A program made the position numbers and the translations under genes. From assembly GCF_900696045.1 (NCBI RefSeq), contig NZ_LR216287.1, forward strand, positions 558,001-622,000: a DNA stretch of 64,000 nucleotides. Direction: 5' to 3'. The notes beneath the pieces are model-generated. The model ran no database searches. It was not told where the DNA came from and was given only the letters and a program-made list of their open reading frames with translations. Every line of letters starts with the position of its first letter. The first letter of the stretch is position 1. This DNA comes from Candidatus Nitrosocosmicus franklandus (GTDB lineage Archaea > Thermoproteota > Nitrososphaeria > Nitrososphaerales > Nitrososphaeraceae). Below are positions 1 to 64,000 of the stretch, in pieces.

Positions 1-2471
1 TTTCCATTCAATACTCCGCAGGTTATTACAAAAAGAATAATAACGATACGATCGTTTATTTTGGGCCCCCTCGAAACGGCTTCCACTTTGTTGTCAAAAA
101 AGAACCAAAAGACAATCAAGAAAAGGGCATGATAGAAGGGGAGATAAGAGAGCAAGTGCATCAGGCCTGGACTCAAGGGGAAACCACAGAAGCCAAGTAT
201 TGGTTTCCATGTATTGATTCACCACATGTAAAATTCCGTCTAAATATAGAAATCACCACACCGGCTGAGTTTGAAGTAATTTCAAATGGAAAGATCGTGT
301 CTAAGGTTCCCAACAGCAATAATGAACATGTAACGTGGAAATATGTAGAAACAAATCCTTTACCAGCGTATCTTGTTTCGGTGGTCATTGGCAAATTTTC
401 AAAAATCGAAATTAGCCATGATGTCGTTCCTCTAATCTACTATTGGCCTGAAGATATTCATAGAGATGATGCTATTCTGACCTTCTCTGAAACACCTCAA
501 ATGATCAATTTCTTTGAAAACTACTTGAAGACGAAATATCCGTTTTATAAATATTCACAAGTTGCGGTCGATAACTTTGAATTTGGAGGTATGGAAAATT
601 TAAGCTGTACTACATTTACAAGAAGGGTACTTCATGACAAAAAAACCTCACTGGATTACAAGAATGATATCTTGTTGATTACTCACGAACTAGCACATCA
701 ATGGTTTGGCGATTTAGTAACTTGCAAAGGCTGGTCGCACATATGGTTAAATGAAGGATTTGCAACTTACTGTGAGTCACTGTATCTAGAAAATTCAAAG
801 GGGACAGATGAATTTCATTATAGCCTGATAGAAGCGACTGACATTTATTTTGAAGAAGCTAATGAATACTACATCAGACCAATAGTCACAAATATTTACA
901 AGCACCCAGATGAGCTATTTGATGCTCATTCTTATGAGAAAGCAGGGTTTATCCTACACATGCTTAGATGTTTTATCGGAGAATCGAATTTTCAGAAATC
1001 AATAAAACAATACCTAGACAAGTACAGAAATTCAACCGTTACTACGAGCGATCTGATGCTAACGGTTGAAGAAGTGTCAGGTATTCAGATGCAGAAATTC
1101 TTTGCTCAATGGATTTACAGAAAGGGGCACCCAGAAATCGAAATCGAGTATTCGCTATTACCTGTAGATATTAATAACAAAGAGCAGGTCAAAAAACTAA
1201 AGATCAAAGTCACACAATTACAACTACATTCCGGAGGTCAGCAGCTTTTACCACCATATCAGTTCGAACTTGAAATAAAGGTCGTTATTCATGATACTAC
1301 GGAGAAGAGCAAAGAAATTCTCCATTTAATGCAAATCTCCCAAATAAATTCAGAAAGTATCGTCGAGTTTGACAACAAATATTCAATTTCATACATATCT
1401 GTCGATCCTCAGTTTAAGATACTAAAAGTCATCAAATCAGCAAAGATCCAAGACGAAAATAAAGAATTTTACCTCAGAAAAATGTTAGTGAATCAACTGA
1501 AAACAGCGGATACCGTAATCGAAAAAATACAAGCCGCAAGGTTCATGAAAGACCATTTCTCCGACGAGATTTTAAATTCCTTAAGCGATACCATTGAAAG
1601 TGATCCTTTCTATGGTGTAGGAAAGGAAGTAGTCAATACAATAGGATCCTATCACGACAAGAACAACTTTGAAAAATCTAACAAGGCGTATCAAACTTTA
1701 TTGGACTTTGTTACCCATAATGAAAAGTTTCAAAAACTAAACAGCCATGTAAGGCGAGCTTTATTAAGAAACATTGGGCTTTTTGAAAGAACAGAGTCGA
1801 TCGACCTACTCGAATCTATCCTAAAGGACACCTCTATAAATAGCGACTTTATAAAATCAGCTGCAGCTGCTGCTTTGGGTAAAAGCTGCAAGAAGGCTTC
1901 AAAACATGAGAAGAAAAGAATTATGAATATTTTGAAAGAAATCATAGACACTTCAGAATCATTTCAAAGTGTTGCGGCAACAGGAGCATTAGAGGGTTTA
2001 TGCGAATTATCCAGCGTGAAAAATCACAATGACAAAAGCAATAAGGAAATTTATTTGGAAGTAGCAAAGTACATTATACAAAAAACAGCTAGTAATAGAG
2101 ATTACTTTATCAGAGCAAAATCAACACGTCTCTTGGGTAAATTCTTGGTTAACAAGTTTGATCCAAACGATGCCGATATCATTGATATGAATCAAAAAGT
2201 GTTTTACACATTGAAAGAGTTACTAAGAGACGAGAGAAGAAAAATAAAAATGAATGCTTGTGAAGCACTTTCAGACGACGAAGCAAAATTCACAGGTTTT
2301 CCTGATAAAGCAAGTTACGAATCGATTAAAGCCCTTGTAGAAATCGCTAAAGAGGATCTAGATGGCTTTGTTCGGAGAAAGGCTGAGACTAGTGCAAATC
2401 GAATAAGAGAATGGATTCACAAATGGTCTAGCAACCCGCTCGTTATTGACAGTGACACCAAAGATGGATGA
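1..2471 (+). CDS. M1-family zinc aminopeptidase, 5' end cut by window edge
   Basis: Removes N-terminal residues from peptides, probably in the cytoplasm. The reading frame is already open at base 3, so the ATG at 129 is internal and the true N-terminus lies outside the window. Counting from that ATG, the exopeptidase motif GGMEN is near residue 154. The zinc site HELAH is at 186-190, with the third ligand Glu209 in NEGF, which is the HExxH-x18-E spacing of gluzincins. A C-terminal part of about 300 residues (roughly 480-780) is helical with HEAT-like repeats, as in the archaeal and eukaryotic Tri-factor/ERAP type. Family assignment is firm; substrate is not predictable. The next gene starts 173 bases downstream on the same strand and is probably a separate unit. 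Confidence 0.93.
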   Translation, partial: SIQYSAGYYKKNNNDTIVYFGPPRNGFHFVVKKEPKDNQEKGMIEGEIREQVHQAWTQGETTEAKYWFPCIDSPHVKFRLNIEITTPAEFEVISNGKIVSKVPNSNNEHVTWKYVETNPLPAYLVSVVIGKFSKIEISHDVVPLIYYWPEDIHRDDAILTFSETPQMINFFENYLKTKYPFYKYSQVAVDNFEFGGMENLSCTTFTRRVLHDKKTSLDYKNDILLITHELAHQWFGDLVTCKGWSHIWLNEGFATYCESLYLENSKGTDEFHYSLIEATDIYFEEANEYYIRPIVTNIYKHPDELFDAHSYEKAGFILHMLRCFIGESNFQKSIKQYLDKYRNSTVTTSDLMLTVEEVSGIQMQKFFAQWIYRKGHPEIEIEYSLLPVDINNKEQVKKLKIKVTQLQLHSGGQQLLPPYQFELEIKVVIHDTTEKSKEILHLMQISQINSESIVEFDNKYSISYISVDPQFKILKVIKSAKIQDENKEFYLRKMLVNQLKTADTVIEKIQAARFMKDHFSDEILNSLSDTIESDPFYGVGKEVVNTIGSYHDKNNFEKSNKAYQTLLDFVTHNEKFQKLNSHVRRALLRNIGLFERTESIDLLESILKDTSINSDFIKSAAAAALGKSCKKASKHEKKRIMNILKEIIDTSESFQSVAATGALEGLCELSSVKNHNDKSNKEIYLEVAKYIIQKTASNRDYFIRAKSTRLLGKFLVNKFDPNDADIIDMNQKVFYTLKELLRDERRKIKMNACEALSDDEAKFTGFPDKASYESIKALVEIAKEDLDGFVRRKAETSANRIREWIHKWSSNPLVIDSDTKDG

Positions 2472-2644
2472 ATCTTTGATTATGATCTATTCCCAAATTT
2501 TCTTTGTATTACTTCTCAGTTGCAGTAACTAGAACATGTTTTGTTCGATTTTGACCCTAAAAGTTATCCAAAAAGCAGAGTAATGAACTCGTCCGTCTAT
2601 GCAAAACTCAATATTTATATTTTTGTTATAGAACCTTTTTTCTA

Positions 2645-3304
2645 ATGAATTTAAACGTAAGAGTAGATGCAAAAAAGATTCAACAGGCGATCCTATTTTC
2701 TTTGGTAATAGCTTCGATAACTATTATTTTGAATTTAGATGGAGGATTCACAGTCTCAAACGCATATGCTCAAGAAACGAACACAACGACGGTATCCACA
2801 CCCATGAGCATACAAGGTAATGAATCCAATAACATATCCAGTATTACTGAAAATATTGGACAGCCCTTTTATGTTGAGAATACAAAGTCAACGAACATGA
2901 GGGTATTGAATGTCGAGAATGTACCCACAGTTGAAGTTACTTATATTGGTAATAGCACCATAAATGGATCTCCTACACAAACAATTGGTACTATAATTGA
3001 TAAAATGGGTTCAGACGGTGCAGTGCACTCAAAGGGTCAGGCAATTATACTAACGGCAACAGGTCAGGTCATAACCTACAAGTCAGAATCTATAGGATAC
3101 TATAACCCCGATGGCAGTTTTTCAGACAGTGGAATCATGGAATTCGGCTTACCATTTGGTGGCTCTAACGGCAGTAATTCTACATTGCAGGACGCTGGAT
3201 CCGCCGACAAATCATATTCAGAATTTAAGAATGTATTGGGCATTTACAAGAAAACGGTGGATCCGTTAGGTAATGGAATTACGAAAGTTTGGAAATGGGG
3301 TTGA
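2645..3304 (+). CDS. Exported or membrane-anchored protein of unknown function
   Basis: A 219-residue protein with a basic N-terminus, a hydrophobic stretch at about residues 13-28 and a likely signal cleavage after AYAQ (about 42). The rest is rich in Asn, Ser, Thr and Gly, with several N-x-S/T sequons, as is common in surface proteins of this archaeal group. The C-terminal half (about 85-219) has beta-rich spacing and a motif GTIIDKMG followed by repeated Gly-Ser turns. I recognise no catalytic motif and no named family. It stands alone, with a T-run at about 3341-3348 that could end its transcript. Confidence 0.7.
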   Translation: MNLNVRVDAKKIQQAILFSLVIASITIILNLDGGFTVSNAYAQETNTTTVSTPMSIQGNESNNISSITENIGQPFYVENTKSTNMRVLNVENVPTVEVTYIGNSTINGSPTQTIGTIIDKMGSDGAVHSKGQAIILTATGQVITYKSESIGYYNPDGSFSDSGIMEFGLPFGGSNGSNSTLQDAGSADKSYSEFKNVLGIYKKTVDPLGNGITKVWKWG

Positions 3305-3326
3305 TCAAGTAAAAGAGTTTCAACTA

Positions 3327-3509
3327 TTATCCAATTTCCTTTTTTTTGTCTACTGATATTTCATATACTTTACCGTTCCCAAGTTCAAGTTGATTCATAA
3401 AATTTTGCAAATTTTCCTTAAATTTGGACTTCAGGTCTTTGACAAATTGATCAGAGTCATTATTTTGAAAGCCCTGAAATTCTATTTTTATATTTATGTC
3501 ATACATCAA
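3327..3509 (-). CDS. Small hypothetical protein, 60 aa
   Basis: An open frame with two adjacent ATG codons at the start. It encodes a charged protein with no signal peptide: a short beta-like segment (DINIKIEF), then an amphipathic helix around residues 19-42 and a Lys-rich tail. It runs convergently to the exported protein gene at 2645. The T-run at 3341-3348 lies inside its 3' end and encodes the Lys-rich tail. No family was recognised. Composition looks coding, but it is short. Confidence 0.4.
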   Translation of the reverse strand: MMYDINIKIEFQGFQNNDSDQFVKDLKSKFKENLQNFMNQLELGNGKVYEISVDKKKEIG

Positions 3510-3661
3510 ATGATCACATTAATACTAGAATATCAATATTACTAATTGATGACTAATATTATTTAGTCAGGTAAACGTTCTTTTCTAATGGATTCTTTGA
3601 TAAAATATTAACAATAAATGATAGAAAAGTGATTTTCTTTCTTCAAATAGAAGATGAAGAG

Positions 3662-3811
3662 TTACACTATGGAGTCGTTGAAGTTTAAGAGAGATTTTAT
3701 TGTTTCAATATCAGGATTTAAGAAGGAATGGGCCGGTGTTTGACTGGAAATTGATAATGCCAAAAGTGTAATCATGGTTACAAATAGAATTGAAAGATGA
3801 TATTCATTCAT
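3662..3811 (-). CDS. Small putative secreted peptide, 49 aa
   Basis: The ATG at 3811 begins a classic export signal: MNEYH, then a hydrophobic core of about 16 residues, then SSQTPAHS. That leaves a mature peptide of about 25 residues ending LLNFNDSIV. The frame is open further upstream to 3883, but that extension adds a second hydrophobic stretch and reads less naturally. No family was recognised. It could equally be the remnant of a longer exported protein. Confidence 0.35.
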   Translation of the reverse strand: MNEYHLSILFVTMITLLALSISSQTPAHSFLNPDIETIKSLLNFNDSIV

Positions 3812-3925
3812 ACCACTAATTAAAAAAAGGAAGTATATTTGCTTTGAGAAAACATTCAAAATAAGTCCAAAATCACGTAACAATATACAAGCTAAATTAG
3901 GAAGCAGACTGCATCAACATAAGAC

Positions 3926-5100
3926 GTGAAAATCATTGTAAACAGTGACGTGCTCCTGTACTCGTCAGCCTGTTTAGCGATATTTTTTATAATTTTGACA
4001 TGTATTGAAATTAACGAGATTATTATTGATTGAATAAATTCACCTGTGTTCGAACGCCAAGAAATACGAGACGACAAATTAGATTGGATGGATATACTAA
4101 CAGGCGATACGTTAGAAACCAAAATGTTTGTTGGACCAGTTCATATTGACATTAGGTCTATCAATTCCTTATCCGACGGTAATGATCTTAATGCAACTTT
4201 TTGGCTCGGATCTATTTCCGAACCTTTTGAGTACAAATACGTTACCTCTGAAATTAAACAACTATACTATGGATCCCGATAGATTCGGATTTTAATAATG
4301 ATACCAGATACCAAAATATTGATTATCAAGTTGAGATAAAGTGGAATAATACATCAGACAAATGGGTAATGACTTTTAATGAGTTTTCGGCTGATGGACA
4401 TGCAAGAAACATCTCCAACATAGATTTTGATCTCAAGAACCTTTACAACCAAAAAAGCGGACAAATAGTACACCGTGTAGATATGAAACCAATGTTATTC
4501 CCAGACATATATCGATTATTCTTCTACGCATAATCTTATGCTAATGGAACATACTTGCTTGATGCAATTAGATATGCATATGTCCCCCACCCGAATTTAC
4601 CGTTTCTATCAATCCCGGTCTTGAAGCTAGTTCCTGGAGAGAGAAAATATGGATATAGAGGTAAATTCCACATCAGGATTCCAGCCGATTGTAAGCCTGC
4701 AAGCAGATAATCTTCCCAAAGGCATCAATCTCATAATTGCAGATTCAAAAATACCAGTACCGCCATATGGTATTGTCACAACTATATTTTAACTTTGTAA
4801 GCGGATCCTCCTTTATCTTGTGTAACATGTACGTTCTTCATATTAGATAACATAAGTTTTCTGAATTCGACCTTTCATAATCCAATAACTAATCCTATCA
4901 TAAATATGAATCCGATTTTGAAGATTGATAGTTAAAACATAATGAATAAATTTCCCATAGTATTACCTATTTCCTAACCGATATCTTTGACAGAAATAGC
5001 CAAGACCTGGCTTAATGATTGGTTCAACTTTTTAATAGTAACCTGGACTACACTAACAACAATTGCTACTGGAATCCTAGGATGGCAAATATGGAAGTAG
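3926..5100 (+). pseudogene. Degraded gene for a membrane-anchored protein
   Basis: Coding-like sequence continues through several frames. From a GTG at 3926 the frame gives a hydrophobic N-terminal segment (VLLYSSACLAIFF), then a TGA at 4031-4033, then 78 good codons from 4046 (FERQEIRDDKLDWMD...) to a TAG at 4280. A shift near 4276 continues the protein (IDSDFNNDTRYQ...) to a TAA at 4531 and on to about 4590. A second shift gives EFTVSINPGLEAS, and a third opens at 4649 (MDIEVNSTSGFQ) and ends at 4790. A last piece at about 4999-5100 encodes a C-terminal membrane helix (LIVTWTTLTTIATGILGW). At least four separate lesions make sequencing error an unlikely cause. Whether the last helix belonged to the same gene is uncertain. 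No family was recognised. Confidence 0.6.
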
Positions 5101-5550
5101 AAATCAAACAAAAAAATCCTCAATGATTAAACAATGAAAGCACTTTTTTTACAAAAACCAAGAGCATTAATTCGGAATTGTTATCCAGATTTACGAACGA
5201 GTGGATGGGCAATGAGTAGTAGGATGTCTAGGAATGCTTTTTTGTTTGAATTGTAAAAATTAATACTTCTTTATCATGGTTATTACAATACCACATAACG
5301 AATACAATATTTTGTCTTTACTAAAAAACAAAAATCAGTCCCAAAAAGGCATCAGATTTCTTATCAACATCTGTTCAATAGTTTCAATTCCGTTTTTATT
5401 TCAAAGGCAATTCTTAAATAATAAATACCCTTATAATAACATCCATTTATCTTAAATTTCTATAATAGAAATATATCATAAAAGAATGTTATTTTATTAA
5501 AAGTCCAAAAACAACCAAACGCTTAAGTATTAAGGTCCAATCCTTGATTT
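5101..5550. other. Intergenic, 450 bp
   Basis: A+T-rich DNA between the decayed gene and the protease-nuclease gene. I see no open frame of note, no RNA gene and no clear repeat. It should hold the promoter of the gene at 5551, but I cannot choose one TATA box among many A/T stretches. Confidence 0.5.
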
Positions 5551-7449
5551 GTGGTCAAGCAAAGGCGCCGAAAGTCTTCACCTAAAAGTAACGTTGATCA
5601 AGAGAAGGACAAAAACTCAATGCCTTCAATGGACGAATTGAAGGATTTTATTAGGACTAGAGGTAGTAGTTTTCTAAAGGATCCTAATATTACGTCAGTT
5701 GGAATCGGTTATAAACATGAGGATGGCAAACCTACAAATAAAATTTCTATTCAATTTACCGTCGAAACAAAGGCCCAGCCTGAAGACATGAAAGCCTTAA
5801 AAACTACACTTATTCCAAAATCTTTTAAGATAAATGGTAAGGATGTTCCCACAGACGTCCTCCAAAGAAAGTTTACTGTAGAATTTAGAATAATAAAAGA
5901 GGCAGAACAAAATAAACGCAAAGAGCGCTTGGATCCGATGGTTCCAGGTATAAGCATATCAAACGTTAGTGGCACTGCAGGTACAATTGGTTGTATGGTG
6001 TACGATAAATTTTCAGGTTCTCCATACATTCTAAGCAACTGGCATGTCCTTCACGGTGCAAATGGATCGATTGGAAACGACATTGTCCAACCGGGTCCAT
6101 TTGATGATAACAGAGTTCACTTGAACAGAATAGGCAAACTTGAAAGATCCCACCTAGGACAAGCTGGGGATTGCGCCATCTGCACAATTGAAGATCGTAC
6201 ATTTAGTAACGTAGTATTAGATTTAGGAGTTACAATTGACAAAATAGGGGAACCAGAACTAGGTGACAGAGTTATCAAAAGTGGAAGGACTACCGGAGTT
6301 ACTCACGGTGTTGTTTCAAGGGTTCATACCATTGCAAAGCTAGATTATGGGGGGTTGATTGGAGACAGAGAGATCGGGGGTTTTGAGATAGAGATCGATC
6401 CTCAAAATCCTCCTGAAAATGGCGAAATCAGTATGGGAGGGGATTCTGGTTCGATATGGATATTTAAGTTAAATAATGGAAAAACATCCGCCGTGATGGC
6501 AGGGTTACACTTTGCTGGAGAAGCATCCACGAGTCCAACCGAATACGCAATTGCTTGTTATCCCAAGTCAGTATTTGAAAAGCTCCAGGTAACTTTGGGT
6601 GGACCAGATAAGATAGAACCAGTTTCAGAAAAAGGGTTTGATTCAAACTTCCTAGATGTAAAAATAGGAAATCCAAAATTAATTGATTCAAATAAGGAAA
6701 AAGCATACGTTTTAAACGGTACTGAGATTATTCACTACACACATTTTTCGCTAGTATTAAACAAGGAAAGAAAGTTTCCCTTTTGGGTTGGTTGGAATAT
6801 TGATGGTGGTAACATTAAGAAGATAAGTCGATCTGGGATTCCCTTTATCACAGATCCAAGGATACCATCTGAATTTCAGGCAGGTGATGAGCTCTATAAG
6901 ACTAATAAGCTGGATAGAGGTCACATTGCTAGACGCGCCGATCTCATTTGGGGCTCACTTAATGAGGCAAAAAAAGCAAACCGCGACTCATTTTATTTTA
7001 CTAATATCTGTCCCCAGTTGGATAAATTTAATCAAGGAAATAAGGGAGGCATATGGGGCAAGTTAGAGGATACTGTATTTGAAGAGGTGGAAGTGGACAA
7101 ATTGCGGATTAGCTTATTTGGTGGCCCGGTATTTCACGAAGACGATCGATTATACAGAAATACAAGACTGCCTAGGGAATTCTGGAAAGTAATATTGTAT
7201 GTAGAGAATCAAGTCCTAAAAGCTAAAGGCTTTTTGCTTACCCAAAATCTTGATGAGTTAGAGGCATTAGAATTGAACAACTTTAAGGTTTACCAAGTTG
7301 CAATAGATGAAATAGCGACTAGATGTGGTTTAATATTTGATCAAGATGTTAAATCAGCAGATTCGTTTGGTCGAATGTTACTTTCCAAACGCGTCATGAT
7401 ACAGGAAAGAAAGTCAATTGAAGAACCGAAGGACATAGATTGGTCGTAA
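5551..7449 (+). CDS. Trypsin-like protease fused to DNA/RNA non-specific endonuclease
   Basis: A 632-residue two-enzyme protein with no signal peptide, so probably cytoplasmic. Residues about 45-110 resemble the small beta domain (ITSVGIGYK) often found ahead of bacterial trypsin-like peptidases. Residues about 140-350 are a trypsin-fold protease with His165 in SNWHVLHG and the nucleophile Ser299 in GGDSGS; the Asp is probably the one in AGDCAI. Residues about 385-610 are a beta-beta-alpha metal nuclease of the NUC1/EndoG family with the hallmark DRGH at 455-458 (His458 as general base) and the metal-binding Asn region TNICPQ. The start is a GTG; no ATG lies nearby in frame. It has no operon partner. 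The fusion suggests a protease-gated nuclease effector in defence or cell death. That role is inference; the domain calls are firm. Confidence 0.88.
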   Translation: MVKQRRRKSSPKSNVDQEKDKNSMPSMDELKDFIRTRGSSFLKDPNITSVGIGYKHEDGKPTNKISIQFTVETKAQPEDMKALKTTLIPKSFKINGKDVPTDVLQRKFTVEFRIIKEAEQNKRKERLDPMVPGISISNVSGTAGTIGCMVYDKFSGSPYILSNWHVLHGANGSIGNDIVQPGPFDDNRVHLNRIGKLERSHLGQAGDCAICTIEDRTFSNVVLDLGVTIDKIGEPELGDRVIKSGRTTGVTHGVVSRVHTIAKLDYGGLIGDREIGGFEIEIDPQNPPENGEISMGGDSGSIWIFKLNNGKTSAVMAGLHFAGEASTSPTEYAIACYPKSVFEKLQVTLGGPDKIEPVSEKGFDSNFLDVKIGNPKLIDSNKEKAYVLNGTEIIHYTHFSLVLNKERKFPFWVGWNIDGGNIKKISRSGIPFITDPRIPSEFQAGDELYKTNKLDRGHIARRADLIWGSLNEAKKANRDSFYFTNICPQLDKFNQGNKGGIWGKLEDTVFEEVEVDKLRISLFGGPVFHEDDRLYRNTRLPREFWKVILYVENQVLKAKGFLLTQNLDELEALELNNFKVYQVAIDEIATRCGLIFDQDVKSADSFGRMLLSKRVMIQERKSIEEPKDIDWS

Positions 7450-7935
7450 TTAAATTATTATTCATTGATGCCAGATTGGAAACTAAGATATATTTTGCAG
7501 TTATTTGCGAGGAATTGAAGATGATCTCGGAATTGCAAAGTATGATTCGTGTATATCATATGCCCTAACCGTTTGAAGATCTCACTTGTACAACAGAAAA
7601 CTTTCATATTATGTTGGCAGATAAATGTTTATCATTCATCTGGCGAATTTGATGTACTTATTTGTACTACGTATACGTAAAATAATAATTTTTCATCATT
7701 TAATAGGAATTCCATCTTCAAAATATAATGGCAGACTCCTCAAACTGGTTGTACAGATACATATTTAAATATGTGTATTAGGACCACATAGTCCTTAAAT
7801 CCTAGATTCCTTTGATCTTGAAATCAATGATACTATAACAATCAATCATTTTCTAACTTAGAAAGTAGCAAAACGAGTCATTAAATTATTGAACCCTAAC
7901 TTGGATAAAGAAATCTGAATAATGATTTATTATAC
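7450..7935. other. Intergenic, about 490 bp
   Basis: A TTG-started frame of about 40 codons overlaps the end of the nuclease gene, but nothing supports it as a gene. The rest is A+T-rich with no RNA gene or repeat that I can see. Confidence 0.4.
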
Positions 7936-8256
7936 CTAATTTCTGTTAAATTTAGTATGTTTTCTATGGTATCCACCCAGTTTAAATTCTTCCCTTAACC
8001 CAATATAAACATCCAACAACGTTGAATTAGAGCTTTTTGAGATACAACCGGCTATTCTATATTGCATTTTTAACGTTTCAGCAAAAGACACAATATCCTT
8101 TATGATACCCACTAAATCAGAAGAAAATAGAGCCATTTTAACCGTGTTATAAAGGTAAGTTGATCTGACCGATTCACCCATGTTAAAAGACAACATCTCT
8201 AAATTTTCACATAATTCTTTAATTTTTGTTAAAATATCGTCTAGCATAATCTCCAC
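7936..8256 (-). CDS. Hypothetical helical protein, 106 aa
   Basis: Start is GTG at 8256 or the ATG three codons later at 8247; a stop (TAA) sits eleven codons upstream in frame. The protein looks all-helical, with Leu/Met/Ile heptad spacing in residues 1-75 (MLDDILTKIKELCENLEMLS) and a basic tail (GGYHRKHTKFNRN). Its size resembles the small sensory or adaptor proteins common in these archaea, such as the DUF6659-like one at 36814, but I cannot align it confidently. A coding-like stretch just upstream in another frame (see findings) may mean that the gene was once longer. Confidence 0.55.
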   Translation of the reverse strand: MEIMLDDILTKIKELCENLEMLSFNMGESVRSTYLYNTVKMALFSSDLVGIIKDIVSFAETLKMQYRIAGCISKSSNSTLLDVYIGLREEFKLGGYHRKHTKFNRN

Positions 8257-9072
8257 TTCATCAATATCTGTCTTTGAATCTTTTCCGAGTTAAAGTTCTG
8301 ATTTGATGGAGCAGGGAGCAATCCAACCTTGATTCGCTTAGGATTGGTTAAAGTAGTCATTGAGCTTTTACCTTTAGCCAAATTGAATGCCGAAGCTCTT
8401 CCGCTATGAATATTCTGAATACGCCTATTTGCATTTTATCTTCGTTTAAAAGTACTATGACAACTATCACACTGATAGAATTATTTCACATTTTTTGATA
8501 TTGAAGAGAAAACATATGAGTCACTCGGAGTTACTCTTTCTTATTTCCAGACTGTGATGTGTTTTATGGTCTAATAGGAGGATAAGTTCTCATTCATAAG
8601 TCAACAACCAAGGAAAAAACGATTTTAAATACGCCATTCTCAAATAATTTTATAGGTCGTCAAAGACACTTTTTTGATATTTTCTATATATGATAAAAAG
8701 CATTATGATGCAGGACCGTGGGATGCTCAAAATACTAATAGCAATGGTTTGATTCTTTAATGTCTTTATCTATGAGAAGATTTTCAGTGTAAAGATCTCT
8801 AAATCAATTAATGTTCTGGAATATTCAAATCTGCAATGATACATACACAGAGAGAAGAGATGGATAAAACTCTGGGTCAAAACACATAGCTTTGTATGAC
8901 AATCACTAACTAGTGATTTGTACAATATCGTCAAGGTTGAAAGCCAAGTAATACAATATCAGTAATTAAACAATTTGAGTACACTTACATAGAATAAATT
9001 GTAACTATTCTGAGTTTAATACACTGATTTACAATTCTTGGATAGAAACGATCCGAATAACATTATTGACAT
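8257..9072. other. Intergenic, about 815 bp
   Basis: At 8260-8460, minus strand, there is an open stretch of about 60 codons without a good start (containing SGRASAFNLAKGKSSM). It reads into the start of the 7936 gene in a different frame. The rest (8460-9072) is A+T-rich; I see no tRNA-like arms, inverted repeats or open frames. Confidence 0.4.
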
Positions 9073-10428
9073 CTATCTTTGTCTCAGCATTTCCAAAATT
9101 TCATTTTCAGTTGGTGGTTTAAAATTTTCATAATAATCTTCTATCGAATTAATGTATTTAGGAGATCGAAGATATTCTATCTTATCGAATTTCCCCTTTA
9201 ATTGTTCAAGGGCAGGTCTAGAAATAATAGGAGTTGCTAATATTATCTTGTCAGGCCCAGATGACTTTATCCAGTTACAAGCTCCGAGTACTGTTGTCCC
9301 GGTATAACACCCGTCATCAATCAAAATAACATCCCTATTTCTAATATCATATTGCTCATCGTTAATCATATAAAGCCTCATTTTCTTTTCGAGCGATCGT
9401 CTTTTTAGTGATATTTCGTCGTCTAATAGTTTTTTGGAAATTGTTTTAGAATCAGGGACTAAATAAATAGACCCGTCTTGAAAAATAGAACCCATTGTTA
9501 CTTCAGGATAAAAAGGGTTTGATAATCGTTGAGACAAAATCACACTATACTTTCCTGATGTCAGCTCTCTGGATACGAGGTCGGCCATAGAAACTCCTCC
9601 TCTGATAATACCTATAACAGATGTATTATTCTGACTCTTATATTTCCGTAACAAACCAACTAATAATAATGCAGCAGAATTTCTGTCAAGGAATTTGAAT
9701 TGAAAGAATGATTTAATAAAGGAAAGTTTTGAAATGTCTGATTTATTGTGAATAGAGTATTCGGTATATTCAATATCTGATAGCAATTTCCTTCTTAGCC
9801 ATTGGTTAAGTATATTTGATACCTCTTCTATTTTTCCGGGTTCTTCAAACATATGTGAAGCGGAAGGCACAACAATTATTTTTTTAGACTCTGCTCTACG
9901 CAACTTTTTGTAAACTTTTTTATTAGTCGCAAGAATGTTATAATCCTTTTCACCGACAACGAAAAGGACGTGAGCTTTTATCTGGTCTAGCGTTTGTTCA
10001 TCTACAAGATCAGTTCTTCCTCCTCGAGATACGACAACCTTAATGTGAGGAATTTTGCTCGAGGCAATCAACGCTGCTGCAGCACTTGTGCTTGATCCTG
10101 CATAGCCTATTGACAGTTGTTTGGTTTTTGGATGCTGCAACACCCAATCGGTAACGAAGGTCAATCGCTGGACAAGAAAGTCAAGATCAAATTTTAGATA
10201 TCCATCGTCTTGGTCTTTAATCTTTTCTTTAGATGTAAGCAAGTCAACCAATAAGGTAGAAATTCCAATATGATTGAGATTCCTAGCAATGTATATGTTC
10301 CTAGCGCTCATCAGACTACTTTTGCTACCATGAACAAGGATGATAATGGCCTTTGTCCCTACCGATAATGATAAGTAGCCACGAATATGAACATTAGCAA
10401 CGGGAATCAAAACATTATCATAATTCAT
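9073..10428 (-). CDS. Alpha/beta hydrolase fused to phosphoribosyltransferase
   Basis: A 451-residue fusion. Residues about 1-225 are an alpha/beta hydrolase of the dienelactone-hydrolase type: the oxyanion strand IIILVHGSKSS, a nucleophile elbow GYAGSSTSAAAA, a later acid in VVGEKD and a histidine in SASHMFEE. Residues about 250-451 are a type I phosphoribosyltransferase: GIIRGGVSMAD and the PRPP-binding loop VILIDDGCYTGTT. The same fusion occurs in mycobacteria and other archaea; substrates are generally unknown. The elbow reads G-S-S-T-S where relatives usually have G-x-S-x-G, a small deviation. It is monocistronic, with over 500 bp free on the upstream side. Domain calls are firm; physiological role is unknown. 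Confidence 0.88.
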   Translation of the reverse strand: MNYDNVLIPVANVHIRGYLSLSVGTKAIIILVHGSKSSLMSARNIYIARNLNHIGISTLLVDLLTSKEKIKDQDDGYLKFDLDFLVQRLTFVTDWVLQHPKTKQLSIGYAGSSTSAAAALIASSKIPHIKVVVSRGGRTDLVDEQTLDQIKAHVLFVVGEKDYNILATNKKVYKKLRRAESKKIIVVPSASHMFEEPGKIEEVSNILNQWLRRKLLSDIEYTEYSIHNKSDISKLSFIKSFFQFKFLDRNSAALLLVGLLRKYKSQNNTSVIGIIRGGVSMADLVSRELTSGKYSVILSQRLSNPFYPEVTMGSIFQDGSIYLVPDSKTISKKLLDDEISLKRRSLEKKMRLYMINDEQYDIRNRDVILIDDGCYTGTTVLGACNWIKSSGPDKIILATPIISRPALEQLKGKFDKIEYLRSPKYINSIEDYYENFKPPTENEILEMLRQR

Positions 10429-10951
10429 ATCTTAGTTTACACTATTAATCAATTATACATTTTAATAAAAATAATTTTTGATTAAACCTATGAAGTTATC
10501 CCTAATGATTTGACTATCACCGAAGATGCATATTTTCAAAAGGATGTAGTAGAATAGTCAATATCAGTACACTTTGAATTTTGAGAACATCATTGATCCT
10601 TGTACTTTTCTAAAAAAATTCTAATAATTGATAAAAGAAATTTACCGATTTATAAGTACATGTAGGAATGTAAATAATAATTCCAAGTAAAAGATTTATC
10701 TCTATTTGATTTGAAGAAAAGAAGAGATCAATAGAAACTATTTGATATGAATTATGACTGGTGCTCTTTGGCAATTCAATACGATTAGAGAATTTACAAA
10801 TTGATTATAGATTTTTTTACATTCGTAGTAAGATTAAGGGAGCCACAAATTTTCAGCACATTTTTGCACTCTATAAATTGATTCATTAATTATTAGGCTC
10901 AACATAATCACATATAAGAATCCATCCTCTCAGCAGACAGTAAGAATTGAG
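10429..10951. other. Intergenic, about 520 bp
   Basis: Upstream region of the hydrolase-PRT gene and downstream region of the peroxidase gene, both minus strand. It is A+T-rich with only very short frames. I see no RNA gene or repeat. Confidence 0.5.
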
Positions 10952-12223
10952 TTACTTGATCCCAAAAATACAGCTTCCTGGAAAGGATTCATTGTTATTT
11001 GAGGGCGGAACTAAGAAACTTCCTGCAGCCTGAACTTGGAAAAAATCATGGAACGAAAACTCAGGGTTTCTATTAGCAATTTGTGGCCGGGTATTAGTAT
11101 TAGAGTAGGTCAGTACATTGAAGAGTTTCTCCATAGTATTTTGAAAACTTATAAAGTTGAGACCAACGTAAAAACCCTGATCAACTGATGGGAATTCTAT
11201 AAACTGAAAGCCTTGTCTGAATATTTTAAAATTAGCGGAAGATTTACCATTAATTGACATTATTGGGTTAGTAAGTCCAATATGGCTATTTTCCAACAAT
11301 CGAGCAGAAACCCCCACGGGCAGGTTTTGTGTTTTATAGATGGCATGTTCTCTAAACCGTTCATTCCCTTTTTCTATAATCTCAAAAGTGCCAAGGACGG
11401 GACACATTCGATCCTTGATCGGCTTACCTTCTTTAGTAACACCAATTAATGGACATCCTGTTTTCTTATCCCGCCCAATAATAATCTCTTGACGTTCTCG
11501 ACTCAACTTCTCCCATCTGTGTAGGTCAAATATAATTCTAATAAAGCCCAAGTAAGTACCATTAACAACCCAAGAATCATCTGAATTATTAACCCTGGTT
11601 ATGGCAATATTATCATATCTTTCTATGCTCTTAAGATTAGAAACACCATCATGAAAACCTATTAAATTTCTACCTGTTGGGCTGTGAAATCCTGTGTAAT
11701 ATCTCGTCAACGTGATATCGGAGTCCCGTTCTGCTTTTTGATTATGCTGACACAGAGACTTCCAAATTTCTACCAAAGCGCGATTTGTATAAAATTCAGT
11801 ATCGGCTATTAGCTGAATGACCACATGATCGGTTATTAACGAGTCTTCATGCGAATTGGTCGAATAATGAATTTTCGAACCATTCATAATTGGCATTGAT
11901 TCTCCTTTCACAGATGGAATAAAATTCCATTTTTCTTCAAAGGTTGAAGGTCTTTTCTTCTTAACACCATTAAATGAAAAAATAGAGGAATTATATCCAA
12001 TTAGAGCAGTAAGGTTTCCTGACGAGCGATTTCTAGGATTCGTATCTATCTCTTCGATAACCCCCTTTTCAAGATTTTTTATTTTAAACCAGATTGATGC
12101 AAGCTTTTTTCCAATAGTATCGACATCAGACTTTTGAGAAAATTTAAGGAACAGAATACCAAAAGAATTTCCAATTTTATGGTCGTCTTTATAGTAAATC
12201 CCGTTTTGAAGCTTGGTGCTCAC
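10952..12223 (-). CDS. DyP-type heme peroxidase
   Basis: Dye-decolourising-type peroxidase of 423 residues, which uses H2O2 to oxidise bulky substrates. The family signature GxxDG is present as GFHDG (about residues 192-196), giving the distal Asp. The C-terminal domain has the proximal heme His in ENSHIGLTNP, followed by IFRQGFQFIEF, the usual RRGY-like strand. Between them lies the conserved YLGFIRIIFDLHRWEKL and a GRDKKTG loop. The N-terminus shows no Tat or Sec signal, so it appears to be cytoplasmic. The 110-bp gap to the divergent gene at 12334 must contain both promoters. Physiological substrate is unknown. Confidence 0.9.
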   Translation of the reverse strand: MSTKLQNGIYYKDDHKIGNSFGILFLKFSQKSDVDTIGKKLASIWFKIKNLEKGVIEEIDTNPRNRSSGNLTALIGYNSSIFSFNGVKKKRPSTFEEKWNFIPSVKGESMPIMNGSKIHYSTNSHEDSLITDHVVIQLIADTEFYTNRALVEIWKSLCQHNQKAERDSDITLTRYYTGFHSPTGRNLIGFHDGVSNLKSIERYDNIAITRVNNSDDSWVVNGTYLGFIRIIFDLHRWEKLSRERQEIIIGRDKKTGCPLIGVTKEGKPIKDRMCPVLGTFEIIEKGNERFREHAIYKTQNLPVGVSARLLENSHIGLTNPIMSINGKSSANFKIFRQGFQFIEFPSVDQGFYVGLNFISFQNTMEKLFNVLTYSNTNTRPQIANRNPEFSFHDFFQVQAAGSFLVPPSNNNESFPGSCIFGIK

Positions 12224-12304
12224 AATTTTGTACTATAATAAGTAACTTATAAGCTGGATCATTAGATTTGATACTTATTTTCGGATAGAAATAAAGATTT
12301 AACG

Positions 12305-12311
12305 TTATATA
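12305..12311 (+). promoter_or_regulatory. TATA box for the gene at 12334
   Basis: The sequence TTATATA is centred about 26 nt upstream of the ATG at 12334, the distance expected between an archaeal TATA box and a transcription start. This implies a leaderless or nearly leaderless mRNA. No Shine-Dalgarno sequence precedes the ATG. Confidence 0.55.
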
Positions 12312-12333
12312 CTTGTCGATATAATCACATACT

Positions 12334-13596
12334 ATGTCTTTAACCGACTTTAAAGTAGTGCCCGTTACGGAAACCTACAAAGGGAAAACCTATAGCCAGT
12401 GGATAGCTCATTGGACGAATTGGTTCTTTATGCCAAATCCCGATCAATACAATTCACAACCATGGAATGATGTGAAATTTCTTACCTCATTCCCATCTCC
12501 ACATGAGATTGCACAATTGGGCAACCCCGGCGAAAGAGTAAGATACGAAGGATCAGAATTCCAAAATATACCCAATATCAAAACTGGTGAAAACAGATTA
12601 GTTATGTATGACGACCAAGCTATTTTTTTTCCTGTAATTTTGGCAATGTGGGTAAATAGCGATGATAAGGATTATGGATATATGGAACGATATGTAAAAA
12701 TTCAAAATTCAATGAGCGATGATCCCCCAGGTGTTCATCAATTTACTTTAGATAGTCTTCCATTGCTTCCCTCAGATGAAGTTATAAATCATAGAATAAT
12801 GTCTGATGGTCTTTTCCAGGTACATATTCCTGATGCTACATATGGTACATCCTTAAAGGACTTTGTTGCTGAACCTTCTCCACCTGGAACATACGGTGCG
12901 GTTTGTGAAGGTTATTTCTTCATGCTAAAAAATTTAATGGCACGTGAAGAACCTTATCTGCTCACGTCCTTTGCAACAGGGGCCCCTTATGTAGGATTTG
13001 GAGAATATCACGCGTCATTTGTTTATGAAATTAAGGTATTCCATCACGATCTCAAACCGAGAGCACCGCAAACAGGAAAATTTCCCGAAAGAATCTTGAA
13101 ATTTATTGAACAAAAGTCTAGCACAGCAAGAACAGGTCAAGACATTTCGGAATCCATTTATAGTATTACTGAATCTCTTGATGACTTCCGAAAGGCAAAC
13201 AAAGCGTATACACTACTCAACAAATCAGGCAAAAAGGACGCACAAAAATACGCAATTTCTATGTTAGTTCTAGGAAATGTAAAAAGAAAAATTCCTGCCT
13301 TTATTCGTAGTAGAAAAAGGCCTGAGAAAATAGAATTAGAAACAGAAAAGATAAATTCAATAGTAAAACATATTGCCGATTCTATAGTTTCATCCAGTGA
13401 CAATGTGACTCAAAGCAGTATTCCAGAAAGCCAAAGTTCACAAGAGCAGATAGACGGTTATTTATCTATCATCCGAGATGCGTTAGAAGAAGAAAAACGT
13501 TTAGTAGAAAAAGATAAAAAATCTGTAAGAGACCAAGAAATAATAAACGCCATAGATCTATTGCTAAATAAGATCGAAAAAGATGCTAAAAACTAG
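12334..13596 (+). CDS. Trp-rich (W-x-x-x-W) family protein with helical tail
   Basis: A 420-residue protein of unknown function, one of three paralogues here (with 15087 and 16129). The shared domain covers about residues 1-235. It opens with YKGKTYSQWIAHWTNWFF, has a middle strand IFFPVILAMWVNSDD and ends with GAVCEGYFFMLKN and a beta strand YHASFVYEIKVFH. The other two carry the same elements with WWQW or WWKW. This copy lacks a signal peptide and adds about 180 residues of charged, helical, probably coiled-coil sequence (about 240-420). It is divergent from the DyP peroxidase and convergent with a polytopic membrane protein. I do not know a named family and assign no function. Confidence 0.75.
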   Translation: MSLTDFKVVPVTETYKGKTYSQWIAHWTNWFFMPNPDQYNSQPWNDVKFLTSFPSPHEIAQLGNPGERVRYEGSEFQNIPNIKTGENRLVMYDDQAIFFPVILAMWVNSDDKDYGYMERYVKIQNSMSDDPPGVHQFTLDSLPLLPSDEVINHRIMSDGLFQVHIPDATYGTSLKDFVAEPSPPGTYGAVCEGYFFMLKNLMAREEPYLLTSFATGAPYVGFGEYHASFVYEIKVFHHDLKPRAPQTGKFPERILKFIEQKSSTARTGQDISESIYSITESLDDFRKANKAYTLLNKSGKKDAQKYAISMLVLGNVKRKIPAFIRSRKRPEKIELETEKINSIVKHIADSIVSSSDNVTQSSIPESQSSQEQIDGYLSIIRDALEEEKRLVEKDKKSVRDQEIINAIDLLLNKIEKDAKN

Positions 13597-13641
13597 GATT
13601 CGAACAGATATGGTTCTTAAATAATATAACAATCAATAGCC

Positions 13642-13651
13642 AAAAAAAAAA
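13642..13651 (-). terminator. Poly-T terminator of the membrane protein gene
   Basis: Ten consecutive T on the minus strand, starting about 14 bases after the stop of the gene ending at 13665. Archaeal transcription ends at such T-runs without needing a hairpin. It also lies about 45 bases after the convergent gene's stop. Confidence 0.55.
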
Positions 13652-13664
13652 GAATCGCATAAAA

Positions 13665-14930
13665 TTATTTAATGTTTGATTCTTTTTCCCTTCTTATTTC
13701 ATCCACGATTTCAGCCAAGTATTCTTTTATATCTTCGTCATCCAAGGAAGTTTGAGCTCCTGACCCGAACATCATTTTTGCAGAGAGTTCGTTGGTCATC
13801 TTGATTGTACGATTTTCAATATCTTGCATTTGCTGAGCACTTCCGATCATTTCTAATAGATTGGATTCTGTAGGCAACGAGCGTCTCACTGCTCTCAATA
13901 ATTCAGCGTCTCCTGCAACAGATATTGATGAAGTATAAATTCCTACTAATAACAGATATGATGAAATTCCAACTAGACAGACTGTAGATAGGCCGAACGG
14001 AGGAAACGTCAACAAAGTTAAAAATGTAGGATTATTAGCGATAAAAAATAACATAATTCCTAAACCAGAAATGAACATATAGTCCTTAACCAAGATCAGG
14101 TTAGATAGTTGTCTACCTATACTTAAGAATGCAATTCCAAAAAGGACCGCTCCTGCAGGTATTATGAGAGTCTCAATTATTGATGAAACAATTGAAAGTT
14201 CAGTAGGCGAATCGTAAAAAATTCTCAAAAGACCATGGACATAATTCTGAAATGGAAATAAGAAACCAACAAGAGGAGCAAAAACTACTAACCAATAAAC
14301 AAATCGTCCCATCTTTTTTGAATAATGACGTAATAGAAATACAGTTGCAATCCAAGTAAGAATAAAGGAAATTGAAGTTACAATTATATAGATTTCGTCA
14401 GTAACGCTATAGACTCCAGAGTATGTCGCTCCACTCATACCTGGAGGGATATATTCGATGCCTCTCTGTTCTGTCAGCTGAACAGACACATAAACGATGT
14501 TGTTAATACTGGTAATAGCGAGAGCAATCATAGTTAGTCCATATAGAGCTAAAACATGATTTCTATAGAACCTCAACCAAAGCAGTAAACGTATTCCCAA
14601 AACACTAAATAAGCAACTAGAAATTAAGAAACTTGAATAAATAATTGCTTTTAGGAGAATAGAAGAATATACCCCATAAAAGACTATTTGGAAAATAATA
14701 ATTGCAAGCACAATTATTAAGCAAAATTGAGAAATGAGTATAGATCTATGTAAGATCCTGATAAATCTGTTTTTGAATAACAGTTGAATTCTATCTTTAA
14801 CATATCGGACCAAAAAAAATTGCCCTACAGCATAAACTGAAGTAAACGTAACAAATAATGAGATCGGAAAAACAGATAGTCCTACCCAAGCCATATCCCA
14901 TCCCACAACAGAAATGATTGTATCTAACAA
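13665..14930 (-). CDS. Polytopic membrane protein, paralogue of 40801 protein
   Basis: A protein of 421 residues with about eight hydrophobic segments and a hydrophilic C-terminal tail of about 80 residues (GNAQQM-like helix, then DDEDIKEYLAEIVDEI). It aligns with the protein at 40801, especially over FPPFGLSTV...LLLVGIYTSSIS and the tail, so the two form a family. The first usable start is the TTG at 14930. The frame continues upstream to about 15000 and there encodes a further hydrophobic helix (RKYFALLLACVIVVSALLD) matching helix 1 of the paralogue, yet it has no ATG, GTG or TTG. An ATG at 14988 in the neighbouring frame would join after a one-base change. The N-terminus is therefore uncertain. 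Function unknown. Confidence 0.78.
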   Translation of the reverse strand: MLDTIISVVGWDMAWVGLSVFPISLFVTFTSVYAVGQFFLVRYVKDRIQLLFKNRFIRILHRSILISQFCLIIVLAIIIFQIVFYGVYSSILLKAIIYSSFLISSCLFSVLGIRLLLWLRFYRNHVLALYGLTMIALAITSINNIVYVSVQLTEQRGIEYIPPGMSGATYSGVYSVTDEIYIIVTSISFILTWIATVFLLRHYSKKMGRFVYWLVVFAPLVGFLFPFQNYVHGLLRIFYDSPTELSIVSSIIETLIIPAGAVLFGIAFLSIGRQLSNLILVKDYMFISGLGIMLFFIANNPTFLTLLTFPPFGLSTVCLVGISSYLLLVGIYTSSISVAGDAELLRAVRRSLPTESNLLEMIGSAQQMQDIENRTIKMTNELSAKMMFGSGAQTSLDDEDIKEYLAEIVDEIRREKESNIK

Positions 14931-15058
14931 TGCGGAGACTACTATAACACATGCAAGTAATAACGCAAAGTATTTTCGTATCGTACATATATCCTTAGCC
15001 TAATGATTAATATTAATTTTATCGAGATATTTCAACGAAATCAACTCGATATGAATCC

Positions 15059-15064
15059 TTATAT
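15059..15064 (+). promoter_or_regulatory. TATA box for the gene at 15087
   Basis: TTATAT centred about 25 nt upstream of the ATG at 15087. No ribosome-binding site is seen, so the transcript is probably leaderless. Confidence 0.5.
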
Positions 15065-15086
15065 GGTGTAGAGACTTAAGAAACAT

Positions 15087-15833
15087 ATGAAAATAACAAG
15101 GATATTTTTGTCACATAAAGTCCTTACTTCGAGTTTAATTACAATTATTGCCATTTGCATGTATTTTGGCAATAATGCCTTTGCCACTTTAGAAAATTCA
15201 ACAAACGCTCCAAGGTTAATTCTCAAAGATGAGAAGCTCTTCGACCTAACATACGGAGAATGGATTGCCAAGTGGTGGCAGTGGTACATAAATTTTCCTA
15301 AAGAAAAGCATCCATCACTATACTATTTAGAGAGCGAATGTGGCAAGAACCAAACTGGACCGGTTTGGTTTTTACCCGATTACGTGGCTAGTGGTACAAT
15401 AGCAGCTAGTGAAATTGTAGAGAGAACCTGTTACATACCTAGTGGCAAATATGTTCTAATGGGGATAAATACTGGAATGTATTGGAGTGATACAAATGAA
15501 ACTGATGACAGAATAATAAGTCAAGGTAGAGAAGGGCAGGAAAATGCCTTCATATTTGTGGAAATTAATGATACAAAAATTGATGTACAAAACAATAGAC
15601 AAGATACTGGAATTTTTAATGTATTTGTGCCATCAAATAACAAGTATACAGGACCTTCTTATCCGGCAGGTATTTATCCAGCCTACGCAGATGGATATTT
15701 TATTTTTTATGGTCCATTAAAACCTGGATATTATGAGGTTTTTTGGGACTACGCAGCTGGAAAAACACAAGTGTTTGGCGCTTCACCTGTTGAAACCAAA
15801 GCCAAAGTACTGTATCATTTAATTGTTGAATGA
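15087..15833 (+). CDS. Exported Trp-rich (WWxW) family protein
   Basis: A 248-residue paralogue of the proteins at 12334 and 16129, here with a clear Sec signal: basic MKITR, a hydrophobic core and likely cleavage near NAFA (about residue 36). The mature part has the family's opening motif LTYGEWIAKWWQWYINFP, then GPVWFLPD, ERTCYIPSGKYVLMGIN and, near the C-terminus, AYADGYFIFYGPLKPGYY. The conserved Trp and Gly pattern suggests a compact beta-rich extracellular domain. Two Cys (in SECGKN and RTCYIP) could form a disulfide outside the cell. No function is known to me. It is divergent from the membrane protein gene, which shares its upstream region. Confidence 0.75.
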   Translation: MKITRIFLSHKVLTSSLITIIAICMYFGNNAFATLENSTNAPRLILKDEKLFDLTYGEWIAKWWQWYINFPKEKHPSLYYLESECGKNQTGPVWFLPDYVASGTIAASEIVERTCYIPSGKYVLMGINTGMYWSDTNETDDRIISQGREGQENAFIFVEINDTKIDVQNNRQDTGIFNVFVPSNNKYTGPSYPAGIYPAYADGYFIFYGPLKPGYYEVFWDYAAGKTQVFGASPVETKAKVLYHLIVE

Positions 15834-16128
15834 GGCATAAACATTACTAAATGAAAAGTCTTAAAAGCAACCATTGCAATCAACATAAATATGATTAAAC
15901 TAGGTTATCTATTATATGGATTGATTGTAGGAAAGATGCACCTCGTTTCACGATATAAACAAATGCCTGGAGGACACAACTGACATTTTTGAGATTTAAT
16001 TATTCAAAATTTTATTCATGTTGCTTTTTTATTTTAGTATGCAAAATTAGTACCATTGAAAGAACTTACGTGGATAGAATCAATACGATTAAGATAATGC
16101 AAATATAATTCGCTTTTGAAATATAGTT

Positions 16129-16737
16129 ATGTATAATGCAGAAGTATTGATATACCCTTCAAATTCGTTCCCTATGGGCAAAAGTTTCAACGATTGGTGT
16201 ATATTGTGGTGGAAGTGGCTTTTAACTATTGAAAAATCAAACAATCCTGCTTACGACATGACAGGAAAAAAAGCTTATATTAATCAAAGTGATCCAGATG
16301 TTTTTTTCCTTTGTCAGACTTTTGAAAAATCCCGAATTTTTCCTCATAGAAGGATAGAAATACTTCATAAAAAGAAGATATTTTTACCAATATTGAACTG
16401 GATATCGTTCAGAGACGAGGAAAATCAGTCAGAGGAAACCTTAAAGTCGGAAGCAGCTGATAAAATGAACAAAATCGGAATGCTTGAATTTTATGTTAAT
16501 GGAAAACCGGTAAGAGATAGGCTACCTGAATTTAGAGTGAGAACTCCATTATTTGAGGTAAACCTACCAAATGATAACATATTAGGTGTCAAACAGGGTT
16601 TAACAACAGTTGTCAGTGATGGTTACTGGTTATTCCTGGAGTCAAATCTAAATAAAATAAACATTAGCTCGTTGGGCTCTTGTTCAAGCGGAATAACGGA
16701 GATAGGTGTGAATTATCAAATTATTTTCACAGATTAA
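16129..16737 (+). CDS. Trp-rich (WWxW) family protein, short form
   Basis: The 202-residue third paralogue of the local family. It starts directly with the domain: SFNDWCILWWKWLL, then NNPAYDMTGKKAYINQSDPDV, a strand IFLPILNWISF and VVSDGYWLFLES near the end. There is no signal peptide, so it should be cytoplasmic like the 12334 protein. It follows 15087 in the same direction after about 295 bp of non-coding DNA, with a TATA-like AAATATAA about 25 nt before the ATG. That suggests a separate promoter rather than an operon. Confidence 0.72.
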   Translation: MYNAEVLIYPSNSFPMGKSFNDWCILWWKWLLTIEKSNNPAYDMTGKKAYINQSDPDVFFLCQTFEKSRIFPHRRIEILHKKKIFLPILNWISFRDEENQSEETLKSEAADKMNKIGMLEFYVNGKPVRDRLPEFRVRTPLFEVNLPNDNILGVKQGLTTVVSDGYWLFLESNLNKINISSLGSCSSGITEIGVNYQIIFTD

Positions 16738-16814
16738 TAGATAAAACCAACTATCAGTACTTTTCAAAGAAAATGATTTATTAGTTACCCGTATAGATTT
16801 TCTATATTCAAAAG

Positions 16815-19238
16815 ATTACTTTAGTAATATGTGAAAAACCATCGGCAGCAAGGAGAATTGCCGAATCTTTGAGCATTGTTGGTCCAAAAAGTAAGTTATC
16901 ATCGATTAATACCGTTCAGGTTAAAAATTTATCCCAATCAAAAGGTGTTTTAGACAATGATATTTTTTTTAATGTCAATGTAGATTCGAATCAAAAGTAC
17001 ATTATTTGTTATGCTCTAGGACATCTTTATGGACTATCAGATACAAAAGGAAGCGAACAAGAATTTCCGATTCTCTACCCTTCATGGCAAGCGTTAAGTT
17101 GGTCAAGAAATCAAAGCATTAAATCAAAAAGCCTTACTTATAAAATAAAAAGAATCATAGATGAACTTTCCAAGTTATCAAAAGTAGCCACAAATTTTAT
17201 TCATGCATGTGACTATGACCAAGAAGGTGAAGTCATAGGCTACAACATCCTTCAATATGCTTGCAAAAACAAATATTCAGTTTCAAAACGAGCAAAATTC
17301 TCATCACTCACAGATGAAGAAATAAGAAATTCATTCAGTAATCTGCTACCTCCGAATCATAATCTAAAGGATGCAGGATTATCAAGGCACCTGATAGATT
17401 ATATCTATGGCATCAATCTTTCAAGAGCGCTCACAAATTCAGTTAAAAGAAAATCAAATGAAAAAAACACAAAGAAATTTATCACTCTTTCGATCGGAAG
17501 GGTGCAGGGCCCTACCCTTGCCTTCGTAGTAGAAAGAGAAAAAGAAATTTTAGATCATATTTCGACCCCTTATTGGAATATACTGGCAGTTTTTCAAAAA
17601 AATGATCGAACACTGAAAGCATACTACTTTCCACAGAAAATAGAATCTAAGGATCTGGCTCTGAGTATTGTAGCTGAATGCAAGAATCAACTAGGCAAAG
17701 TTACCGATGTATTAACCAACAAGACAGCGATAAAACAACCCTATCCTTTCAATATAGGAGATCTACAGAAAGAGGCATACAGAGTTTTTAAATTCTCTCC
17801 AAATTACACACTTTCCGTAGCAGAGAAATTGTATCTGGATGCGTTAATCTCGTATCCCAGAACTTCTAGTCAAAAACTTCCACCATCAATAAACTATACG
17901 AAAATTATTTCAAACATTTCAAAAATGGCTGGAGGCTTGAAACAAGATCCCTATGTTGAAAAAACTGAAAACAAAAACGTATTATGTTATTCCGTTATTG
18001 TCTCAAATCTTTTGGCTCAAAAATCGTTAATCCCTAATGAAGGAAAACAAGACGATCCAGCTCATCCAGCTATATATCCAACGGGACAAAAGTCCAAAAG
18101 AGTATTAGATGAATCTGAATCAAAGTTACTCGACCTCATAGTAAGAAGATTTTTTGCTACTTTTGGAAAAGAAGCATTCTATCAACAAGTTTCCGTTACC
18201 ATCGCTATAAAAGATAAATACATATTCAAATCAGAGGAAAAGAAAATAATTTCCGAAGGCTGGATAGAATTTTATCGCCCCTATTTTGATTATTCTGGTT
18301 ATGTAACAACAGATACGCTCTCTTTTTTGAAAAAAGACGATATCCTTAAAATAGTAAACATAGAATCAATAGAGAAAACTACACAACCTCCTCCCAGATT
18401 CAATCAATCAACATTATTACAAAAAATGGAAAGAGAAAAAATTGGAACAAAAGCAACACGTTCAGAAATAATAAATACTCTTTTCAAAAGAAACTATATT
18501 TATAATTTTAGTACCGCCAATGACTCAAAAAGTAATCGATATGCACCCCCCCTCAAAAAAAATACTGCTACCTGGAGTGAAATGAAAGCTGATAAAAAAC
18601 CAGCGATAATTACTCCTTCAGAGTCGATACAGAACGTCAGACTTCAAAATGATCCGATTAGGATTAAAGGTTCGTCAGGCATAAGACCCACTGAAATGGG
18701 CATCGCCCTGGTAGAATCCATGAAAAAATATGTTCCAAACATTGTCTCTACTAGTTTGACAAGGACCATGGAAGAACAACTGGAACAGATTGAATCAGGT
18801 AAAAAACCTAGTTCCTCAGTTGTCGATCAAGCCCGTGAACAGGTAAGAGAAGCAGTTAAATCTTTTTCAGACAACGAAGACCACATTGCTGAAGAGATCT
18901 CCCAGTCTCTTCAAAAAGACAGAAGAATGGAATCCATTTCAAATAAATCTCGAACAACCGTTTCCCTAGGAGCCTGTCCAGTATGCCAAAAGGGAAAGCT
19001 AATAGTAAAAAAATCAACAAAGACAAGAAAAAGATTTGCAGGTTGTACGAACTATTCATCAAGCAATTGCACAGCAACAGCTCCACTGCCTTCAACAGGT
19101 GCACTAAGGGGTTTGAAAAAAATTTGCAATGAATGCAAATGGCCCATAGTGGCTTCGACGGGTACTAATCAAGGTAAAAGGTATCGTTGGCAATTTTGTA
19201 TAAATCCTCAATGTCCTCTGAAAAAAACCAAAAAGTAA
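16815..19238 (+). CDS. topA: DNA topoisomerase IA, apparent ATT start codon
   Basis: Relaxes DNA through a covalent 5'-phosphotyrosine intermediate. Numbering from an ATT at 16815, the TOPRIM domain opens TLVICEKPSAARRIAESLS with catalytic Glu7 and carries DYDQE at 133-137 (metal-binding acids). The active-site Tyr347 is in ISYPRTSS. The C-terminus has two Cys4 zinc-ribbon motifs (CPVCQKG...GCTNY...C and CNECKW...C...C). The length of 807 residues suits archaeal enzymes. The first ATG/GTG/TTG in frame is TTG at 16869, which would delete Glu7, so translation must start upstream. The only position matching the family's Met is the ATT; a TAG lies ten codons further up. No ATG, GTG or TTG exists between. 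This is either a genuine non-canonical start or a start-codon mutation or sequencing error. Confidence 0.92.
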   Translation: MTLVICEKPSAARRIAESLSIVGPKSKLSSINTVQVKNLSQSKGVLDNDIFFNVNVDSNQKYIICYALGHLYGLSDTKGSEQEFPILYPSWQALSWSRNQSIKSKSLTYKIKRIIDELSKLSKVATNFIHACDYDQEGEVIGYNILQYACKNKYSVSKRAKFSSLTDEEIRNSFSNLLPPNHNLKDAGLSRHLIDYIYGINLSRALTNSVKRKSNEKNTKKFITLSIGRVQGPTLAFVVEREKEILDHISTPYWNILAVFQKNDRTLKAYYFPQKIESKDLALSIVAECKNQLGKVTDVLTNKTAIKQPYPFNIGDLQKEAYRVFKFSPNYTLSVAEKLYLDALISYPRTSSQKLPPSINYTKIISNISKMAGGLKQDPYVEKTENKNVLCYSVIVSNLLAQKSLIPNEGKQDDPAHPAIYPTGQKSKRVLDESESKLLDLIVRRFFATFGKEAFYQQVSVTIAIKDKYIFKSEEKKIISEGWIEFYRPYFDYSGYVTTDTLSFLKKDDILKIVNIESIEKTTQPPPRFNQSTLLQKMEREKIGTKATRSEIINTLFKRNYIYNFSTANDSKSNRYAPPLKKNTATWSEMKADKKPAIITPSESIQNVRLQNDPIRIKGSSGIRPTEMGIALVESMKKYVPNIVSTSLTRTMEEQLEQIESGKKPSSSVVDQAREQVREAVKSFSDNEDHIAEEISQSLQKDRRMESISNKSRTTVSLGACPVCQKGKLIVKKSTKTRKRFAGCTNYSSSNCTATAPLPSTGALRGLKKICNECKWPIVASTGTNQGKRYRWQFCINPQCPLKKTKK

Positions 19239-19373
19239 ATATTTGTATAGAAAGTGAACTTTACCTAAAATTCTCTTAAACAGGTCGACATCGACTAATT
19301 TATTATTGTAGTGATTGCTGTTGTTTTTATTTATAATCGCATCAGTACAAGCATAACAAGATGTACCTGAATT

Positions 19374-19967
19374 CTACCTTACAACAAGTACAGGACAGTG
19401 AGCATACTTTAAAACTTCGCTTGCAGTACTTCCTACAAGCATTTTTTTCAGGCCCGTTCTTCCCCTACTTCCAATTACAAGTAAATCAACATTTTTAGAT
19501 TCTGCATAATTAACTATTGTTGAAGCAGCAGAGGTTTCAGCTTCTACAATAGCTGTCTCAAATTTATGATCTGCGTTTTTAGTTTCTTTTAACAAAGATT
19601 GAGATGAATCAAAATGATCCCCCTGTATGGTGTTATTATTTGTATCAACATAGTTATCTTCAGTTTCTGTAGAGTTGTCTTCTGTCGAGAGATACTTGTC
19701 TTTGAGTGATTTCATTAATTTATCAAATTCTTCCTTTTCTTTTTGAAATTTTTCGGAGCCAAAAGTGGGAGCAAGGATAATTGAGGATAGCAAATATGGA
19801 TACTTGTAACTATCCAAGACATGCAGAATAATTAATGAAGAATTATACTTTTTGCCAATGTCCATAGCACTCTCAACGGCATCTAATGAGGGTTTTGAAC
19901 CATCGAAGGCAACCAAGATTTTAGAAAACACTAGGGCTTTGTTTAAGTTAAATGTAATTTTAACCAT
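19374..19967 (-). CDS. Universal stress protein (UspA fold)
   Basis: A 197-residue single-domain Usp. The N-terminal strand ILVAFDGSKPSLDAVESA and the C-terminal nucleotide-binding signature GSRGRTGLKKMLVGSTASEVL (G-2x-G-9x-G-S type) indicate the ATP-binding subclass. The final strand is CPVLVVR. About 45 acidic, Asn/Thr-rich residues (about 75-125) are inserted between the halves, longer than the usual 140-residue Usp, and look disordered. It is a single gene, convergent to topoisomerase. Such proteins bind ATP and modulate stress responses; the partner is unknown. Confidence 0.88.
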   Translation of the reverse strand: MVKITFNLNKALVFSKILVAFDGSKPSLDAVESAMDIGKKYNSSLIILHVLDSYKYPYLLSSIILAPTFGSEKFQKEKEEFDKLMKSLKDKYLSTEDNSTETEDNYVDTNNNTIQGDHFDSSQSLLKETKNADHKFETAIVEAETSAASTIVNYAESKNVDLLVIGSRGRTGLKKMLVGSTASEVLKYAHCPVLVVR

Positions 19968-20241
19968 GTGTTGAAAAAATGTCTTTTCGGGTAAAAGAAG
20001 CCCAATTGAAACCGGCCTTTGAGTACATCATTACAAGGAAAGGTTTGAAATATTATAACATAAACATAACACAAATTAACCAGAAGAAAGCCTCCTGCCC
20101 TATCCCATTTAATTCTCTTTTGTATCTTCCACCACTATACCACCTATACCACCACACCCTCATCCTTCCTTCTTACTTCCCCAATCACCGGTTACATTAG
20201 CGATAAATACCGGACCTGCGAATCAATATACGTAATTTATC

Positions 20242-22581
20242 ATGACCACTGCTCAGATCACCCCCCAACAAAGAGGGAAGACGACAACCCCCGATTTGGT
20301 TTCTAAAACTTATGAGAAATTAAAACAAAACATTATAAAGTTCAAAAAAATCTCAGAGAGACCTCTTACACTATGTGAGAAAATTTTGATAGGTCATTTG
20401 GACGAGTCTGTTGACCTTACTGAGTTCAATCAGCTAACCCCCGGAAACGGGTATATTCTTTTGAATCCAGATAGAGTAGCCCTTCAAGATGTAACTGGTC
20501 AGACCACAATTCTCCAGTTTATGCAATCAGGTATAAGACAGGTGAAGGTACCAACTACTGTACACTGCGATCACTTGATCCAGGCAAGGGTTGGCAGCGA
20601 ATCAGATACCAAAGCAGCAATTTATGAAAATAATGAAGTTTATCAATTTTTAGAATCTGCATCCAGAAAATACGGTATTGGATTTTGGAAACCAGGTGCT
20701 GGAATTATTCACCAAGTGGTTCTGGAAAACTATGCATTTCCTGGTGGCCTTATGATTGGCACCGACTCACACACACCAAATGCAGGAGGATTAGGAATGC
20801 TTGCAATAGGAGTTGGGGGTTTGGATGCTGCAGAGGTAATGGCAGGCTTACCATGGGAAGTTTTGTATCCAAAGAGAATAGGAGTGTACCTTACGGGCAA
20901 ATTAAGTGGATGGGCTTCACCCAAAGACATCATCCTGTATGTAGCCTCCAAACTCACGGTATCAGGTGGAACAAACGCTATTATAGAGTATTTTGGACCA
21001 GGGGCCCGAAATGTAAGCTGTACAGGAAAGGCAACGATTACAAATATGGGTGCAGAAATAGGTGCAACATGTTCAGTTTTTTCATATGATAGCAAGATGG
21101 AAGAATATCTTAAAGCGACCGGACGTACCTCCCTGGCAGAGTTGGCCAACAAAAACAGAGATTTACTAGTACAGGATTTGATACTAGAAGAAGAAATAGC
21201 CCAAAACAGAGAAAACGCAAGCAAATACTTTGATCAGCTTATTGAAATCAATTTGGATGAGCTTGAACCGTACATAGTCGGGCCCCATACTCCTGATCTC
21301 GCTAGACCCATCTCGAAGATGGCTGAAGACTTGCACGAAAATAACTATCTTGATAACATCTCAGTGGCATTGATTGGAAGTTGCACCAACTCCTCATATG
21401 AAGACATGTCCAGAGCTGCAGACATTGCCAAACAAGCAGTAGAAAAAGGAATCAAGACCAAATCCCCACTTCAAGTTACCCCCGGCTCTGAAATGATAAG
21501 AGAGACTATAGAAAGAGACGGACAAATTCAGTTGCTTAGAGAGATTGGCGCCAATGTTTTGGCCAATGCGTGTGGTCCCTGCATAGGCCAATGGAGCCGA
21601 CCCGAATTAAAAAAGGGAGAACCAAATACAATTGTAACCTCCTACAACAGAAACTTTCCGGGAAGAAATGATGGCCGTAGGGAGACGATGAACTTTATCG
21701 GTAGTCCAGAACTTGTAATTGCTTTAGCACTTGGAGGAAGACTTTCCTTTAACCCCTTAAAGGATGAACTTGTCGCAAAGGATGGCACAAAATTTAGATT
21801 AAATCCACCAAAGGTTGCCCCAGAAGTGCCCCCTTCCGGTTTCAAAGATACTGTAAACATATATGTTCCCCCATCTGAGGAACCCGACAAAGTAGTAGTT
21901 AAGATAGAGAGTAACAGCCAAAGGCTGCAACTACTCCAACCCTTTCCTGAGTGGGATGGTAACGACTTTAGTAGGCTACCGGTTTTAGCCAAGGTAAAAG
22001 GAAAGTGTACAACCGACCACATTTCACCAGCAGGACCTTGGTTGATGTATAGAGGACACCTAGATAGATTAAGCGATAACCTGTTGCTTGGGGCAGTGAA
22101 TTCATTTAGAGATGACCAGGTGGGCAAGGGATTGAATCTTCTAAATAATAACGTTGAAACTTTTGCCCATATTGCCAGAGAGTACAAAAAAAATGGAATG
22201 CGTTGGATAATTATTGGAGATAAAAATTACGGAGAAGGAAGCAGCCGAGAACACGCTGCAATGACACCTAGATATCTTGGATGTGCAGCTGTTATTGCAA
22301 AGAGTTTTGCCAGAATTCATGAAACAAATCTCAAGAAACAAGGTATTCTTGCATTAACGTTTATAGATCAATCAGATTACGACAAAATCAGAGAAGATGA
22401 TAGGATCAGCATACTCGATTTGCAAGACCTTCGTCCCAAAGGAGTAGTAACCGCAATTCTATATCATAGCGATGGTTCTGAAGAACAAATTCAACTAGTT
22501 CATTCATACAATGATGCTCAGTTAAGATGGTTTAGAGCGGGATCTGCTCTAAATATTTTGCGCGCAAAAGAAAGGACATGA
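20242..22581 (+). CDS. acn: Aconitate hydratase
   Basis: Interconverts citrate and isocitrate. The protein of 779 residues has the four aconitase domains. The [4Fe-4S] ligands are Cys381 (in GSCTNSS) and Cys444 and Cys447 (in NACGPCIGQW). Other signatures are GTDSHTPNAGGLG (substrate and cluster loop) and GDKNYGEGSSREHAA in the swivelling C-terminal domain. Overall it resembles the mitochondrial-type enzyme, as expected for thaumarchaea. In these autotrophs it serves a citrate-cycle segment supplying 2-oxoglutarate, which links it with KorAB at 60398. It is a single gene with an untranslated region of unclear extent (20000-20240). Confidence 0.96.
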   Translation: MTTAQITPQQRGKTTTPDLVSKTYEKLKQNIIKFKKISERPLTLCEKILIGHLDESVDLTEFNQLTPGNGYILLNPDRVALQDVTGQTTILQFMQSGIRQVKVPTTVHCDHLIQARVGSESDTKAAIYENNEVYQFLESASRKYGIGFWKPGAGIIHQVVLENYAFPGGLMIGTDSHTPNAGGLGMLAIGVGGLDAAEVMAGLPWEVLYPKRIGVYLTGKLSGWASPKDIILYVASKLTVSGGTNAIIEYFGPGARNVSCTGKATITNMGAEIGATCSVFSYDSKMEEYLKATGRTSLAELANKNRDLLVQDLILEEEIAQNRENASKYFDQLIEINLDELEPYIVGPHTPDLARPISKMAEDLHENNYLDNISVALIGSCTNSSYEDMSRAADIAKQAVEKGIKTKSPLQVTPGSEMIRETIERDGQIQLLREIGANVLANACGPCIGQWSRPELKKGEPNTIVTSYNRNFPGRNDGRRETMNFIGSPELVIALALGGRLSFNPLKDELVAKDGTKFRLNPPKVAPEVPPSGFKDTVNIYVPPSEEPDKVVVKIESNSQRLQLLQPFPEWDGNDFSRLPVLAKVKGKCTTDHISPAGPWLMYRGHLDRLSDNLLLGAVNSFRDDQVGKGLNLLNNNVETFAHIAREYKKNGMRWIIIGDKNYGEGSSREHAAMTPRYLGCAAVIAKSFARIHETNLKKQGILALTFIDQSDYDKIREDDRISILDLQDLRPKGVVTAILYHSDGSEEQIQLVHSYNDAQLRWFRAGSALNILRAKERT

Positions 22582-22762
22582 CTGCAAACAAATGCAGCAG
22601 CCTCTTAACCATCATAACAATCTAACTGCGAATAGATAGGAGTAAGAGTGAGGATATTTAACAAATTAAAAGTCAACACCTTTTTCCAATCTTTTGCAGA
22701 AAGCAATTTAGCAGTTTGAATGTTGTGCTCGTTCCCTTCAAAAAATAAGTTAGTTTCTTTGT

Positions 22763-23188
22763 TTATAATTGAACTTCAAACATCCCTAGTTTACCAGAGT
22801 ATGGTACCGGATAGTCAAACAGCACTGCATCTTTGATCAAAAATCCACATCTTCTTTTGAATACATTAGAAAACGGATTCATATTTTCAACAGATAGATG
22901 TTTATCCCTATCTTTATCAAACTCATCAAAGGCGTGGTAAGTCTTGACACCATACAAGACCGCTGCTCCAATTATGGCACCTTTTATTAGCAATTTCTCA
23001 TTGATCTTAAGAACAGAACAAGCTTCTTTGTTTAGGTTTTTTGAAGCGTGAATTAGAAATTTACCCCTATACCTTGTATTCCACTTGCGTATCTCAATAG
23101 TTTTCTTCCCACTAGCTAATAGATAGGCATAAGGTTGCTTTAGGGACAAACATTTCAATGCGTTAGATATATTCTCAGCCATTCTCAA
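22763..23188 (-). CDS. ASCH-domain protein
   Basis: A 141-residue PUA-like ASCH domain. Its opening motif is LSLKQPYAYLLASGKKTIEIRKW, followed by RGKFLIHASK and later IGAAVLYGVKTY, all typical. ASCH proteins bind RNA or modified nucleosides, and some hydrolyse N4-acetylcytidine. The Lys in SLKQP and the Glu in IEIRKW fit the proposed catalytic site of that group. It lies 96 bases downstream of the sirtuin gene on the same strand. The start could be either of two nearby Met codons (residues 1 and 3). Confidence 0.85.
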   Translation of the reverse strand: MRMAENISNALKCLSLKQPYAYLLASGKKTIEIRKWNTRYRGKFLIHASKNLNKEACSVLKINEKLLIKGAIIGAAVLYGVKTYHAFDEFDKDRDKHLSVENMNPFSNVFKRRCGFLIKDAVLFDYPVPYSGKLGMFEVQL

Positions 23189-23283
23189 ATAATATTATGT
23201 TGTTTGGGCAATTTGAAATTGATTATATGGTATGATACATCTACCGATATATTATAGTTACAGAAATAAGCAAAATTTCCCAC

Positions 23284-24099
23284 TTATAACATCTTATCAG
23301 AATGACTATCCATACCAAATATTTTTGGAAGAACATTATTAGCACTGGCCCTGACAGAGAAATCCATTAAATGAGACATTTCACTTTTGTTAGGATTAAT
23401 TTCAATTACCGTAGCGTTACCTTTCATCGCATAATAGGGCAACATATTTGCAGGAGAGACACTTAAGGATGATCCTACAACAAACATTACATCACAATCG
23501 GAAGACAACTGAATTGCCTGTTGCCATGCTAATGTTGGTAACGGTTCTTCAAAAAGTACCACATTTGGTTTTAATATTTTATCACATCTTTCGCAGAGGG
23601 GAACATCTTTCCCATCAAATTCTTTGAAAAACGTCTCATGATTATACTGTTTTACTGTTCCACAGTATAAGCAAACTAATCCAAAAATATTCCCATGGAG
23701 CTCTATTACATTAGAAGATCCGGCTCTTTGGTGCAGACTATCGATATTTTGCGTAAGAACCCAACAATTATCAAGCTTACTCTTTTCAACTGATGCTATT
23801 GTTATGTGAGCTTCGTTGAATTTAGCATCACAAATTAATCTCTGTCTGGAATAAAAGAAATCCCACACTAATCGAGGATCTGATTTAAAGGCCGTAAGGG
23901 ATGCCAGCTTTGTAGGATCATATTTATTCCATAAACCATCTTTATCTCTAAAAGTTGGAATACCACTTTCTTTAGAAATCCCCGCTCCGGTAAAAAAAAC
24001 AATATTAGTGGCTTGCCTTACGATCTCTTGGATCTGTACTACTAAATTGTTTATATTTACTGGATCATACATGGTTTTTCCTACATCCAATGCAATCAT
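23284..24099 (-). CDS. Sir2-family NAD-dependent protein deacylase
   Basis: NAD-dependent removal of acyl groups from lysines. The signatures are FFTGAGISKESGIPTFRD (NAD loop), TQNIDSLHQRAG, the catalytic His in IELHGN and a zinc site CLYC...CERC. FEEPLP, GSSLSVSPA and INPNKSEM complete the Rossmann half. The frame opens at GTG 24126, but that codon overlaps a TATA-like TATTTAAG (24116-24123). I therefore place the start at ATG 24099, with 24072 (MYDPVNINN) as alternative. It lies 41 bases after the MsrA stop. Confidence 0.93.
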   Translation of the reverse strand: MIALDVGKTMYDPVNINNLVVQIQEIVRQATNIVFFTGAGISKESGIPTFRDKDGLWNKYDPTKLASLTAFKSDPRLVWDFFYSRQRLICDAKFNEAHITIASVEKSKLDNCWVLTQNIDSLHQRAGSSNVIELHGNIFGLVCLYCGTVKQYNHETFFKEFDGKDVPLCERCDKILKPNVVLFEEPLPTLAWQQAIQLSSDCDVMFVVGSSLSVSPANMLPYYAMKGNATVIEINPNKSEMSHLMDFSVRASANNVLPKIFGMDSHSDKML

Positions 24100-24114
24100 A
24101 TAATATTTGATAGT

Positions 24115-24123
24115 TCTTAAATA
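24115..24123 (-). promoter_or_regulatory. TATA-like box before the sirtuin gene
   Basis: TATTTAAGA read on the minus strand, about 20 nt before ATG 24099 and about 47 nt before ATG 24072. It indicates an own promoter for the sirtuin gene although MsrA lies just upstream. Confidence 0.4.
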
Positions 24124-24166
24124 CACCTGGCTAGTCCGTGCTAGAATACAAGATTATCCAAAATTG

Positions 24167-24742
24167 TTAATGTCTTAGATACTCATGCTTTAATTTGGTT
24201 GAAAACTTTGTCAATAGTTTATTGACCTTGGGATCTATTACATAGTTGCAGTATGGAGCTGACCTATTATTGTCATAGTAATCTTTATGATAATCTTCAG
24301 CTTGATAGAAATTGCTAAAAGTTGTAATTTCAGTTACTATAGGATTAGCGTATATACCCTTTTTGTCAAGATCGCTTTTAATCTTGTATGCTATATCTTT
24401 TTGTCGCTCCGAATGATAAAATATGACGGATCTATACTGGGTGCCCACATCATTACCTTGACGATTCAAAGTTGTTGGATCATGTGTATAAAAAAATATT
24501 TCCAAGATTTGTTCAAGTGATATAATATTTGGATCAAATTGTACTTGAACTGCTTCAGCATGTCCGGTTGTTCCTGAACAAACCTGCTCATAGGTTGGAT
24601 TATTTACTGACCCGCCAGCGTATCCCGGAACAGCGGAAACTACACCCTTTATCCTCTTGAAGACAGCCTCCGTGCACCAAAAACATCCACTAGCTAGTGT
24701 AACAACTTCCAAGTCCCCTGAAATTTCTGCAGAGTTGCTCAT
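24167..24742 (-). CDS. msrA: Peptide methionine (S)-S-oxide reductase MsrA
   Basis: Repairs oxidised methionine. From ATG 24742 (MSNSAEISGD) the protein has about 191 residues. It holds the active-site motif GCFWCTEAVF, then GVVSAVPGYAGG and GHAEAVQVQFDP, and near the end AEDYHKDY. The frame is open to 24832, but the extra 30 residues precede the conserved part and look untranslated. It forms a possible unit with the sirtuin and ASCH genes downstream. Confidence 0.95.
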   Translation of the reverse strand: MSNSAEISGDLEVVTLASGCFWCTEAVFKRIKGVVSAVPGYAGGSVNNPTYEQVCSGTTGHAEAVQVQFDPNIISLEQILEIFFYTHDPTTLNRQGNDVGTQYRSVIFYHSERQKDIAYKIKSDLDKKGIYANPIVTEITTFSNFYQAEDYHKDYYDNNRSAPYCNYVIDPKVNKLLTKFSTKLKHEYLRH

Positions 24743-24832
24743 AACTATTGAACAAACTCTCACCTTATTAGATTTACTTGTAGCCGAATAAGGCGAAAGA
24801 CTCTTTCCAAATAGATGTACAAAACAAGACAC

Positions 24833-25178
24833 AGCACAGCATCATCCCAAAAGACAAAGTGTTGATCTTGTCTAAAACAAGAGATAAAAAATCTCTGACC
24901 TTTTTCAAAATTATTCAAACTAAAATGCAAAATGATATGTGTGCTGCAGAATAAATATTGTTACCATGTATAGATAAGGGAATAAATTCTTGTTCTATAA
25001 TAATATCATCACTTATTTTCTATTCGATTATATATCATAATTTTTTAGTAACAAATATAAGTGAAATAGTAACGGTGTTTGTCAAAGTTGTTCGAACTAT
25101 ATTTTTTTACAATATAAATGTTATTTTTCTTTTTGTCTATTCGTTTATATTGGATTACCAACAAGTATAATAAAAAAA
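24833..25178. other. Intergenic, about 345 bp
   Basis: Divergent upstream region between msrA and the exported protein gene at 25179. A 70-codon hydrophobic frame inside (24958-25170) is poly-Ile/Phe/Tyr translated A/T sequence and I do not accept it as a gene. Confidence 0.45.
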
Positions 25179-26576
25179 TTGGCTTTCCATCATACGGATT
25201 TATCGATACTTACCTCTGTAATCGTTTTAGTGTTCCTATCCGCCATCCTTAGTTCATTAGAATTTCCAATATGGCTAAATATATCAACTGCCCAAACAGC
25301 CAACCAATTAATCGGAAAGAATTTTGTGTTGCTTAATACCTCCAATACGGAGGAATGTCCAGAATTTTACGGAAGTGTCAACAAAAATATTAATCAATCA
25401 AATCAGAGTCACAGTAGTGACAACATCATCTTGAATGATAATAATACCACTACCAGTATTGGGACTAATAATGATACCATAACAAGTTTTTGCCCTTTCC
25501 TCAAAGTGGTGTATCCATTTGATTGTTCAACCGAACAATATAAGATCGAAGAAATTATGTGTAGATCCCCTGGATCAGAAATTGATGGGTTTGATGATGG
25601 CAAGCAATGCTCAAAAGATCCATCAGAATTGTCCGATATTAAAGAAGAAGAAATTAAGGAAAAAGACGAGTCAGAAATCCTGTCCAACTCCTGTAGTCCA
25701 CCAGATAGCGAAAATGCAAGTAGCAACCCAAGAATCTACGATCCGCGAACCGAGGATGTATTAGACAAAGAGATTTTCGATAAAGAAGGGTATTTGATAG
25801 TAGACACTAAATTTGATAAAGAATTTTCTTATGAACTTGGGGATCCATTAAATCCAAACAAAACTCTTGGAATTAATTTGGACCTTGCCGAGCATTCGCA
25901 AGGTAACCTTAACAACATCAATTCTCCTAGAATAGAGATTGCAAGAAAAAACCTTGATGGAACGCTTGATATGAACGCCGCAAAAAACCAAATGATCGTG
26001 TGGAAAGGAGATATCTTGAATTATTTTGAGAAACCAGAGAAAAAATATGAAAATGAAACCTATATTGAAATAATGTTTAATACAGGACATCACAATTCCG
26101 ATGCATCGGATGCTGAAAAGAGAGGAATAGGAGTTCTCTTTGATGTTTCTAATGATAGCAATCCATATATTCTGGACTACCGCGACAACGGAAAGTATGT
26201 CAAATTGACTATGAACGATGTTAAAAATTTATCAGGAGCAGATTTTATTTTCCACTCCAATGACAACCAAAGCGACAGTTATTATATAAACGATTTAATT
26301 AACAAGACTAACGTCACTTTAAAGGTAAAAACATTTCTAACAGGAGAAAATAATAGAGTCATTCAGACATTTATTGATCCAGGAACTGGTTCAGAAACGC
26401 TTTATTGGACATTAAACAATGTGTCAAAGCTGCAAGGCTATGAAGATATAGACGATAAAGATGCCTTTCTACAGACAATAAACCAAGGGTCAGGGCATAC
26501 CTATGTACGCACGGATAATATTGAGACTCGTCTTGCCTCTTTACAATCCATAATCATTGATCCTAATAACGTCTAA
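25179..26576 (+). CDS. Large exported acidic protein of unknown function
   Basis: A 465-residue protein starting at TTG 25179, with an N-terminal membrane or signal segment (about residues 10-32) and possible cleavage near STAQT. Residues about 40-200 are Asn/Ser-rich and then strongly acidic, with six to eight Cys that could pair extracellularly. Residues about 205-465 look like a folded beta-rich domain, with motifs RIEIARKNLDGTLD, YIEIMFNTGHH and TGSETLYWTLNN. The latter resembles a jelly-roll or polysaccharide-lyase-like surface domain, but I cannot assign a family. No neighbour is co-oriented. Confidence 0.7.
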   Translation: MAFHHTDLSILTSVIVLVFLSAILSSLEFPIWLNISTAQTANQLIGKNFVLLNTSNTEECPEFYGSVNKNINQSNQSHSSDNIILNDNNTTTSIGTNNDTITSFCPFLKVVYPFDCSTEQYKIEEIMCRSPGSEIDGFDDGKQCSKDPSELSDIKEEEIKEKDESEILSNSCSPPDSENASSNPRIYDPRTEDVLDKEIFDKEGYLIVDTKFDKEFSYELGDPLNPNKTLGINLDLAEHSQGNLNNINSPRIEIARKNLDGTLDMNAAKNQMIVWKGDILNYFEKPEKKYENETYIEIMFNTGHHNSDASDAEKRGIGVLFDVSNDSNPYILDYRDNGKYVKLTMNDVKNLSGADFIFHSNDNQSDSYYINDLINKTNVTLKVKTFLTGENNRVIQTFIDPGTGSETLYWTLNNVSKLQGYEDIDDKDAFLQTINQGSGHTYVRTDNIETRLASLQSIIIDPNNV

Positions 26577-26830
26577 TTTAATTTTCGAATCATATAAAAG
26601 AAGACAAGAAGAGGTAGAGTGATAGGAAAATAATAATTGACTAATTAGAAAAAGTAATAGATTGTATTTTTTATCTCTTTTGATATAATCTTGTGAATAA
26701 ATTAGATCTCAACAAATACCTGTCAAGATATTATTTATTAAATTCATCTCAAACATCACATACACAGATATGTTCGCATCTTTCTAAAAAAATATAGTTA
26801 TAAACAAGAAGTGAGATAAAAACCCACCCA

Positions 26831-27727
26831 TTATTTTTCCAACTGAGTTATCTTCTTTGAGACTGCATCTATTGTATATGTTACTGTAAACGGTTCACCG
26901 GAAGTTTTGTGAAATACCAAGGCATTTCCTGCAAAATCCAAAGTTCCTGAGCTTATTCCCGTTCCGTTTAATTCTATTGGAACATCTACTAGATGCCTGA
27001 GATGAGTTATAGCAATACTCTTATTTCCAGGCAATACAGAGTAATATGGTTCGCCGTGCAAAGCTTCAGGTTTTTCTTGTGGAGCATATGTATGCAAAAC
27101 CTCAACTTCAATGGGTTTACTTGCGGTAAAGGTAACAGTTCCTGTCCATATGTAACCGTCGTTTCTTAAAGGCAGAGCAAAAACCACCTCATGAGTAGGT
27201 TGGCCCGGATGTCTAACAGGAGCCGGAGCAGACATGGATGTATTTTGTATAACTACTTCTTTGAGGCCCAGTAACGGTGACAGAGTAGAATTTTGAATTT
27301 TAGATTGAAGGGGTGAGGAGGAGGAGGAGGAGGAGGAGGAATTTGATACATAATAATTATCACTATCAGATGATTTTTCTCTTACAATTTTATTAATTTG
27401 ATCTACAAAACTAGAAAAAGATTGTAGTGATAGATTCCGAATATTTGTATCAAAGTTAGAAGACGTAGCAGATGTTTCGTTAGTATTTGAAATACCCGTC
27501 ATATTTTCTGCCCCTATAATATCATTTTCAATGGCTCCTTTTGTTACACCGTCAATCATATTCGAATAGTTTTGTGCAAAAGCTCCAGGTATAACCATAA
27601 ACCCCATAAAGATGGAAAAGCCAAACATAATCAAAATCACGCCTAGTTTTAGGTTTGAAACTACCTCTTTATCAGACAACTTTAGGGTGGAAAGTATCTT
27701 TTTGTTATCTTCCTCATTAGAACACAT
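26831..27727 (-). CDS. Membrane-anchored exported protein with serine tract
   Basis: A 298-residue protein with a cytoplasmic basic stretch of about 30 residues, a membrane or signal segment at about 31-50 and likely cleavage at AFAQ. A low-complexity region follows (about 55-150), including a run of nine Ser encoded by a GAG-type microsatellite. The C-terminal domain (about 165-298) is compact: HPGQPTHEVVFALPLRNDG, GTVTFTASKPIEVEVLH and HKTSGEPFTVTYTIDAV. This looks like an immunoglobulin-like or cupredoxin-like beta sandwich with several His. I recognise no named family. Confidence 0.7.
   Translation of the reverse strand: MCSNEEDNKKILSTLKLSDKEVVSNLKLGVILIMFGFSIFMGFMVIPGAFAQNYSNMIDGVTKGAIENDIIGAENMTGISNTNETSATSSNFDTNIRNLSLQSFSSFVDQINKIVREKSSDSDNYYVSNSSSSSSSSSPLQSKIQNSTLSPLLGLKEVVIQNTSMSAPAPVRHPGQPTHEVVFALPLRNDGYIWTGTVTFTASKPIEVEVLHTYAPQEKPEALHGEPYYSVLPGNKSIAITHLRHLVDVPIELNGTGISSGTLDFAGNALVFHKTSGEPFTVTYTIDAVSKKITQLEK
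27315..27340. repeat. Trinucleotide (GAG)n microsatellite
   Basis: About nine GAG units in a row inside the gene 26831-27727, reading as a serine run on the coding (minus) strand. Unit changes stay in frame, so length variation would only lengthen or shorten the Ser linker. Confidence 0.85.
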
Positions 27728-27970
27728 ATCGTAGATATTATCGATACTTTCCAGATAAAAAATGTTTTCTGTTTATGGCAAAGTATGATCGAATAGATCC
27801 GAGATAAATTAGAGAGCTTTGGTATCCCAAAAAAGGAAATATTTACTATTGCGCTTTTGATCCATAATAATAACAATAAATTATGACACTTCAGAGTAGA
27901 GGAAGTTTGGTGAGATAATAAATAGATAGTGACAAATCAGACGAACATGACATACGACAATTGAATCGTA

Positions 27971-28996
27971 TCACTTGACAGATTTCATGAATAGTTCAAT
28001 TGACTCGACGTCAAAAGGATCTTGAAATGCTAATAAAAACTGTTCAACACCCAGATCAACATATTTTGAAACCAAGGAATGAATTTCATCACAAATTCCT
28101 ATTAGCCCTCTCCCCAATATCTGATTATACGCTTCAGTTCCTCTTTCCTTTTCAAGGACTGCTTTCTTTTTTTGCAACTCTTTTTCTGATTCAGCTATTA
28201 ATACTTCTAGTTCTATAGATTTCTTTGGATGAGGTCCTGATGCGTTTTTAAAGACAGATGATACAGTATTTCCTGTTGTTTGAAACACCTTATGGAATTT
28301 TAAGTTCATAGAAGAGAACTGAGTTGGTGACATGTAAGAGGATTCCCAGATATCAGAATACTTTGCTGCTATTTGCAACATTCTTTTACTTTTGGCTGCA
28401 ATTGTAATGGGGATGTCCAGAATAGGTTTGGTCATTATAGCTCCATTTGTCTTAAAATATTCTCCGTCATGATAAACAGGATTTCCATAATCCCCGTTCT
28501 TCTTGTCATTTGATCTGGCAAAACCTGAAGAGGAACCATTACTTTTGTCAATGGAATCTGTTTTTCCTATTAATTTTCGAAATAGGCTAATACCTTCCTC
28601 TAACATAGTAAGGCGTACACCAGCGTTAGGATAATTAATGCCGTAAGGATTCCACCAAGAAATAGAATATTTTGAAGCAGCGCCTGCACCAGTCCTAAAC
28701 TCAAGTCGACCAGCTGATATATCTTGAAACGTGATGGACTGTTTAGCAAGTAATGCCAAACTTCTGTATTCAGGATTAATATACGTAATGACTGGTCCAA
28801 GTTTAATGATTTTTGTCAATGAAATTAACGAAGATATAACTGTCCAACAGTCAAAGTCTAGGTTTGTTAAGGACTCACCATAAAAAAAACCATAATACCC
28901 TAATTTTTCTGCCAAAAGGCATGTATCTCTTATTCTATGATATTCTCCTCCCCAACACTCAAGACAATATCTTGGTTTATTCAATAATAAAATCAA
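27971..28996 (-). CDS. LLM-class flavin- or F420-dependent oxidoreductase
   Basis: A 341-residue luciferase-like TIM barrel. Characteristic stretches are AEKLGYYGFFYGESL, LTKIIKLGPVITYI, ISAGRLEFRTGAGAA and later PITIAAKSKRMLQIAAKYSDIW. The family uses FMN or coenzyme F420; thaumarchaea make F420, so that is likely. Substrate is unknown. Residues about 140-170 contain a Ser/Asn-rich loop longer than usual. It is a single gene flanked by about 240-300 bp of non-coding DNA. Confidence 0.88.
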   Translation of the reverse strand: MILLLNKPRYCLECWGGEYHRIRDTCLLAEKLGYYGFFYGESLTNLDFDCWTVISSLISLTKIIKLGPVITYINPEYRSLALLAKQSITFQDISAGRLEFRTGAGAASKYSISWWNPYGINYPNAGVRLTMLEEGISLFRKLIGKTDSIDKSNGSSSGFARSNDKKNGDYGNPVYHDGEYFKTNGAIMTKPILDIPITIAAKSKRMLQIAAKYSDIWESSYMSPTQFSSMNLKFHKVFQTTGNTVSSVFKNASGPHPKKSIELEVLIAESEKELQKKKAVLEKERGTEAYNQILGRGLIGICDEIHSLVSKYVDLGVEQFLLAFQDPFDVESIELFMKSVK

Positions 28997-29293
28997 GTGA
29001 TAAGATATTTTTTAAGTAATCCACAAACAGCTATCTAAGAAAAATTGAATTAGTAGGATTGATAGAGTTTCCAGTAATATCTTTAATCGCAATACTTGTC
29101 AATATAAAGCAATAACTTACTAGATGATTTTAGTAGTATCTAGATCTATTCTCTAGTTATAAGAGGAGAGATAATAACGACAATCTGCGTTTTTTATTGC
29201 TTCTCATTATTTTTGCAAAATGCATCTATCATGTTATTTTTTACTTCAAAAACGTAAAGGCAGTTTTTTAATGACTACAAATACCACTACCTT

Positions 29294-30799
29294 CTACTCT
29301 ACATAGTGCTGATGAACCAATTGATCATAAAATCTTATTGATTTGATATTGACGAATTCAAACATGCCGTGCTTGGATAGTTCACGCCCAAATCCACTAT
29401 TTTTGATCCCACCAAATGGAACTCTAGGATCTGATATCACAACATTATTGACAGTTACGATTCCTGCTTGAAGTAACTTTGAATACTTTTCTGCCTTGTT
29501 CAGATTTTGAGTCCACACACTTGCACCTAAACCAAATTGCGTATCGTTTGCAATTTCAATTGCCGCTTGCTCATCCTCAACAACTATTACAGGGGCAACC
29601 GGACCAAAAGTCTCTTCTCTTGCCACTTCCATTTTAGGAGTAACGTTTTTGAGTATAGTAGGTTTGTAAAAGTAGCCTTTGTTCAAGCTAGAGCCATTAC
29701 CACCATCCTCTCCAACTTTTTGTCCCTTATTGCCGAGTCTCTGACCGCCAGTAACCAGCTCCGCGCCTTCTTTAATTGCTCTTTTTACCATTTCGTCAAT
29801 ATTTTCAACAGCGGCTTGATTAACCAATGGACCTATATCGGTTTCCTCAGACAAAGGGTTACCTATTTTAAGTCTCTCTGTCTTTTCAATGAATTTTTCC
29901 AAAAATTGATTAGCAATGTTTTTAACAACTATAAATCGCTTAGAAGCGATACAACTTTGACCACAATTAATAAACCTACCTTTAACTGCCCCACTTGATG
30001 CCTTATCAATATCGGCATCTTCGCATACTATAAAGGGGTCACTACCTCCTAACTCTAATACAATCTTCTTCAATCTTGACGTCGCATGCTGAGCCACTTT
30101 AGCTCCTACAGGTACGCTCCCAGTAAAAGTAACAGCACTTACATCCTCAGAATCGATCAAATATCCTGCCTCGGCTCCGCTGGCAACGACTGTTTTGAAT
30201 ACAAAATCTGGTAAACCAATTTTCTCAAATATTCTTTCTATTTCCAATCCACACTGCATAGTAACGCTTGATGGCTTTAAGATAATGGTATTGCCTGCTA
30301 TCAATGACGGGGCAGCAAATCTCAAAGCCTGCCAGTATGGAAAATTCCAAGGCATTAAGCTTGCAATTACTCCCAACGGTTCGAATGTAACTATTGATTT
30401 TCTTGCATCTGTATTAATAACTTCGTCATGTAGAAAGACCCCACCGTTATCGGCAAAATACTCTACAGCCCAAGCACATTTATCTATCTCGGACCTGGCC
30501 TCTTTAATGGTTTTCCCCATTTCCATGGTGGCTACCTTTGCAAGTTCATCTCGCTCCTTTTTGAGCTCATTTGCAAAAGCGTATAGATATCCGGTTCTTC
30601 TCCCATAGTCTTTTCTCCATTCTTTAAAGGCTTTCTTAGATTTCCTTGCGACATCAAAAACCTCTTCCCTGGTTATGACACTGTATTCATTGATTACCTC
30701 TTCAGTATAGGGATTAACTGTCCTTATTTTTTTTGATGGATTATAATTACCATCATGATTATTTTTTATTCTACTTGAAGAAACACTAGAAGAACTCAA
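29294..30799 (-). CDS. NAD(P)-dependent aldehyde dehydrogenase
   Basis: A 501-residue protein of the aldehyde dehydrogenase superfamily, closest by pattern to succinate-semialdehyde dehydrogenases. The general base Glu is in VLELGGSDPF and the nucleophilic Cys in NCGQSC. The cofactor loop FTGSVPVG and the motif MPWNFPYWQALR are present. The N-terminal 20 residues (Ser-rich) look like an extension, and a later Met is possible. In thaumarchaea succinic semialdehyde is an intermediate of the 3-hydroxypropionate/4-hydroxybutyrate cycle, so a link is possible, but substrate specificity cannot be read here. Confidence 0.9.
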   Translation of the reverse strand: MSSSSVSSSRIKNNHDGNYNPSKKIRTVNPYTEEVINEYSVITREEVFDVARKSKKAFKEWRKDYGRRTGYLYAFANELKKERDELAKVATMEMGKTIKEARSEIDKCAWAVEYFADNGGVFLHDEVINTDARKSIVTFEPLGVIASLMPWNFPYWQALRFAAPSLIAGNTIILKPSSVTMQCGLEIERIFEKIGLPDFVFKTVVASGAEAGYLIDSEDVSAVTFTGSVPVGAKVAQHATSRLKKIVLELGGSDPFIVCEDADIDKASSGAVKGRFINCGQSCIASKRFIVVKNIANQFLEKFIEKTERLKIGNPLSEETDIGPLVNQAAVENIDEMVKRAIKEGAELVTGGQRLGNKGQKVGEDGGNGSSLNKGYFYKPTILKNVTPKMEVAREETFGPVAPVIVVEDEQAAIEIANDTQFGLGASVWTQNLNKAEKYSKLLQAGIVTVNNVVISDPRVPFGGIKNSGFGRELSKHGMFEFVNIKSIRFYDQLVHQHYVE

Positions 30800-30893
30800 G
30801 TGATGCTCGACATCCTCCTGTATAAAATTAGCAACCTAACTTTAATTTTGATATTGTATGAGAATTAAACTTTACTAAAGATGGTGGTCATGG

Positions 30894-31064
30894 TTAGATA
30901 GATAGAGACCCTGAACGCTCAAATTCACTCTCCATACTTGCATTTTCAAAAGGAATGTTGAATGATTTCATTTGTTTCAATCTAAAGTAAATAAGGGTAG
31001 ATTGTAGATAACTAACGGTATTTTGAATGATCGATTGGTCGATTGATTTAAGAATAATACACAA
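30894..31064 (-). CDS. Possible small protein, 56 aa
   Basis: A TTG-started frame inside an otherwise empty 384-bp gap (30800-31183). The translation is helical and mixed in composition (SIIQNTVSYLQSTLIYFRLK, then FENASMESEFERS), better than random A/T translation. It has no recognised family, no visible ribosome-binding site and no clear TATA box. Treat as tentative. Confidence 0.22.
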   Translation of the reverse strand: MCIILKSIDQSIIQNTVSYLQSTLIYFRLKQMKSFNIPFENASMESEFERSGSLSI

Positions 31065-31183
31065 TCATGGATAATTCTTTGCTAGATCGTCATCGGTATA
31101 TATGTTCAATCAAATAGTGATGAGCCATCCATACAAAAAAAGAATGCAACCAATAATTAGTAAGGCCACCAACAAATACCTGA

Positions 31184-31828
31184 TTATGATATTCTGGCTT
31201 TTGGTAAATTCCAATTATATTTTATAGCCAATAGTCTTATTCCAGTCGCGACTAGAATCCCCGTGACTGCTGCAATTACTGGGTCAGTCAGAAGGATCAG
31301 GAGATAAAATACCAATACCCCTCCAAAACTTGCTGTAGCATACAATTCTCTCACGAAAACCAAAGGTACCTCATTTACAAATACATCTCTAAGAATGCCT
31401 CCCCCTGTGGCAGTGATTAGTCCGGCAAAAGTTATCAAAAGTATATTCGGTCCAAATATTGCGTAAGCCATAGTGGCACCTATGATTGTAAAAACTCCCA
31501 GACCAATCGCATCGCATTTTAGAAATAGATTCCAGTGTTTTTTTAATTTGGGATATGACAAAAATAGTATGAATCCAGTTACTATTGTAAGGGTAAAATA
31601 AACAGGATCGGATAATGCAGCTGGAGGGAACCGGCCAAATAAAACATCTCTTATTATTCCACCAGATAATCCAGCAACTGTTGAAAGAATTACGATGCCA
31701 ACTAAATCAGATTTTTGTTCGATTGCTTTGAATGCGCCAGTAACGGCAAATGCCACAGTGCCGAAATAGTCAAGATACAAAATGATTTGAGGATAATAAA
31801 AATTTAAGAGCGCTAGAAAATCAACCAT
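31184..31828 (-). CDS. TRIC/YadS-type membrane channel protein
   Basis: A 214-residue membrane protein with seven predicted helices in two similar halves. Each half carries the family's Gly-rich motif: LSGGIIRDVLFGRFPP in the first, ATGGGILRDVFVNEVP in the second. These match the bacterial and archaeal homologues of trimeric intracellular cation channels (old name UPF0126). It probably conducts monovalent cations across the cell membrane. It is followed by the small membrane protein gene upstream at 31927, transcribed in the same direction and 98 bases apart. Confidence 0.9.
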   Translation of the reverse strand: MVDFLALLNFYYPQIILYLDYFGTVAFAVTGAFKAIEQKSDLVGIVILSTVAGLSGGIIRDVLFGRFPPAALSDPVYFTLTIVTGFILFLSYPKLKKHWNLFLKCDAIGLGVFTIIGATMAYAIFGPNILLITFAGLITATGGGILRDVFVNEVPLVFVRELYATASFGGVLVFYLLILLTDPVIAAVTGILVATGIRLLAIKYNWNLPKARIS

Positions 31829-31926
31829 AGGCTATCTCTGACTCACAAATATATCTCTGTATCCAGATCAGATTTGCAATAAAAGAAGATCGATTGGGCG
31901 TGCAGGTTGGCTATTTGTTCCAAAAC

Positions 31927-32244
31927 CTAAAACGGACTAGGAAATGTAGGCAAAAATACCCCTACAATAGAAACTACTATCCAAAGTACCACTGCAATCA
32001 AGATTGCCTTGAGCCATCCTGTGCTATATAGCCATTTTAAGGCTACAAGCCATATTATACCACCTATAGCTGCTGCAACAATTCCGTTTCCAAAAATATA
32101 GTTTATAAACCCAAACATAATCGAACCAAGTAGTGCCGCCAAAAGTGCTATCTTTAAACCTTCTTTTTCCCCAAGCAATTTTGTTACAATATATATCAAA
32201 ATAGTCGAAATTGCAAGTCCTATCAAAAAACTAATAATTCCCAA
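31927..32244 (-). CDS. Small polytopic membrane protein, 105 aa
   Basis: Four hydrophobic segments separated by short loops: about residues 2-20, 31-52, 55-70 and 80-98. Gly and Ile are dense (FGNGIVAAAIGGIIWLVAL), and a single charged hairpin (KLLGEKEGLK) lies between helices 1 and 2. No named family is certain. It precedes the TRIC-like gene on the same strand and may be cotranscribed with it. Confidence 0.7.
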   Translation of the reverse strand: MGIISFLIGLAISTILIYIVTKLLGEKEGLKIALLAALLGSIMFGFINYIFGNGIVAAAIGGIIWLVALKWLYSTGWLKAILIAVVLWIVVSIVGVFLPTFPSPF

Positions 32245-32303
32245 TTACAAAATGATTACGAAGTAACTGGTATTAACTTTATTGCTTACATCACGAGTAT
32301 CAA

Positions 32304-32444
32304 ATGCAGAAGACAGGGAATCAATTTGGACCTGCAAATATTCAAAAGAGGATCAACTTATTGTCAATAAACCCTGCAATAATCGTGGTTTTATCTTATT
32401 CAAGGTACGGTAATACGTTCAGGACGGCTGATCTGAGCAGATAG
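32304..32444 (+). CDS. Possible 46-aa frame, flavodoxin-like remnant
   Basis: An ATG-started frame of 46 codons in the 400-bp gap between the small membrane protein gene and the creatininase pseudogene. Its middle, AIIVVLSYSRYGNTFRTA, resembles the first strand and phosphate loop of flavodoxin or WrbA-type proteins (YSRYGNT). Nothing else of the fold follows. It may be a fragment of a lost gene next to another decayed gene. Confidence 0.25.
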   Translation: MQKTGNQFGPANIQKRINLLSINPAIIVVLSYSRYGNTFRTADLSR

Positions 32445-32646
32445 CATTCTAAAACAACGAATAATCAAGTGAGAAAGTATCTCTTATTAGTAGGATGTAT
32501 ATATAATACTTTGGTTTAAGTTATATCTCAATGATTGAGCTTTAAAGTATGCTAAATCATTGTATAGTTGCATAAAGTTAACGATGACTAAAACTATGTA
32601 GAGGATCTTAGTAAAGTACAAATTTGTAATTTGGGATAGATGAAGC

Positions 32647-33465
32647 CTATTTGTGATTACCAAGTCTGATACCATATTTCCGATCAGTCGAATCCATTTT
32701 GTTCAAAAAATCAAGGATTATCTCCGAAAGTATTTTTATAATTTCTTCCTTTTTTGACTTTTGCAGACCGTGGTGCTCCAGTGGCACCAGTGTTAGTAAG
32801 CTCATTAAATTTCCAGTAAATTCGAATATCCTCGCCCGGCAGATTTGGAATTGTATTCTCAGGAGCCAAATCTAAATTAACCGTCAGGTCTTATAGCCAG
32901 CATGTCTAAAGTTTCAGCCTCTCCTCCATGGCCTAGTCCATCCCACACATCAAAAATAGACCTATTTTTGACCCACCAAAGTCCACCATGATTCTAGGCA
33001 TGTAATTACCATTTCAGAGTATTTTTTTAATATTTCTAGAGGCAGTATCTACTGGAGCGATGTTTCCATCGTGACCATTTACTATTATAGCTCGTCTGAT
33101 TCCATTTGATGCCAGATATTCAAGAAGTCTTCAATCAGACATATCATAGTAGAAGATCTCAAACTCATTGTCATCGGATAATCTGTATGACGAATGCTAA
33201 CTCCGTATGGAACAACAGGAACGACAATAAGATTAAACTGTTTTCTATCAACATCTACGCCTGCACTAGCAGTACCGGTCACTAGGTTTGATTGTGAATT
33301 GACGATATTGTCCAAGATCGACTGAACAAGATAAATCGGAAAAAGAAAATCAGAACTAAATGGAAGATGATCGCCGAGGTTTTCATATGATCCAAGCACC
33401 AAAAATACAATAGTTTCTCAATTCTATTGCTTTCTTACCTCTGCAGCATTCATATCTTCAAGCAT
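32647..33465 (-). pseudogene. Creatininase-family amidohydrolase pseudogene
   Basis: The ATG at 33465 starts MLEDMNAAEVRKQ, then TAG (33424-33426) and TGA (33418-33420) interrupt. The same frame continues with the family's metal-site strand LGSYENLGDHLPFSSDF and VVPYGVSIRHTDYP. After a stop near 33090 another frame gives AIIVNGHDGNIAP, the family's NGHGGN hallmark. Further shifts give DVWDGLGHGGEAE, NLDLAPENTIP and IYWKFNELT. The coding trace ends in LSEIILDFLNK to a TAG at 32647. The full length (about 273 codons) equals an intact creatininase. Several independent stops and shifts show real decay. It lies just downstream of the amidase gene. Confidence 0.82.
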
Positions 33466-33610
33466 GTATTTTCTTTTTAAGTCCTGTACATTAAAAGTTA
33501 AAGCATTTGTATCGTTTTAAAGGTTATTATGAAATTACATCATAATCTAGTTAATGCATAAAAACTCCAAGGAACCCCAATAACGCTTTGTATTTGACTA
33601 ATTATTCCAT

Positions 33611-35047
33611 CTATCTAGGCGAGGTTTGCTTGTTACAAGTAAGTTTTTCGATGCAAATCCCCGTTTCAAAGACCAAATCATCTTTGTAGGGTGCACTGAC
33701 AAGCTGTAATCCAATGGGTATGGTCCGTTCGTTAGGATCAGATTTGAACAAAGGAATTGTCAAGGCTGGAAATCCAATACTATTAAATACAATAGTGTTT
33801 CTTAGTAACAAATCCCGTACTCTTTTATTCTTATCGTTAATAGTGACACGAGTTGTACGGAGTCGAGGAGCACGAATCACAGTGGTAGGTAGGAGGAGTA
33901 CACGATTAGATCTATCAAAGACACCTAAGAATTTGTTCCTAATTTTTCTAATCATATTTTTGGCATTTAGATAAGTGGAACGATCAATTCTACTCCCTTT
34001 CAACAGCATATTTCTTACCTCTTCGGATAAGTGACCTGAATCAATTTGCATCTTTGAAAAATGAACTTTGAAAGCTTCATACAATCGAACTGTTTTCCAA
34101 CTTTTGTAATATTCTGCAGTAAGGCTGAGATGGACGTCCAAAACCTCAATCCCTTTACTTTTCAACAAAGATATTAAATTAAAAAATTCATATCTTATTT
34201 CCTTGTCCAAAATATCAAGAAAATGATTTGAAGGACACAACAACTTCAGAAGCTTTGGAAAGCCGTTACCATAGTGGAATCGTGATCTTGTGAAATCGGT
34301 CATCTTCGGACTGTGATATCTACCAGATGAATTAAGGACGTTGTGAATAATTTGTGAATCAATTGTCTTTCGCGTTATTATTCCAATATGATCTAGTGAA
34401 GGACTAAGAGGTAAAATACCGGACATACTAATAGTACCATATGTTGGTTTCATTCCAACAACTCCACAAAATGATGAAGGAACCCTAACTGAGCCTCCTG
34501 TATCTGTGCCAATAGAAAAAACAACCATGCCCGTAGCTACAGCAACAGCTGAACCACCGCTGGATCCGCCTGAAATTCTCGACGGATCGAACGGGTTTTT
34601 AGAATCACCGAAATGAACATTTTTTCCTGTTATTCCTGAAGCTAATTCGTTCATGTTGTTAGTACCTACAAGAATTGCACCTGCATTTGTCAATTTTTCG
34701 ACTACAGCTGCTGTATCTTTTGATACATAATCAGAGTAATACCTAGAGCCGGCAGTAAATTTAACATCCCTTACGTGTATCAGATCCTTTACTGAAAAAG
34801 GGATACCATGAAGTGGTCCTCTGTATTCGTTTGATTTAAGCAATCTTTCAGATTCTTTAGCTTGACTCAGAAGGATCTCCTCTGGTATGACAGTTATAAA
34901 AGAGTTAAGAATCGAGTTTAACTTTTTGATTCGAAAAAGACATTTATTTACTAAATCTACTGGAGATAACAATCCTTTTTTTAATTGCGGTATTATATCA
35001 ACGAGACTCATATCTTCATTCACATGATTTAACCAAAAATTATCCAT
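33611..35047 (-). CDS. Amidase-signature family hydrolase
   Basis: A 478-residue amidase with the Ser-cisSer-Lys triad: Lys87 in PFSVKD, the cis-Ser in GGSSGGS (162-163) and the nucleophile Ser186 in TDTGGSVR. The core is like GatA, but no gatB/gatC/gatE neighbour is seen and the C-terminal half diverges, so a free-standing amide hydrolase is more likely than tRNA amidotransferase. It sits directly upstream of the creatininase pseudogene on the same strand, 145 bases apart. The two may once have worked on the same nitrogenous compound. Confidence 0.9.
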   Translation of the reverse strand: MDNFWLNHVNEDMSLVDIIPQLKKGLLSPVDLVNKCLFRIKKLNSILNSFITVIPEEILLSQAKESERLLKSNEYRGPLHGIPFSVKDLIHVRDVKFTAGSRYYSDYVSKDTAAVVEKLTNAGAILVGTNNMNELASGITGKNVHFGDSKNPFDPSRISGGSSGGSAVAVATGMVVFSIGTDTGGSVRVPSSFCGVVGMKPTYGTISMSGILPLSPSLDHIGIITRKTIDSQIIHNVLNSSGRYHSPKMTDFTRSRFHYGNGFPKLLKLLCPSNHFLDILDKEIRYEFFNLISLLKSKGIEVLDVHLSLTAEYYKSWKTVRLYEAFKVHFSKMQIDSGHLSEEVRNMLLKGSRIDRSTYLNAKNMIRKIRNKFLGVFDRSNRVLLLPTTVIRAPRLRTTRVTINDKNKRVRDLLLRNTIVFNSIGFPALTIPLFKSDPNERTIPIGLQLVSAPYKDDLVFETGICIEKLTCNKQTSPR

Positions 35048-35363
35048 TTAATTAAAGTTTGAGTGAAAAAGACTTAAAGTTATTTGGGGGCAGAAACATA
35101 GATTTAACAATACATTATGTTGTATTATATAGTCTTAGTTAGACTTAATTTGCAGCGATTTTTACTAGCGTATTGCCAACTTTTGATTTATGGTATAATT
35201 TAGTATATAATTTTCATTTAAAAGTACAAAAGGAAAGAAAAATCCTTAAGAATCAATCAGAACTTTGCACACCTAAAAACAAGTTATAAAATGGGAAAGT
35301 AGATTCATCATTTTGATTAAACCTTAACAAATCTATTAAAGTTGTAAATATGATATCAGGATC
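35048..35363. other. Intergenic, 316 bp
   Basis: Divergent upstream region between the amidase and the small exported protein. It is A+T-rich, with no frame or RNA gene seen. Confidence 0.4.
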
Positions 35364-35711
35364 ATGAACTTGATGAATAAAATCATTACAGGAATAATTT
35401 CTGCTTTACTGGTAGCAGGTATAGTTGGAGCATATGTTCCAAATGCATCAGCAACACTTGCTGGTTTTGGAGTTTGCACTGGAAATAGTGCATTAGGTCA
35501 ACAACCAAGTAGTTCAGGCGAGCAGGAAACAGAACAAGGGCAAGCTGGTGAGGCAGGTGCACAGTCGATAGCACCAGAATTTAACGCTTTAACAGGTAAC
35601 AACTTTAACTTTAATGACCAACAAAACGGCGAATGCTCATTACCTTTGACAGCACTTGAAGAAAGTCCATTGGCTTCCACAGCAGCGATTCAAAATAGTA
35701 CTAGTCAATAG
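35364..35711 (+). CDS. Small exported Gln/Ser-rich protein
   Basis: A 115-residue protein with a textbook Sec signal: MNLMNK, hydrophobic core about residues 7-24, cleavage near NASA. The mature part of about 85 residues is Gln-, Glu-, Ser- and Ala-rich with two Cys (in GVCTGN and GECSLP) that could form one disulfide. A short ordered region PEFNALTGNNFNF lies in the middle. No family or function is recognised; it is probably a secreted or surface protein. Confidence 0.7.
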   Translation: MNLMNKIITGIISALLVAGIVGAYVPNASATLAGFGVCTGNSALGQQPSSSGEQETEQGQAGEAGAQSIAPEFNALTGNNFNFNDQQNGECSLPLTALEESPLASTAAIQNSTSQ

Positions 35712-35940
35712 AATCATTGCAAATTGGATCGATTCTATCAATTTTTTTGACAGGATCCGATATGGATGGTTATCATCGTTTTATTATTTGGAATATTAAG
35801 ATAAACACTCAATTTTTGTATAAATAATCAACAGTATTTATTAGAAGCATATTCAATGGAAAACTTTGACAGTGACTAGTTCGATATTTCGGATTAGGGC
35901 TATTTACGTCATGGCTTTAGTTGCTCGAGTTTGAACAAGT

Positions 35941-36336
35941 ATGAACTCATTATTGGATAATCAAGCCTATAAAAAAGATATACTTCAACGTTATATACTT
36001 CCATACGTATATTTGATTAGATGTTTTTTGACACAGAATAATTTTCCGTTAAAAAGTTGGCATATAGAAAATATGGAAAGAACGGTTATAAAGTATGTCA
36101 AGGGTCTGCCAAGTGATGCATCAAAGTGGGAGATAAGGAAGCATAAAAAATACGGTAAACTATCAAATATAATCAGGAACATAAATTATGATATGAAACA
36201 TGGTGTTACAATCGATCAAGTCATTGAAGTTTTTTTTAAAATAAGACATGAACCTAATTATTATGATTTGCAAAATAATTTGGACGCAATGAATAGATTG
36301 GGAGATTTAGAAAGACACTGGAAAGAAACCTTTTAG
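35941..36336 (+). CDS. Hypothetical protein, 131 aa
   Basis: A basic, aromatic-rich soluble protein (LPYVYLIRCFLTQNNFPLK, then IRKHKKYGKL, ending LERHWKETF). It is probably all-helical and carries neither a signal peptide nor a metal motif. The start is a clear ATG. The charge pattern would suit nucleic-acid or protein binding, but no family is recognised. It is isolated from its neighbours by about 200 bp on each side. Confidence 0.6.
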   Translation: MNSLLDNQAYKKDILQRYILPYVYLIRCFLTQNNFPLKSWHIENMERTVIKYVKGLPSDASKWEIRKHKKYGKLSNIIRNINYDMKHGVTIDQVIEVFFKIRHEPNYYDLQNNLDAMNRLGDLERHWKETF

Positions 36337-36537
36337 AACTTTGGCTTTTGAATTAACAGATGTGAAGAATAATGTCGACCTCATAAAATCTATAAAAACA
36401 TGGTCAATTGGACTAGTTTGATAAACAGTTTGTTTCTAAACGAGATTTAGCAAACTAGGCTTTGATTCATTCTTGTTTATTTGTCTAAAATGCATTTTCA
36501 CTCTCTAGGAGTGAAGAGTGATTTTTACTAACTGAAT

Positions 36538-36669
36538 TTAGCTTCTAGGTCGATATCCAGAATTGATTCTACGGTGTGACGAAGAACAATATCCACAATA
36601 ATCGATTATTCCTTCCTTTCCGTGACACATACATTCACATTTACTTCCTGCTGAAAATTTTTGTCTCAT
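36538..36669 (-). CDS. Cys-rich zinc-binding microprotein, 43 aa
   Basis: From ATG 36669, MRQKFSAGSKCECMCHGKEG is followed by DYCGYCSSSHRR. Five Cys and two His are arranged as C-x-C-x-C-H and C-x2-C-x3-H, enough for one zinc site. The frame is open further to 36729, but the extra residues are hydrophobic translated A/T and I exclude them. The basic tail could contact nucleic acid. Compare the similar microprotein at 60225. Confidence 0.5.
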   Translation of the reverse strand: MRQKFSAGSKCECMCHGKEGIIDYCGYCSSSHRRINSGYRPRS

Positions 36670-36813
36670 GTATACATTAACTGCAACAACCCTTATAATA
36701 ATTAGTAGTATTTTATTAGTAATAATCAATTATTTATAAACGAAATTATATAAATTACAAAAACAATAGCAGAAATGATCAGTGGCTCAGGATAAATGGA
36801 CTTTCATACTGAC

Positions 36814-37293
36814 TTACACATGTTTACGATCTTTAATATATCTTAAAACTTTATTTTCTAAGATATTGAATGCATCTGCCTCCACATCAATCGAGATTAA
36901 GACATAAAATTTCTGTCCATTTGAACTAACCACAGGAACTGTAGACCTCAGTATTTTATCATATTTGCCCACAGAATAAATCAAAGTACCCATATTTTTC
37001 TGGAAATCTTCTCGTAGTTCAGCTCCAAGTACTGCCTCTATGACATACAATCTTGTTTCTTCTTCATCCATCAAAGGCTGAAGTTGCTCTCTATATGAAG
37101 TAGCCAAGAGAGTTCCCATTTCGTTTGCTATTCCTACGAATCTAATAAGGTTATCCAACTCTCTGATGCGTTTACAGTGAATTATTGCAAAATCGTGATT
37201 GTTGAACTCCAATAATCTTCTATAATTATTCGATAACATTGATATTAAAATTTCGACCAAAATTATAGAAGGGATTTTCAAACTTTCTAACAT
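36814..37293 (-). CDS. DUF6659-like protein
   Basis: A 159-residue soluble protein. The pattern FVGIANEMGTLLATSYREQLQ, then DEEETRLYVIEAVLG and GTLIYSVGKYDKILRSTVPV, is that of a family frequent in Nitrososphaeria, which I know as DUF6659. The fold looks like a roadblock or profilin-like alpha-beta sensor without catalytic residues. These proteins occur in many copies per genome, often near signalling genes; here the TPR protein and the kinase cluster follow. Function is unknown. Confidence 0.65.
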   Translation of the reverse strand: MLESLKIPSIILVEILISMLSNNYRRLLEFNNHDFAIIHCKRIRELDNLIRFVGIANEMGTLLATSYREQLQPLMDEEETRLYVIEAVLGAELREDFQKNMGTLIYSVGKYDKILRSTVPVVSSNGQKFYVLISIDVEADAFNILENKVLRYIKDRKHV

Positions 37294-37437
37294 TTCAATA
37301 TCGATTGTAATGTTCCCGACTGTAAGATAGATTTACTTGCAAATGCTTTCTTACGAAGTATTATAGTCCAATTGTATTGGGATAGTTACTTTTTCCATAC
37401 AATAGAGAAATCTAGTTACTAATTTTATCTATTAGGA

Positions 37438-39510
37438 CTAGATCCCCATGAAGGGGATGGAAAAGCTAGGTTCTTTTTCAGAGATTTTCTTTTGTTCATT
37501 ATCTCTAGCCAGTTGTGCGTATTCAGGGTTTAAGTCTATAGCCTGATCGAGATAGAATAATGAGTCAGAAGAAGAATCGTTATCACTGCTCATGCTTTTG
37601 CAAAGGAAGCACCGATACCAAACTTCGGCAATAAGTGGATCTTGTTTTAAAATGTGTCGATATATGGAAAGAGATTCCTGGTATGATCCTAAATTCTCCA
37701 AAATGAAACCATATGTATACAGCACATCGATGTCAGTCGGGTCTATCCCCAATGCTCGTTTAATGACCTCTAAAGACTCTTCCAAACGATCAGGAAATTG
37801 AGAAGCCATAATCCAGGCTTCTCCGTTTAAGGCCCTTACATGATCTGAATCAATTTCTAGCGTTTTTTCGAAAGAGGTAATGGCTTCTGCGAATTTGGAT
37901 AGAGCTGAAAGAGACATTCCTTTGTTGTAATAAGCATCGGCAAAGTAGGGATTACTTTCTATGGCTTTGTCAAAAGAGGTAATGGCTTCTGCGAATTTGG
38001 ATAGAGCTGAAAGAGACATTCCTTTGTTGTAATAAGCATCGGCAAAGTAGGGATTACTTTCTATGGCTTTGTCAAAAGAGGTAATGGCTTCTGCGAATTT
38101 GGATAGAGCTGAAAGAGACATTCCTTTGTTGTAATAAGCATCGGCAAAGTAGGGATTACTTTCTATGGCTTTGTCAAAAGAGGTAATGGCTTCTGCGAAT
38201 TTGGATAGAGCTGAAAGAGACATTCCTTTGTTGTAATAAGCATCGGCATACTGAGGATTTATCTCAATGGCTTTGTCGTAGCATGCTATGGCCTCCTGGT
38301 TATTTCCAAGGTAATATAGCGATAGACCCTTGTTGTTGTAAGCATCGGCATACTGAGGATTTATCTCAATGGCTTTGTCGTAGCATGCTATGGCCTCCTG
38401 GTTATTCCCTGTCACAGATAGCACTATACCCTTGTTATAATAAGCAAGATCGTATTCAGGGTTTATCTCAATGGCTTTGTCGTAGCATGCTATGGCCTCA
38501 TGATTTCCAAGGTAATATAGCGATAGACCCTTGTTGTTGTAAGCATCGGCATACTGAGGATTTATCTCAATGGCTTTGTCGTAGCATGCTATGGCCTCCT
38601 GGTTATTTCCAAGGTAATATAGCGATAGACCCTTGTTGTTGTAAGCATCGGCATACTGAGGATTTATCTCAATGGCTTTGTCGTAGCATGCTATGGCCTC
38701 CTGGTTATTCCCTGTCACAGATAGCACTATACCCTTGTTATAATAAGCAAGATCGTATTCAGGGTTTATCTCAATGGCTTTGTCGTAGCATGCTATGGCC
38801 TCCTGGTTATTTCCAAGGTAATATAGCGATAGACCCTTGTTGTTGTAAGCATCGGCATACTGAGGATTTATCTCAATGGCTTTGTCGTAGCATGCTATGG
38901 CCTCCTGGTTATTCCCTGTCACAGATAGCACTATACCCTTGTTATAATAAGCAAGATCGTATTCAGGGTTTATCTCAATGGCTTTGTCGTAGCATGCTAT
39001 GGCCTCCTGGTTATTTCCAAGGTAATATAGCGATAGACCCTTGTTGTTGTAAGCATCGGCATACTGAGGATTTATCTCAGATGTTGTTTCTGCTTTGATG
39101 GCATCATTACGAACAAAATCGGAAGAAGTAGTAGTGGTTTCCTTAGGGGTTATTTTTATCTCTGGTTCATCAACAATCTTTAGAGAAATTGGATCGTCTG
39201 AAGGAATTGATTCCATTAGATGAACTAACTCCTGAATATGTTCTTCAATAGAATCGCGATGCTGATCGGAGAGTCTGATACCCTTTATTTTCTTATTAAG
39301 AATTTTATTGAGTTCATTAAATGCATCTCTGAGTTTGGGATCGAGTAATTCTAATGAATTCTTGTTAATTGATATCTGGTTATGATAATCATCATCACCA
39401 ACTTTATTAAAAGAACCTTCCTCACTATCTTTCAAGTTAGGATTGTCATAATAATTATTCACCCCATCAACGGTTTTGGGGGTTTTGTCAAATTTTTCAT
39501 CTTTCTCCAA
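37438..39510 (-). CDS. Tetratricopeptide-repeat protein with near-identical repeats
   Basis: A 690-residue scaffold protein. Residues 1-145 are charged and helical without repeats. About twelve 34-residue TPR units follow with almost no divergence: five of type A (YADAYNNKGLSLYYLG), three of type B (YDLAYYNKGIVLSVTG) and four of type C (KGMSLSALSKFAEAITSF). Three older, diverged TPRs close the protein (about 560-680). One type A unit lacks two bases' worth of a codon pair net (GNHEA for GNNQEA, a 3-nt deletion), so the frame is kept. TPRs form superhelices that bind partner proteins. No signal peptide is present, so it is cytoplasmic. Repeat number may be collapsed or variable in the assembly. 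Confidence 0.92.
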   Translation of the reverse strand: MEKDEKFDKTPKTVDGVNNYYDNPNLKDSEEGSFNKVGDDDYHNQISINKNSLELLDPKLRDAFNELNKILNKKIKGIRLSDQHRDSIEEHIQELVHLMESIPSDDPISLKIVDEPEIKITPKETTTTSSDFVRNDAIKAETTSEINPQYADAYNNKGLSLYYLGNNQEAIACYDKAIEINPEYDLAYYNKGIVLSVTGNNQEAIACYDKAIEINPQYADAYNNKGLSLYYLGNNQEAIACYDKAIEINPEYDLAYYNKGIVLSVTGNNQEAIACYDKAIEINPQYADAYNNKGLSLYYLGNNQEAIACYDKAIEINPQYADAYNNKGLSLYYLGNHEAIACYDKAIEINPEYDLAYYNKGIVLSVTGNNQEAIACYDKAIEINPQYADAYNNKGLSLYYLGNNQEAIACYDKAIEINPQYADAYYNKGMSLSALSKFAEAITSFDKAIESNPYFADAYYNKGMSLSALSKFAEAITSFDKAIESNPYFADAYYNKGMSLSALSKFAEAITSFDKAIESNPYFADAYYNKGMSLSALSKFAEAITSFEKTLEIDSDHVRALNGEAWIMASQFPDRLEESLEVIKRALGIDPTDIDVLYTYGFILENLGSYQESLSIYRHILKQDPLIAEVWYRCFLCKSMSSDNDSSSDSLFYLDQAIDLNPEYAQLARDNEQKKISEKEPSFSIPFMGI
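37874..39080. repeat. Tandem 102-bp coding repeats (TPR units)
   Basis: About twelve units of 102 bp (34 codons). The four type C units at about 37874-38260 are identical or nearly so; the type A and B units at about 38260-39080 alternate in blocks of 204 bp. Near identity at synonymous sites points to recent duplication or gene conversion. One unit is 99 bp. Confidence 0.9.
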
Positions 39511-40108
39511 AAAATGTCAATTTATATTACCAATCCCAATTATTTAACTATTGTAGTTCATCGATATGACGATTAAATTTTTCTTAATTTTTGTTAGAAA
39601 TTTTGTAGAAAGCAGACTGATTAATTATAATTCGCGACATATTTTGAGTTAGTGGTAAGTCCCAAAAGGTGAATTGTCGTTCATAATCTTGTCAGCAACA
39701 ACACGAATCAATTAACTGTGCAGTAACCTTTAGGCAAGAAGACAGAGTTTGCAGGTTTACTTTGTGCAAACTGCTAAATATTAAAACCATTAACCTCTCT
39801 GTTTTTATTTCAGGATTACTTTTAACGTTCAAAAGCCAGTTAAAATAAGATAAATCAAATTGAGTATTATAAAATGAACTCCTTATAAGTAAAGCCATGA
39901 TATTGTCTGTAGTTGTGTAATGATACCAAATCCATAAATAGAATGTTAGCAATATAATACAATTATGAAGTAAGATGTACTATTCAAATGTAATTTGATC
40001 ATTAAAGGTTCATTTGAATAATCAAAAGCCACTATGATCACAGATTTTTTTTTGAATATTGTTACTATAATGATAACTCATAAGTTCTATTATAGTAATA
40101 TATGGTGT
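39511..40108. other. Intergenic, about 600 bp
   Basis: Upstream region of the TPR gene. An 86-codon minus-strand frame (39692-39952) gives poor-quality translation and is not accepted. No RNA gene or repeat is seen. Confidence 0.4.
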
Positions 40109-40279
40109 ATGAATAAAATAACAAAAGAAATTGCTAACATTTTAGAAAGTCAAATCAATAAAGAAACTTATGAAATCCAAAACAATGGTCTCTCGGCCCA
40201 ACAACAAGAGGAAATTGCTCAATTCATAAAAATGTTCTCAAAGAATGGATTGCTACCCTTTCCATTGAAGATGAGGTAA
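40109..40279 (+). CDS. Small helical protein, 56 aa
   Basis: From ATG 40109 the protein is MNKITKEIANILESQ..., then LSAQQQEEIAQFIKMFSKNG, ending LPFPLKMR. It reads as two amphipathic helices with good composition. The frame is open from 40034, but the added 25 residues are hydrophobic A/T translation. No family is recognised. It precedes the zinc-finger microprotein by 62 bases on the same strand. Confidence 0.45.
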   Translation: MNKITKEIANILESQINKETYEIQNNGLSAQQQEEIAQFIKMFSKNGLLPFPLKMR

Positions 40280-40340
40280 TATATTTTCTAATTTATACAA
40301 TCATTTAGATTAGTTAATTAGTGGTAAAGGTATATTTGCA

Positions 40341-40511
40341 TTGGAACGTAATAAATGCATAATATGTGGAAAACCTTACTGCAAGACGTACCCATACCGC
40401 GGCTCTGGTAGGATGGAGTTTCAAATAGATAAAAGAGAGTGTTACCTCATCTATAAGAAGTTAGCGGGAATATATGGTATTGCATACTTACAATTTCTCA
40501 CTAGATTCTGA
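40341..40511 (+). CDS. Free-standing zinc-knuckle domain, 56 aa
   Basis: A TTG start, then LERNKCIICGKPYCKTYP..., FQIDKRECYLIYKKLAGIYG. The arrangement C-x2-C-G-K, about 25 residues, then K-x2-C-Y, an aromatic and L-x3-YG matches the N-terminal domain of the histidine kinase at 43119 (NCYLCGK...HKHCYKFFNRLLSVYG). It is therefore a single-domain version of that kinase's zinc module, located 2.6 kb from it. It is below common length cut-offs. Function is unknown; it may interact with or regulate the same partner as the kinase domain. Confidence 0.5.
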   Translation: MERNKCIICGKPYCKTYPYRGSGRMEFQIDKRECYLIYKKLAGIYGIAYLQFLTRF

Positions 40512-40800
40512 ATCAACCTATTTAAAAAAAATCCTTAGCAATAAATTATCATCATTAGACGAACCCGTGAATTTCTTGTTGATTTAACATACAATAAATT
40601 GTATGATTGTTTAACGGCAATTTACATTTTATGTTAAATAAAATAAATTTTGACAAATAGAGTAGCACCAGATTTTATTCATGAAAGTTTTCTTATGGAG
40701 ACAACAGGATGCATAATTTAAAATAATATCATGTATAATCCATTGAAGGTAAATGATCTTTTTCTAAAAATTCAAATACCTGACTCAGTAATGTTTCTTA

Positions 40801-42168
40801 TTGGGTTTTATTATCAGTATTGGTTCTTTTTATAAGAATTCAAGGTTACAAACATTATCAATATCCCTTTTTATAGTCTTATTGTTTATAGATTTCTATG
40901 TTGGCTCCATTACAGATGTAGCGGTCAACTATATACAGTCACCTTTGGGTATAGGATTTTTCATTTTCTTTTTGATTACTTGTTTAATAGGAAGCACCAT
41001 CGTGATGAGAACAGTTTTTTTAATTATACGCGAAAAAAAATCAATATTTACACAGTATCAATCAGTGCTGCGTATTCTACAAATAGTAATTCTTTCTCTG
41101 TCGATTATTTTATTGCTTGATGTGATGTTAGAAAATAAATTCTATACTTTGAATTTAAACGCAATTATGGTAGCGAGTTATGGCGCCACAATTATGATGA
41201 GTATATACGTCGGTATCAAATTATTCAAATGGTATAAGGAAAACAAAAACAATTTCGCCCTTATATTTGGACTTGCAATATTTTTTCTGTTTGTAAACAA
41301 TACTGTTTCCATCTTACTGTTTAGTACATTACTCTCTGAAAAACCATTTGAGATCAATCTAAGTACTCCCGTAGTTTTTAATTTTGAGTGCGAAGATAAC
41401 TCTGCCTATTGCATATTTAAGGAAAATGTCATAAATGTTCAATCATACACCATTATAGTATATTTTGCATTGTTCTGGATAAGCACTGCATACCTATTAC
41501 ATCACCACATCAGGAAAATAGGCAAATTGCGATTCTTTACTTTGATTACAGTACCATTGGTTCTGTTTTTTTTTATGTTTGTTTATCATTACGACGAGCT
41601 CTACTCTCTCTCGGAAAATCTGAACTTTGATGAAAGCGTCATTTTTATGCTTCAGATTTTCATTGTAGCAGTCTCAATAGGAGCATGTGGTATGTTATTC
41701 GGAATAGGATTCAAGTCATTAGCTAATTTGTTAAAAATTTCATCGATTATTGAACAATATCTGAAAATGGCCTCTTATGGAATCATCATGTTGTTCATTT
41801 CAGCAAATGCAACAATAGTGGGTGTAGCATTCCCTCCATATGGAATTCCAAATATCATTTTTCTTCCTTTTGCATCCATTCTTTTTTATGTTGGATTGTA
41901 CTATTCAATAATTGCAATATCTAATGATATTAAGGTTAGGAGATTTATCAAGAATTCAGCTTACAAAGAATTAGAAATAATGGGTAATCTTGCCCAATCT
42001 CAGATGATGGACAATATGAAGGACAAGGTCCTTAAGATGACAAAAAAATACTCATCAGAGTTGCATCAGCAAAGTAATTCAGAAACCATGGAATCTGAAG
42101 AAGACTTGAAAAGTTATTTGGATGAGGCGATAAACATATTTAAATCAAAAGAAAAAGGAAATAACTAG
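40801..42168 (+). CDS. Polytopic membrane protein, paralogue of 13665 protein
   Basis: A 455-residue protein with about eight to nine transmembrane helices and a soluble tail of about 75 residues (GNLAQSQMMDNMKDKVLKMT, then EEDLKSYLDEAIN). It aligns with the 13665 protein in the last helices (FPPYGIPNI...FYVGLYYSIIA) and tail. A loop at about residues 185-220 carries two Cys (ECEDNSAYCIF) on what is probably the outside. The start is TTG 40801; a TAA lies four codons upstream. The 3' end overlaps the convergent ATPase gene by four bases. The conserved cytoplasmic tail suggests a docking surface; no transport or catalytic motif is seen. Confidence 0.75.
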   Translation: MGFIISIGSFYKNSRLQTLSISLFIVLLFIDFYVGSITDVAVNYIQSPLGIGFFIFFLITCLIGSTIVMRTVFLIIREKKSIFTQYQSVLRILQIVILSLSIILLLDVMLENKFYTLNLNAIMVASYGATIMMSIYVGIKLFKWYKENKNNFALIFGLAIFFLFVNNTVSILLFSTLLSEKPFEINLSTPVVFNFECEDNSAYCIFKENVINVQSYTIIVYFALFWISTAYLLHHHIRKIGKLRFFTLITVPLVLFFFMFVYHYDELYSLSENLNFDESVIFMLQIFIVAVSIGACGMLFGIGFKSLANLLKISSIIEQYLKMASYGIIMLFISANATIVGVAFPPYGIPNIIFLPFASILFYVGLYYSIIAISNDIKVRRFIKNSAYKELEIMGNLAQSQMMDNMKDKVLKMTKKYSSELHQQSNSETMESEEDLKSYLDEAINIFKSKEKGNN

Positions 42169-43019
42169 TTCATGTTCTCTATCTCTGTTACAAGCTTTTG
42201 AATCTTTTCCGTAAATGGATGATCTGGGAACTGATTAGCAGTCAAAAATTCTCTCTCCTTAAATTGAATATCACAATAACACGGGATCTCAATCAGAGTA
42301 TCGATATCAAAGGATTTGTCAATTATCTTTCCCAATTCGAGTTCGATCTTATTCTTAAAAAAAGAATCATTATCAACAATTTGTATTGATCGGTGCGCCG
42401 TCATACTAGATGGTACACAATATCCCGATACACGGTTCAACAAAAGTTTGCAAATAGTCCCATGTTCAATAAGGGAACCATATATTTCTTTTACCATTTT
42501 AACGGTCCCTTTTAAATCTAAATCACCCATTTTAAGTGTCAATAAAACGATATCTGAAATCACAATAGAATTGATGGACCAATATCGTATGCCAGGACTT
42601 GTATCCATCACAACAAAGTCAGCATTTTCTTCAACAAGCAATTCCTCTCTCATTGCGATAAAATTTCTAAATTGTTTAACTTGTCCCTCTCTATCGTTAA
42701 GCAAATTACCCTCCAGCTGATAAATATCCTCCTTTCCACCCCTAGAAAATCCAATTTTCAATTCCCCCTCAAGCTTTGTATCCAAGAATCTGCTAGAATC
42801 TACCATTATCGCTTTAAGATTGGCCCTATTTTTTAAATAATCATTAATCCAATACGGTGGTTCAAAGTTAAAATATGAATAAAGACTCGGTGCATAAAAA
42901 TCTAAATCTAGCAAATATACCTTATACCCCTTGGACGCCAGCCAATAAGAAAAATTAGCGGCTAAAGTGGTTTTTCCGGTACCTCCTTTGTACGAGTGAA
43001 AGGAAATACACCTTGCCAA
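42165..43019 (-). CDS. ParA/MinD-type P-loop ATPase
   Basis: A 284-residue deviant-Walker ATPase: KGGTGKTTLAANFSYWLA (Walker A with the signature Lys) at about 10-27, LLDLDFYAPSLYSYF (switch I region) and VVMDTSPGIRYWS (Walker B). This family dimerises on ATP and positions proteins, DNA or membrane complexes. Unlike plasmid ParA it has no ParB or replicon beside it. It follows the histidine kinase gene on the same strand by 99 bases, so the two are probably cotranscribed. Its 3' end overlaps that of the membrane protein gene by four bases. Confidence 0.9.
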   Translation of the reverse strand: MARCISFHSYKGGTGKTTLAANFSYWLASKGYKVYLLDLDFYAPSLYSYFNFEPPYWINDYLKNRANLKAIMVDSSRFLDTKLEGELKIGFSRGGKEDIYQLEGNLLNDREGQVKQFRNFIAMREELLVEENADFVVMDTSPGIRYWSINSIVISDIVLLTLKMGDLDLKGTVKMVKEIYGSLIEHGTICKLLLNRVSGYCVPSSMTAHRSIQIVDNDSFFKNKIELELGKIIDKSFDIDTLIEIPCYCDIQFKEREFLTANQFPDHPFTEKIQKLVTEIENMN

Positions 43020-43118
43020 TCACTTTACTTCATGTATTCATCTAAAATACTTTTGCAATTTGCAGCAGAATAATTAATATACTAGGAAGGTTGTCACTTG
43101 GAGATAATTTGACAATTT

Positions 43119-44594
43119 TCATAACGGTAAATCGATTTTGAAAACACTCCCCACTCCATCTTTATTGTTCATTGCCCTTATACTCCCTCCATGCTTTGTA
43201 ATAATTATTTTAGAGATATAAAGACCTAGTCCAGTTCCAAGCTTATCTGTTGTAAAAAATCTTGAGAAAATTTTGTTAAGATTCTTTTCGTCAATACCGC
43301 AACCGGTGTCTCTAATTTCCATATGAACATAATTGTCTAATTTTTCCACTGTTAGATCTATCTGTCCTCTCTCAGTGAACTTTACTGCGTTACCGATTAG
43401 ATTATCTAGAACTTCGACAATTCGTACTTTATCTGCTTTAATATATAGAGGCTTTTCAAAATACCTTAAATTCAGTGCAAGTTTTTTCTGATTCAGTTGG
43501 ATACTATAATCAGATACTAATTCCTGTAATATCTTTATTAAATCAAAAGTCTCATGGTTTAGTCTAAAATTTTTATTTTCCATCCTAGCATAATCAAGAA
43601 TATTATTAGTCATAATGTCCAATTTTCTGGCATTTCTGGAAATAATTTTTAAAAGTTCATTCTTTTGATCCGGATCCAATCGAGAATTGTTTTGGATCAT
43701 ATCTGAGAATCCAAGGATGGGTTGAATTGGATTCTTTAATTCGTGAGCCAGAATTCTTACATAATTAGTATTGGGACTAACATCCTCTCTCATTTTAGTT
43801 GACAAATGTTTAATTTTACTTTCCAAAATCGACTGCTTCCATAAGCTCTCAAATGCTGCTGCAGCATGCCAAGACATTGATTCCTTTTTGGAAACAATAT
43901 TCAGATACCTTTTATAATTAATTTTCCGATTGTTATCCCCATCCTGACGCAATCGTGGTTCAGACAAAAAGGTAACAGAGCGATCAAAAAGAGCTAAGAA
44001 ATAATTATTCTTATTATCATTGATATAATTTACTTTAATATTCGGTATTTCACTAATATGTAATTTTTCAAGTAGCCCGACACCCGCTTTATTCTTAACC
44101 AAGAGAATTCGTATTTCGGTTTTGAAAAACTTGCTCTCTATCAAAGGTTTGATCGCACCATCCAAGAGGCTTCCAAATTTTCTAAATATTAGACTGTTTG
44201 AAAATAAAATGTCGATTGATGTATCTGCGCGAGCAAATTCTGTCAAAAATAAACGTCTAAAGGATGTTAAATCAGAAACCACTTCTGACTTTAGGTATTT
44301 AGAATTCTTTATATCGAACAAGGATAGCTCGAGCAAATCTCCTCTTTCATATCCTAAACCCCATTTGACACGATCCAGTTCCAAATGAGAAAAATCATCA
44401 CCATAAACGGACAATAATCTATTAAAAAACTTGTAACAATGTTTATGGTGAAACCTCCTGATTCCTTCCTCTGAAAGATCAGAGTACGTTTCTGCCTGAC
44501 TTTCTATTAGTTTACCGCAAAGGTAACAATTCTTACCGATTTTGGGTATTGCACCTTTTGAGTTTGATTCAGACGTGGTTGGAATATTAAACAT
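43119..44594 (-). CDS. Sensor histidine kinase with zinc and PLD-like sensor domains
   Basis: A cytosolic kinase of 491 residues without membrane helices. Residues about 17-50 are a zinc domain (NCYLCGK ... HKHCYKFFNRLL). Residues about 100-240 resemble a phospholipase-D-like or TrmB-like sensor (DTSIDILFSNS, then NKNNYFLALFDRSVTFL) without the catalytic HKD. Residues about 275-345 form a HisKA domain with the phospho-accepting His in LAHELKNPIQ. Residues about 375-491 form an HATPase (N box NLIGNAVKF, G1 DTGCGID, G2 GTGLGLY). It heads a two-gene unit with the ParA-like ATPase and is divergent from the ATP-grasp/response-regulator pair 92 bp away. The likely phosphoacceptor is the regulator at 45986. 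Confidence 0.92.
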   Translation of the reverse strand: MFNIPTTSESNSKGAIPKIGKNCYLCGKLIESQAETYSDLSEEGIRRFHHKHCYKFFNRLLSVYGDDFSHLELDRVKWGLGYERGDLLELSLFDIKNSKYLKSEVVSDLTSFRRLFLTEFARADTSIDILFSNSLIFRKFGSLLDGAIKPLIESKFFKTEIRILLVKNKAGVGLLEKLHISEIPNIKVNYINDNKNNYFLALFDRSVTFLSEPRLRQDGDNNRKINYKRYLNIVSKKESMSWHAAAAFESLWKQSILESKIKHLSTKMREDVSPNTNYVRILAHELKNPIQPILGFSDMIQNNSRLDPDQKNELLKIISRNARKLDIMTNNILDYARMENKNFRLNHETFDLIKILQELVSDYSIQLNQKKLALNLRYFEKPLYIKADKVRIVEVLDNLIGNAVKFTERGQIDLTVEKLDNYVHMEIRDTGCGIDEKNLNKIFSRFFTTDKLGTGLGLYISKIIITKHGGSIRAMNNKDGVGSVFKIDLPL

Positions 44595-44686
44595 TAATAT
44601 AAATAATTAAATAAACTTATCTTCACATGTTGAATCGTTCTTTATTTTATTAAAAAAATTTTTATTCACATGGATCAAGGTAATAT

Positions 44687-45781
44687 GTGACCAAAAGACC
44701 ACTGATGTTTAATTTTTTACAAAAATTGGATTATAAAGATGTTTTAAGAAGAAATACTAATCCTCTAGAGTTATTAGATAAACTCAACATCAGTGATACG
44801 GGAAGTAATCAGGTTTCACCCAAGGTATTGATACTAACAAAAAAATTAGATATTGAAGCAGACGTGATTGGAATAAAATTATTAAAAAATGGAATAGACT
44901 ACATCAAGATTAATGAAGAAGATATTCCATTAGACTTTGGCGTTGAATTTAGGGTCGGAAGCAAAAGAGAACTTTTTCTAAAATTAAGACACAAAGAAAT
45001 ATTAGCCGAAAATATCAAAGTGGTTTTGTTTAGATACTTTGACCCAAAATTTTTGAAATATCTTGATGGTATCCATCAAATGTTTTTTGAACAACAGTGG
45101 TACCAATTACTTAATTGTTTGCAGACATCACTAATGTGTCAATGGATCAACAATCCTAAGAATACATTCGAAGCAGAAAATAGATTATATCAATTAAAAG
45201 TCGCTCAGGACTTAGGTTTTAGGATACCCGATACCTCTATCACAAATATTCCTTTCTCAGGAATAAAATTCTTTGATCAATGTTCTAAAAATATAGTTGC
45301 TAAAGTACTTCATCATCATGAAATTGTATATGACGAATATTCATATAGGTTTCCTACAAGCGTTATCAATTCGAATCATTTTTTAGAATCAGATGAGTTA
45401 AAGTATGCTCCCGTGATTCTTCAAGAAAGGATAGACATTAGTGAGGAGATTCGGATAACAGTTGTCGACCAAAAGGTTTACCCCGTTCGAATTACTGCTA
45501 ATAAATATAAGAATAATTACTCCGATCTTCACAAAATCGAAGAAAAGTTCTTAAATTTTGAGCGTATCTCCATTGAAAAAAATTTGGAGAAATTGTGCAT
45601 TAATCTAAATAGGAAAATGGGGTTACTATTATCCAGTATAGATTTAGTGGTTAACAAGAAGGGAGAAATACATTTTCTTGAAATTAATCCTATAGGAGAT
45701 TGGAATTGGCTCGAAAAGCACGTTGATTTAGGGATTGCTGACTCGATATCTGAACTGATCTCACGTTTTGTAGAAAAGTAA
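44687..45781 (+). CDS. MvdD-like ATP-grasp ligase
   Basis: A 364-residue ATP-grasp enzyme. After an N-terminal Rossmann-like part (about 45-120) come QWINNPKNTFEAENRLYQL (the W-x-N-P..E..L pattern of MvdD/graspetide ligases) and LGFRIPDTSITN. ILQERIDISEEIRITVV (nucleotide binding) and LEINPIGDWNWLE (Mg-binding Glu/Asn with the Trp-rich end) follow. Such enzymes make amide or ester bonds on peptides. No precursor peptide with the usual Thr/Glu core is visible nearby. The start is GTG 44687; ATG 44705 is an alternative. It is divergent from the kinase gene and 204 bases upstream of the response regulator. A role in modifying a protein in this signalling cluster is inference. Confidence 0.82.
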   Translation: MTKRPLMFNFLQKLDYKDVLRRNTNPLELLDKLNISDTGSNQVSPKVLILTKKLDIEADVIGIKLLKNGIDYIKINEEDIPLDFGVEFRVGSKRELFLKLRHKEILAENIKVVLFRYFDPKFLKYLDGIHQMFFEQQWYQLLNCLQTSLMCQWINNPKNTFEAENRLYQLKVAQDLGFRIPDTSITNIPFSGIKFFDQCSKNIVAKVLHHHEIVYDEYSYRFPTSVINSNHFLESDELKYAPVILQERIDISEEIRITVVDQKVYPVRITANKYKNNYSDLHKIEEKFLNFERISIEKNLEKLCINLNRKMGLLLSSIDLVVNKKGEIHFLEINPIGDWNWLEKHVDLGIADSISELISRFVEK

Positions 45782-45985
45782 ACATAAACTATTCAGAAAA
45801 ATAGATTCATTTTCATCGTGTTTACCTCTTTAAAGTATCTATTGTAATAGATAGGTTGTAAGCTTTTCTATCCGTCAATTCAACTTTTTTTATAAAATCC
45901 AAGTTTGATTTTCATTTCTGAAAATTACTTGTACCTAAATGTAAAAATATTTTAATTGGTATCACAAATACTAACTTATTCTGTA

Positions 45986-46360
45986 ATGGGAAATAATATC
46001 TTAATAGTAGATGATGATGTAGGGACAGCATTATTTTTTAAAATTTGCCTGGAAGATGTGGGTCATCAAGTAACCATATTCAATGATCCAGGTTCGTTAC
46101 TAGAGGAATTTGAACCAGGTGTATATGATTTATTAATTACAGATATCAGAATGCCGAGGATAAATGGCTTTGAGCTGGCCAGCAGGATAAGAATAATGGA
46201 TAGTAAAATTAGGATTTGTCTTGCTACAGCATTTGAAGAATACTATCAATCAATTATAAAATCTTATTCAGATTTGAGTTTTAACTGTATTATAAGAAAG
46301 CCCATAAATAAAGATAGTTTTTTAGAAATCGTTGAGAATAGATTGAAGCAGCCAAAATAG
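45986..46360 (+). CDS. Single-domain response regulator
   Basis: A receiver domain of 124 residues from ATG 45986 (MGNNILIVDDD). It has the acidic pocket VDDD, the phospho-acceptor Asp in LLITDIRMPRI, the Thr/Ala switch region ICLATAF and the conserved Lys in IRKPINK. There is no output domain, so it acts by binding a partner, as CheY does. The frame extends upstream to TTG 45956, but the ATG fits the fold. It follows the ATP-grasp gene and is the natural partner of the kinase at 43119. Confidence 0.93.
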   Translation: MGNNILIVDDDVGTALFFKICLEDVGHQVTIFNDPGSLLEEFEPGVYDLLITDIRMPRINGFELASRIRIMDSKIRICLATAFEEYYQSIIKSYSDLSFNCIIRKPINKDSFLEIVENRLKQPK

Positions 46361-46400
46361 TTAAAGCATATTTAGCCTGGTGTGTTTGAATATTGTATTC

Positions 46401-46610
46401 TTATTCTGCGTCCCTCTCGACTTTAAAACCAATTCTTACCTCCGCCTGATACTCGATACTTTGATTTTCGTCCAACCTAAAGGTAACTCTGCCCAATTCA
46501 CCCCACTGAATATTTTTTACAGTTTTTGATGCTTCTATAAATGCATTCTTTACTGCCTCATCTATTCCAGATGTTGAAGTTCCGACAATATCTATGTATT
46601 TGTATACCAT
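46401..46610 (-). CDS. Dodecin
   Basis: A small flavin-storage protein that forms hollow dodecamers. From ATG 46610, MVYKYIDIVGTSTSGIDEAV is the family start, followed by IQWGELGRVTFRL (the Trp that stacks on the flavin) and YQAEVRIGFKVERD. About 69 residues, the normal dodecin length. The frame runs further to 46634. It buffers riboflavin, FMN or coenzyme A. It is convergent to the response regulator, with 40 bases between stops. Confidence 0.92.
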   Translation of the reverse strand: MVYKYIDIVGTSTSGIDEAVKNAFIEASKTVKNIQWGELGRVTFRLDENQSIEYQAEVRIGFKVERDAE

Positions 46611-46634
46611 AAGAGACATATAATGTGCTACCAT

Positions 46635-46935
46635 AAAAATATAGTCGACATGATTTTTGTCAAATGACTATTTTCGACTAATGTAATCATTCTGAAATTA
46701 TCAAAATGTTTTCTAACATACAACAAAATGTAAAGGAAATTTACATGAAAGAAACTAATGAAACTGATTGAGAAGTAGTACGGACCGAATCATGTAAATA
46801 TGACAGTATTAGGGATCATTACATGTGACGATGATTCTTGGTCGATTTGAAAATAAAATATTTCTCATAATAAGTGATTCAATAATTTTAATGAAATTTT
46901 TACGGTTTAAATAGCAGAATTATTTAATTAAATAT
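46635..46935. other. Intergenic, about 300 bp
   Basis: Divergent promoter region for dodecin and rhodanese. It contains the TATA box listed for the rhodanese gene. Nothing else is seen. Confidence 0.45.
46906..46913 (+). promoter_or_regulatory. TATA box for the rhodanese gene
   Basis: TTTAAATA centred 26 nt upstream of ATG 46936, one of the cleanest archaeal promoters in the window; it implies a leaderless transcript. Confidence 0.6.
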
Positions 46936-47784
46936 ATGACAACAAATTATGCTCATCCAGAAGTTTTGGTAGATACAAAGTGGACTGAAGAACACCTAAA
47001 CGATCCTAATGTGCGAATTGCAGAAGTAGATTACGATCCCACTGCTAACTACAATCTGGGTCACATACCAGGATCCGTGTTACTAGATTGGAAGAAAGAT
47101 ATTAATGATCCTGTAACTAGAAATATAATATCCAAATCAGCTTGTGAAAAATTACTTAGATCGATTGGTGTAAATGATAATACTACTTTGATCCTCTATG
47201 GCGATTTCAATAATTGGTTTGCGGCCTTTGCATTTTGGGTATTTAAATATTATGGATATAACGATGTAAGGATTATGAACGGCGGAAGGAGAAAATGGTT
47301 AGAGGAAGACAGAAAATTGGATAAGGAAATCCCTTCATACCCTGAAGGTAATTTCAAAGCTAAAGAACCAGATGTAAATATTAGAACATATCTGAATGAG
47401 GTATCTAATTCAATAAACAATCCTAATTGCGTGTTGGTCGATGTTAGGTCACCTGCCGAATTCACTGGTGAAGTTACAGCTCCTGCAGAATATCCAACCG
47501 AGCATGCACAAAGAGGAGGACATATCCCCGGAGCAAAGAATATCCCCTGGGGAAAAGCAATAAACGAAGACGGAACGTTCAAATCTGTGGAAGAACTGAC
47601 ACAGTTATACAAAGAACAAGGAGTTTTGCCCGAGAAGGAAGTTATAGCTTATTGTAGGATTGGCGAAAGATCCTCTCACACATGGTTTGTTCTGAAATAT
47701 TTGTTAGGTTACCCTAAAGTGAAAAATTATGATGGGTCATGGACTGAATGGGGAAATATGATAGGTAATCCTATAGAGAAGTAA
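46936..47784 (+). CDS. Thiosulfate/3-mercaptopyruvate sulfurtransferase (rhodanese)
   Basis: A tandem rhodanese-domain protein of 282 residues. The N-terminal inactive domain (about 1-130) contains GHIPGSVLLDWKKDI and LYGDFNNWFAAF. The C-terminal active domain (about 145-280) contains VDVRSPAEFTG, GHIPGAKNIPW and the persulfide loop AYCRIGERSSHT with Cys240. The CRxGER loop favours thiosulfate as donor. Its 3' end faces the GcvH/TusA-like fusion gene 15 bases away, which makes a shared sulfur-transfer role plausible but not shown. Confidence 0.93.
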   Translation: MTTNYAHPEVLVDTKWTEEHLNDPNVRIAEVDYDPTANYNLGHIPGSVLLDWKKDINDPVTRNIISKSACEKLLRSIGVNDNTTLILYGDFNNWFAAFAFWVFKYYGYNDVRIMNGGRRKWLEEDRKLDKEIPSYPEGNFKAKEPDVNIRTYLNEVSNSINNPNCVLVDVRSPAEFTGEVTAPAEYPTEHAQRGGHIPGAKNIPWGKAINEDGTFKSVEELTQLYKEQGVLPEKEVIAYCRIGERSSHTWFVLKYLLGYPKVKNYDGSWTEWGNMIGNPIEK

Positions 47785-47799
47785 CGATCAAACATCACC

Positions 47800-48537
47800 T
47801 CAAACACCTCTTTTTTTGATGATAATATTGAACAAATAACTGTTGGCACTGCTTGAAACGCTATTTCTTTCCTTAACAATTTCTATAATTTCGTGTTTAT
47901 TATGTTCTGCCCACCTCAAAAGTTCTAAATCGGCGGTTGGATCATCTGATACTAATCTAATTACCTGACCCTTTTTAACAGATTTATTCATCATTTCACC
48001 TAATTTTGCTAATGTGGTCGAACATTCTGTTCCAATTTCAAATACTTGAAAGTCAGGAAATAGTTTGAAACATTTAACATTATATTTTTTAATTTGAACC
48101 AATAATTCTTCCTTGCAGTCTTCTAATTTCTTCAAAGATCTGTTACTAACAGGATCATCAGAAGTTACAATTCTAGCCATCCATCCATTACCAAATGGTG
48201 AATCATTAATAATTTTCGGATTTTCAACAGCATCGGAATTTATTTCCTTAATCTCACCTTCAATAGGAGAGCGGACGGTTCCGAAATGGACTAGGCTTTC
48301 GATGGATCCAATGCTCTTATTTCTTTGAATTAATGATCCGATTGGTTTGACCTTTAACTTGTTTATTCGTCCAGCCATGTAAGTATATACAGGAGTGATT
48401 CCAATGAGGACTTCTTTCAACCCATCAGATCCTAGGTTGGACTCTTTAACAAGTTTAACCCAAACCAGATTTTCAAGATCATACAAACAATCACTTGGAA
48501 AGCGACAATTGTCAACCACAAAGTCTGTTAAATTCAA
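47800..48537 (-). CDS. GcvH-like domain fused to TusA-like sulfur carrier domain
   Basis: A 245-residue protein. Residues about 20-130 follow glycine-cleavage H protein: LIGITPVYTYMAGRI, ESLVHFGTVRSPIEGEIKEIN and PKIINDSPFGNGWM. The lipoyl Lys of the usual ESVKA is Val83 here, so no lipoylation is expected at that position. Residues about 155-245 follow TusA: GTECSTTLAKLGE with Cys172 at the sulfur-carrier position (normally CPxP), then VIRLVSDDPTADLELLRWAE and YLFNIIIKK. GcvH-like LbpA and TusA proteins both serve sulfur-oxidation and sulfur-transfer pathways, and a rhodanese lies convergent next door. I infer a sulfur-trafficking protein. Confidence 0.75.
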   Translation of the reverse strand: MNLTDFVVDNCRFPSDCLYDLENLVWVKLVKESNLGSDGLKEVLIGITPVYTYMAGRINKLKVKPIGSLIQRNKSIGSIESLVHFGTVRSPIEGEIKEINSDAVENPKIINDSPFGNGWMARIVTSDDPVSNRSLKKLEDCKEELLVQIKKYNVKCFKLFPDFQVFEIGTECSTTLAKLGEMMNKSVKKGQVIRLVSDDPTADLELLRWAEHNKHEIIEIVKERNSVSSSANSYLFNIIIKKRGV

Positions 48538-48562
48538 CTTTGTGGAATAAAGTGACGATTTT

Positions 48563-48571
48563 ATTTAAATA
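48563..48571 (-). promoter_or_regulatory. TATA-like box for the GcvH/TusA gene
   Basis: ATTTAAATA-type sequence centred about 30 nt upstream of ATG 48537 on the minus strand. Confidence 0.45.
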
Positions 48572-48600
48572 TGAATAGATAGATTACACATTTTCATCCA

Positions 48601-50376
48601 TTATTTTACAGTAACAGACTTTGCAAGATTTCGAGGATAGTCAGGATCTAATTGTTTCTGAACTGCTAAGTAATAAGACATCATCTGTAATGGAATGATC
48701 TCCACAATTGGATAGAGGTACCTTTCTAATTTTGGCAACTCTATGAATACATCATACAAGTCATTTTTCAAATCCGAGATCCCGATTATGAAAGCACCTC
48801 TAGATTTTATTTCGTTAGTACTAGACAACACATCACGATATGTTTCATCATTGGGATTTAATACAATCACGACTGATTCCTTATCAATTAAGGCCAATGG
48901 TCCATGTTTTAGTTCACCTGCAGCTATACCTTCAGCATGTACGTATGCTAGTTCTTTAATTTTTAGTGATCCTTCCAGAGCAATTGGATAGTGGATTGAC
49001 CTTCCTAAAATGTAAATATCCTTTACATTATGATCTAAGGAACCAATGATGTTTCTAATCTTAAAGTCTAAATCTAGGACGCTTTGGACTGACTTTTGTA
49101 ATTTCACTAATTCAGCCGAATCAAAGCGAATGTTTTGACCTGAGATAATATAGACAATTTTATAAAGAATCATTAATTGATTTAGAAAGCTCTTTGTTGC
49201 AGCCACACCAATCTCTGGACCACAGTTAAGAGTAACGAAACAATCACTCATCCTAGCTAAAGATGAAGTGGGAATGTTGACTATTGATAAAATCTTTGCT
49301 CCATTTTCCTTTGCCTGTTTTACGGAATGTAAGACATCAGCTGTTTCCCCACTTTGAGAAATTGCTATGACCACCGAGTCTGGTTCTACAGTATCTGAAA
49401 AGTATTGAAATTCGCTTGACATATATACTTCTGTCCTTTTTCTTGCAAACTTTGATAATAACAGTTTACCGAGCAGTCCACAGTTATAACTAGTTCCGCT
49501 ACCAGTAATGTAAACATTAGAAGCGTTGTTTATATACTTACAAAAGGTTTCAAAATCATTTGAAGGTTCAAGAGGTTTTAGCATAGTAGATGACTGTTCA
49601 TGAATTTCCTTTATTGTATAATGCGCAAATTTTCCCTTGTCTGCTGAGCCCAATTCCCAAGCAACCTGTGTTACGGGTCGGTTTACATTTTTTCGACTGG
49701 CATCAAAGATCGTGTATTTCTTATCCTCGATTATTACAATGTCTCCATTATCCAAAAATATTGCTTTGTCCGTATATTTCAAAAAACCTAGAACGTCACT
49801 AGACAAAAATAAGGCATCGGATGATATACCAATGATTAAAGGTTCATCAAATCGGGCACCAGCTATCACACCATTGTTAAAAACTGCTACAAATGCAAAA
49901 GACCCCCTGATTTTTTTACACGTGTTAGTCATAGCATCTACGATACTAGAATTAGACTGCTCATAGTCTCTTTCGAGTAAGTGTGCAATTACCTCACTGT
50001 CCGTTTGACTCTTAAAAATATGACCCTCCTTCTCCAATTCACTTTTCAATTCTTGATAATTTTCTATAATACCGTTGTGTACAACTGCAATATTTGCCGA
50101 ACACGAATAATGTGGATGAGCATTTGTATCCGTGACGCCCCCATGAGTCGCCCAACGTGTGTGCCCAATTCCGATTTCGCCAGGCAGTTTATTCAATTGC
50201 ATTTGTTGATCTACCTCAGCAACTTTACCAACCCCTTTGCTCACCAAAATATTACCTTTATTCAACGTAGCAATGCCTACACTATCATATCCTCTGTACT
50301 CCATTTTTTTGAGACTTTCTACCAAAAGTGGGGCTGCCAGTGTAAGTTGTCCGCTATAACCAATAATTGAACACAC
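48601..50376 (-). CDS. glmS: Glutamine-fructose-6-phosphate aminotransferase (isomerising)
   Basis: Makes glucosamine-6-phosphate from fructose-6-phosphate and glutamine, the entry to amino-sugar synthesis. Residues 1-220 form the class II glutaminase domain with the nucleophile Cys2 (MCSIIGYSG), GHTRWATHGG and VHNGIIENY. Two SIS domains follow (about 280-420 and 450-591), with SGTSYNCGLLGK, AISQSGETADVL, AEGIAAGELKHGPLALI and the C-terminal SVTVK. The length of 591 residues is normal. A TATA-like stretch lies at about 50393-50403. Single gene. Confidence 0.97.
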   Translation of the reverse strand: MCSIIGYSGQLTLAAPLLVESLKKMEYRGYDSVGIATLNKGNILVSKGVGKVAEVDQQMQLNKLPGEIGIGHTRWATHGGVTDTNAHPHYSCSANIAVVHNGIIENYQELKSELEKEGHIFKSQTDSEVIAHLLERDYEQSNSSIVDAMTNTCKKIRGSFAFVAVFNNGVIAGARFDEPLIIGISSDALFLSSDVLGFLKYTDKAIFLDNGDIVIIEDKKYTIFDASRKNVNRPVTQVAWELGSADKGKFAHYTIKEIHEQSSTMLKPLEPSNDFETFCKYINNASNVYITGSGTSYNCGLLGKLLLSKFARKRTEVYMSSEFQYFSDTVEPDSVVIAISQSGETADVLHSVKQAKENGAKILSIVNIPTSSLARMSDCFVTLNCGPEIGVAATKSFLNQLMILYKIVYIISGQNIRFDSAELVKLQKSVQSVLDLDFKIRNIIGSLDHNVKDIYILGRSIHYPIALEGSLKIKELAYVHAEGIAAGELKHGPLALIDKESVVIVLNPNDETYRDVLSSTNEIKSRGAFIIGISDLKNDLYDVFIELPKLERYLYPIVEIIPLQMMSYYLAVQKQLDPDYPRNLAKSVTVK

Positions 50377-50544
50377 GGTAAATATTGGTGAATTTTATTT
50401 AAAACCTTTATTAAAATTCAATTTTACCGTTATAATTAATTATATAATCTTCGAAATACTTTATTGAGAAAAATATTTTCATTTTTAATCTAAGTATAAT
50501 CAAAATATATATACCAGTAAAAAAAATTTTATAACGCATTTCTT

Positions 50545-51528
50545 ATGGGAAGCAACAAGCGATTAACGTATGAAAAAAGGGGGAAATTTTATGAAAAAGA
50601 AATCTTGATCTTTGATAATCAAAAAGAGATACAGATTCTTTCAAACCCAGTTGCATGGAAAATCATTAATTTGTTATCATCTAAGGCACTTTATACTGCA
50701 CAAATTGCAAAGGAATTAAATATTTATGAGCAGAGTGCGTACTATTACGTTAGAAAGTTACTAACAATAGGAGCTATAAAGGAATCAGGGACCGAATTTG
50801 TAAAAGGCGGTACTGCTAGATTGTACAAGACTGCGCTGCCTGCTTATGGTATTGAATTGGACTGGGGAGAATCACTATCTTTTGCCTATAATCAAGCGGA
50901 ATTAAAAAGAAATGCAGAATATTCTATAGTTAGAAGGTTCTTGAGAGAATTTATCAACCAAGATAACATTTTTGATGGGTTGATTATTGTTGGGTCTCCA
51001 AACCCACATGGTATTTTCAAGACTTCTGCTAGAGATGGGCACTATGCTATCCAGTTAGCCTTTTTTCTAGGAAATTTTTGTAATTTGCCTAATGGATTTG
51101 TAGTCAAGCTTGACGAGGATGCAAAAGCAGAAAAGGAATTGGAAGACAATAATTTGATAATTATCGGAGGACCAGGCACTAATATTGTTTCCTCAGAATT
51201 CAACAGATTTTTACCGATCAAGTTTAATGAAGAAAACTACTGGTCGGGTTTGGTAGATGGTAGGGGAAAATTATACCACTTAGACAGTTTGGGGATCATC
51301 GCTAAATTTAAGAATCCGTATAATCACAACAAGTCGATAGTACTTATTGCAGGAGTTAGGTCGATCGGTACAAAATCAGCGGTAATAGCAGTAACGAATT
51401 TTAGTGAAAAAACCTTTTCAGACTATTCAGGTAGTGAAAATGAATGGGAGGCCGTAGTACAAGGATATGACATGGATAGTGATGGAAAAATTGATTATGT
51501 AGATATCGAAGAGATTTCAAAAAAATAG
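50545..51528 (+). CDS. Winged-helix protein with EF-hand-type loop
   Basis: A 327-residue protein. Residues about 27-110 are an ArsR-like winged helix (NPVAWKIINLLSSKALYTAQI, then IYEQSAYYYVRKLLTIGAIKE). Residues about 115-305 form an alpha/beta domain with IIVGSPNPHG, LIIIGGPGTNIVSSEFNRFLP and VLIAGVRSIGTKSA. The GGP-x-N motif also occurs in archaeal S-layer-related proteins. Near the C-terminus D309-M-D311-S-D313-G-K-I-D-Y-V-D320 is a perfect EF-hand/dockerin calcium loop. No membrane segment is present. It could be a calcium-responsive regulator; target genes are unknown. A TATA-like TTTATAAC lies only about 15 nt upstream of the ATG, so the promoter is unclear. Confidence 0.75.
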   Translation: MGSNKRLTYEKRGKFYEKEILIFDNQKEIQILSNPVAWKIINLLSSKALYTAQIAKELNIYEQSAYYYVRKLLTIGAIKESGTEFVKGGTARLYKTALPAYGIELDWGESLSFAYNQAELKRNAEYSIVRRFLREFINQDNIFDGLIIVGSPNPHGIFKTSARDGHYAIQLAFFLGNFCNLPNGFVVKLDEDAKAEKELEDNNLIIIGGPGTNIVSSEFNRFLPIKFNEENYWSGLVDGRGKLYHLDSLGIIAKFKNPYNHNKSIVLIAGVRSIGTKSAVIAVTNFSEKTFSDYSGSENEWEAVVQGYDMDSDGKIDYVDIEEISKK

Positions 51529-51538
51529 CAATCAAATA

Positions 51539-52048
51539 TTAATTATTTGGAATTGATTCAGAATTTTCAGATGTAGGTATTAAATGTGTCAAGATCTGGG
51601 ACTCTTCTTCACGCTTAACCAAATAGCCAGGAAGATTTACCTTTCTGTTGCCTATGCTAACATGCCCATGCACAACCAACTGGCGCGCCTGATATGGTGA
51701 TTTTAGATTAGATTTTTTCATCACTATTGTTTGGAGTCTCCTTTCAAGAATATCTTCAATTTTCAAGTTCAAGACATCATCAAGAGTAGATTCGTTAGTA
51801 ACCAAGCCCAATCTCGACAAATAATTCAATAATTGAGTCTCCTTGTCGTGTCTGACGTCTGTTGCCAGTGCCAATAATGCGCGAGCCTGATTTCTTATCC
51901 TAGCGATTTCAGTTTGAGCCTTCCATAACTCACGTTTATTCCTGAGGCCGTATGACCCAACAATGTACAGCTCTGAACTTATTTGATCGCTTGTCCATAT
52001 ACTTCGTGGTCTGTTATATACTTTCTTGGATTTTCTAGGGTCTCCCAA
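51539..52048 (-). CDS. rps4: 30S ribosomal protein S4
   Basis: Archaeal or eukaryal-type S4 (S9e family) of 169 residues: it begins GDPRKSKKVYNRPRSIW and carries the S4 RNA-binding domain in RRLQTIVMKKSNLKSPYQAR and VVHGHVSIGNRKVNLPGYLV. A C-terminal acidic tail follows. It lies 16 bases after S13 in the conserved archaeal order S13-S4; S11 does not follow here, since the next gene is convergent. Confidence 0.97.
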   Translation of the reverse strand: MGDPRKSKKVYNRPRSIWTSDQISSELYIVGSYGLRNKRELWKAQTEIARIRNQARALLALATDVRHDKETQLLNYLSRLGLVTNESTLDDVLNLKIEDILERRLQTIVMKKSNLKSPYQARQLVVHGHVSIGNRKVNLPGYLVKREEESQILTHLIPTSENSESIPNN

Positions 52049-52064
52049 AATCAGCCACCTTTAA

Positions 52065-52547
52065 CTACTTTGCGCCCCCAGCTCCAGCTGGCGCTTTACC
52101 TGCGGCTTTCTTAACTCCAACAGCAGTTGCTTTTCGACCAGTGGTGCGCGTACATTGTCCTCGGACTCTCAATCCAAACATGTGTCGATATCCCCTCCAG
52201 CTCATCACGGATTTTTCCCTTTCAATATCATTAGATTGAGTAAAATCCAAATCTGAAGTTATTAAATGGACGTCTTCACCAGAGTCCATATCTTTTTGTC
52301 TATTTAGATACCATTTAGGAACTCCTATAGACCGAATATTTTTTAATGCATTCTCAATATCTGAAAGCTCCTTATCGGTAAGAAACCCCACTCGAAGATA
52401 TGGATTAATATTCAATGATTGTAATATCACTTGAGCTAAATTATACCCAATGCCCTTCACTTCGCTTAAAGCAACCACAGATTTCCTGCTACCATCAATA
52501 TCTTTTCCCGCAATTCTTAAAATGTGTTTAAATTCTTCAACTGACAA
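52065..52547 (-). CDS. rps13: 30S ribosomal protein S13
   Basis: S13 of the 30S head, 160 residues: EFKHILRIAGKDIDGSRKSV, then the helix-hairpin-helix VALSEVKGIGYNLAQ. The C-terminal tRNA-contacting part is RGYRHMFGLRVRGQCTRTTGR. The tail AVGVKKAAGKAPAGAGGAK is longer and more Ala/Gly-rich than usual. First gene of the S13-S4 unit. Confidence 0.97.
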   Translation of the reverse strand: MSVEEFKHILRIAGKDIDGSRKSVVALSEVKGIGYNLAQVILQSLNINPYLRVGFLTDKELSDIENALKNIRSIGVPKWYLNRQKDMDSGEDVHLITSDLDFTQSNDIEREKSVMSWRGYRHMFGLRVRGQCTRTTGRKATAVGVKKAAGKAPAGAGGAK

Positions 52548-52833
52548 CTTGCTTATAAAAAATGTAGGTCGTTTTCCTAAATAAAAACCATACTAGATAT
52601 AAAATATTCTGCTACGCTAAACGAGATATTTTGTGAATCACGAATTTACTCGAGGTCGTTGGCGGTTATCCGTCAGTTAGGACCAATACGAAGATAATAA
52701 TGGGTTTATCAGTTGACAAAGGGATAGATAAATTATCCAAAAGGTCATAGTAAAACATAGTAGAAATTTACAAAATAGTCTACTAAATTCAAAAAGAAAA
52801 TTTTAATAAGTCACTAGCGATATATACATATTG

Positions 52834-53352
52834 ATGATATCCGATTGGTTGTCCAGAGTAGGGAGTGCTATTCCACGAGGATTTTCTCGTCATTATATTC
52901 TAGAACTACTTGCAGAACAGCCAATGACAGGTAAGGAGATAATAGATAAAGCAATAGTTCAAACTGGAGGCAAATGGAAACCATCACCCGGTCTTATTTA
53001 CCCGTTACTAGGAAGGTTATTAGAAGAGGGATTGATAGAAGAGCATGAAAATGGTAGATATAGAATTACTAAAAAAGGGGTCTCCATTGCATCAGATATT
53101 AAATCTGCTCACAATATAATGCAAAAACACCTCGAAGTAATGTTCCGTATAGGAAATATGGGGAGGTTTATGACAATGGATCTAATTGATCGCATTTCAG
53201 CAATAGGGTCTACCCTAAGTTCAAACTTAGACAGGATGACTGAAGAAGAAAAGAATAAGTATAAAGAATTCCTTATTAATGAACTAAAAAAACTTAATAA
53301 CTCGGATAATTCAGCGGAACAGACCAAAATTAATGATAAATCAATACTATAA
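52834..53352 (+). CDS. PadR-family transcriptional regulator
   Basis: A 172-residue PadR-type winged helix: RGFSRHYILELLAEQPMTGKEI, then KWKPSPGLIYPLLGRLLEEGLI and a wing HENGRYRITKKG. The C-terminal helices (about 95-172) mediate dimerisation. The frame begins one codon earlier at TTG 52831. A TATA-like TTTTAATAA at about 52801-52809 sits about 28 nt upstream of the ATG, suggesting a leaderless transcript. It is followed by the SSSCA1-type gene after six bases and is therefore cotranscribed with it. Confidence 0.92.
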   Translation: MISDWLSRVGSAIPRGFSRHYILELLAEQPMTGKEIIDKAIVQTGGKWKPSPGLIYPLLGRLLEEGLIEEHENGRYRITKKGVSIASDIKSAHNIMQKHLEVMFRIGNMGRFMTMDLIDRISAIGSTLSSNLDRMTEEEKNKYKEFLINELKKLNNSDNSAEQTKINDKSIL

Positions 53353-53358
53353 GTTGAA

Positions 53359-53784
53359 ATGAACAACGATTCTATCAAACAGGGTGCTTATTATCTGTTA
53401 AGAGGCGGAACGCTCTTGGCAGAACCATGTAAAAAGTGCGGTAATTTGCAAATAAAATATAAGGGAGAAATTTTGTGCATGAGTTGCCAAACGAACAACC
53501 TAAACAAAGATACCTCTAGCCGTTCTGATACAAAGAAAAGTTCAACATCTATTACCAATTTAGATGATCCTGAAAAAAGTGCTTTAATAGACAAGAATTC
53601 AAACTCTAAAATTGACAAGAATTTAGTATTAGACGAAACTGAAGACAAACTAATCAGGATAATTTCAGACTTGGGTGTCAATCTTGTAACACAGGAATCC
53701 TCTAAGGAGCTTAGAAATAGTTTGAAATGTATCAGAAAATCGCTTGAAGTTCTTGAATTGATAAGAAGAATGAAAAGACAATAA
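53359..53784 (+). CDS. SSSCA1 (autoantigen p27)-family zinc protein
   Basis: A 141-residue protein with the Auto_anti-p27 signature: GAYYLLRGGTLLAEPCKKCG, then LCMSC, a Cys4 zinc ribbon at about residues 27-48. A Ser/Lys/Asn-rich linker follows, then a C-terminal helix (about 105-141). The family is typical of archaea and eukaryotes and its role is unclear. It is the second gene of the PadR operon, six bases downstream. Confidence 0.85.
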   Translation: MNNDSIKQGAYYLLRGGTLLAEPCKKCGNLQIKYKGEILCMSCQTNNLNKDTSSRSDTKKSSTSITNLDDPEKSALIDKNSNSKIDKNLVLDETEDKLIRIISDLGVNLVTQESSKELRNSLKCIRKSLEVLELIRRMKRQ

Positions 53785-54592
53785 AATTAGAACTTAATTG
53801 TCGATTATTAGAATCGATTTACGCAATCGTAATTGTTGTCAATGTTAGGGCAGAGTAAGAAAAGTAGTCGCTCGCTAGACCAAAATTAAAAACTCGACTA
53901 TGTGGTCACACTGTTTAGATGAATTTATTGCTTACCTAATGAAGGCCGGCAACTGGTCACCTTGCTTGATTAATTTATAATGATATCAGGTCTCTGATGA
54001 TTTTGTTGTTTTTTTTTTTGGTTCACTTCCGACTATACAAATCATTTTGGGAGTTAATGGTTGAACATCCCGGAATACTACAGAGTTAAACAGTCAGATT
54101 TGCTATTGTCAATATATTAAACTCATGGATCAAAGTTGATTATACCAGGGTGTCTCAAACAAATAATATGTGTAAACTGTTTCCAATATTTAACATAATA
54201 CAGCTTGCAAAAGTGATCAACCACCAGATCCCAAGAATCGAATCAATTTGTGTAATGGTTTTCTACTTGGGTTAATAAAAATAATCAACCTGTCTGATAA
54301 ATCCTTATAGTCTGTATCAATCATGTCTTTTTGTGTAGATAAGGGAATTAATTAAGAAAAATGAGTTCTTACACGGGCTAGTCGGATTCAACAGTTCATA
54401 GTATGGAGATCGTTTTCGATTTAAACTAGTAGTTGTCTAATTTGTTATAAAACACACATTTCCTAGAGTATGAGACATTCATTATTGAGAACAACTTTAC
54501 ACTCGACTATAGGTAGAAGACTAGGATTGCAAGAGACTGATTTTTATGTATAAAGAATGCAAATTAATTACGGAATCTAACTATGTATCATA
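53785..54592. other. Intergenic, about 810 bp
   Basis: The second-longest gap in the window. There are only frames of fewer than 40 codons. No tRNA-like arms, palindromes or repeats were seen. A T-run (54008-54019) could be a terminator on the plus strand for a transcript reading from the PadR operon. Confidence 0.4.
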
Positions 54593-55036
54593 TTGGGAAC
54601 TCTCAATAAAGAAAAGGCGATAAAATCACCTTTGGAGATTATTTGGAACATCATTTCTGATGTAGATAATGATCCTAAGTATTGGTATGGAATCAAACAA
54701 ACAAAAAACATAAGTGTCAGGGGTAACACCATAGAGAGAGAAACTATCATTGCATTTAGAGACTCAAAGTGCGAGGAGGTAATTACGCTAAAACCGCTCG
54801 ACACGGTATCTACACAGATATTAAAAGGTCCAATAACTGGGACGAAGGCAATAAGGCTTACAAAGATCTCCGAAAACAAATGTCTCTTAAAAGTGAAGTG
54901 GGATATAAGAGCTCGAGGATTTTTAAAATTATTTGATTTTGTACTTATGAAACATATATCAAAAGGTACACAAGACGCATTAGAACGTATTGCGACAGAG
55001 GCTGAACAACGTTACCACGAAACAAACAAATTCTAA
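54593..55036 (+). CDS. SRPBCC (START/Bet v 1-like) protein
   Basis: A 147-residue single-domain protein: KSPLEIIWNIISDVDNDPKYW (N-terminal helix grip), then strands TIERETIIAF and KAIRLTKI, and the C-terminal long helix HISKGTQDALERIATEAE. Such proteins bind hydrophobic ligands or act as cyclases. The start is TTG 54593, since no ATG is in frame. Ligand is unknown. It stands alone. Confidence 0.8.
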   Translation: MGTLNKEKAIKSPLEIIWNIISDVDNDPKYWYGIKQTKNISVRGNTIERETIIAFRDSKCEEVITLKPLDTVSTQILKGPITGTKAIRLTKISENKCLLKVKWDIRARGFLKLFDFVLMKHISKGTQDALERIATEAEQRYHETNKF

Positions 55037-55276
55037 GGTTACACTGACAAGATAAGCTGTCCGACAAGCATACTTTGCATTTGAATCTCTGAGCTGATCT
55101 AATATTGATCTAATATTTATTGTAACTACCAACATTGATTTTAGACTGGTTTATAGGCTTTCGGGATATCTATGCCGTTTGTTATTCGGTCATCATTGCC
55201 TGTAATAATTAATACATATTGTTATTATTATTTCATTCAGTAAGGTTAATTAAAGCATAACTCGCAATAATATCTT

Positions 55277-56014
55277 GTGTACGTCCGAGACGTTTCCGTC
55301 CCCCAAGCAGTTAAGGAAATCATCCTTTCAAATGAGCTGTATTCAAAGGCAATAAAATCCGGAATCGCCAATTATACAGCCATTGCAAACAAGATACAGC
55401 CAGAAGTAGAAAGTAGCGCGGGAACAAAGGTAAACATAGGCACAATTGTAGTAGCAATTAAAAGACTAGCAGACATGATGCTAGCAAATGGATTCGATAA
55501 TCGTGAAAATAATTTAAATGACAATGATGATGACAACGACAAAAAGGAAAGCCTAATTCGCAGCCCGTCTCTAACCCCTCAGGAGGCGAGAATGAAATTG
55601 ACTGGAAGTATAATTGATGTTGATTTAGCGAATCAAGAATCTTTCACAATTGTAAATGATATGTTAAATAAATTAGCTAGGGAAGATTGGTTTGATTTCA
55701 ATTTGGTTCGCACAGCTGAAAAAATAAGAATCGTAACAGAAGATATGATAAATTCTAGAAAGATAATTGCCTCATTGACGGAGGATTGTCAAGGGAAAGT
55801 TACAGAAGGTCTTTCCAAGATCACTATTACCCTATTTTATGAGAACATGGAGGGGATAAGAAGACTTTTATTTGGAATATTCGACATTCTGGGGAATCAC
55901 AAAATTGCAATTCATAATGTATTTTTTACAAGTAATGAAATTATATTAATTCTAGAGCGCAATCATGCGGTAAGAGCGTATGATTTGTTACAAAATATGA
56001 TTTTTAAGAAATAA
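55277..56014 (+). CDS. Protein with helical N-terminus and ACT-like C-terminus
   Basis: A 245-residue protein from GTG 55277. Residues about 1-75 are helical (VPQAVKEIILSNELYSKAIK, then VNIGTIVVAIKRLADMM) and may form a helix-turn-helix-like DNA- or protein-binding unit. An Asp/Asn-rich linker (about 76-95) follows. Residues about 105-245 have alternating strands and helices with GLSKITITLFYENMEGIRR and IHNVFFTSNEIILILE, as in ACT amino-acid-binding domains. This arrangement is common in thaumarchaea and may sense an amino acid. Family is likely but not certain. Confidence 0.6.
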   Translation: MYVRDVSVPQAVKEIILSNELYSKAIKSGIANYTAIANKIQPEVESSAGTKVNIGTIVVAIKRLADMMLANGFDNRENNLNDNDDDNDKKESLIRSPSLTPQEARMKLTGSIIDVDLANQESFTIVNDMLNKLAREDWFDFNLVRTAEKIRIVTEDMINSRKIIASLTEDCQGKVTEGLSKITITLFYENMEGIRRLLFGIFDILGNHKIAIHNVFFTSNEIILILERNHAVRAYDLLQNMIFKK

Positions 56015-56121
56015 TCAATTTTATAATATTATAAAGAATAAGGTACAGGATTGAAATAGTAACAGTTAACCAACAAAGGAACAAAAAGACAAATAAAGGC
56101 GGTCAATAACTAAACTAAGTC

Positions 56122-57924
56122 ATGTCTAACGTATTAAAGTTAAAACCGGGGGAATGGGATTTATCACATCTGATAAAAAACCCAAAATCAGAGGAAATCG
56201 ACAAAGAGTTAAATAGAATCAGCAGTTTGATAGACGCTTTTGAAGAATCAAAACCCCTACTAACTTCTGGTATTTCTGTAAATGATTTTGTCAAATTAAT
56301 TAAAGATTCGGAAAAAATATCTGAACACTTGAGCAAAATTACTAGCTATGCATATCTCAAATATGCAGAGGATACCTCCTCAAATAGCGTTGCTGGTCTC
56401 GTTACTAAAATGAACAATTTCTCAACGGAAGCAGCCAATAGATTATTATTTTTCGATTTATGGTTTAAGAAAGTTTTGGATCACAACAACGCAAACAGAT
56501 TAATTGAAGGTGTTCCATCCGTATATAAAGATTATCTAATACATGAACGTTCCATGTCCAAATATACACTAAACGAATCCGAAGAAAAAATAATTAATAT
56601 ATTGGATGTTACCGGGATGAATGCACTTATCAAGATTTATGATAGGATGTCAAATGGCTTTGAATTCGATTATGTAGAGAAGAGAGGAAAAAAGAAGATA
56701 AGAAAGCGCTTTACTAATAAAGAGAAATTGTTGTCTTTAGTGAGAAGTTCAAAATCTTCAGAAAGAATTGCCTCATATAAGGCATTGTTATTAGTTTATA
56801 AAAGAAATAGTGGGGTATTGGGCGAAATTTATCTAAATCGAATACTAAATTGGCACAATGAGTTTGTCGAGCTTCGAAAATTTCCGACTCCGATTTCAGT
56901 AAGAAATCTCTCAAACAATATTAGTGATGATTCTGTTACGGCATTGTTGAACGTTTGTAGATCAAATTCAAAGATTTTCCAACAGTACTTCATTGAAAAG
57001 GCAAAGATGCTAAACATCAAAAAATTGGAAAGGTATCACTTATACGCTCCATTGAAATCACAGAAAAGAGCCAAGATCGAATATGGAAAAGCGTTGAAAA
57101 TGGTTTTAGAAGCTTTTGAAGGGTTTCACCCGGAATTTAGAAAAATAGTTCAATCATTAATTAGAGAAAAACACATACACTCTAAATTGCAAGATAATAA
57201 ACAAAGTGGTGCATTCTGTTCCACAGTTATCCCGTCAATAAATCCCTATGTGCTTCTAAATTTTGATGGAACACTAAGAGATATTTCAACCATGGCGCAT
57301 GAGTTCGGGCATGCTATACACAGTGTATTAGCATGTGATAAACCAATCAGTGTTCAACATCCGCCTTTACCATTGGCTGAAACAGCATCAGTCTTTGGAG
57401 AAATGATACTTAATGACAAACTTCTTCAGAATGTGAATAAGAAGGAAAAACGCATTTTGCTTGCCGAACAAATAGATGACTTTTATGCAACTATTATGAG
57501 GCAAGCATATTTTACTATGTTTGAGATCGATGCTCATGACATGGTCGGAAAAGATAGTTCAACTACAGTTGACCAATTATGCACACTATATATGAATAAT
57601 CTTAACGAACAATTCGGTAGATCCATGAAGGTAACGAATGATTTCAGATACGAATGGCTATATATCCCTCATTTTTATCATTCACCATTTTATTGTTATG
57701 CTTACTCGTTTGGAAATCTTTTGGTATTATCACTTTATCAACAATTCAAGAAAGAGAGCAAGAATTTTATTCCTAAATACATCAATATCCTTTCTTCGGG
57801 CGGATCTAGAAAACCAGAAGACCTATTGAAAGAAAATGAAATTGATATAACAAAAGAAAGTTTTTGGCAAAAAGGATTTGACTTTGTTAGTGAACAGATT
57901 CAGAACCTCAAAAATTTAGAATGA
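56122..57924 (+). CDS. pepF: M3-family oligoendopeptidase (PepF-like)
   Basis: A 600-residue cytoplasmic metallopeptidase cutting oligopeptides. The catalytic zinc motif is STMAHEFGHAIHSVLA (HExxH), with the third ligand Glu in AETASVFGE about 25 residues on. A second conserved block YIPHFYHSPFYCYAYSFGN marks the M3 substrate channel. Residues 1-180 form the helical N-terminal lobe. The length equals bacterial PepF. A single gene 107 bases after the ACT-like gene. Confidence 0.95.
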   Translation: MSNVLKLKPGEWDLSHLIKNPKSEEIDKELNRISSLIDAFEESKPLLTSGISVNDFVKLIKDSEKISEHLSKITSYAYLKYAEDTSSNSVAGLVTKMNNFSTEAANRLLFFDLWFKKVLDHNNANRLIEGVPSVYKDYLIHERSMSKYTLNESEEKIINILDVTGMNALIKIYDRMSNGFEFDYVEKRGKKKIRKRFTNKEKLLSLVRSSKSSERIASYKALLLVYKRNSGVLGEIYLNRILNWHNEFVELRKFPTPISVRNLSNNISDDSVTALLNVCRSNSKIFQQYFIEKAKMLNIKKLERYHLYAPLKSQKRAKIEYGKALKMVLEAFEGFHPEFRKIVQSLIREKHIHSKLQDNKQSGAFCSTVIPSINPYVLLNFDGTLRDISTMAHEFGHAIHSVLACDKPISVQHPPLPLAETASVFGEMILNDKLLQNVNKKEKRILLAEQIDDFYATIMRQAYFTMFEIDAHDMVGKDSSTTVDQLCTLYMNNLNEQFGRSMKVTNDFRYEWLYIPHFYHSPFYCYAYSFGNLLVLSLYQQFKKESKNFIPKYINILSSGGSRKPEDLLKENEIDITKESFWQKGFDFVSEQIQNLKNLE

Positions 57925-58089
57925 GATTCACTTTACAAAACATTTATTATTTTATGTTCTATTAAATATTATTCAATGTATATAGCCCTGTAATAAAACA
58001 TTCTCATACTGATATCACAGATTAAAGGACAAGAATTTTCAAAAAGCATGTAGTAAAGAATCAATAATGCTCATTGGATCTCGATTGAC

Positions 58090-58299
58090 TCAAAGTTCAT
58101 TTTTTTTGTCCCTTTGCCGTGAGGCCAATTTCTGAAATACAAACGCAGAGATAACAAGTATAGAAGATACAAGTATAGAAGCGGCAAGCTGAGTATCAGG
58201 AATTTCAAAAATTAGTCCAATAATAAGTGTAATTATGATAATAATAGAAATAACAATTATCCAAGTCTTGATTGAATCAAATCTAATATTAGAAATCAT
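58090..58299 (-). CDS. Small two-helix membrane protein, 69 aa
   Basis: Two hydrophobic helices: about residues 12-32 (IIVISIIIIITLIIGLIF) and 40-58 (ASILVSSILVISAFVF), followed by a basic tail KLASRQRDKKNEL. A positive-inside tail suggests both termini face the cytoplasm. No family is recognised. It is on the same strand as the CBS protein, 49 bases downstream of it. Confidence 0.5.
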   Translation of the reverse strand: MISNIRFDSIKTWIIVISIIIIITLIIGLIFEIPDTQLAASILVSSILVISAFVFQKLASRQRDKKNEL

Positions 58300-58348
58300 C
58301 TTTCGGACAAGTCTTTAATATAGTTTCAGAATGTTAAATCTTTCTACT

Positions 58349-58762
58349 CTAATCAATTAGTTCAACTATTCCTTGGGTAAGCATAATGCGGCGTAATTCC
58401 TTTGCAAGATCCGTTACAGTTATGATCCCCACAACCTTTCCATTTGAAATTACAGGCAATCTCCTAATACGATTATTTATCATACGCTGAACTGCAACAT
58501 CGACGGGAGTATCAGGCTCAGCATAAGTTTGTATCTTTGACATTAAATCAGTTATTTTTACACTCGATGATTTCTTGTCATTAGCACAAACACGCTTTAC
58601 AAAATCTCTTTCAGTGATAATGCCCAATAATTGATCATTATCTTGGACTATTAACGAACTTATTCGTTTTTCCTTCATAAGCAAAGCGGCGTCTAGAGCT
58701 GTTTTGGAAGAATCAATGGTTACAACCTGATTCGACATGATTTCACTTACCACTTCTTGCAT
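58349..58762 (-). CDS. Two-CBS-domain protein
   Basis: From ATG 58762 (MQEVVSEIMSNQVVTI) the protein has 137 residues forming one Bateman module. CBS1 covers about 8-65 (ALLMKEKRISSLIVQDNDQL, then IITERDF) and CBS2 about 75-130 (INNRIRRLPVISNGKVVGII, then VTDLAKEL). It binds adenosyl nucleotides and usually regulates partners. The frame is open to GTG 58831, but the extra residues are not typical. The arrangement is common in archaea. The partner is unknown. Confidence 0.9.
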   Translation of the reverse strand: MQEVVSEIMSNQVVTIDSSKTALDAALLMKEKRISSLIVQDNDQLLGIITERDFVKRVCANDKKSSSVKITDLMSKIQTYAEPDTPVDVAVQRMINNRIRRLPVISNGKVVGIITVTDLAKELRRIMLTQGIVELID

Positions 58763-58933
58763 AACACTTTCTATTTCATTAAATAAAAAAAGATTTCCAT
58801 TATCTATCAGTGTCAGGTATCTATATCGCACTCTACATCTAAAAATATTCGAGAACCAAAGTATAGTTTAGATCTATGTTGTAAAAAATCAAAAAAAGAT
58901 TTAAAAATAGTCACGTGTCAGCAGACCCCATAT

Positions 58934-59017
58934 ATGGAAAGTAAGAATCCATTTAACAAGTTAATTAGTATGATTAGACTTTTGAAAGCTTCACGAAAGC
59001 AAAAGGTAACAGTTTAA
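58934..59017 (+). CDS. Possible small basic protein, 27 aa
   Basis: ATG 58934 to TAA 59015: MESKNPFNKLISMIRLLKAS then RKQKVTV, an amphipathic basic helix. A TATA-like TTTAAAAATA is centred about 30 nt upstream, at a workable distance. No family is certain. Too short for a firm call. Confidence 0.3.
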   Translation: MESKNPFNKLISMIRLLKASRKQKVTV

Positions 59018-59198
59018 TATCATCAATTACAAACATTTAAAGATTGTTAAGACTATAGCTGCTTACGTATAGGTACAATAAACGTTGCTTGAAGACACAG
59101 GTTAATTGATATAATAGTTTTTTAGCATACAATACAAAACACAAGTAAATTTGAGTGTTTCCCAGAATATTAGTATTATTCAGTTGCTATTATCTATT

Positions 59199-59206
59199 AA
59201 AAAAAA
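59199..59206 (-). terminator. Poly-T terminator of amoB
   Basis: CCCC followed by eight T on the minus strand, starting a few bases after the amoB stop. Typical archaeal termination signal. Confidence 0.6.
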
Positions 59207-59210
59207 GGGG

Positions 59211-59789
59211 TTAGATTACTTGCCATGGTCGAGTGGCAAACGTAACTCCTAAGCCAGCAGCAATGATTATACTCTGATAGATGATGTTATTCCACGGAAT
59301 TGGCTTAAGTATTGGGTCTCCCACTACCTGTATAGTCTGACCCGGGCCCAATCCTGGTCCTACGGATGCCAAGTTCAACTGAGTGTGAACATGGTATACT
59401 CCTGGTTCAAGAGCTTTTGCCTCTAGTCTGTATGGAACAGTTTCCTGCGGTTGTATTTCAATTATATTACCTGGAGGGTCTCGACTTACGAATTCCCATC
59501 TGTTACCAGCATTAGTAGACTCACTGAACAATGATATCCATCCTCGCATAGGTCTATTTACAAGACTCTGAAGCTCTCCTGTAACCACCAAAGTATCACC
59601 AGTGTTTAGCGATTGGGCAGAGAATGCTTCATTATTTATCCTAACGAATCTACTTTGAAGCTGTGCCTGAACACCGTGTCCATCAGCTAACGGAAGCAGT
59701 GCAATAATACTAGCTAATATGGATGCTCCTGCTACAAAAGTTACAATTAGAAACACCATAGCGGGTTTGTTGCCGCTCTTCTCATTCAT
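59211..59789 (-). CDS. amoB: Ammonia monooxygenase subunit B
   Basis: The 192-residue archaeal AmoB, about half the length of bacterial AmoB because the second cupredoxin domain is missing. A signal or membrane segment (about 11-34) ends at LADG, and the mature protein would begin HGVQAQ with His38. This His and the pair His133-x-His135 (YHVHTQ) are the copper ligands known from PmoB. A C-terminal anchor helix (about 168-188, IIYQSIIIAAGLGVTFA) follows. It is expected to complex with AmoA and AmoC in the membrane. It stands 3.9 kb from amoA, with korAB in between on the other strand, and has its own terminator and probable promoter. Confidence 0.97.
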   Translation of the reverse strand: MNEKSGNKPAMVFLIVTFVAGASILASIIALLPLADGHGVQAQLQSRFVRINNEAFSAQSLNTGDTLVVTGELQSLVNRPMRGWISLFSESTNAGNRWEFVSRDPPGNIIEIQPQETVPYRLEAKALEPGVYHVHTQLNLASVGPGLGPGQTIQVVGDPILKPIPWNNIIYQSIIIAAGLGVTFATRPWQVI

Positions 59790-59810
59790 CTAGGGAATCC
59801 ACTATTTACA

Positions 59811-59820
59811 TAGATAAAAA
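59811..59820 (-). promoter_or_regulatory. Possible amoB promoter (TATA-like)
   Basis: TTTTTATCTA on the minus strand centred about 27 nt upstream of the amoB ATG, preceded by CAAAC that could serve as a BRE. Would give a leaderless mRNA. Confidence 0.35.
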
Positions 59821-60224
59821 GTTTGCTGTCTTTGACAAGGTGATTTTACATATGAAAGTCTTGCTTAATTGAATACACACCCAGATTATCTCACATTTTT
59901 GCTCAAAAGATTAGCGAGGTAGTCCTTCTGATAAAGTTAAGTATGATATGGTATTTTCGCCTTCTTTAGAATATCGACAAAGATATGATAGAAATATCAA
60001 CGCATAAGATCAAATGAAGAACCGATATGATTTTTCACTCCTTTCCCATCCGTTGTATCCACTTCTTAAATTATTCTTGCATGCCATTCATGAACATTAT
60101 AAATCTTCAGATATCACGTGAAAATAACCTTATTTTTTATAAAGTATTAATATAATGATTTATATTGATCAAATTATTGGAACGAACAGATGATTATCGT
60201 AACAATAACATCGAAGAAAATCCA
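59821..60224. other. Intergenic, about 400 bp
   Basis: Divergent region between amoB and the Cys-rich microprotein. It holds only very short frames, one of 35 codons at 60014. No RNA gene was recognised. Confidence 0.4.
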
Positions 60225-60335
60225 ATGTGTGATTTATGTGGGAATGTGATAGAAGCATGTATGTGTGTGTGTCCCTATTGTGGTAGAGGAGACAAATGCG
60301 AGTGTTGCATACATGATTCCATGACAGGCGGATAG
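60225..60335 (+). CDS. Cys-rich zinc microprotein, 36 aa
   Basis: From ATG 60225: MCDLCGNVIEACMCVCPYCG then RGDKCECCIHD. Nine Cys in C-x2-C, C-x-C-x-C-x2-C and C-x-C-C groups could bind two zinc ions or an iron-sulfur cluster. An earlier in-frame TTG (60177) would add 16 acidic residues (ERTDDYRNNNIEENP). The frame ends TAG 60333. It lies 62 bases upstream of korA on the same strand and may be cotranscribed with it. No known family, but the Cys pattern is far from random. Confidence 0.6.
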   Translation: MCDLCGNVIEACMCVCPYCGRGDKCECCIHDSMTGG

Positions 60336-60397
60336 CCAATGTCTTTACTCCTTGATTAAAACTATAATAAGACAGGTTAGCGTTATTAAAATAAATA

Positions 60398-63392
<2,995 letters not shown>

Positions 63393-63639
63393 CTAAATTA
63401 TGTTTATGTTTCGTAACAGATTTAGTCACTAATAAGCTAAGTATATTATTATAGCTATAGAGAAAGGTTAATTTTTGAATTATTTAATTCATGTTTCTAT
63501 AAAACAAGTAAAAAGAGTAGTCTAGATAAAGCTTTTAGAGATTTACTCCAGCAAGTTCAAACTACTGTGTCGAGGTAATTGATCATTATTTCAAAATTAA
63601 ATTAAATTAACAAAATTATGTTTTAGAAAAGTATTAATC

Positions 63640-63646
63640 AAAAAAA
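63640..63646 (-). terminator. Poly-T terminator of amoA
   Basis: Seven T on the minus strand about 12 bases downstream of the amoA stop, in an otherwise A/T-rich region without a hairpin. Confidence 0.5.
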
Positions 63647-63657
63647 GGAATGGAGGT

Positions 63658-64000
63658 TTAGTCCCACTTACTCCAGGCTGCCATCCATCTGTATGTCCAT
63701 GTATTGAGTTTAGCACCCAAAGCCGCTATGGGGACACAAAGTACCGCTCCTGCACCGGCACCTAACGCGACAGGACTGTTATAGAACTTTCCTACTTGGG
63801 GTTCAATTGGAGTCATGTATGGAGGTAACGTGGGTCTAGGATACTTGAATGCCATTTCCAAGGGGTCGGCAACTAGTAACAAGTTGATCATATTAAACAG
63901 TGGCAGCGACATTCCTACCAATACACCACCGATCAATATAGCCGCGTGTTTGTTCCTTCTTGTTGCCCAGTATGCCAAATCCAACAACATAGCCGACGGT
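63658..64000 (-). CDS. amoA: Ammonia monooxygenase subunit A, 3' part
   Basis: The last 114 residues of the roughly 216-residue archaeal AmoA; the 5' part lies beyond the right edge. The visible sequence starts PSAMLLDLAYWATRRNKH, then GMSLPLFNMINLLLVADPLE, then PRPTLPPYMTPIEPQVGKFY, and ends WTYRWMAAWSKWD, all diagnostic. Three membrane helices remain. The PRPTLPPYM region is among the most conserved of the family and is commonly used as a marker. It is transcribed leftward, as is amoB; korAB in between runs the other way. Confidence 0.98.
   Translation of the reverse strand, partial: PSAMLLDLAYWATRRNKHAAILIGGVLVGMSLPLFNMINLLLVADPLEMAFKYPRPTLPPYMTPIEPQVGKFYNSPVALGAGAGAVLCVPIAALGAKLNTWTYRWMAAWSKWD

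Follow-up and report, generated by a model that had tools for sequence, protein, structure and literature searches.

A candidate lineage-specific membrane signaling locus in Candidatus Nitrosocosmicus with a putatively leader-fused graspetide-type ligase

Gene content of the locus

The window, a stretch of 64,000 nucleotides, corresponds to positions 558001 to 622000 (forward strand) of the 2.84-Mb, single-contig genome of Candidatus Nitrosocosmicus franklandus; coordinates given below without a locus name count from its first letter. An earlier note on this DNA had proposed a signaling system of five genes, all of which are real open reading frames (ORFs) at the positions reported there. They encode a polytopic membrane protein (40801..42168, plus strand; about 10 transmembrane helices followed by a cytosolic helical tail), a ParA/MinD-like ATPase (42165..43019, minus strand; Pfam AAA_31, E = 8e-18), a cytosolic histidine kinase (43119..44594, minus strand; HisKA, 3e-12; HATPase_c, 3e-25), a graspetide-synthetase-type ATP-grasp ligase with a 45-amino-acid (aa) N-terminal extension (44687..45781, plus strand; RimK-like ATP-grasp, 2e-6; MvdC profile, 9e-51) and a CheY-like response regulator consisting of a stand-alone REC domain (45956..46360, plus strand; Response_reg, 5e-18), with domain calls based on Pfam and NCBIfam profiles. 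The genes for the membrane protein and the ATPase indeed share a 4-base overlap (42165-42168), and the kinase and ligase genes are divergent, with starts 92 bp apart.

Two conserved small genes, both upstream of the membrane-protein gene and on the same strand, had been overlooked. The first (40109..40279, plus strand) encodes a protein of 56 aa (56 to 57 aa across orthologues) with a helix-like N terminus and an invariant C-terminal [FY]PLKx[RK], which we consider a candidate ligase substrate. The second (40341..40511, plus strand) encodes a stand-alone CxxC...C (YHS-like treble-clef) protein of 55 aa, the domain being that of the kinase N terminus. Substitutions are clearly concentrated at third codon positions in the 56-aa gene and less clearly so in the 55-aa gene. 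A possible extra member is a DUF6659-protein homologue (36814..37293, minus strand), separated from the ATPase gene by several genes; the Pfam DUF6659 match itself is to a paralogue of this protein, which adjoins the genome's second ATPase gene. A TPR protein whose tandem repeats are almost the same as one another is encoded at 37438-39510 (minus strand), with a long antisense ORF at 38283-39098; its orthologues differ strongly in length, from 413 to 820 aa on uncut contigs. Interpretation of the locus as a defense system was rejected, the PADLOC matches being weak and to P-loop models only.

Conservation within Ca. Nitrosocosmicus

As far as contigs allow (contig ends split off the regulator in G128 and G137 and several genes in G197), 10 of the 15 Ca. 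Nitrosocosmicus genomes keep the order of the seven genes, and the ligase is likewise present in 10 of the 15. ATPase, kinase and membrane protein are found on one contig and in the same order in nine of the 10 ligase-bearing genomes; the 56-aa protein is conserved in nine of 10 locus-bearing genomes, the tenth (G137) being hidden by a contig end, and the CxxC...C small protein is conserved in the genus as well. The five remaining genomes yielded no ligase, nor did they yield close relatives for the membrane protein, the kinase, the regulator or the small protein, and the ATPases encoded there are paralogues with at most about 50% identity. In four of these five, the dodecin-rhodanese-glmS right flank is intact without the locus; the orthologous flank was not found in G134. 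Probably, the joint absence of the locus genes reflects one event, a single gain or loss. The linkage that the earlier note named as a check is real insofar as the genes are present or absent together, but it lies inside a longer region of 33 to 53 kb that is collinear in the whole genus, where dodecin, rhodanese, glmS and others also hold their order, and this makes synteny within the genus weak evidence of function. The stronger evidence of linkage comes from other genera, in which ATPase, YHS-kinase, membrane protein, regulator and YHS protein again occur together but in different orders.

The signaling genes as one version of a wider family

The kinase combines an N-terminal CxxCG..C domain and a sensor-like middle part with HisKA (AHELKNP) and HATPase_c; the hallmarks of a two-component system, i.e., the HisKA histidine, the HATPase boxes and a REC domain, are all present. 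Identity across the genus amounts to 83 to 96% for the regulator and only 43 to 71% for the linked kinase, and with conservation this much better, the regulator may serve further partners. The membrane protein matched no Pfam or NCBIfam family above cutoff, and its model matched no fold in the PDB. It is homologous to the membrane portion at the N terminus of a 1015-aa histidine kinase encoded in the same genome, in which a member of the membrane-protein family is fused to HisKA-HATPase_c within one polypeptide, a fusion suggesting that the stand-alone membrane protein is a sensor partner of the kinase.

The ATPase has the features expected of a ParA/MinD protein, with the deviant Walker A motif KGGTGKTT, including the signature lysine, and Walker B motif DTSPG both invariant. 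Further invariants of the subfamily (HSYKGGTGKTT, DLDxYAPS, GYC.P, PCYCDIQF and HPF) include three cysteines that could bind a metal. We surveyed the neighbors within 3 kb of ATPase-family genes at 70 further loci. A KaiC-cyclase-type protein was present at 35 of the 70 and a DUF6659-like protein at 22; the YHS-like domain was found in fused form at 24 loci and as a stand-alone protein at 13, a response regulator at 15 and a kinase at 10. The membrane-protein family was represented at 10 loci, where about one would be expected at 3.7 copies per genome (hand estimate), and ParB adjoined five of the 70 paralogous ATPases. Genus g3 has YHS-kinase, regulator, ATPase and ParB in that order on one strand; operons of this composition were observed in other Nitrososphaeraceae at L135:7822-11658 and at L136, L137 and L138, with the regulator of L138 on the opposite strand. 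At half of the loci, a KaiC-like ATPase, a CxxC domain and a class III nucleotide cyclase are joined in a single protein adjoining the ParA-like ATPase (e.g., L133:6061-7494 and L138:3388-4803).

The deviant Walker A motif is shared with archaeal SegA and MinD4 and bacterial ParA, and relatives of the ATPase adjoin ParB genes. Unlike in those systems, no ParB partner is encoded at the Nitrosocosmicus locus, which does not qualify as a ParAB partition system; in addition, the subfamily has the invariant GYC and PCYCDIQF and is partnered with kinases and KaiC-cyclase fusions. A HisKA-HATPase kinase with a stand-alone REC protein is known from archaeal two-component systems (PMC5847659), and KaiC fusions adjoining paralogous ATPases fit the concept of KaiC as a signaling hub. 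What differs from the systems of PMC5847659 is the YHS domain, which a word search did not find in that paper, and the ParA-like ATPase partner and ligase, which we did not find described. Nor did the literature searched, which covered few subscription journals, contain an account of the archaeal ATPase/kinase module or of the combination of genes that had struck the earlier reader as new. The system appears to be undescribed, as the note had suggested, but it is not unique: the signaling part seems to be one version of a widespread, modular and apparently undescribed Nitrososphaeraceae family. This ATPase/YHS/KaiC-cyclase/ParB/kinase architecture would be a finding separate from the ligase.

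Identity of the ligase

The best PDB matches of the ligase are CdnC, AMdnB, MdnC, PruB and PsnB, each ahead of RimK (Foldseek against CdnC, E = 5e-25), and RimK was rejected as the nearest family, since graspetide synthetases score far better by both profile and fold. The active-site residues K206, R256, D319, E332 and N334 are invariant across 11 ligase sequences. With 172.9 bits against an NCBIfam equivalog cutoff of 425 for MvdC, and 160 against 350 for SAV_5884, the predicted enzyme is a relative of the MvdC/MvdD type rather than an equivalog. The MvdD-like "peptide-type ligase" of the earlier note can therefore be specified as an MvdC/MvdD-type graspetide synthetase; it is not a generic peptide ligase, and its N terminus carries a leader-like motif.

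In a maximum-likelihood tree, the ten Nitrosocosmicus enzymes and one from another Nitrososphaeraceae genus (G176) form a clade on a long stem (support, 100/99), separate from the remaining archaeal members included. The G176 gene is decayed and broken into two frames; it adjoins a membrane-protein homologue, an arrangement with a chance of less than 1%, given 16 copies in 3.9 Mb (hand estimate).

A leader-like motif in the N-terminal extension

The 45-aa extension is conserved in all ten Nitrosocosmicus ligases and absent from the bacterial relatives examined. It opens with a motif of consensus P-[FLY]-x-F-N-F-x-[EQ] (44699..44722, plus strand; residues 5 to 12), which reads PLMFNFLQ in the window and PFxFNFLE in most orthologues, versus PFFARFLE in the microviridin leader; the ligase would have a motif of the PFFARFL type presented to it in cis. 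The sister enzyme of G176 also has the extension, with PLLCQFLD as its motif. In three bacterial relatives, the gene for the precursor (PFFARFLE, PFFANFLE or PFFEKFLE) immediately precedes that for the ligase on the same strand, such that loss of the core region would fuse the leader to the ligase. In a motif scan, 7 of 10 orthologues scored 26 to 32, always at residues 5 to 8, and 1 of 1,540 background ORFs scored at least 25, figures to be read with the motif having been noticed post hoc and the orthologues not being independent of one another. The window's own copy scores 23, and about 0.3% of the background reaches 22.

The general graspetide leader motif has been given as Phhx(1,2)h (PMC8939145), and in MdnC, the acidic pair E191/D192 binds the leader arginine (PMC7823629, a review). 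This pair is not kept in the ligases of the Nitrosocosmicus clade, which mostly have N/S/D plus H/S/M, and the position of the leader arginine is occupied by N in the extension motif; arginine and acidic pair have both changed, albeit in few cases. In the AlphaFold model of the ligase, confidence in this segment is too low to place the motif in the leader groove. Between motif and catalytic body lies a spacer of 33 residues. In an artificial construct, a leader fused via a 30-aa linker rendered MvdC and MvdD constitutively active (PMC9826346). With these LP-MvdD and LP-MvdC fusions, the locus ligase shares the arrangement of leader-like motif, spacer and ligase body; in contrast to them, it is natural and diverged in sequence, and its activity is putative. 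The motif suggests that the ligase is naturally leader-fused and would need no leader on its substrate. A natural leader-fused graspetide synthetase was not found in the literature searched (few subscription journals covered).

Candidate substrates

The earlier statement that no precursor peptide is encoded nearby holds as far as canonical graspetide precursors are concerned: no leader with a Thr/Ser/Lys plus Asp/Glu core was found among the ORFs near the ligase gene. We conjecture that the PLK-tailed 56-aa protein is the best candidate substrate. In a profile search of 70 family genomes, full-length matches to it occurred only in nine ligase-bearing genomes, and weaker paralogues elsewhere in these genomes are missing the PLKx[RK] tail. 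K3, E7 and K54 are invariant, and the tail has no Thr/Ser/Asp/Glu core; lacking a microviridin-like core, the protein could only be crosslinked in a new way. Tail-less paralogues were also seen beside short proteins predicted to be secreted or to lie in the membrane (L325:8944-9123, L326:8946-9107, L327:9272-9433 and L331:366-527).

Proposed mechanism and alternative explanations

Our preferred reading, to which we give a probability of roughly 0.45, is that the locus encodes a lineage-specific membrane signaling unit of Ca. Nitrosocosmicus with a leader-activated graspetide-type ligase. The membrane protein would represent the sensor half that has become detached in a split sensor kinase and would couple through its tail to the cytosolic YHS-domain kinase, which would phosphorylate the linked CheY-like regulator; the ParA-like ATPase may localize or assemble the complex via an ATP-driven dimer cycle. 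The ATP-grasp protein, by homology and fold a graspetide (microviridin-type) ligase of the class that makes ester or amide side-chain crosslinks, would be activated in cis by the microviridin-leader-like helix motif of its extension, as the motif data support, and could then act on a leaderless substrate. That substrate might be one of the small proteins encoded at the locus, the PLK-tailed one being the likeliest, with the covalent crosslink perhaps setting or locking the signaling state. The bolder claim, that this is the first case in nature of a leader-fused (self-activated) graspetide synthetase, moved into archaeal kinase/ParA signaling and crosslinking a signaling protein instead of a peptide product, seems rather unlikely to us at present.

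The leading competitor, which we regard as somewhat unlikely, is that the genes are mere neighbors, with a horizontally acquired ligase modifying a conventional precursor encoded elsewhere and with kinase, ATPase and membrane protein as a separate signaling unit. Genus-wide collinearity makes synteny cheap, the ligase gene has a divergent transcript of its own, and other archaeal ligases of this type adjoin conventional precursor-like ORFs; yet in another genus, the sister ligase is likewise an immediate neighbor of a membrane-protein homologue, and no small ORF with a leader was found close to the ligase, whose own sequence contains the leader motif. Alternatively, the extension could be a regulatory or docking segment, e.g., for the kinase or the regulator, and its likeness to microviridin leaders convergent. 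The low AlphaFold confidence (pLDDT below 50 for residues 1 to 38), the loss of the acidic leader-pocket residues and conservation that extends past the motif (..NTNPLELLDRLNI) would agree with this. On the other side, PFVFNFLE is identical at 6 of 8 residues to PFFANFLE, the leader in the precursor of a bacterial relative, and motif position and linker length are as in the engineered leader fusions; we consider this alternative unlikely.

Two further proposals concern what the ligase does, and both strike us as improbable. It might be RimK/LysX-like and add amino acids to a carrier or protein C terminus, such as the PLKx[RK] tail: there is a RimK-like Pfam match, the small locus protein has an invariant C terminus, and ArgX and LysX, which act on a small carrier protein, are structural neighbors, all of which is set against the large lead of graspetide synthetases by profile and fold. 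Or, as the earlier note had suggested, it might modify the membrane protein at its cytosolic tail, which is acidic and rich in hydroxyl groups and carries SETxE[ST]EEDL in orthologues. This idea found no specific support, as related tails occur in paralogues without a ligase and the Ser/Thr-acid patch is altered in one ligase-bearing orthologue (L126), and the 40109-40279 protein is the better candidate.

If the preferred reading of a leader-activated ligase within a signaling unit is true, an enzyme class that forms macrocycles in secreted peptides acts on endogenous signaling proteins in an archaeon, and the leader-ligase fusion built by chemists was also made by nature. The host is a soil ammonia-oxidizing archaeon that matters for nitrogen cycling in soils, and the ligase offers a directly testable enzyme.

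Relation to other graspetide synthetases

With MdnC/MdnB (MvdD/MvdC), AMdnB and CdnC, the locus ligase shares the fold, the ATP-grasp active site, the best sequence and structure matches and a PFFARFLE-type leader motif; unlike them, it has this motif in its own N terminus, signaling genes as neighbors, no precursor gene and no acidic leader-binding pair. Archaeal graspetide group 36 (Thermoprotea; PMC13097080) likewise comprises an archaeal ligase in the vicinity of a protein with weak similarity to a chromosome-segregation protein, but that group, unlike the Nitrosocosmicus locus, was defined with precursor peptides. In Nitrosopumilus sp. HKST02, a partial ORF with repeats PRRDIPKMPFRDTYP (L130:2-298; also seen in L240) lies directly upstream of a graspetide synthetase gene (L130:320-1261) and likely encodes a multi-core graspetide precursor of this marine ammonia-oxidizing archaeon. 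A second archaeal graspetide synthetase (L328:2653-4063; G217) has a short upstream ORF with PFILATPH, which resembles APFVLSTPH of L130 and may point to a shared leader.
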